Virus record (IMG/VR): IMGVR_UViG_3300046694_000314
Span: 1 to 22,902 of that record
DNA length: 22,902 nt
From: a virus
Direction: 5' to 3' (one strand)
In this document: piece by piece, positions 1-22,902 of the stretch
Numbering within the stretch: position 1 is the first letter of the stretch
Layout: each line of letters opens with the position of its first letter
Program-made: the position numbers and the translations under genes
Notes under the pieces: generated by a model
What the model was told of the DNA's origin: nothing
The model's database searches: none
Seen by the model: only the letters and a program-made list of their open reading frames with translations

Positions 1-193
1 CCATCGCTACGAGCTCGTTTCCGGCGGACTTGTTGAAGGCCGCCCAATCGATATACCAGAGTTTTCCAATCTGCTCGCCCGGGAGCTTGCCGTCTCGGAT
101 GTAATTGCGGATCGCTTGGGAGCAGGGTGGTGTGCCGTTCTCTCCCCAACGCCGGCGGCGGAATTCGCTGATCTTGATCAGTTCGCGCTTCAT
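1..193 (-). CDS. Excisionase-like DNA-binding protein (partial, C-terminus outside window)
   Basis: Reading from the ATG at 193, the visible 64 residues begin MKRELIKISEF and contain a winged-helix style core: SQAIRNYIRDGKLPG, then a beta-hairpin wing GKLWYIDW. This is the layout of phage excisionase/MerR-type (HTH_17) proteins, in which a recognition helix is followed by a short wing. Xis proteins bend attachment-site DNA and direct the integrase towards excision. A good Shine-Dalgarno (GGAGG, 8 nt upstream) supports the start. It is the last gene seen in the leftward operon, the usual place for xis next to int. The assignment rests on motif and position. It could be another small HTH regulator. 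Confidence 0.7.
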   Translation of the reverse strand, partial: MKRELIKISEFRRRRWGENGTPPCSQAIRNYIRDGKLPGEQIGKLWYIDWAAFNKSAGNELVAM

Positions 194-215
194 GTTGGCT
201 ACCTCCGTCCGGGGT

Positions 216-536
216 CTATGCTGGGTTGAGTGGTTTCGTTGCCTTTGCGATTGCAGCCTTGGCATCTGCGATGATTTCGTTGAGCGCTTTCAGTCCGGCA
301 TACCCGTCGTAGCAGTTCACCGGGTAATCCAGGTCCCACTGGACGAGCCGCTGAGAGATCACCAGTAGTTCCGGCGACGCAGAGACAAGGGCGGCGTCCT
401 CGGGGTTCTGGCATGCGAAGTAGCCGTCCAGATTTTGGAGGAACAGGTTTTCTTGACCGTGCCGACCTTCAAATGTGACGCAGTCGGTCATGCGATGGTG
501 AACGGTCCAAGGCTTTGGAGTAGTTTTCTGCGGCAT
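216..536 (-). CDS. Hypothetical phage protein, 106 aa
   Basis: An open frame starting MPQKTTPKPWTVHH, with a GGGAG ribosome-binding site 7 nt before the ATG. It has no signal peptide or membrane segment. The middle (ENLFLQNLDGYFACQNPEDA) and the helical second half (SPELLVISQRLVQWD, then an Ala/Lys-rich helix) suggest a small soluble alpha/beta protein. It lies 22 nt upstream of the excisionase-like gene in the same operon, so co-expression early after induction is likely. I recognise no named family. The leader just upstream contains a GNRA hairpin, listed separately. Confidence 0.65.
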   Translation of the reverse strand: MPQKTTPKPWTVHHRMTDCVTFEGRHGQENLFLQNLDGYFACQNPEDAALVSASPELLVISQRLVQWDLDYPVNCYDGYAGLKALNEIIADAKAAIAKATKPLNPA

Positions 537-548
537 GAGTGTCTCCCG

Positions 549-568
549 CCCGCCGGTTGCCCGGCAGG
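549..568 (-). promoter_or_regulatory. Hairpin with GCAA tetraloop just upstream of a ribosome-binding site
   Basis: Read on the minus strand, CCTGCCGG-GCAA-CCGGCGGG forms an 8-bp stem (one G-U pair) closed by a GNRA-type tetraloop. It sits directly before the GGGAG ribosome-binding site of the gene starting at 536. A near-copy lies before the DHH gene start (1526-1544). It could control translation or mark an RNA-processing point. Function is inferred. Confidence 0.5.
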
Positions 569-586
569 TTTGTAGTTGAGTGGTGG

Positions 587-1513
587 TTACTGGGTCAGTC
601 CGTGGCCGAACGGCACGCGGAAGCCGGAGGCGTTGCGGTGACCGCCACCGCCGTACTGCTTGGCTACCTCTGAAACATCGAGGCCTTCATCGGTGCTGCG
701 CAGGCTAAACACTCGGCCATCGGGTGTATCCCAGTAGCAGGCGGCGAATGGTTCGCCCTGAGCCATAAGCGCTCCGGCATCGCTGGTCAGCGTGTAGGGC
801 AGACTCGCGGCTGGTACGTCGTGACCGCCGATCACCAAGCGCCTTTTCGTCACAGCTACCAGCTCGGCTATGTCCTTGTGATGTTTCCGTTCTATGGCTG
901 CTCCGTCAGCTCGTAGCGTTTGCACGTCGGCCGCCATGAGCTGATCCCAGACCTGAAAATCGTATGGGTAGCTGAACAGGTTGGCCTGAATCTCCCGGGT
1001 TCCATCCAGTTTGAACAGCCAGAGGTCGCGATCCTCGATGTGGCGCAGCAGCTGCGGCGGCTCTTGATCGGGGAAGTAGTGATCCCATGCCAGCATCGCG
1101 CCGCTGCGGTTCATATCGAAACAGCAGGCGATAGCAGGACCGCCCTGACACATCGCCATGTCATGGGCAGTTTTCCAGCCAAGCAGGGGAGATCCTTTGT
1201 CATGCCGGATATCGTTTTCAATGCCAGCATGAAACGGTTCGAAGCGCGCTAGATCTTCCGCCGCGCTTTTGTGGTGGTCCAGCACGATGATGCTGTGTGC
1301 CTGGCGCGCAAGGCTCGATAGCACGTCGTACTTGTAGCTGAAGTCCACCAGAACAACGTCCTTTCCGGTAACGTCAGGCGGCTCCTGCCCATAAACGCCT
1401 GCCACGAATTCGACTTCGGCGCCCAGCGCCTTGCGAACAACCCAGGCCGCGCCGAAGCCGTCAGCGCAATTGCCGTGATAGATGCACATCGTTTTGCGTT
1501 GAATATCAGACAT
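587..1513 (-). CDS. DHH-family phosphoesterase (NrnA/oligoribonuclease-like)
   Basis: The protein is 308 aa from the ATG at 1513, which has a GAGGAA site 6 nt upstream. The longer in-frame start lacks one. Motifs seen: HGNCADGFGAAW at residues 13-24, VLVDFSY with Asp57, the signature LDHH at 78-81, IEDRDLW at 159-165, and a C-terminal GGGGHRNASGF at 288-298 typical of the DHHA1 substrate-binding domain. DHH enzymes use two metal ions to hydrolyse phosphodiester bonds; relatives degrade short oligonucleotides or cyclic dinucleotides. Length and motif order suit a complete cytoplasmic enzyme. In a phage it might clear nanoRNA or interfere with nucleotide second messengers; that role is inference. 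It belongs to the leftward operon. Confidence 0.88.
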   Translation of the reverse strand: MSDIQRKTMCIYHGNCADGFGAAWVVRKALGAEVEFVAGVYGQEPPDVTGKDVVLVDFSYKYDVLSSLARQAHSIIVLDHHKSAAEDLARFEPFHAGIENDIRHDKGSPLLGWKTAHDMAMCQGGPAIACCFDMNRSGAMLAWDHYFPDQEPPQLLRHIEDRDLWLFKLDGTREIQANLFSYPYDFQVWDQLMAADVQTLRADGAAIERKHHKDIAELVAVTKRRLVIGGHDVPAASLPYTLTSDAGALMAQGEPFAACYWDTPDGRVFSLRSTDEGLDVSEVAKQYGGGGHRNASGFRVPFGHGLTQ

Positions 1514-1525
1514 GACGATTCCTCG

Positions 1526-1544
1526 CCCGCCGTACACCGGCAGG
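1526..1544 (-). promoter_or_regulatory. Second copy of the pre-SD hairpin
   Basis: On the minus strand, CCTGCCG-GTGTA-CGGCGGG forms a 7-bp stem with a 5-nt loop immediately before the GAGGAA site of the DHH gene. It matches the hairpin at 549-568 in stem sequence and position but not in loop. This suggests a shared leader module rather than chance. Confidence 0.45.
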
Positions 1545-1612
1545 CATGTGGATAGATGGGGAAAGGGGTGGATTTTTCCAGCTATCATCCACCCCTCTAT
1601 AGGAGCTATGAC

Positions 1613-2122
1613 ATGGATGAACTGTTGGATGAGCTCAAAGCGGTGGCTGGCGCTGGTTTCTATTCAATCGCGCTATTCACGTCGCTTGCTTTGCCGGATA
1701 TTTGCGCGGCCCTTGAGTCTGATGATGGCCGAGCGAGCGGAGCGCGCTACAAAGCATGGTTCGATAAATGGGTGGCAGTGAACTACCCGCCGATTCGTGA
1801 TGGACGGGTGGCTATCAGCGGGGCAGTTTGCTATGCATACAGATGCGGGCTTCTGCATCAAGGCCGCTCCATGCACAAAGACCTCGGATATACGCGCGTA
1901 ATCTTCCTCACCCCAGGGCCTTTGACTCTTCACAATTCGGTATTGATGGACGCCCTAGCGGTGGACATACCATCTTTCGTTGAAGATATTTCTGTGGGCG
2001 TACGGGCTTGGATAAAGAGCGCGCAAGGCACAGAGCCGTTCGACAGCCACTACGCAAATTTTATGAAGAGGCACCGGGGTGGGCTCGCGCCCTATGTGGT
2101 AGGTCTCGACTTGATTTCTTGA
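1613..2122 (+). CDS. Conserved-looking hypothetical protein, 169 aa, antisense to the operon
   Basis: Translation from the ATG at 1613 (AGGAG 7 nt upstream) gives MDELLDELKAVAGAGFYSIALF, a globular, mostly helical protein with no signal peptide. A stretch reading SLALPDICAALESDDGRASG is followed by an Asp/Trp-containing helix (YKAWFDKWV). A later RVIFLTPGP and a C-terminal SHYANFMKRH complete it. I believe similar proteins occur widely in bacteria without assigned function, but cannot confirm it here. The gene is transcribed opposite to its neighbours and its 3' end overlaps the convergent gene 2092-2688 by 31 bp. The orientation suggests an accessory (moron) gene with its own promoter. Confidence 0.75.
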   Translation: MDELLDELKAVAGAGFYSIALFTSLALPDICAALESDDGRASGARYKAWFDKWVAVNYPPIRDGRVAISGAVCYAYRCGLLHQGRSMHKDLGYTRVIFLTPGPLTLHNSVLMDALAVDIPSFVEDISVGVRAWIKSAQGTEPFDSHYANFMKRHRGGLAPYVVGLDLIS

Positions 2123-2688
2123 GCCAGTGTCACTCGCGGGCCCAGCAGCACGTCGGTGACCACTTCCCACAGCTTGGCCGGCGACCATTGGAAGCGGTCG
2201 AAGTCGGTGTCGGGCTGGATGCCGATGCGACAGGTCGAGTGGGCGCCCTGCGGAAACTCCGAGCCCTTCTGCAGTATCGTTGCGACCCTGCCATCGCCGC
2301 CGGGCTCGGTCCGGTGGTAGTCATAAGCGCGTGAGCCATATTCGTTACCTGCACGGACCTCGAATATCGAGCCCCGATCAAGATGCGCGCGACCATCGGG
2401 AGTCCAAGGTCTGCCGCCGTTCGCGCCGCGCTTGCCCTCATGCAGGTACAGCATGAAATCGCCATCGTCATCCCGGCGTAGATTGAAGCAATGGTTGATC
2501 TGAGTTCCGACCAGCACCCGCGACACGAAGTCGAAGCGGTGGTCGTGGATCGCGGAATGCTCGAAGCAGCTCCGGCGCGGCAACTCCGGGTGCCAGACAT
2601 GCAGCCTCTGGTTACCTTCCAGCTGCACCTGGACAAAGCCCAGGCCGTGCAGGGTGATTCTGTCGGTCATGATGTCGTCGATGATCAT
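2092..2688 (-). CDS. Hypothetical protein with cupin-like HxH motif, 198 aa
   Basis: Start chosen at the ATG at 2688, which has GGAG 8 nt upstream. The reading is rich in beta-strand character with scattered His and aromatic residues: SAIHDHRFDF (His48, His50), then HCFNL, and DYHRT with His125 about 75 residues later. The spacing resembles a cupin-type double-stranded beta-helix metal site, but the motif is not a clear match to any cupin enzyme family. No signal peptide is present. It converges with the plus-strand gene ending at 2122. A metal-binding fold is my inference from the His pattern; substrate and role are unknown. Confidence 0.7.
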   Translation of the reverse strand: MIIDDIMTDRITLHGLGFVQVQLEGNQRLHVWHPELPRRSCFEHSAIHDHRFDFVSRVLVGTQINHCFNLRRDDDGDFMLYLHEGKRGANGGRPWTPDGRAHLDRGSIFEVRAGNEYGSRAYDYHRTEPGGDGRVATILQKGSEFPQGAHSTCRIGIQPDTDFDRFQWSPAKLWEVVTDVLLGPRVTLAQEIKSRPTT

Positions 2689-2838
2689 TGGCGTAGCTCC
2701 GCCTCGCCGCATACGCAGCAGGCAATTGGAGTGAGATATATGAGCCGTCGATCCGGTTGAATTGAATTACCTGATCAACCACGACTCACAGATAGATGGA
2801 ATCGATAACCGATTGCTTTTAGTAAGAAGGTTTTCCGC

Positions 2839-3057
2839 ATGCAGACCGCAGACGATTTCCGTTTCACAGCCCATTCACTCCTACTTGCCTTGGATGAGTC
2901 GACCATCAATATGATGAAGATAGTGGTGCGCTCTTCCATGGGAAGTCCTGCCTGGAAGTCTGCTGTCATCGTTCAGCAGGCGTCGTTCGCCGCTCTGCAT
3001 CTGCATCTCGGGCACGTAGACGCTCCAGCTTTAATGCTGCAGGGGGCGGCCAGATAG
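2839..3057 (+). CDS. Small hypothetical protein, 72 aa
   Basis: The frame starts MQTADDFRFTAHSLLLALDE, with AAGAAGG 8 nt before the ATG. The peptide is helical, with a possible amphipathic C-terminal part (QQASFAALHLHLGHVDAP). The competing minus-strand frame (2775-2969) looks less protein-like and lacks a good start. Upstream (2755-2780) there is an inverted repeat GGTTGA/TCAACC with a 14-nt gap, possibly an operator. Like several other genes here it runs against the leftward operon. The call rests on the RBS and sensible composition only. Confidence 0.5.
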   Translation: MQTADDFRFTAHSLLLALDESTINMMKIVVRSSMGSPAWKSAVIVQQASFAALHLHLGHVDAPALMLQGAAR

Positions 3058-3098
3058 CCGCGCAGCAGCAATAGGGTTGGGCCGAACGGGCGGCGGGG

Positions 3099-3548
3099 TT
3101 ATTGCGGGATGGCGGGGTGCGTTGCGTTCCACTGCTCGAAGGCCTCCTGCGTCGTGGCGGCGGTGATCGTCTCGTCGCAGGTGTGGCCGAAAGCCTTACC
3201 GCCGCACGCGCCTACCTCGCGATGGCCCTGCTGGCATGGGTTCATGTGCCAATCCTCATCGTTTAGTTCTGGCGCTGGCGCTGATTGGCCGGCGAGAAAA
3301 TCCAAAACCGATTCGCAATGCGCTGGGGTTGGCGAGCTACCGTGCTTCAGGAGTTCTCGCGCTGCGGCTATGTCGGATTCAAGATTGTCGACGCGCTGAT
3401 CGGCAATGGTCAGGCGCTGCTGCAAGGCCGCCTCTCGATTCGCTGCCAGTTCCAGCGCCTGGTTGAGATCTCCCGCATGCACCCATAATCCCGGACGGCG
3501 CGCTTCTGGTACATCTGCTGCGGAATATCGCTTGATCTGCGAATTCAT
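3099..3548 (-). CDS. Hypothetical phage protein with coiled coil and Cys-containing C-terminus, 149 aa
   Basis: The N-terminus (MNSQIKRYSAADVPEARRPG) is followed by a predicted coiled coil at about residues 28-68 (ALELAANREAALQQR and on). The C-terminal part contains NPCQQGH, GACGGKAFGHTC and ends ATTQEAFEQWNATHP. That ending loosely recalls the 'EA..AWN' tail of Lar-type restriction-alleviation proteins, but the paired zinc ribbons of Lar are not clear, so I do not assign it. Its ATG overlaps the TGA of the upstream gene in ATGA, implying translational coupling. Confidence 0.68.
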   Translation of the reverse strand: MNSQIKRYSAADVPEARRPGLWVHAGDLNQALELAANREAALQQRLTIADQRVDNLESDIAAARELLKHGSSPTPAHCESVLDFLAGQSAPAPELNDEDWHMNPCQQGHREVGACGGKAFGHTCDETITAATTQEAFEQWNATHPAIPQ

Positions 3549-3748
3549 AGCCCCTCCTGCGGGTACGTGCCTACTTCGCCCTGGTCGGCGGCGTTGGCGG
3601 ATTGGATGATTTGGCGTCCGATTTCTCGGGCCTGCTTTGGCGTGATCGGTCCGAACGGAAGAAGTCTCAGGGCGATCACGGGCCCGTCGTCATCGAGGTT
3701 GAAAATCGTCGCCTCGACCTTGTGCTGAAAACTTGTCGCGAATGGCAT
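3545..3748 (-). CDS. Small hypothetical phage protein, 67 aa
   Basis: ATG at 3748 is preferred (AGGGA 7 nt upstream) over an upstream in-frame TTG. The sequence MPFATSFQHKVEATIFNLDDD followed by GPVIALRLLPFGPIT has alternating beta strands and a C-terminal helix (PKQAREIGRQIIQSANAA), suggesting a small alpha/beta protein. It is the first gene of a new transcription unit after the terminator at 3811-3849, and it ends in an ATGA overlap with the gene at 3548. The GGTTAC operator-like cluster lies directly upstream. No function recognised. Confidence 0.65.
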   Translation of the reverse strand: MPFATSFQHKVEATIFNLDDDGPVIALRLLPFGPITPKQAREIGRQIIQSANAADQGEVGTYPQEGL

Positions 3749-3760
3749 GGCGATATCCCT

Positions 3761-3806
3761 GTAACTCAATCAGGTTACTTTTCGAGATGTAACCTAATAC
3801 GGTTAC
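3761..3806. promoter_or_regulatory. Operator-like cluster of alternating GGTTAC/GTAACC boxes
   Basis: GGTTAC occurs at 3773-3778 and 3801-3806 and its inverse GTAACC at 3789-3794, giving two overlapping dyads. A partial GTAAC lies at 3761-3765. On the minus strand a TTGAAA element overlaps the terminator U-tract upstream. The cluster sits between a terminator and the first gene of the next unit, where a regulated promoter is expected. The regulator is unknown. Confidence 0.5.
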
Positions 3807-3810
3807 TTTC

Positions 3811-3849
3811 AAAAAAGAGCCGACGACGGATAGAACCCGTCGCCGACTC
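3811..3849 (-). terminator. Strong rho-independent terminator
   Basis: On the minus strand a 13-bp stem (3837-3849 with 3817-3829, including two G-U pairs) with a 7-nt loop is followed by six Ts (3816-3811). It closes the unit containing the methyltransferase and the small membrane protein. Confidence 0.88.
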
Positions 3850-3868
3850 GGTCTGGAGCTAAGGCGGG

Positions 3869-4006
3869 TTAGGTGAGGCACCAAAACCCGTAGTGATGAA
3901 GCGCTCCGGCAATGATTACCATCACCATGATTCCAGCGCCAAAGTGGTCCCGATTGTCTTTTTCGGCTTTCGCTTTAGAGACATACACTTCTTGATTTCT
4001 GCACAT
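3869..4006 (-). CDS. Small single-pass membrane protein, 45 aa
   Basis: The minus strand from ATG 4006 reads MCRNQEVYVSKAKAEKDNRD followed by a hydrophobic segment at about residues 27-42 (GIMVMVIIAGALHHYG) and a stop. GAGG lies 9 nt before this ATG. An ATG three codons earlier (4015) sits only 1 nt from the GAGG and is less likely. The basic/charged N-terminal half and single membrane span suggest an inner-membrane small protein with cytoplasmic N-terminus. It follows the methyltransferase gene and precedes the terminator. Role unknown. Confidence 0.5.
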   Translation of the reverse strand: MCRNQEVYVSKAKAEKDNRDHFGAGIMVMVIIAGALHHYGFWCLT

Positions 4007-4126
4007 CGTACTCATCCTCAGAGCGGTCATTGAGATGGGATATGTTCCACATCAATTGATAATGCGAAGCTAGAGCCCCCAATTCCGGGGGCAAATGTGA
4101 CCGTTCGTCGGCGAGCTATGAAATAA

Positions 4127-6220
4127 CTAAGCAGCTGCGGGCTGCCGTTCCGAGACTCGCCATGGATCGTTGGCGCGGGCGAGGGCGGCCATCGGCGGTG
4201 GGCTTACGCTGTTGCCGCACATGTGGACCTGCTCGGTCTTTGTGAACGGCTTGCCGTCGGCGCCGTGGGTGATGATGTAGTCCGGCGGGAATCCTTGCGC
4301 CCGGTATAACTCAGCCGGCTGCAGCATTCGAAGCCTGATATCGACGATCACGTAGGGCGTGCCTTTGACCATGACGGTGACCAAGCCCAGCCGATCCTTG
4401 GTGGTGATCGTTGGCGCCGGCTGGTCGCAGCTGCTCATGTTCTCGGTGCCGTAATAGCTGATCAGGAAGGCCGCGACGCGTAGTGCGCCCTCTTCATGCT
4501 CTGGCGACAACTCGAAGCTGACCAGAGAACTCTTCCCGCCACCACTGGCAGTGATCGTCGGCGATGGGTCGGTCAGTGCCTGGCCAATGCTGGCGCCGAA
4601 CTGACGCTCCATGAAAGCAGTCATCAGGCCGTGATGGGTGCCGCCAGCACTTACGGTGTGCAGGGGCTCATCCGCCGCCCGGGCGTCACAATTGCCGCGC
4701 AGGTGCAGGAGACTCGCCGTCACCAGCTGCTGCTGACTGCCGGTGTTCGTCACCGTAGTCATTGGGTCGTTGAGGCTTTTGGCGTCGGTGGTGTTGAAGC
4801 CGCCATTCATCTGGGCCATGAACGCGGTGGCGATGCCCATTGCGTGAGCGGCGCCGGCAGGGCGCTGGTAGTTGCCTCCGCTGGTGATGGTCGGAAGAGG
4901 TTCGTCCAGCGCCTTGCCTTCATCGTCGAACCGGAATTTGACCAAGTGCGCAGCGGCAATCGCGTGCTTCACTCCGCCAGCGACAACCGTGCCGAGAGGC
5001 TGATCCATATCCTGCGTACGCGGCTGCTGGCCTTCACGTTCACCGTAACCCGTTTGCACGAGGGTAGGGCTAATCAATGTGAGTTCGCCCCGGTTCGCGC
5101 AGGTCACGGTCGGTAGAGGTTCGAGTGGATCGTTGATGCGATCGCTGCCCTGGTGCGTCGCTGGCGCCATCACCGGGCTGACGACAGAGAAAGAACCGCC
5201 TTTCGGATAGGACGTCACTGTGCGCAGCGGCTCATTCATCGATTGCACCGCCTCGGTCGACCAGTTCGCGATCGGCACGATGAACGGGGTAGGGTTGTCG
5301 ATAACGAACTTCTTCATGCCTTTGGCGATGCGGCGCTTGGTGGCGTCCGCCAATTCATCCTTCCGGCCGAAAATGCTTTTGCCCAGGTCGCTGAAGTCGA
5401 TGCACTCGGCAGCGGTGCGGTATTTCTGCTGGCCTTTCGCGGGCTTCTTGGCGTGTGTCGGCTCTGGCCACACAATCGGCTGACCGTCGCAGCGGGCAAT
5501 CATGAATAGACGTTCGCGGCTAGTCGGTGCGCCGAAGTCGCATGCCTTGATCACGCGCCACTCCACCGCGTAGCCCATCCCTTCCAGCAGCTGTACGAAC
5601 CGGCGCCAGGTGGTGCCGCGGCGCTTCGGATCAGGAACCAGAAACTGCTGGCCGACCGGGACAATCTCGCCAGGTGCGGCGACTACCTTCTCGATAACTT
5701 CCTTACCCTTGGCGTTCAGCACGGTCACAAGCTTGATGGCCCGGCCGCTTTCCTTGTCGCGCTTGGCGATCAGCGGACCCCATTGAAGGATCTGCTTCAC
5801 GTTTTCCAGGCTGATAACTCGAGGCTTTTTCTTCCCAGCCCACTTTAGGCCAATCCACGACAGGTTTCGGATCTCGCGCTTGCGTGGCTGGCCGCCAGCT
5901 GCCTGGCTGTGGTGCGTGCAGTCCGGCGACATGTGGAACCAGCCAACCGCTTTACCGCCGCACTCAGTATCCGGATCACCCTCAAACACGTCGGTGGTGA
6001 AGTGCTTGGCGCCCGGGTGATTGACGGTGTGCATGCTGATCGCCTTGGCGCTGTGGTTCTTCGCCACGCTGACCTTGCGGCCGAGGCCCATTTCCAGCCC
6101 GGTACCGGCGCCGCCACCACCGCAGAAGAAGTCCACGACGATTTCATCGTCTTGCGGGTCGAAGCCAAGGCCGTACTGAGTTTTGAAATCGAAGGGATGT
6201 TTTTTCTGATGCGCGGACAT
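4127..6220 (-). CDS. Cytosine-C5 DNA methyltransferase, long phage type, 697 aa
   Basis: This enzyme transfers a methyl group from S-adenosylmethionine to cytosine C5 and probably shields phage DNA from host restriction. Motifs in order: I, VDFFCGGGGAGTG at 29-41 (SAM binding); IV, MSPDCTHHS at 97-105 with presumed nucleophile Cys101, where the family norm is PPCQ; VI, LENV at 138-141; VIII, TSRERLF at 233-239; X, CGNSVSPPP at 668-676. The GAGGAGCT site supports the start. At 697 aa it is far longer than ordinary 330-420 aa enzymes. The extra lies in the target-recognition region (about 330-607), which holds eight copies of an EPLxTVT-like motif. No endonuclease gene is adjacent, so it looks like a solitary protective methylase. 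Confidence 0.93.
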   Translation of the reverse strand: MSAHQKKHPFDFKTQYGLGFDPQDDEIVVDFFCGGGGAGTGLEMGLGRKVSVAKNHSAKAISMHTVNHPGAKHFTTDVFEGDPDTECGGKAVGWFHMSPDCTHHSQAAGGQPRKREIRNLSWIGLKWAGKKKPRVISLENVKQILQWGPLIAKRDKESGRAIKLVTVLNAKGKEVIEKVVAAPGEIVPVGQQFLVPDPKRRGTTWRRFVQLLEGMGYAVEWRVIKACDFGAPTSRERLFMIARCDGQPIVWPEPTHAKKPAKGQQKYRTAAECIDFSDLGKSIFGRKDELADATKRRIAKGMKKFVIDNPTPFIVPIANWSTEAVQSMNEPLRTVTSYPKGGSFSVVSPVMAPATHQGSDRINDPLEPLPTVTCANRGELTLISPTLVQTGYGEREGQQPRTQDMDQPLGTVVAGGVKHAIAAAHLVKFRFDDEGKALDEPLPTITSGGNYQRPAGAAHAMGIATAFMAQMNGGFNTTDAKSLNDPMTTVTNTGSQQQLVTASLLHLRGNCDARAADEPLHTVSAGGTHHGLMTAFMERQFGASIGQALTDPSPTITASGGGKSSLVSFELSPEHEEGALRVAAFLISYYGTENMSSCDQPAPTITTKDRLGLVTVMVKGTPYVIVDIRLRMLQPAELYRAQGFPPDYIITHGADGKPFTKTEQVHMCGNSVSPPPMAALARANDPWRVSERQPAAA

Positions 6221-6266
6221 GTAAGCTCCTCGCCATACGGCGATAACAAATCAATAGGTGAGATGG

Positions 6267-6797
6267 ATGGCAAAAAGGAAGATTTACTCGCAGGGCGAAT
6301 TCGACGGGTCTTGCTTTCTCTACAGCGTCGCCAATGCGATTCGCGCCGTTACAGGGAAGGGTATTTCACGGGCTGATTGGCAACGCGCCATCGAAGGGAT
6401 GCCGTTTCGAACCACGGAGTTTCTTGGCGGTTACGGCACAGGAGCGCTTGATCGCTTTCCTGATGCACTTTCGGTCTTTGCAAAGTCCTTTGCTAGCAGC
6501 CTGCGATCTACCGTGGCCGTCGAGACCTTGCCGAAGCTGACTTCGGTGGATCTTGAGACTGGGTTAGGCGAAGGGCACGTGGTAATTGCTTCGATTGATG
6601 CTGGCGATCACTGGGTCGTTGTACTGGATGTGTTTGACGGGGTGGCGTTCTGCGCGTGTTCTTGGGAGGCTAACGCGGGCAACGCAGAGTACAAGGAGCT
6701 CCCGACACGACACGGTCATATCTACAACATGACCCGTCCTGTCGCAGACCTAAAGCTGTGGAAGGGCCCGGGTTTCTACCTCACTCGCATACAGTGA
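6267..6797 (+). CDS. Papain-fold (C39-like) cysteine peptidase-type protein, 176 aa
   Basis: From ATG 6267 (AGGTGA 5 nt upstream) the N-terminus reads YSQGEFDGSCFLYSVANAIR, with Cys16 at the start of a helix as in papain-like enzymes. GDHWVVVLDVFDG places His115 on a strand with Asp121/Asp125 following, matching the Cys-His-Asp order of C39-type domains. No signal peptide or transporter domain is present. It may be a cytoplasmic protease, a peptidase-fold sensor or an inactive relative. It starts 46 bp from the divergent methyltransferase and runs antisense to the operon, suggesting an acquired accessory gene. The fold is inferred from the pattern; the substrate is unknown. Confidence 0.72.
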   Translation: MAKRKIYSQGEFDGSCFLYSVANAIRAVTGKGISRADWQRAIEGMPFRTTEFLGGYGTGALDRFPDALSVFAKSFASSLRSTVAVETLPKLTSVDLETGLGEGHVVIASIDAGDHWVVVLDVFDGVAFCACSWEANAGNAEYKELPTRHGHIYNMTRPVADLKLWKGPGFYLTRIQ

Positions 6798-6979
6798 GAT
6801 CGGAGCGCTAACTATATTTCCAGACATCCTGTACCTATACATCCGCTTGAGGGGCGCTAAGCTATTGAACGGCTTCTTACGGGACGTCCTGTTCGTCCTG
6901 CCATGAGCCCGGCCAATTTACCCTGCTCTGCGGCGCCTTTGCGGTGTGACTAATGATTCAAACAGAGGTTTAAGTATTA

Positions 6980-7630
6980 ATGCCTGCACTCAACGTTTCT
7001 GACTGGATTTCACTCGTTTCTGCCTTGGGCACGATTGCAGCAGTTGCAGTGGCTCTTTTTCTTCACGGGAGTCAGGTCAGATCGGCGGAAGCCAGAGAGA
7101 AGAGAATTTCAGCGCTGGCTGCTTTCCGTGTGGCGTCCTCTGTTTTCACACTGCTGTCGCAGATAAAGACAGTCCAGTTGAAAGTACGAACCTTGGACAC
7201 ACTAATTATAGAGAGGCTTGATATTCACCGGGAGTTCTTGGAGTTATCAGAATATTGTCAAGCCATTTCGAACCCTTCAATTGAGGCACTGAGTATTTTT
7301 GATCATCATTCTGCAATCGAGCTTGCCGAAGGTTTAGGTAGGATTGAAAGTCTGGCCAATAAAGTGAAGATCGTTCAGGGGTCTGACTACTGGAGAAACG
7401 CGATACCAGACCATCGTACTCAACTTCTAAATGGTTGGGATAATGAGTTAACAGAAGCTTTTTTCAAAGTGGAAAACTCCACTTCTTTCAGGCAGCATCT
7501 TTCCGACAACGACGATGAGGTTGAGTCAAAGTTCAATGTGCGGCGCGGCTGGAGCGCAAGCTCAGGTCGCGCTGTCGGCAAAACCCCTTGGACGATCAAG
7601 CGTTGGTGGACGAAATCGCTGAAGCCTTAG
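6980..7630 (+). CDS. Membrane-anchored hypothetical protein, 216 aa
   Basis: The N-terminus MPALNVSDWISLVSALGTIA continues into VAVALFLHG, one transmembrane segment at about residues 9-29. A long, mostly helical cytoplasmic region follows (SQVRSAEAREKRI and on) with a basic Trp-rich tail (KTPWTIKRWWTKSLKP). An AGAGG lies 11 nt before the ATG. Base composition is visibly more AT-rich than the flanking phage genes, a sign of recent transfer. The 3' end stops a few bases from the breakpoint of a truncated methylase (7596-7730). This architecture occurs in many uncharacterised proteins, some near defence genes. A superinfection-exclusion or defence role is speculative. Confidence 0.75.
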   Translation: MPALNVSDWISLVSALGTIAAVAVALFLHGSQVRSAEAREKRISALAAFRVASSVFTLLSQIKTVQLKVRTLDTLIIERLDIHREFLELSEYCQAISNPSIEALSIFDHHSAIELAEGLGRIESLANKVKIVQGSDYWRNAIPDHRTQLLNGWDNELTEAFFKVENSTSFRQHLSDNDDEVESKFNVRRGWSASSGRAVGKTPWTIKRWWTKSLKP

Positions 7631-7730
7631 CAGTGGGTGGGCTCGTTACCCAGGTGTGAACTGACTTGTCCGGCAGCGTCCGCATCATCTCGATGCAGTC
7701 GCCAACCAGAATCTGATGCTGCTGGCTCAT
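7596..7730 (-). pseudogene. N-terminal remnant of an N4/N6 DNA methylase
   Basis: The minus strand from ATG 7730 reads MSQQHQILVGDCIEMMRTLP, then DKSVHTWVTSPP, and loses resemblance straight afterwards (TAKASAISSTNA, stop). 'ILxGDCxExMxxLPDxSVxxxVTSPP(Y)' is the standard opening of beta-class N4-cytosine/N6-adenine methyltransferases, including catalytic motif IV (SPPY). The break falls at SPP, at about 7636, 6 bp beyond the stop of the plus-strand gene 6980-7630. The remaining 200 or more codons expected are absent. This is best explained by replacement of the methylase 3' part by the incoming plus-strand genes. The 44-aa stub cannot be an active enzyme. Confidence 0.75.
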
Positions 7731-7792
7731 GGTTCGATTCCATGCGCTTGGGAATGGCCTACGCTTACCTCTCCACAGGAAGGGAGAAAGTC

Positions 7793-8008
7793 ATGAGCGA
7801 GAACCGGGAATTGGCGCTATCTATCGCGCTTGAAGCTGTACTGAACGCAGCGCGCGAGCTTCACGTTGATGTCGATGAGCTTTGCGAGCAGGCAATTGGG
7901 TCGCTGACGCTTCTGCCTAAGAGCGTATCGCCGTCTGTTGTTGCCGCTATCCGAGAGATCGAGGTTGCATCTGATGCGCTTGATTTCGGCGGTGGGGAAG
8001 GCGGCTGA
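7793..8008 (+). CDS. Small helical hypothetical protein, 71 aa
   Basis: ATG 7793 has AGGGAGA 7 nt upstream; the longer in-frame extension looks non-coding and overlaps the methylase stub. The product MSENRELALSIALEAVLNAA is predicted all-helical and acidic, ending in a Gly-rich tail (DFGGGEGG). It runs against the leftward operon and converges on the zinc-ribbon gene, with 13 bp between their ends. No family recognised. Confidence 0.62.
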   Translation: MSENRELALSIALEAVLNAARELHVDVDELCEQAIGSLTLLPKSVSPSVVAAIREIEVASDALDFGGGEGG

Positions 8009-8021
8009 TGCGCTGGCGTGA

Positions 8022-8618
8022 TCAGGCCGTGATTCGGTCGCCAATCACCCGAGTTGTGAAGGTCACGCTGTACTCAGTGGTCAGCTCAAACTCCCCGCCG
8101 CAGGTGTCGCAGTGCATGTTCTTGTCTCCGTAGTCCTCGGATTCAATGTGGATTACCGTTGCGCAGTGCGGGCACTTGCATTCGTCCTGGGCGCGATAGT
8201 CCCACTCGTCGTAGTCGTGTTCCGCGACCTTGGCGAGCGCCTCAGCTTTGGCTGCAGCGTCCTCACGGTCCTGACATGGCTTGCAGATAAAGCCGTCAGG
8301 ATGACCCCACGGCGTCTCTGTTAGTAGTGAGCGGTGGGTGCTGCAACGGATGCACACATCATGCTTTTCGCACACGCTGTAGCTGTACCGCTCGCCGCTG
8401 CCGGTGCATTTGGCACATCCAGATACCCAATACCAGGCTCCGTCGATGCGCTCGGCATACAGCCCTTTCTCCGGCGCAGTCAGTTCGACATAGGGCAGAC
8501 CATTCCGATGCGGCTTGCCGTGCCAGCCGTCATTCCAGATGCACCTCAACCCGCTGCGGGTACGCTCCGTCCATTCGCCGGGAATCTCCGGGATCAGAAT
8601 CTTGGTGTCCTTGCTCAT
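8022..8618 (-). CDS. Zinc-ribbon phage protein, 198 aa
   Basis: Start ATG 8618 with CGGAGAT 6 nt upstream. The sequence carries repeated Cys pairs: C68xxC71, C89xxC92 (with C83), C112xxC115, C149xxC152 and C170xxC173, a pattern expected for two or more zinc ribbons. The last, CPHCATVIHIES with MHCDTCGGEFEL, is a classical ribbon. An Ala-rich helix (about 119-132) links the two halves. Such proteins often bind nucleic acid or act as structural adaptors. It opens a short stretch of the leftward operon whose next gene downstream would have been the now-truncated methylase. Specific role unknown. Confidence 0.75.
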   Translation of the reverse strand: MSKDTKILIPEIPGEWTERTRSGLRCIWNDGWHGKPHRNGLPYVELTAPEKGLYAERIDGAWYWVSGCAKCTGSGERYSYSVCEKHDVCIRCSTHRSLLTETPWGHPDGFICKPCQDREDAAAKAEALAKVAEHDYDEWDYRAQDECKCPHCATVIHIESEDYGDKNMHCDTCGGEFELTTEYSVTFTTRVIGDRITA

Positions 8619-8721
8619 GAAAATCTCCGCACAGAATCAAGCCTCCGAAAGTTCGGTGGCGAATAGGTTGGTGGTGGGCTATACGGATGTACCGGCGTTG
8701 GGCCGGATCAAGGAGAGGACC

Positions 8722-9474
8722 GTGAAGCCAGAAGTTTTTATCAGAGAGTTTGCCCAAGAAGAAATCCCCGCGTATCCGTGCCCCTCTTGCGGAAAATCAA
8801 AATTATCAAAAAAAGCTTTTGTGTCTGAGTCGAACGCTACGACTAAAAGGAACAGCAGCTCGGAAGACTGGGAGCCTGATTGGGATGAGTACGTTTTTAG
8901 CCTCACGTTAGAATGCAAAGATTGCCTCGAGACTGTTTTCGTCACCGGTGATGGCTATGTCGACGAAGAAATCGATGTCGATGAGCATGAAAACTGGTCT
9001 CGGGCGTGGGTTGTGAAGTATCGACCAAAGTATTTCTTCCCAGCATTGCGCTTCATTGAATATCCGCAAGCTACCCCGCGAGAGGTAAAGGAGAGCGTCG
9101 ACGCCGCAGCAGCGCTTTTCTATGCTCATCCTGCCGCATCGTGCAATTCTCTTCGCATGGCAGCAGAGGAGGTGCTTACTTCACTTGGCGTCGCCGAAGC
9201 TGGCGTGGGTGAGTTCGTTTCATTGGCGTCCCGTATCAAAAGCCTTCCGGTGGATTCCACCGAAAGGAATCTCCTAAATGCTATCCGTTGGCAGGGTAAT
9301 GACGGAAGTCATTCAAAATCGGTCATTACCCATGCAGATGCTGAAGACACCTTCAATTTAATGAACTTGCTCATCGAGGAAGTCTACAGCGATCGCAAAC
9401 GGAAGATTCACGAGCTAGCCAAGGCGATCAATGAGCACAAAGGACCGGTCAGACTGAGGGGGTTCCGAGACTGA
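8722..9474 (+). CDS. DUF4145-type protein with N-terminal zinc ribbon, 250 aa
   Basis: The preferred start is GTG 8722, with GGAGAGG 3-4 nt upstream. An in-frame upstream extension overlaps the divergent gene and looks non-coding. The N-terminal part has C20PSC23 and C65KDC68, a zinc ribbon split by an acidic segment. The C-terminal half (about 130-225: SCNSLRMAAEEVLTSLG, RIKSLP, LLNAIRWQGNDGSH, HADAEDTFNLMNLLIEEVY) fits the helical DUF4145 domain as I know it. DUF4145 has no established activity; it appears alone or fused to restriction and other defence domains. The gene is antisense to the operon and an isolated accessory gene. A defence role is plausible, not shown. Confidence 0.78.
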   Translation: MKPEVFIREFAQEEIPAYPCPSCGKSKLSKKAFVSESNATTKRNSSSEDWEPDWDEYVFSLTLECKDCLETVFVTGDGYVDEEIDVDEHENWSRAWVVKYRPKYFFPALRFIEYPQATPREVKESVDAAAALFYAHPAASCNSLRMAAEEVLTSLGVAEAGVGEFVSLASRIKSLPVDSTERNLLNAIRWQGNDGSHSKSVITHADAEDTFNLMNLLIEEVYSDRKRKIHELAKAINEHKGPVRLRGFRD

Positions 9475-9514
9475 TCATAATGCGATCTGGCCGATAGCTA
9501 CGCACAAATGAGTT

Positions 9515-9850
9515 CTACAAGATGTTTTGTGGAACGATGATCTCATCCCCCAAATCGTGCGCAATCTCCCGGCGCGATTCACGCTCAAACATACGCGCCA
9601 CGTTTTCGCTAATCGTGACTTTGTGGCGCGGACTCTCAATCGCCTGATAGGAGAGCGTTGGCCCCAAGGCGTGAGCATTTAGAATCAGGTTCTGCACCGC
9701 CTCGCTGATCTCCTCGATGTCGTTCCACCGCATCAACTCTTCAAGCATCTGCCGGGTGCCGAGCCTTAGCCGGTGGCGCAACTCCTTCTCGTCGAACTCC
9801 TCGCGCTTCTTCGCCGACTTGGCGCTGCGCTCTTTCTGATCCACTGCCAT
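9515..9850 (-). CDS. Hypothetical phage protein, 111 aa
   Basis: ATG 9850 with GGAG 8 nt upstream. The N-terminal 25 residues are strongly charged (MAVDQKERSAKSAKKREEFD). The body is helical (LRHRLRLGTRQMLEELMRW) and the C-terminal part reads SPRHKVTISENVARMFERES. The charge pattern suggests a nucleic-acid or protein-binding role, but no domain is recognised. It lies downstream of the recombination genes and converges with the DUF4145 gene across a 40-bp gap. Confidence 0.68.
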   Translation of the reverse strand: MAVDQKERSAKSAKKREEFDEKELRHRLRLGTRQMLEELMRWNDIEEISEAVQNLILNAHALGPTLSYQAIESPRHKVTISENVARMFERESRREIAHDLGDEIIVPQNIL

Positions 9851-9935
9851 GGCCTGGCTCCGTCAATCCGCTGGGCGGAAGGTGAATGTGTTCCTGCCGT
9901 CTACGCTGGGCGACCAGTCTGCTGATGCGCTTCAT
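9741..9935 (-). CDS. Possible small basic protein, 64 aa (uncertain)
   Basis: The ATG at 9935 overlaps the TGA of the upstream gene in ATGA, as in most junctions of this operon. The first 29 residues (MKRISRLVAQRRRQEHIHLP and on) cross an otherwise unexplained 81-bp gap. The second half overlaps the next gene in another frame and looks like a shadow. The coupling argues for translation; the long overlap argues against. It may be a shortened or frameshifted relic. Confidence 0.28.
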   Translation of the reverse strand: MKRISRLVAQRRRQEHIHLPPSGLTEPGHGSGSERAQRQVGEEARGVRREGVAPPAKARHPADA

Positions 9936-10387
9936 GCTGCCTTCACCTGGTTCCAGGCACCAGCAGCGGTGAAGATCTTGGCGGCCTGTTCTTCGTCCAG
10001 CGACACCTCGGAGGGAATCGCGATCCAGCCGTACGCCACCAGGTGCTTCGCGTTGCAGCTGTCGCGCAATTCGGTGTAGTGGTGCTCAATCGCCTCAGTG
10101 ATCTGGCTGGCGAGGTACATGCCTATCGGCGCAATCTCGACCGATTTCAGGTACTCGCTGCCGTCCTGCCTGACGCACATGCAGCTGATGTAGATCGTCC
10201 ATCGGTGGGATACGTCGAAGATGGCGTCGACGATCTGGCGGCTTCGGATCACACGGCAGTTCTTCCAGTTGAACATCCACTGCCTGCCGCTGGGATCGAT
10301 GTTCACCACGCAGATGTGGTTGGTGCTGAGGATGGCCCGGCAAGAGCGCTCGATTCGAGCGCGCAGGTTATGGGCTTTGCGTTTCAC
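9932..10387 (-). CDS. Conserved-looking phage protein, 151 aa, next to recombination genes
   Basis: The protein starts with a basic stretch (MKRKAHNLRARIERSCRAIL) followed by beta-rich sequence (HICVVNIDPSGRQWMFNW, HRWTIYISCMCV) and a C-terminal helical region. The start overlaps the previous stop in ATGA. I recall similar proteins in phages of Pseudomonas beside YqaJ exonucleases, but no function is known to me. Position four genes downstream of the coiled-coil protein suggests an accessory of the recombination module. Confidence 0.72.
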   Translation of the reverse strand: MKRKAHNLRARIERSCRAILSTNHICVVNIDPSGRQWMFNWKNCRVIRSRQIVDAIFDVSHRWTIYISCMCVRQDGSEYLKSVEIAPIGMYLASQITEAIEHHYTELRDSCNAKHLVAYGWIAIPSEVSLDEEQAAKIFTAAGAWNQVKAA

Positions 10388-10626
10388 AGCGACTCCGCCA
10401 TCTTGCGCAGCTGCTTGCGGCCGGCTGGGGGGATATTCCGCGTCTTTCGCTTGAGCACCGTTTCAGGGTCTACCCAATCCCGTCGCTTGGGCGGAATGGG
10501 TGTACCGGTGAAGCAGGAACCCTGGATGATTCGGCCGCCGTTTTGCTCGTAAGCCGCCATCGCTGCGGCGAACTCGGCTGACTTGCTTAGTGTCGGAGCG
10601 TCAGGACTTAGGCTGAAACTGATCAT
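10384..10626 (-). CDS. Small hypothetical phage protein, 80 aa
   Basis: The frame begins MISFSLSPDAPTLSKSAEFA and ends in a basic tail (PPKRRDWVDPETVLKRK, AGRKQLRKMAESL). ATGA overlaps join it to the exonuclease gene upstream and to the 151-aa gene downstream, so it is translated with them. The basic C-terminus would suit nucleic-acid binding. No family recognised. Confidence 0.68.
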   Translation of the reverse strand: MISFSLSPDAPTLSKSAEFAAAMAAYEQNGGRIIQGSCFTGTPIPPKRRDWVDPETVLKRKTRNIPPAGRKQLRKMAESL

Positions 10627-11267
10627 GCTGCTTTGCTCCTCAGCTTCTGCTCGTAGCTATCAACCAGCAGCTTGAATTGCCACAGGTCTTCTTCGAGCTT
10701 TTCGATGTGGTTGTCGTCACGCTTGAACTCCTGCCACCAGAGCTGGCGGCCTACCGGGCGCAAATCTGGGCAGTACATCCCGATATGCCACCACTTGCGA
10801 CCAGTGATCCACATGCAGCCCTGCACCTGATCCATGATCTCGCTGGCGTCGTTATCGATGTGGAAGGAGCGCAGTTTCTCGGGGGCAAGGAAGCATTTGT
10901 ACTCGCTGCCTCCGTCCTCGCCGATGAAGCCGTCCGCGCTGGCGCCAAATGCGCCGTCATCGGTCTTCACCAGGCCAACCTGAGTCACGATCAGACCAGT
11001 CTGTATTTCGTGTTCCATCCGCGCTTCGGGTTCGAGTTCGTGGCCACGCTTCATCTGCCATGTTTCGAAACCGCCATCTAGAGGCTTCCCGCTGATTCGC
11101 TCTACTGCCAACTTGAATGCGTAATCGAGTGCTTTCGCAGTTGGCTCGCCTTTGTTCGGGCCGGATTTAAGCTTCGCCCGTGCATCACCGAACATGCTGG
11201 CGGTGATGACTCCGGCACGTGCTTCATGCCATTCAGCGGAGCCCTGGGCGCAATTTACGATAATCAT
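10623..11267 (-). CDS. YqaJ-family phage recombination exonuclease, 214 aa
   Basis: This is a lambda-exonuclease-fold nuclease that resects double-stranded DNA ends for single-strand annealing recombination. The ATG at 11267 has a strong GGAGG site and overlaps the upstream TGA in ATGA; the longer frame upstream is spurious. Family motifs: QGSAEWHEARAGVITAS at 8-24; acidic helix ELEPEARMEHE at 77-87; catalytic SADGFIGEDGGSEYKC at 110-125, with Asp112, Glu122 and Lys124; DQVQGCMWITG at 146-156. Length of about 214 aa is normal. The preceding gene is its likely annealing partner, an exo-annealase pair analogous to Redalpha/Redbeta. Confidence 0.9.
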   Translation of the reverse strand: MIIVNCAQGSAEWHEARAGVITASMFGDARAKLKSGPNKGEPTAKALDYAFKLAVERISGKPLDGGFETWQMKRGHELEPEARMEHEIQTGLIVTQVGLVKTDDGAFGASADGFIGEDGGSEYKCFLAPEKLRSFHIDNDASEIMDQVQGCMWITGRKWWHIGMYCPDLRPVGRQLWWQEFKRDDNHIEKLEEDLWQFKLLVDSYEQKLRSKAA

Positions 11268-12184
11268 TCGGCAACCTCCTCGAACTCGACGGCGTCGTCT
11301 GGCTCGGCTTCTGGTGAGTGTTCTGGCTCTGCAGCCTTCTCTGGCTGCGTCGTGCCGGGCTCTGATGCTTTCAGCTTCACACCGCACGCGACCACGGACT
11401 CTTTGAACAGGTCGTAGGACGTGCGGTCCTTGGTGTCGTTGATGGCTGCAATGCCTGCCTTCCACACCTCGGTGAGCGCTTCCTGCGTGGTGGCCGCCTC
11501 TGCTTGCGAAATCCAATGCCCAGAAACGGCGGGGTCGTGGGGGACAGGTTCTGGCTTATTGCTTTGAGTTGGCGCCTGTTCCTGAGGCCGGAGCTCCTCG
11601 GGAAGGTCCTCAATATCCTGAGTGAAGATGTCCGATGCTGCGGTGACGTTGAGAGTCATAGCGATCATGGCGCGCTTGCAGGCCATCTTCAGGATGGTGT
11701 TCGCCAGATCGGCAGGCTCGGTGCGCACCTGATCGACCGAGTTGCCGTTCTTGTAGAACTTCTTCCGGCGCATGTTTTCAGGCGTGGCGTCGAGTTCCGC
11801 CTTGCAGGCAGCACCGCGCCACTTGTATTTTTCTTCGCCGGACGAGCACTCTCCAACGCCTTCGCCGAGCACCGTGCCGGTTGTCTGGTGCCGGCCAACA
11901 CAGGTCACCCGGTAGCGAGCCGTGTTGTCGTTCGACAGGTCCTCGATGCGGTACTCCTGCGCAACCCGAAAGGTGACGCACAGGACTTCGGCACCTGGCT
12001 TGTACAGGGTTGGCTTCGGGGTGCCCGGGATAGTGCCGTAGTGAGTTTCCCGCTTCATGATGCCGTGCATCACTTCCTGCACCAGGTTCACACGCTGGCG
12101 AATTTCCACAGCTGAGAAGCGATGAACCTCGGCGGCGGTCAGGCCCGCGCTTTCGCGAACCGGCATTTGAATGAGCTCGTTCAT
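11264..12184 (-). CDS. Putative single-strand annealing protein (recombinase partner of the exonuclease), 306 aa
   Basis: The N-terminal two thirds contain HYGTIPGTPKPTLYKPGAEV, CVTFRVAQEYRIED, YRVTCVGRHQTTGTVLGEG and a Cys/Lys-rich segment (GECSSGEEKYKWR), then ILKMACKRAMIAMTLNVTAA. The C-terminus is a flexible, acidic tail (EPEHSPEAEPDDAVEFEEVAE), as in many ssDNA-handling proteins. 'KPxLxKPGAE' proteins of this size regularly accompany YqaJ nucleases in phages, and I read this as the annealing protein. It is not an obvious RecT, Erf or Sak4. GAGGTC lies 4 nt before the ATG. It would bind resected ends and anneal homologous strands. The function is inferred mainly from context. Confidence 0.72.
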   Translation of the reverse strand: MNELIQMPVRESAGLTAAEVHRFSAVEIRQRVNLVQEVMHGIMKRETHYGTIPGTPKPTLYKPGAEVLCVTFRVAQEYRIEDLSNDNTARYRVTCVGRHQTTGTVLGEGVGECSSGEEKYKWRGAACKAELDATPENMRRKKFYKNGNSVDQVRTEPADLANTILKMACKRAMIAMTLNVTAASDIFTQDIEDLPEELRPQEQAPTQSNKPEPVPHDPAVSGHWISQAEAATTQEALTEVWKAGIAAINDTKDRTSYDLFKESVVACGVKLKASEPGTTQPEKAAEPEHSPEAEPDDAVEFEEVAE

Positions 12185-12191
12185 GGGGACC

Positions 12192-13388
12192 TCAGTAGGT
12201 GATGGCGATGTTCGGGATCTTGCGTTGAGCGATGAGGGTGATGGCTTGCTTGGCGCATTCCTCAGTCATGCCGCCGGCAACGAACGCATCCAGCGCTGCG
12301 CGGTTGATCTTCGCTTTGTGGGCCTTGTCGGCATCTCGAGCAGCCTGCTGGCGTGCAATCTCCGCCGCTTCGGCTTCTTGCCGTGCAACCTCGGCCGCTC
12401 GAGCTCGTTCAGCGGCTTCTGCCTGTTTGCGCTCTGACTCTGCCTGCTCCCGCTCTGCGCGCTCTACTGCGGCGATGCGGTCAGATTCGGCTTGTATCAG
12501 CGCCTGCTGGTGCCGGCGCTCGTCGTCGATCTTCTGTTGTGCAGCGCGCTGCTCTGACTCAATCTTCTCCCGCGCTGCTTGGGCTGCGGCGCGTTCGGCT
12601 TGTTCTGCTGCAAGCTTCAGCTCCAGTTCGCGACGATCTGCAGCAGCCTTGGCGTCCGCTTCGCGTTTGATGGCGGCATCCCGCTCGGCCTGGGCGCGCT
12701 GTTCGGCTTCGATGCGAGCACGCTCAGCGGCAGCGCGGGCAATCTCCGCCTCTCGGTCACGCTGGGCCTGAGCCTCAGCTTCGGCACGAAGACGGGCAAG
12801 CTCAGCCTGATCAGCTTCATAACGCAGAAGCTCAGCGTGGGTCGCTCGAAGCGCCTTAATTGCGAGATCCTTCGCGCCAGCGGCTTCAGCCTTGAATTCC
12901 TCCCACTCATCGCCGACCTCCACCGCTTCAGCCTGATCGATTAGGCCTAGAACATGAGCCGAGGTTTCGCTGGCGAGATTCAGGGGTAAGCAGCGCAGCC
13001 AGTTGAGTTTTTCATTGTGAGCATCGACGCGCTTATCCTCTGCGGCCTGCCAGTCATCCAGAGGCTTGCGCACCTCTTTCTGCCAGGTTTCGAGAATGTC
13101 CCAAACGCGCTTGCGTTCGGCGTCGATACGCACCGGCACCTTCTTTTGCTCTGCCGATAGCTCCTTGCCTTTGTTTTCGATTGCCGTTTTGGTGCGGGCA
13201 ACCTCATAAGCCATCGACGCAATTTCCTTGCGGCCTTTGGCGGTCTTCAGATCGGGAACCACTGCCAGGAACTCATCGATCTTGACGCGAATCTTTTCCA
13301 GCCAAGGCTCAAGGCCTTTGTCGGCGCTGTATACCGCCAGCGCCGTTTCCTGCGGCGGCGCAACTATCAGTTCTTTTTCTGCAGACAT
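12192..13388 (-). CDS. Long coiled-coil phage protein of the recombination module, 398 aa
   Basis: The N-terminal domain (about 1-180: GLEPWLEKIRVKIDEFLAVV, then GRKEIASMAYEVARTKTAIE) is helical. It is followed by a very long Ala/Glu/Arg-rich coiled coil at about 185-360 and a compact helical end (INRAALDAFVAGGMTEECAK). Automatic annotation often calls such proteins TolA-like because of composition; there is no membrane anchor, so that name would mislead. GGGAG 7 nt upstream supports the start. It precedes the annealing protein by 7 bp. Similar proteins sit at this place in related phages, probably as a structural or DNA-recombination accessory. Mechanism unknown. Confidence 0.8.
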   Translation of the reverse strand: MSAEKELIVAPPQETALAVYSADKGLEPWLEKIRVKIDEFLAVVPDLKTAKGRKEIASMAYEVARTKTAIENKGKELSAEQKKVPVRIDAERKRVWDILETWQKEVRKPLDDWQAAEDKRVDAHNEKLNWLRCLPLNLASETSAHVLGLIDQAEAVEVGDEWEEFKAEAAGAKDLAIKALRATHAELLRYEADQAELARLRAEAEAQAQRDREAEIARAAAERARIEAEQRAQAERDAAIKREADAKAAADRRELELKLAAEQAERAAAQAAREKIESEQRAAQQKIDDERRHQQALIQAESDRIAAVERAEREQAESERKQAEAAERARAAEVARQEAEAAEIARQQAARDADKAHKAKINRAALDAFVAGGMTEECAKQAITLIAQRKIPNIAITY

Positions 13389-13449
13389 GCGGAGTCTCCC
13401 GCGCCATCCGTGTGCCGGGGCGCTGCGATTGAATAGGGTGGGGGTTGAA

Positions 13450-13557
13450 TCAGTGCGGGGCGTAAGCGCTGGCGATCATCCAGGCAGAGCAGAACAGCAG
13501 GGTGAAGAAGCTGCCGCGCCAGAGGGCTATGCGCTTGGCGTGCTGGTAGCGGGTCAT
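13450..13557 (-). CDS. Tiny membrane protein, 35 aa
   Basis: The minus strand from ATG 13557 reads MTRYQHAKRIALWRGSFFTL and continues LFCSAWMIASAYAPH. It has a basic N-terminus then a hydrophobic stretch (about 15-32) able to span the membrane, positive side inside. The ATG overlaps the TGA of the upstream gene (ATGA), strongly suggesting coupled translation. It fills the gap before the coiled-coil gene. Role unknown. Confidence 0.5.
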   Translation of the reverse strand: MTRYQHAKRIALWRGSFFTLLFCSAWMIASAYAPH

Positions 13558-13814
13558 GGCGAGCACATCGGCAGACTGCTGTAGCAGTAATAGCGCCGCT
13601 CCGTGCCATCGTCATAATTGACTTCGCCGCGAGCGCCGCATCCGCAGTCGGCAAGCTCCGGCTCATCAGACTCTATTCCGCCCATGCGCCAACCTAATGA
13701 CCAGCAGTTCGCGCAAGGGCCATTTGGGTTGGCGTAGCACGAGCACTGATCGGCATCTTCCCGGGTGAAGCCAAGCTCCTTCTCGATGGCTTGGATTTGC
13801 TCTTCTTTGGTCAT
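13554..13814 (-). CDS. Small Cys-rich phage protein, 86 aa
   Basis: The protein MTKEEQIQAIEKELGFTRED continues with CSCYANPNGPCANC and later ADCGCGARGEV and YYCYSSLPMC, ten Cys in all. Paired spacing suggests zinc binding. GAGGG lies 9 nt upstream of the ATG, which overlaps the stop of the upstream broken gene (ATGA). No named family recognised. Confidence 0.66.
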   Translation of the reverse strand: MTKEEQIQAIEKELGFTREDADQCSCYANPNGPCANCWSLGWRMGGIESDEPELADCGCGARGEVNYDDGTERRYYCYSSLPMCSP

Positions 13815-14004
13815 GGCCGAACCCTCACCGCGATCCGCCGACCTTTCATGCTCGGTGCCAGGCGCTGTTTCAGATCACACACCCGCATCTCGCGGGGCTT
13901 GCCGATGATCTCATTGAACGGAAGGCCGAGCCGAGGATGGCGATTCGGCGTTCCACGTCTTCCAGTTGCTCGTCGAGCAGGGATGGAACGATTGGCGTGC
14001 TCAT
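13811..14004 (-). pseudogene. Small phage gene broken by a 5-bp duplication (about 62 aa if repaired)
   Basis: The first frame starts at ATG 14004, overlapping the upstream TGA in ATGA, and reads MSTPIVPSLLDEQLEDVERR then IAILG before running into nonsense and a stop. A second frame continues sensibly: GLPFNEIIGKPREMRVCDLK, QRLAPSMKGRRIAVRVRP, stop. That stop overlaps the next gene's ATG in ATGA (13811-13814). Both ends thus carry operon-type couplings, but in different frames. At the switch point the DNA has a perfect 5-bp tandem duplication (GCCGA GCCGA at 13926-13935). Removing one copy gives one uninterrupted 62-aa frame. It is a genuine mutation, a sequencing error or, less likely, a frameshift site. 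Confidence 0.72.
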
Positions 14005-14618
14005 GCCTGCACCTGCTTGCGGTAGCCTGCGTCGATCATCGCCTCAACCACTGCCACGGTTATGTTTCCCCGTACGATGTCATTAGGGAAAGAGCTTTGG
14101 CCGGCTTTGATAGCGGTCAGGGCATTGCGGATTTCATGCAGACGCTTATCTGCCGCAACCTGCTCGGCAGTGCGGATGGGGCGGAAGCAACCATGTGCGC
14201 CCTGAGCGACTTGCAGGGAACCAAAGTTGGCCGCGCAGTTATAGGTGAACGCCGCAACCTCAATGCATCCACTCAGGTAATGGGCAATCACCGTTATTTT
14301 GTCGCCTACAGAGGGGTCGTCAAATGTGGTTTCCTCTGGATTGAATCCGGCGAACTCACACACAGTTCCAACTGGAGGCAGGCCTTCGCCACCCCAGCTC
14401 CACGGGCGAGCAACTGATCTATCCGGGATAAACGCTTGGCAACCAGCATCGCTGTAGCGAAAATGGTCGCGCACTTCGGAAAAGTCATTCTCCATAGCCC
14501 AGCACTCACGAGCGATGCCGGCCACAACGCGCCAGAACACTGGACGACGATTTGGCTGGTCCTCCACCGGCGTGCAATGGGTCGCGCCTTTTGGTGCCTT
14601 GCTCCAATCAATGTTCAT
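14001..14618 (-). CDS. Phage hypothetical protein of the 'WSKAPxGATH' type, 205 aa
   Basis: The opening MNIDWSKAPKGATHCTPVED is a recurring start of phage early-region proteins of unknown function. The rest contains short beta-rich modules (PVFWRVVAGIARECW, FRPIRTAEQVAADKRLHEIR) and a helical C-terminus ending AMIDAGYRKQVQA. GAGGAT lies 6 nt before the ATG, and ATGA overlaps link it to both neighbours. Function unknown; membership of the operon indicates early lytic expression. Confidence 0.74.
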   Translation of the reverse strand: MNIDWSKAPKGATHCTPVEDQPNRRPVFWRVVAGIARECWAMENDFSEVRDHFRYSDAGCQAFIPDRSVARPWSWGGEGLPPVGTVCEFAGFNPEETTFDDPSVGDKITVIAHYLSGCIEVAAFTYNCAANFGSLQVAQGAHGCFRPIRTAEQVAADKRLHEIRNALTAIKAGQSSFPNDIVRGNITVAVVEAMIDAGYRKQVQA

Positions 14619-14812
14619 GCCGCTATCCTCGCTTCACGCCCAGCCAAGCGCCTGAAGCGCTCACAGTAGTAGGCGAATTCTTCCGGGTTGATTTGGTTGC
14701 TGGTGAACAGGTTGATGATCTGGCGCTCTACGATGGCTTCGTAGAAGGGCGGGTAATCCAGAGTTTCGAACTGATCCAGCTGCTTGCTGATGTGGACGTG
14801 CGGGCTGTTCAT
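14615..14812 (-). CDS. Small helical hypothetical protein, 65 aa
   Basis: ATG 14812 is chosen because it overlaps the upstream TGA in TGATG; the preceding in-frame TTG is not needed. The peptide MNSPHVHISKQLDQFETLDY, then PPFYEAIVERQIINLF, is helical with a basic end (RFRRLAGREARIAA). Its own stop overlaps the next start in ATGA. No family recognised. Confidence 0.62.
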   Translation of the reverse strand: MNSPHVHISKQLDQFETLDYPPFYEAIVERQIINLFTSNQINPEEFAYYCERFRRLAGREARIAA

Positions 14813-15225
14813 CAATCCGCATCCTCTGCTTCAGCCTGAAGCCCTGCCTCTGCGTGCGGCTCGACCAGCGCCACGGCGATATCGAACAGCTTGCCCATCG
14901 GCGATTGGCCTTCACCGAGCAGGCCCAAGGCGAACGTCTTGGCCGGTGCGCCGCCAAGAGCGGCAATCACCAGCTGAGCGAAGAAGTCATCAGGATCTTC
15001 ATCGTCGATCTGCCGCTGATTCAGATGAGCCTGAACCTCGGACAGGAACGTGGAGTACTCGACGACTATGGGTGAACAGAGACGACGGCGAATCACCAGG
15101 TCACAGCCGCGCATCAGGTTCTCGGCTGTGTCTTCGATCCAGCGGTGAGCCGCTTCTTCATGCCCGGAGTCGTCATCCGGCTCCATGTTGTCCCAGCGCG
15201 CTTGCGCTCTTGCGAATGAGTTCAT
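14812..15225 (-). CDS. Hypothetical phage protein, 137 aa
   Basis: ATG 15225 (GGAGG 5 nt upstream) is preferred over an upstream in-frame ATG at 15255 without a site. The protein is acidic and helical: MNSFARAQARWDNMEPDDDS, RWIEDTAENLMRGCDLVIRR, DPDDFFAQLVIAALGGAPAK, with an acidic end (EAEDAD). No signal peptide or membrane span. Coupled by TGATG to the next gene. Function unknown. Confidence 0.68.
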   Translation of the reverse strand: MNSFARAQARWDNMEPDDDSGHEEAAHRWIEDTAENLMRGCDLVIRRRLCSPIVVEYSTFLSEVQAHLNQRQIDDEDPDDFFAQLVIAALGGAPAKTFALGLLGEGQSPMGKLFDIAVALVEPHAEAGLQAEAEDAD

Positions 15226-15334
15226 GGTCGCCTCCGTGGCGAGCTGAGACCGCATTGATCAGATGCCCGCGCAGGTGACCAAGCCCGTGCCGTGAAGCAC
15301 GCGGGCACCTGTCGATGCGGTCGGGGGGAAGGGC

Positions 15335-15631
15335 TTATTTGCTGCGCTCAGCGAGCATTGCGTCAGCAAGCGAGTAGGAGGTGCGTGCGATCTTCTGCGC
15401 GACCGATTGGGCGGCCGCTTCACCGGCCGCCGGCCAAACGTAATCGGGGTTGATGAAGTTGCTATCAGCACTTGTCATGGTCGCCTGAGCCGCAGCAAAC
15501 TTTGCTGCGAAGTAGTCGCGTAGGCTCATGCCAGAGAGTTGCCGTTTATGCTCATCGACTGTTGCAGGCTGAAAGGCCATATGGTCGTAGTCTGCGACCG
15601 GGAAGGCGTTGCCGCCGTCATTCGTGCTCAT
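15335..15631 (-). CDS. Phage protein of the 'GMSLRDYFAAK' family, 98 aa
   Basis: ATG 15631 has AAGGAG 7 nt upstream; a longer in-frame extension has no site and is not favoured. The start MSTNDGGNAFPV, the central GMSLRDYFAAKFAAA and the end ARTSYSLADAMLAERSK form the conserved pattern of a common family of about 90-110 aa in phage early operons (pro-phage 'NDGGxAFP' proteins). Its biochemical role is not known to me. It follows a gene-poor segment and precedes the 137-aa gene's downstream cluster. Confidence 0.76.
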   Translation of the reverse strand: MSTNDGGNAFPVADYDHMAFQPATVDEHKRQLSGMSLRDYFAAKFAAAQATMTSADSNFINPDYVWPAAGEAAAQSVAQKIARTSYSLADAMLAERSK

Positions 15632-15945
15632 CTCAATCTCCTTGCTGATTAACCAAACACACTCAGCTGCAACCACAAGAACGCGAACGGCCAAGAGGCA
15701 GCGGAGTAGTTGCATGTGGGTGTGTTCGATATGGGGTAGGGGTTCCGCATCTGCGGGCACTGTTCCGATGTGCTGCGAGGGGTGGGCCTACCTTCCGGCC
15801 AATGCGCGGTGACATCGACGGCCCTGCTTTCCGCTGCCTGTCAGGGTGTTGGGCGCCGTCTTCAGGCTTACGGCGCCACGCAGGTGAATCGCTTACTGGT
15901 GCATGGCTGCAAATCCTCCGTACTGGGTTTCAGCTGCTGAGATGT
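15632..15945. other. Gene-poor leader segment inside the operon
   Basis: I see no convincing protein gene here. On the minus strand it holds a strong SD (GGAGG, about 15916-15920) followed 10 nt later by the three-codon frame ATG-CAC-CAG-TAA (15895-15906), then an 8-bp perfect hairpin (GGCGCCGT at 15852-15859 with ACGGCGCC at 15870-15877). A second GC-rich dyad follows near 15790-15800. It may encode a small RNA or a structured leader. Confidence 0.45.
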
Positions 15946-16035
15946 TCAGTCAGCCGATGCAGGGGGCCGCGTTGCGCGGTGCAGAAGTCTTCCGCATCCT
16001 TCAGCCAACTCATCGAATTGGCTGAGGCGATACAT
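15946..16035 (-). CDS. Possible 29-aa leader-type peptide
   Basis: The ATG at 16035 overlaps the stop of the upstream gene (TGATG). The frame reads MYRLSQFDELAEGCGRLLHR then ATRPPASAD. It is helical and Arg-rich. Coupling is the only support besides composition. It leads into the gene-poor segment and could be a small protein or a decayed C-terminal remnant. Confidence 0.33.
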   Translation of the reverse strand: MYRLSQFDELAEGCGRLLHRATRPPASAD

Positions 16036-16307
16036 CAGTCTTCGTCGTCGGCATCGAGCATCTTTTCGATGTCGGTGGCCGCGGGCTTCTTCCAGTTTTT
16101 GATCTGGCCCGTTTCCAGGTCGATATCCAATTCCACGTAGTCGCCGTAGTGGTCGCCGGGGAAGAAGTTGGGCACGTAGCCTTCATAACTTCCGACCTTG
16201 TCGCCTTGGGCGTCGACCAGATCTGCGTTGAAGCGGTCGCTGACCTTGACGCACAACTTGAGCAGGGTGACGTCGACCTGCACTGTTTTCTTCTGGCTGA
16301 TTTGCAT
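16035..16307 (-). CDS. Small phage protein, 90 aa, beta-rich
   Basis: ATG 16307 has GGAGGAA 5 nt upstream; the earlier in-frame ATG is unsupported. The protein MQISQKKTVQVDVTLLKLCV, then KVSDRFNADLVDAQGDKVGS, YEGYVPNFFPGDHYGDYVEL and DIDLETGQIKNWKKP reads as a compact beta-rich fold with an acidic end (MLDADDED). I believe near-identical proteins occur in many Pseudomonas phages, function unknown. It is the second gene after PL. Confidence 0.74.
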   Translation of the reverse strand: MQISQKKTVQVDVTLLKLCVKVSDRFNADLVDAQGDKVGSYEGYVPNFFPGDHYGDYVELDIDLETGQIKNWKKPAATDIEKMLDADDED

Positions 16308-16371
16308 CCCACTTCCTCCGTTGATTTCCAATGCCGCCTCATAGAAGCAGCATCAGAAATATGCGGTTAAG

Positions 16372-16614
16372 TTAACGAACCTGATCGAGAACCAAGCGGC
16401 TAGAGCTGTGATCCAGCATGTACGCCTTCAAAGTCATGTCGCGGCGCTGTTTGATGTGGCTGCGCATCACAAGATCAGCCAAATCAGCAGGATCAGCTTC
16501 GAGGGCAGCAATCGCCTCATCGACTCCGCCGAACCACTTCGCCAGCAGATTTGCGCATGAGGCAGCAGCCTCGTTTACCACCTCGTCGCTTGCTTCAAAT
16601 GCTGAAACGTTCAT
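16372..16614 (-). CDS. First gene of the PL operon, 80-aa hypothetical protein
   Basis: AGAGGAAG lies 4-5 nt before the ATG. The product MNVSAFEASDEVVNEAAASC is helical, acidic in its first half and more basic in the second (HIKQRRDMTLKAYMLDHS). In lambda this position belongs to the antiterminator N, but there is no N-like Arg-rich N-terminus, so I do not call it one. It sits about 300 nt downstream of the PL start, behind a structured leader. Confidence 0.68.
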   Translation of the reverse strand: MNVSAFEASDEVVNEAAASCANLLAKWFGGVDEAIAALEADPADLADLVMRSHIKQRRDMTLKAYMLDHSSSRLVLDQVR

Positions 16615-16912
16615 TTCACTTCCTCTAGTTGATTTCCCGTCAGCCCCTCGTGAGAAGGGCTGCCAGTGAAATCTGTCTTATCACTCACTGCGCCCGTCAG
16701 GGTCATTCGCACAGTTCGGTCATCACCTCGCCAGACTGAGCCCCTCAATAGCTTTTATCTGGCGCCGGTCGCCTCACAAGCGCAGCGGTTTGTTTCCTTC
16801 GGTTTACTGACCTCCCACCGATGGTGCCGGGAGTGACCTAACCGGTTTGGCCGGGTAGTCGTTCATGGCGTTGGTTGTTAAAGAGCGGCTCGGAGCGGCG
16901 TGTCGCTGCGAT
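16615..16912 (-). other. Structured untranslated leader of the PL transcript
   Basis: The roughly 300 nt between the inferred PL start (about 16912) and the first gene hold no convincing ORF. They include a nut-like boxA and hairpin (16835-16887) and a hairpin CAGCCC/GGGCTG (16641-16662) just before the first ribosome-binding site. The rest is unassigned. Confidence 0.6.
16835..16887 (-). promoter_or_regulatory. nut-like antitermination site: rRNA-type boxA plus hairpin
   Basis: On the minus strand 16887-16875 reads CGCTCTTTAACAA, a perfect match to the bacterial boxA bound by NusB-S10. After 14 nt, 16860-16835 folds into a hairpin with stem pairs GAC/GTC, TA/TA and CCGG/CCGG and the 5-nt loop CCAAA, the size of a boxB loop. 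The site lies about 25 nt into the PL transcript. This arrangement lets RNA polymerase pass terminators across the long leftward operon. No N protein was recognised. Confidence 0.7.
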
Positions 16913-16918
16913 GGATAA

Positions 16919-16948
16919 AATATAAGCCTGCTTATCGTTATCCGTCAA
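16919..16948 (-). promoter_or_regulatory. Leftward early promoter PL
   Basis: On the minus strand the -35 box TTGACG (16948-16943) and -10 box TATATT (16924-16919) each match the sigma70 consensus at 5 of 6 positions, 18 bp apart. Perfect repressor palindromes overlap both ends, so the repressor should block it in the lysogen. Start expected near 16912. Confidence 0.85.
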
Positions 16949-16961
16949 TAAGCAGGCTTAT
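16922..16961. promoter_or_regulatory. Left operator OL: two perfect repressor palindromes
   Basis: ATAAGC-CT-GCTTAT at 16922-16935 and ATAAGC-AG-GCTTAT at 16948-16961, centres 26 bp apart. The same 14-bp palindrome occurs as OR1 at 21100-21113. They overlap the -10 and -35 boxes of PL. Confidence 0.87.
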
Positions 16962-16979
16962 ATATTTTTTGATGGGCGA

Positions 16980-17003
16980 TAAAAAGCCCGCACTCGGCGG
17001 GCT
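16980..17003 (-). terminator. Terminator of the DUF1654 gene
   Basis: Minus-strand hairpin AGCCCGC-CGAGT-GCGGGCT followed by TTTTTAT. It stops the DUF1654 transcript just before the PL promoter, keeping the two units apart. Confidence 0.88.
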
Positions 17004-17007
17004 CTCA

Positions 17008-17259
17008 TCAGGCTTCGCAGTATTCTCGCCAGCCTATCTTGAAGGAGTCTTCATCGACCCTCTGCACCCGGATGCCTTGAGTGCTGGCGATCTCATTCAT
17101 CAGCCTCCACCAGTCTGACTTGCCCTCATTGGGCAGCCTGGAGACGGTAACGAACTGCACCTTCTGAACATTGGGATCGCTGATGATCTCTTTGACGCGG
17201 TGGCCGATCTGCTCGTAGGAGCGGGGCTTGGTCTGGGTGAACTCGGGCTGCTGAAGCAT
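17008..17259 (-). CDS. DUF1654 family protein, 83 aa, SOS-controlled
   Basis: The sequence RSYEQIGHRVKEIISDPNVQ, then KVQFVTVSRLPNEGKSDWWR and LMNEIASTQGIRVQRVDEDS, fits the DUF1654 family, which I know mainly from Pseudomonas genomes and phages. Function is unknown; the RLP...DW motif followed by a small beta-unit is its signature. GGAGG lies 6 nt before the ATG. A consensus LexA box (17281-17296) lies 22 bp upstream and a terminator follows directly, so this is a one-gene SOS-inducible unit. Induction by DNA damage alongside prophage induction suggests a role in the switch or in damage tolerance; that is inference. Confidence 0.82.
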   Translation of the reverse strand: MLQQPEFTQTKPRSYEQIGHRVKEIISDPNVQKVQFVTVSRLPNEGKSDWWRLMNEIASTQGIRVQRVDEDSFKIGWREYCEA

Positions 17260-17280
17260 TGTGAACCTCCATTTCTACTG

Positions 17281-17296
17281 CTGTATGCATATACAG
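17281..17296. promoter_or_regulatory. LexA (SOS) box
   Basis: CTGTATGCATATACAG matches the LexA pattern CTGT-N8-ACAG with an alternating TA-rich centre, close to CTG(TA)5CAG. It lies 22 bp upstream of the DUF1654 start, in promoter position. Confidence 0.82.
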
Positions 17297-17360
17297 TAAA
17301 AAGGATCCAAACGAATGGCAATAGGCTTGGAGTACAAATGTTCTCCTACGGCGGCCGGGC

Positions 17361-17387
17361 ACAAAAAAGCCCGCACTGGGCGGGCTT
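17361..17387 (-). terminator. Rho-independent terminator
   Basis: Minus-strand 8-bp stem AAGCCCGC/GCGGGCTT with a 5-nt loop, followed by a T-run (17368-17363). It ends the 67-aa gene 17396-17599. Confidence 0.87.
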
Positions 17388-17395
17388 GGAAACAA

Positions 17396-17599
17396 TCAGT
17401 CCTCAAGCAGGACTAAGGTCAGCAGAACCGTCTTCAGGTTTTCATCGATAGGCCTTAAGGCAGTTCTGACCTGAGCCGCAAGACGGAGGTTTCCAGAGTC
17501 TTCAGCCCAATCGGCTATCTCGTCGATGGCCGCTGCCAGGGCGATCTGGTTGTCATTGAAGGCCTTAAGTAGGCTGGGAAGCATATCCAAGTTGCGCAT
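17396..17599 (-). CDS. Small helical hypothetical protein, 67 aa
   Basis: GGAGGG 7 nt upstream supports ATG 17599. The peptide MRNLDMLPSLLKAFNDNQIA, LAAAIDEIADWAEDSGNLRL and AAQVRTALRPIDENLKTVLL is wholly helical, of the size and pattern of small three-helix proteins seen in Pseudomonas phages near the immunity region. It has its own terminator directly after the stop. No function known. Confidence 0.68.
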   Translation of the reverse strand: MRNLDMLPSLLKAFNDNQIALAAAIDEIADWAEDSGNLRLAAQVRTALRPIDENLKTVLLTLVLLED

Positions 17600-17674
17600 G
17601 GCGAGCCCTCCGCGTGTAGTGGAAAGCGTAGCAGGCGGAAGGGGCCGAAATGAAAACCCGCACGGGGCATCAAA

Positions 17675-17902
17675 TTAGCAGTGTCCTGCGAGAGAGTATG
17701 CCCCGGAGATAAGCCTCTTCAATTGGCTAGCGTTTTCCTTGAAAGCGAATATCTCCGGCCGATCGATTGTCATGCGGAACGATAGATCAACGCCGGTGAT
17801 TTGGAAGGAGGCGCGACGGCGCCCTGTACGTAGCAGCGTCACTTCGATGCCTGGCGGGGAGAAGAGGGCAAGATTACGAGTGATTCGGTCATGGTAGGGC
17901 AT
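17675..17902 (-). CDS. Small basic hypothetical protein, 75 aa
   Basis: ATG 17902 has AGGAGAA 5 nt upstream; the longer in-frame start has no site. The protein MPYHDRITRNLALFSPPGIE, then VTLLRTGRRRASFQITGVDL, is beta-rich with a basic hairpin. A weak GC hairpin with TTTT follows the stop (about 17653-17668). A perfect dyad ATTTGCA/TGCAAAT (17963-17982) lies upstream in promoter position, implying its own regulation. No family recognised. Confidence 0.6.
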   Translation of the reverse strand: MPYHDRITRNLALFSPPGIEVTLLRTGRRRASFQITGVDLSFRMTIDRPEIFAFKENASQLKRLISGAYSLAGHC

Positions 17903-17962
17903 AGCGTTCTCCTGGTTGGGTTCCAGGCCGAACTTATGTGACTGGGGAGATACCACATTGAA

Positions 17963-17982
17963 ATTTGCAGTTGATTGCAAAT
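17963..17982. promoter_or_regulatory. Perfect 7-bp inverted repeat upstream of the 75-aa gene
   Basis: ATTTGCA-GTTGAT-TGCAAAT, placed 61 bp before the start of gene 17675-17902 and just after the terminator of the DUF3037 gene. It has operator form; the regulator is unknown and it does not resemble the repressor palindrome. Confidence 0.45.
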
Positions 17983-17998
17983 CCAGAAATGGCTGATA

Positions 17999-18025
17999 CG
18001 AAAAGCCCGGCGCTGGGCCGGGCTT
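17999..18025 (-). terminator. Terminator closing the HipA-like/DUF3037 unit
   Basis: Minus-strand 8-bp stem AAGCCCGG/CCGGGCTT with a 7-nt loop, then TTTTCG. It lies 13 bp beyond the stop of gene 18038-18913. Confidence 0.82.
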
Positions 18026-18037
18026 GCGGGATGCTTG

Positions 18038-18913
18038 CTAAGCCACTCTTGGAGTCCACCACTCGATGGTTTTGAGCGCCAACTCATCGGTGGAGGGCGC
18101 TTTAATCACCGACAAGCCTGAGCGCTCAACACGTTCAAGTTGCTTTTCGATAACGTCAGAGACGCGCTTATATTCCAACTGGTCCATTCCACTTTTGTCA
18201 TTCGGAACCAGGATAGACAACGCCCCAATCCGATCGCTGTTGTTGGACACAAGGGTGAGGTCTGAGAATGCTTGAAGGATATTTTTCTCAGCGACCACTG
18301 GGCTTTTATACCAAACGGAGACTACTGATCCGACTGCCGTCGTGCTAAGCAAAGGAACATCCACATCAATAGTGCCGTTTTTGAGATGCAGACGATAGCG
18401 TTCATCTTTGATGATCGCGGAAGCGCTCAGGGCCATTCTCTGCCGCATGATTTGGAAGAGACCGTCGCGGAGTTTCGGAGTCGAGGTGTATCTGAATGCT
18501 TCGCTCCGTGACGCGTCCTTCGGTCTACCTAGCGTCACTACATCAGAAAAAAATTCCTCAACAACGGCCTCAGGCGAATCTCCGGAGGCATACAGGCTCG
18601 GCCCGAGTCGTACATTACTGCTGATAATGTCGGGCAGCCTGTCCTTGCTGGAGAAGATGTATTCTTCGATGTCATGCAGGTAGTGGGTGAGACTTTTCAG
18701 ATTTACCCGACCGCCATACAGGCATTTGACTCGGTCAAAGGTGTCGAGCATGCGGACATCGACTCTTCCAGCGTGGGAAAACATGACGCCCACATTCAAA
18801 TATTCGTCCGCATCCTGATCTAGGCACATCTGGATAGGTCGCCATTGACCAGTCACGCGCACCGGCACAGCTGCTGACGCAACCTTTTGCTTAAGCCTAG
18901 CGAGGATAGTCAT
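18038..18913 (-). CDS. DUF3037-type partner of the HipA-like kinase, 291 aa
   Basis: Residues 24-60 (WRPIQMCLDQDADEYLNVGV, then MFSHAGRVDVRMLDTF) match the start of DUF3037 proteins, whose hallmark is a 'D/E-x-LNVGV' strand after the first beta-strand. The rest is mixed alpha/beta, with IMRQRMALSASAIIKDERYR and a C-terminal VIEKQLERVERSGLSVI. No signal peptide. The start overlaps the kinase stop in ATGA, so the two are co-translated in fixed order. DUF3037 genes commonly pair with HipA_2-type kinases, as I recall; the biochemical role of DUF3037 is not established. It may be the kinase's substrate adaptor, antidote or regulator. Confidence 0.72.
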   Translation of the reverse strand: MTILARLKQKVASAAVPVRVTGQWRPIQMCLDQDADEYLNVGVMFSHAGRVDVRMLDTFDRVKCLYGGRVNLKSLTHYLHDIEEYIFSSKDRLPDIISSNVRLGPSLYASGDSPEAVVEEFFSDVVTLGRPKDASRSEAFRYTSTPKLRDGLFQIMRQRMALSASAIIKDERYRLHLKNGTIDVDVPLLSTTAVGSVVSVWYKSPVVAEKNILQAFSDLTLVSNNSDRIGALSILVPNDKSGMDQLEYKRVSDVIEKQLERVERSGLSVIKAPSTDELALKTIEWWTPRVA

Positions 18914-19785
18914 ATCATCAAACCTACTTTAGCGCTGTACTGTCCAGGATCCAGCCGTGAAGCTAAGAATTCTAGCACCTGTTCGACCTCTGTAGGATCC
19001 ATGAATTCCGATAAAACAGAACCGGCTTGACTACGTCCACTTGCTTGCCAGGCTACTGAAAAAGACTTGTAGGCTAAATTTCGAGCCGAGCGGATCGGAC
19101 TTCTTGCGCTCCAGGAGGGAACGAAGCTTTCGATTAAGTCGACTAGGGCATTCCGAAGCGGAAGGGGGCTTGACTCGAGCGCATCTGGCGACCAAGTAGG
19201 CGTTCTGAACAGTCGTCCATGATCTATCAACAGCAGGTTAGCCGAAGGAGAGCCCAGCAGATTACCCAAGTGACGATCGCTGTTCTCGACCCACTCATCG
19301 AACGAAACTATCCTGGGTGAAGCCTTGTTGGAGGAGAGGTCGATGGCGATTCTTGCCCTGTTTCTTTGCTGCACCAGATCAGGAGCATCCGACGGGCATT
19401 CGACCATAAGGGCATCAAGCCGCATGTCTTCAGAAAACCAAGCGAGATATTCATCCTGCGATTTCCCAGTCGCGTCTTGAGTTGCCAGTTTTGCAAGAAC
19501 CGATTTCGGCAACTGCTCAGCGGTAAGGACGATTGCCCCGGCGCGACTGGCCACGTCGAAGCCGCAGGTCCGGGCAAGACAATAGCCTAGCGCTTCACTG
19601 ACAACTGATCGGTTTTCTGCACTGCTACCATTTGGAAGCCCTATGAGGGTGGCAAATGGCTTGATGTAGCATCTAGCAGCAACCTCGCCAACCTGGATTT
19701 TTCCCCGGAACAATACGCTTTCACCAGCCTGGGCAGCATCCCGCAAGGTGCCCAGAAACGCGTCACTTCCTAATATTTCCAGCAT
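18910..19785 (-). CDS. HipA-like serine/threonine kinase (HipA_2 type), 291 aa
   Basis: ATG 19785 (AGGGA 6 nt upstream) is preferred over an upstream GTG. Kinase features: ARCYIKPF with ATP-contacting Lys42; helix SEALGYCLA with Glu65; catalytic loop ENSDRHLGNLL with Asp170 and Asn175; metal-binding LIDHGRLF with Asp188. This is the HipA/PI3K-like layout. It lacks the N-terminal HipA domain and is shorter than classical HipA (about 440 aa). HipA kinases phosphorylate translation factors such as GltX and cause growth arrest; the target here is unknown. No HipB-like antitoxin is adjacent, the co-translated neighbour being DUF3037. It sits between repressor and PL, so it should be expressed in the lysogen. 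Confidence 0.83.
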   Translation of the reverse strand: MLEILGSDAFLGTLRDAAQAGESVLFRGKIQVGEVAARCYIKPFATLIGLPNGSSAENRSVVSEALGYCLARTCGFDVASRAGAIVLTAEQLPKSVLAKLATQDATGKSQDEYLAWFSEDMRLDALMVECPSDAPDLVQQRNRARIAIDLSSNKASPRIVSFDEWVENSDRHLGNLLGSPSANLLLIDHGRLFRTPTWSPDALESSPLPLRNALVDLIESFVPSWSARSPIRSARNLAYKSFSVAWQASGRSQAGSVLSEFMDPTEVEQVLEFLASRLDPGQYSAKVGLMI

Positions 19786-19859
19786 GGTCAATCCCTGAAT
19801 ATTGATACACACAGCCCAAACCTTTCAATCCAGTTCCGACCTCGGCCACTTGGCGCGCG

Positions 19860-20327
19860 TCACTGCCCCATAATCTCCCGATACCGCTTCTGATATTCCT
19901 CGTAGGGCACATCTTGTTGCATTAGCTGCTGAACGCGGGCTTCGCGGGATTCTGCGGAGGCGGGCTGCAGTGGTGAGGGGTACGTAGAGGCGGATCCTAG
20001 TATCGCCCTAGCCCCTGCGTCAGGGTTACCCAGGCACTGGTACTTCACGATCATTTCCGAGGAAGCGCACCCGAAGTAGTTGCTTGACGTGCATCTGGTA
20101 GTCCTGCTGCCGAATTTCGCTGAATCCTGATAGCCCCATGCTACGCAGCGGTCCTTGGCGATCGTTAGCGCTTTATTGAAGTCCGATTCGCCGAACCGCT
20201 CGTTACCCTGGAACGCAACTGTAATCATGCCGTCAGCCCTACTTCCGTCGAGCGCGAATATGTCGTTGGGTTTCTGGGCACAGCCGGTGATTGTCAGGGC
20301 TGCTAAGAAGGTCCAAATAGCGCGCAT
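19860..20327 (-). CDS. YecR-like lipoprotein, 155 aa
   Basis: The N-terminus MRAIWTFLAALTITGCAQ is a lipoprotein signal with lipobox Cys16. After it, FALDGSRADGMITVAFQG, then ALTIAKDRCVAWGY, match the YecR-like pattern (DGSR-x-DG-x-(I/V), then a Cys followed by W-G-Y). Further Cys pairs (TRCTSSNYFGC) suggest disulfides. It would be exported and anchored in the envelope. AGGGA lies 6 nt upstream. It directly follows the repressor gene, 53 bp away, and no terminator separates it from the kinase, so a repressor-lipoprotein-kinase transcript is possible. Surface lipoproteins at this place often alter phage adsorption or injection; not shown here. Confidence 0.78.
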   Translation of the reverse strand: MRAIWTFLAALTITGCAQKPNDIFALDGSRADGMITVAFQGNERFGESDFNKALTIAKDRCVAWGYQDSAKFGSRTTRCTSSNYFGCASSEMIVKYQCLGNPDAGARAILGSASTYPSPLQPASAESREARVQQLMQQDVPYEEYQKRYREIMGQ

Positions 20328-20380
20328 TTCAATTCCCTATTTTGATTTGGTTGGCTTTCTGCCGAGGCTTGAGCTTGTCG

Positions 20381-21040
20381 TCAGAGCTTCATCAACGCCC
20401 TGACGACTACACCGATAATCCGGCAATCGTCTTCACACGTTTCCATCGGGTAAGCAGGGTTGAGGGGCTTGAGGAAACGTCGGCCACCGTCGTCTACCAA
20501 TTTCTTGAACGTAGCCTTGTCGCTGTTCGATAGCTTTGCAATGACCAGCTTGCCGGAGTAGGCGTCGGCCTCAGTGTCCACTAGGATCAGGCTGCCTTCA
20601 GGGACGCTCTGACCGACCGGCGATGTCATCGAGTCGCCTTTGACCTCAAGCCAAAACGCCGGCCCTTTAGAATTGTATTCAGACATCTCGTAGTGGTCAG
20701 AAAACCCAGGAGGGTAGGGCTCAACCGCTTCCGCCCAGCTACCCGCGGCTACCCATGAAATCACAGGGTAGCGATACATCATGTTCGGCTGAACAGCCAT
20801 CGCAACATTCGATGCCTCTGGCTCCGCCCCAGGAACCATCTCCCCAATTCCCTCAGAGAGCCAGATCGCACTGACGCCGCATAGATGAGCGAATTTCGCC
20901 AGGTGCGCGCTTTGAAGGTTTTTCCCGGTCTCCAATTGGGAAATAACGGGCTGCTCGACGCCTGCCTTTAAAGCAAGCGCTTTCTGCGTGAGGTTCCCGT
21001 GCTTACGGGCGAGCTTCATTCGGTCTGCAAGTGTGTTCAT
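20381..21040 (-). CDS. cI: LexA-like (S24) prophage repressor, CI type, 219 aa
   Basis: The N-terminal HTH (about 16-40: NLTQKALALKAGVEQPVISQ) binds operators. The C-terminal S24 domain mediates dimerisation and RecA-stimulated self-cleavage, with cleavage site Ala99-Gly100 (WVAAGSW), Ser137 (KGDSM) and Lys179 (TFKKL). ATG 21040 is preferred over an in-frame ATG at 21094, because the PRM -10 box (21050-21055) puts the transcript start only 2-3 nt before 21040 and there is no Shine-Dalgarno: a near-leaderless message like lambda cI. It diverges from cro across three operators. It represses PR and PL and yields after DNA damage. Confidence 0.92.
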   Translation of the reverse strand: MNTLADRMKLARKHGNLTQKALALKAGVEQPVISQLETGKNLQSAHLAKFAHLCGVSAIWLSEGIGEMVPGAEPEASNVAMAVQPNMMYRYPVISWVAAGSWAEAVEPYPPGFSDHYEMSEYNSKGPAFWLEVKGDSMTSPVGQSVPEGSLILVDTEADAYSGKLVIAKLSNSDKATFKKLVDDGGRRFLKPLNPAYPMETCEDDCRIIGVVVRALMKL

Positions 21041-21049
21041 GAACACAAA

Positions 21050-21077
21050 TTTATAAGTTCGCTTATTCGCTTGCAAA
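21050..21077 (-). promoter_or_regulatory. Repressor promoter PRM
   Basis: On the minus strand TATAAA (21055-21050) is a good -10 box with TTTGCA (21077-21072) 16 bp upstream as a poor -35, typical of an activator-dependent PRM. OR3 overlaps the -10 box and spacer, allowing negative autoregulation. The transcript would start 2-3 nt before the repressor ATG. Confidence 0.62.
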
Positions 21078-21113
21078 TAAGTTTCCTTCTTCATAGGATA
21101 TAAGCGTGCTTAT
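21053..21113. promoter_or_regulatory. Right operator OR: three repressor sites
   Basis: OR1 at 21100-21113 is a perfect ATAAGC-GT-GCTTAT. OR3 at 21053-21066 (ATAAGT-TC-GCTTAT) has one mismatch. A weaker OR2 at 21077-21090 matches 9 of 12 positions. Centres are 23 and 24 bp apart, supporting the weak middle site. OR3 covers PRM; OR1 covers the PR start. Confidence 0.82.
21071..21099 (+). promoter_or_regulatory. Rightward early promoter PR
   Basis: TTGCAA (21071-21076) and TAGGAT (21094-21099) are 17 bp apart, 4 of 6 matches each or better. Start near 21106 inside OR1, giving a leader of about 20 nt with AGGAGGG before the cro ATG. Confidence 0.65.
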
Positions 21114-21127
21114 CAGGAGGGCTCGTC

Positions 21128-21331
21128 ATGACCCCTATCGAACGGCTCGTTGATTTCTTCGGCGGGCAAACCAAAACAGCGATTGCGCTGGGCTGCACGC
21201 AGGCAGCCGTTTCGTACTGGGTCTCAGGAATTCACTCGATGAGCGCCCAAAAAGCTTTCAAGGCGGAGGAACTCACCGGTGGCGCAATCACCGCCCGTGA
21301 GCTTTGTTCGCCTCAACGTACTGCCGCCTAA
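21128..21331 (+). CDS. cro: Cro/YdaS-like regulator, 67 aa
   Basis: The protein MTPIERLVDFFGGQTKTAIA, LGCTQAAVSYWVSGIHSMSA, then EELTGGAITARELC, is a single HTH domain of the YdaS/Cro type. Its recognition helix is around TQAAVSYW, followed by the typical 'MSAxxAxxxExLTGGxITAREL' C-terminus. AGGAGGG precedes the ATG. As first gene of PR, it should bind OR and favour lytic growth by repressing PRM. Length suits the family. It shares a 4-bp tail overlap with the convergent gene 21328-21534. Confidence 0.88.
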   Translation: MTPIERLVDFFGGQTKTAIALGCTQAAVSYWVSGIHSMSAQKAFKAEELTGGAITARELCSPQRTAA

Positions 21332-21534
21332 CCGCGCTTCGAGCTGAGCGAGATCGTCGCCAGCTCGAAGCCGCGGAGAGCCTCTTGGCTCAACTGATCA
21401 CGCAACTGACTGGCCTTCTGCTCGAACGCAGGCCAGAGCCTCATCTGAGAAGACAGAGGCAGGGTGGATGCCAAGGCACCCACAAAGCAGCAGAGGGCGG
21501 TTATCTCGCCTTGCAGTTCGGAAGAGTCGGTCAT
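21328..21534 (-). CDS. Small protein antisense between cro and the CII-like gene, 68 aa
   Basis: ATG 21534 has AAGGA 7 nt upstream. The product MTDSSELQGEITALCCFVGA, LASTLPLSSQMRLWPAFEQK, ASQLRDQLSQEALRGFELAT is helical and protein-like; the plus-strand frames here are low-complexity shadows. Its stop (21328-21330) overlaps the cro stop tail-to-tail. It is transcribed against PR, so its mRNA would be antisense to the cro-CII message. No function known. Related proteins probably occur in Pseudomonas phages, but I cannot verify it. Confidence 0.55.
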   Translation of the reverse strand: MTDSSELQGEITALCCFVGALASTLPLSSQMRLWPAFEQKASQLRDQLSQEALRGFELATISLSSKRG

Positions 21535-21597
21535 GGATACGTCCTTGATCAGTAGTAGCGAATTGGCCTGAACCCAGAATACGAACGAGAGAGCCCC

Positions 21598-22209
21598 ATG
21601 GAAACGTCCAGTCCAAGACATGCAGAGCAAACCCGTGATCAGGTGCTGATCGCACACGCCCAAAACCAGATCGCTCGCACCAGTCTGAGCCAGGACGATT
21701 TCGCTCAAGCGCTGAGCGTTGAGTTGTGGCGTTCACTTCCTGCCAAGGCCAAACATAAAGACGTTCCGAACTTCAACAGTGAGGAGCTCACCGGTGACGC
21801 GGGTGAATTCATCAAGGCAACCGGGCGCTGGTTGAAGCGCGTGCAGCGGTGGCTTTCCGGTGATCAGGAGATGCCTTCTTGGCTGGAAGAGGCCTGGGTG
21901 GATGCGCTCATTCCTGAGTATCGCGACCACTGCATCAATGAGCTGGCAGGCCGTCACGGCCTGATCGGCGCTCGTCACCTGGACAGCGACCTTTGTGCGA
22001 ACAAAAGCTTCGGCGCGTTGATCCGCGCACTGGGCGATGTCATCGACACCGGTAGTGAAGTCTTCGACGACCAGGTGATGTGCGAGCAAGACCTTCCTCG
22101 CCTCCCAGCTTTCGCCAAGCAATGCAGGCAGGTGGAAGCGCGGGCGGGGGAATTGGGGCGTAAAGCCGAGCAGTTGATGAGCTCCGGCCGACTGAAAGTC
22201 GTTTCCTGA
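21598..22209 (+). CDS. YdaT/CII-position regulator, 203 aa
   Basis: GAGAGAG lies 4-5 nt before the ATG. The protein contains IARTSLSQDDFAQALSVELW, DAGEFIKATGRWLKRVQRWL, SGDQEMPSWLEEAWVDALIP and a helical C-terminus. The run 'xxRWLxRVQRWLSGDxxMPxWLEEAWVDAL' recalls YdaT-type proteins that follow YdaS/Cro in Rac-like phages and stand in the CII position. It likely acts as a transcription regulator of the lysis-lysogeny choice; overexpressed YdaT of E. coli is toxic. At about 200 aa it is larger than E. coli YdaT (about 140). Assignment is by position and pattern. Confidence 0.62.
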   Translation: METSSPRHAEQTRDQVLIAHAQNQIARTSLSQDDFAQALSVELWRSLPAKAKHKDVPNFNSEELTGDAGEFIKATGRWLKRVQRWLSGDQEMPSWLEEAWVDALIPEYRDHCINELAGRHGLIGARHLDSDLCANKSFGALIRALGDVIDTGSEVFDDQVMCEQDLPRLPAFAKQCRQVEARAGELGRKAEQLMSSGRLKVVS

Positions 22210-22220
22210 AATTCAGACAC

Positions 22221-22248
22221 AAAAAAACCACCAGGCCCGGTGGTTCTT
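22221..22248. terminator. Bidirectional hairpin terminator before the replication gene
   Basis: AACCACC-AGGCCC-GGTGGTT, a 7-bp stem. Rightward it is followed by a weak T tract (TTCTTC), a tR1-like brake between the CII-position gene and O. Leftward it is followed by seven Ts (22227-22221), a strong terminator for antisense transcription. Confidence 0.75.
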
Positions 22249-22274
22249 CAGCAAAGCAGTAAGCGAGAAAAATT

Positions 22275-22902
22275 ATGACAAACATCGTCTCATTTGACAA
22301 GTCCCGAGGGTTCACCCGAATGGACAATTCCGTTATGGAGGCGCTTTCCACCGTCGACCTGCCTGCGCGCGAGCTTCGTGTTGTCATGGCAATCGCCCGT
22401 CAGACAATCGGGTACCAGGTCGAAACGAAGCGCCTTACCGCCGACGACCTCGGCAAACACACCAACATGCGCCGCGACGTCACGTCGAAGGCAATCAGTC
22501 ATCTGCTAGAGCGCCGGATCATCTACCGAGTCGGTGGAAGCCGTGGCGACATCGGCATTTCCCCTGTGTCGGAATGGGTGTTCTACGAAGAAAAACAACA
22601 GAGTCTCACTGAGACCAAAACGTCTCACTGGGACAATATCGTCTCACTGAGACAAGAAACGAGTGAGACCAAAACGGCTACTTGCCTTCTTTATACAAAG
22701 AAAGAACCCCCTATAACTCTTCCTTCGGAAGAGATTATTACCCCCCAAGCTGAAAAGGCTCCGGCCAAGGCTGATCGCAAAAAGCCGTTCGGCCTGACCA
22801 ACCTCCTTGCCAACAACCCTCACTGCCTGACCGAAGGCCTGCTCAAAGACTGGCTGGCCCTGCGCAAGGAGAAAAAGGCCGCCGTCACCGAGACCGTCTG
22901 GA
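22275..22902 (+). CDS. Phage O-type replication initiator (partial, 3' end outside window)
   Basis: The visible 209 residues start MTNIVSFDKSRGFTRMDNSV. The winged-helix N-terminal domain of phage replication protein O follows: EALSTVDLPARELRVVMAIA, RQTIGYQVETKRLTADDLGK, AISHLLERRIIYRVGG, to SEWVFYEE at about residue 110. A flexible linker encoded by iterons comes next, then a C-terminal domain beginning KPFGLTNLLANNPHCLTEGL that would recruit the helicase or its loader. The ribosome-binding site (GCGAGA) is weak. O binds iterons within its own gene and opens the origin. Confidence 0.86.
   Translation, partial: MTNIVSFDKSRGFTRMDNSVMEALSTVDLPARELRVVMAIARQTIGYQVETKRLTADDLGKHTNMRRDVTSKAISHLLERRIIYRVGGSRGDIGISPVSEWVFYEEKQQSLTETKTSHWDNIVSLRQETSETKTATCLLYTKKEPPITLPSEEIITPQAEKAPAKADRKKPFGLTNLLANNPHCLTEGLLKDWLALRKEKKAAVTETVW
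22603..22676. repeat. Origin iterons inside the replication gene
   Basis: The palindrome GTCTCACTGAGAC occurs at 22603-22615 and 22641-22653, and with one change at 22622-22634. Starts are exactly 19 bp apart. A fourth, half-conserved copy (AGTGAGAC, 22662-22669) follows; the 13-mer TGAGACCAAAACG is shared by copies 1 and 4. An AT-rich stretch (about 22680-22740) lies beside them, as in the lambda origin. Confidence 0.85.

Follow-up and report, generated by a model that had tools for sequence, protein, structure and literature searches.

Introduction

HipA kinases arrest growth through the phosphorylation of translation factors, and phage lambda carries its exclusion genes rexA and rexB in the interval between the repressor gene and PL. 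The closest described systems to the locus studied here join a kinase to a DUF3037 protein. The name HipAD for one of them, also known as DS-6 and represented in PADLOC by PDC-M66, reportedly goes back to Brenes and Laub in 2025. In HipAD a HipA-related kinase gene is followed by an overlapping gene for a DUF3037 protein, the kinase residues are kept and the setting is a prophage. A catalytic mutant of DS-6/HipAD loses phage defence, and DS-6B has been reported as a DUF3037 plus DUF1829 protein with predicted DNA contact (PMC13092281). In Retron-Sda1 the kinase and DUF3037 genes lie in an operon that also holds an HTH gene; the kinase is required for defence, deletion of the DUF3037 gene is toxic and the HTH gene is dispensable for defence (PMC12548924). 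The RexAB systems of lambda and of P. putida (RexABpp; PMC12894663) lie downstream of CI and are co-oriented with the repressor, and consist of a DNA-binding sensor and a membrane effector.

Here we describe a kinase and DUF3037-type pair in a 22.9-kb virus record of 22,902 nucleotides, the whole of which is referred to as the window. The host of this dormant virus is probably Pseudomonas. The comparison with DS-6 and Retron-Sda1 was made through their published descriptions and the PADLOC models.

Organisation of the locus

The open reading frames on the minus strand run, in order, from an S24/HTH repressor through a YecR-like lipoprotein and a HipA-like kinase to a DUF3037-type partner. The features are as follows.

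16919-16961, minus strand: OL/PL, two operators over a sigma70-like promoter, leftward
18003-18026, minus strand: intrinsic terminator, end of the cassette
18038-18913, minus strand: DUF3037-type partner, putative antitoxin/sensor, 291 aa
18910-19785, minus strand: HipA-like kinase, HipAD/PDC-M66 ‘A’ subunit, 291 aa, ATG start
18026-20379, no strand assigned: exchangeable cargo slot (blastn of the flanks against L170, L172 and L174-L177)
19860-20327, minus strand: YecR-like lipoprotein, separate cargo (PF13992, E 4.6e-13, which passes the Pfam cut-off)
20381-21040, minus strand: CI-type repressor, HTH plus Peptidase_S24 (ORF opens at 21094, ATG 21040 likely start)
21053-21113, no strand assigned: operator region OR, ATAAGCnnGCTTAT sites
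21128-21331, plus strand: divergent cro-like gene (ORF; the divergent gene in L174 shares 90% identity with it)

The end of the kinase gene and the start of the partner gene share a 4-nt ATGA overlap (18910-18913), and the partner gene is followed by a terminator with a stem of −18.3 kcal/mol (z −2.8) and a short U tail. The gene order, single strand, overlap and closing terminator of the original prediction thus agree with the ORF map and the stem calculation. No terminator-like site was found on the minus strand from cI to the end of the pair; given this and the shared strand, the pair would be co-transcribed with cI in the lysogen. Both genes of the pair are retained under purifying selection, as judged by dN/dS values of 0.014-0.035 against the relatives L014 and L015. 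INPHARED held no close DNA match to 17-22.9 kb of the window.

The repressor was recognised by Pfam (Peptidase_S24, E 1e-26; HTH_3, E 2.4e-9) and by a PHROG repressor family (E 7e-53). Its ORF spans 20381-21094, with an operator inside the first 18 codons (21041-21094), so the start is likely ATG 21040. The operator palindrome ATAAGCnnGCTTAT occurs at 21100, 21053 (one mismatch), 16922 and 16948, four matches in the window against 0.44 expected. Two sites fall in the stretch that separates cI from the divergent cro-like gene; the other two lie over a leftward promoter-like site, the best found (TTGACG-18-TATATT, 16948-16919), which is overlapped by the operators at 16922-16935 and 16948-16961. 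This overlap places PL past the partner gene at a distance of about 1.1 kb, a stretch that contains three small ORFs. Four ATAAGCnnGCTTAT sites occur in an identical arrangement in L174, the relative with the 90% identical cro. The operator positions in the two sequences fix OR and OL/PL and put the cassette in the interval that holds rexAB in lambda; the location between repressor and PL, on the repressor strand, that had been proposed for these genes is therefore upheld by the operators at 21053-21113 and 16922-16961.

The likeness to RexAB is one of position, since a kinase stands in place of a DNA-binding sensor and membrane effector and there is no sequence relation; the window proteins gave no match to Pfam RexA or RexB at E up to 1.

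One of the three small ORFs encodes a DUF1654 protein (17008-17259, minus strand) with a LexA-type box, CTGTATGCATATACAG, just upstream at 17281-17296. The box is the sole perfect CTGT-N8-ACAG site in the window, a loose pattern that may occur by chance.

An exchangeable cargo slot

Relatives chosen by their repressor (71-82% identical) have DNA that is 80-90% identical to the window on one or both flanks, with different genes in between. Compared with L170, the replaced stretch is 18026-20379, which on this alignment of flanks is an exchangeable cargo slot. Its contents in the relatives include a Panacea-domain protein with two companions, lipoproteins, a pair of 302 and 143 aa, and other ORFs. 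With its boundary drawn this precisely, the slot could be searched across phages for further exclusion systems. The slot of the near relative L170 (L170:6035-7815) holds the SocA/Panacea-domain protein (E 1.7e-24) and its two companions, possibly a toxin-antitoxin cassette. That of L174 (L174:5767-7066) encodes the 302-aa protein and a hydrophobic 143-aa protein, RexA/RexB-like in size and order; neither matched Pfam RexA or RexB.

The lipoprotein had originally been placed in the same module as the kinase and its partner. A single three-gene exclusion system of kinase, partner and lipoprotein, like a larger rexAB, would fit their shared strand, the short gaps and the one exchanged slot, and secreted or lipoprotein ORFs precede the kinase in some distant clusters of the family. 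The YecR-like lipoprotein, however, was absent from all other pair-bearing loci examined, and its only other copy lies in L181, behind another S24 repressor and adjoining a different gene, on a 5-kb contig that lacks a kinase; in other loci the proteins encoded ahead of the kinase bear no recognisable relation to the YecR-like protein. We therefore rejected the lipoprotein as a third component and regard it as separate cargo, which makes the three-gene reading very unlikely. Next after the lipoprotein gene in L181 (3768-4811) comes a small ORF resembling, by eye, a HigB/RelE-type toxin. The unrelated secreted or lipoprotein ORFs in the repressor-kinase gap of distant clusters are found at L113:3272-3619, L118:3046-3468 and L119:3055-3462.

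The kinase

ATG 19785 is most likely the start of the kinase gene, judging by a CAGGGA 6 nt upstream and by the closest relatives, which start there; the alternative GTG 19812 was rejected. Numbering from this ATG reproduces the residues of the original prediction, and Lys42, Asp170, Asn175 and Asp188 are all present as it had stated. An alignment of 43 kinase clusters shows K42, E64, D163, D170, R171, N175, I187 and D188 to be invariant, and the clusters that share the invariant Lys42, Asp170, Asn175 and Asp188 reach down to about 17-20% identity. These catalytic residues support a kinase that looks active.

The match of the window kinase to Pfam HipA_2 (E 7e-5) is below Pfam's cut-off. Its predicted structure is poor (pLDDT 60), and in a fold search with this model every top match was a kinase, none of them significant. 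Against sequences of solved structures the kinases matched the PI3-kinase catalytic loop (E 0.008).

The active-site layout is that of HipBA, and growth arrest by phosphorylation would be expected of both. HipBA differs in its partner: in the window a DUF3037 protein takes the place of HipB, and its gene comes behind that of the kinase instead of ahead of it. No HipB-type HTH antitoxin was found beside the kinase; the nearest HTH gene is the S24 repressor gene, with the lipoprotein gene between.

The DUF3037-type partner

The window partner likewise scores below Pfam's cut-off for DUF3037 (E 0.05), so the names HipA-like and DUF3037 rest on the family for both proteins. DUF3037 was matched by 13 of the 17 close partners and PADLOC PDC-M66B by all 17.

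In a predicted structure of the partner (pLDDT 76), residues 139-291 align with ERCC1, XPF/Mus81, CdiA-CT and Can2, all of which we take to have a PD-(D/E)XK-like fold, with Z scores of 9.3 and below (VIA-align); the best alignment, to the ERCC1 central domain (Z 9.3 over 112 residues), is modestly above background for such searches. The C-terminal half is thus predicted to adopt a PD-(D/E)XK/ERCC4-like nuclease fold lacking a conserved active site: visual inspection showed no conservation of the acidic residues and lysine that such an active site should have. On this account the partner may be a pseudo-nuclease that binds nucleic acid. Foldseek found no significant match to the partner in the PDB, a search against sequences of solved structures gave nothing beyond noise, and among viral structures (BFVD) the model matched two unnamed proteins and, third, a DUF1828 protein.

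The DUF3037 plus DUF1829 layout of DS-6B would agree with a window partner made of a DUF3037-type N-terminal part and, in its C-terminal half, the predicted nuclease-like fold. The window proteins gave no match to Pfam DUF1829.

Relation to HipAD

The window proteins score weakly against PADLOC PDC-M66A (E 0.05) and PDC-M66B (E 0.022). For the same two models the best scores are 4.9e-4 and 6.9e-6 among members of the clade, and 3.5e-7 and 2.8e-7 in the wider family. PDC-M66B is the only PADLOC model matched by the close partners, and PDC-M66A, matched by 10 of the 17 close kinases, is the family most often found among them. With window scores of E 0.02-0.05 we read the pair as a divergent member of PDC-M66; in terms of sequence, it would be a divergent branch of HipAD. 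The pair had been put forward as an unknown candidate system, a view that gives way to that of a divergent member of the described HipAD/PDC-M66 family. The branch differs from HipAD in its sequence, so divergent that the window proteins fall below the Pfam cut-offs, and in its constant place within the immunity operon, behind the repressor. The Retron-Sda1 module differs in another way: it belongs to the operon of a bacterial retron, with neither phage repressor nor operators.

Distribution and co-evolution of the pair

We scanned viral contigs, genomes, phages and plasmids and clustered the kinases at 80% identity. In 139 of 144 kinase units, and in 42 of 43 clusters, the next gene after the kinase is the partner; some contigs are represented more than once, so the clusters and not the units provide the safe count. 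The pair is therefore co-conserved in other genomes, as had been anticipated. Within one Pseudomonas set of about 399 genomes it is rare, the close clade being found in 3 and the wide kinase profile in 6.

Distances between kinases and distances between their partners are strongly correlated (r 0.92, 0 of 2000 permutations; r 0.74 within the core clade), whereas kinase distances show no correlation with those of the repressor N-terminus (r 0.00). The pair thus moves as a unit, with repressors being swapped around it.

A repressor candidate lies upstream of the pair on the same strand in 35 of the 43 clusters (raw count). Matches among 36 repressor candidates were to a PHROG repressor family in at least 28 (assigned by count only, hence a lower bound), to Pfam HTH_3 in 26 and to Peptidase_S24 in 12. 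The exceptions to this adjacency are other phage positions and 3.5-kb enterobacterial plasmids.

A segment shared by the repressors

The repressors of many relatives have no S24 domain, and instead join one of several unrelated HTH halves to a common C-terminal segment of about 70 residues, which is present in 19 of the 36 repressors. In the core clade the reading frames of repressor and kinase share 8-23 nt. The conserved end of the segment overlaps the kinase start region, so that constraint on the protein and constraint on translation are inseparable there. All 11 viral loci retrieved with the segment carry the pair.

These features are what would be expected of a lysogeny-control module, in which the main target of kinase and partner is the repressor or switch of the phage that carries them, not an intruder: a repressor candidate beside the pair in most clusters, often without the S24 self-cleavage domain, bearing the shared segment and encoded by a gene that overlaps the kinase gene. 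The clade of the window, however, has an ordinary S24 repressor with no such segment, some Pseudomonas genomes have the core of the segment but lack the pair, and the pair itself is found at other phage positions and on 3.5-kb plasmids. Furthermore, the HTH gene is dispensable for defence in Retron-Sda1 (PMC12548924). We consider lysogeny control unlikely as the main role.

The segment suggests, from its sequence distribution, that repressor and pair are functionally linked; its occurrence without the pair and its lack in the clade of the window keep this link at the level of a suggestion. A stronger form is a three-gene immunity operon with the kinase pair wired to the repressor, where the DNA-binding halves are swapped and the C-terminal segment docks or is phosphorylated. 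This is rather unlikely; if true, a single switch would serve to sense infection, arrest growth and induce the prophage, and in about half of the lineages it would be independent of S24 self-cleavage.

The proteins with the segment core and no adjoining kinase pair are HTH proteins of about 140-150 aa in Pseudomonas genomes (L055-L063, L065-L067 and L073), and we rejected the idea that the segment is specific to the pair.

Proposed function

By analogy with its relatives, the pair at 18038-19785 is probably a divergent kinase toxin-antitoxin defence module of the HipAD type (DS-6/PDC-M66), carried as lysogenic cargo between CI and PL. Since dozens of unrelated viruses keep the pair at this position, its most likely use by the dormant virus is against rival viruses. 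The anti-phage or toxin-antitoxin role originally predicted gains support from relatives studied by experiment, where defence needs the kinase and deletion of the partner is toxic (PMC12548924, PMC13092281).

The overlap resembles that of toxin-antitoxin genes, and the toxic partner deletion in a relative (PMC12548924) would also suit a selfish or stabilising pair that serves prophage maintenance or dormancy with no real anti-phage role. The relatives nevertheless defend against phages in a kinase-dependent manner, and the other cargo of the slot includes non-addictive lipoproteins; a purely selfish pair is quite improbable.

As a defence module the pair might work as follows. In the lysogen it would be transcribed together with cI, and the partner, made by translational coupling, would keep the kinase inactive, as its relatives suggest. 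Infection by a competing phage would disturb the partner, perhaps through nucleic acid binding by the nuclease-like domain. Once freed, the kinase would phosphorylate some factor of the host, in the manner of HipA, and growth would stop before the intruder matures.

A known defence system carried as prophage cargo is ordinary in kind; what is unusual here is its divergence and its tight link to the immunity repressor. New in this study are the divergent clade, the fixed link to the immunity operon, the non-S24 repressors with a shared C-terminal segment and the predicted nuclease-like fold of the partner. Defence of this type, described in E. coli and in a strain with a retron, would have a wide branch in phages that is mostly unannotated and whose members stay next to immunity repressors, as rexAB does in lambda. 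This raises the question of whether such kinases act on the phage's own repressor too.

Among the plasmids, L035 (NZ_AP027872.1, 3489 bp) and similar enterobacterial plasmids of 3.4-6.4 kb have a HipA-family kinase and a DUF3037-like partner as their main cargo.
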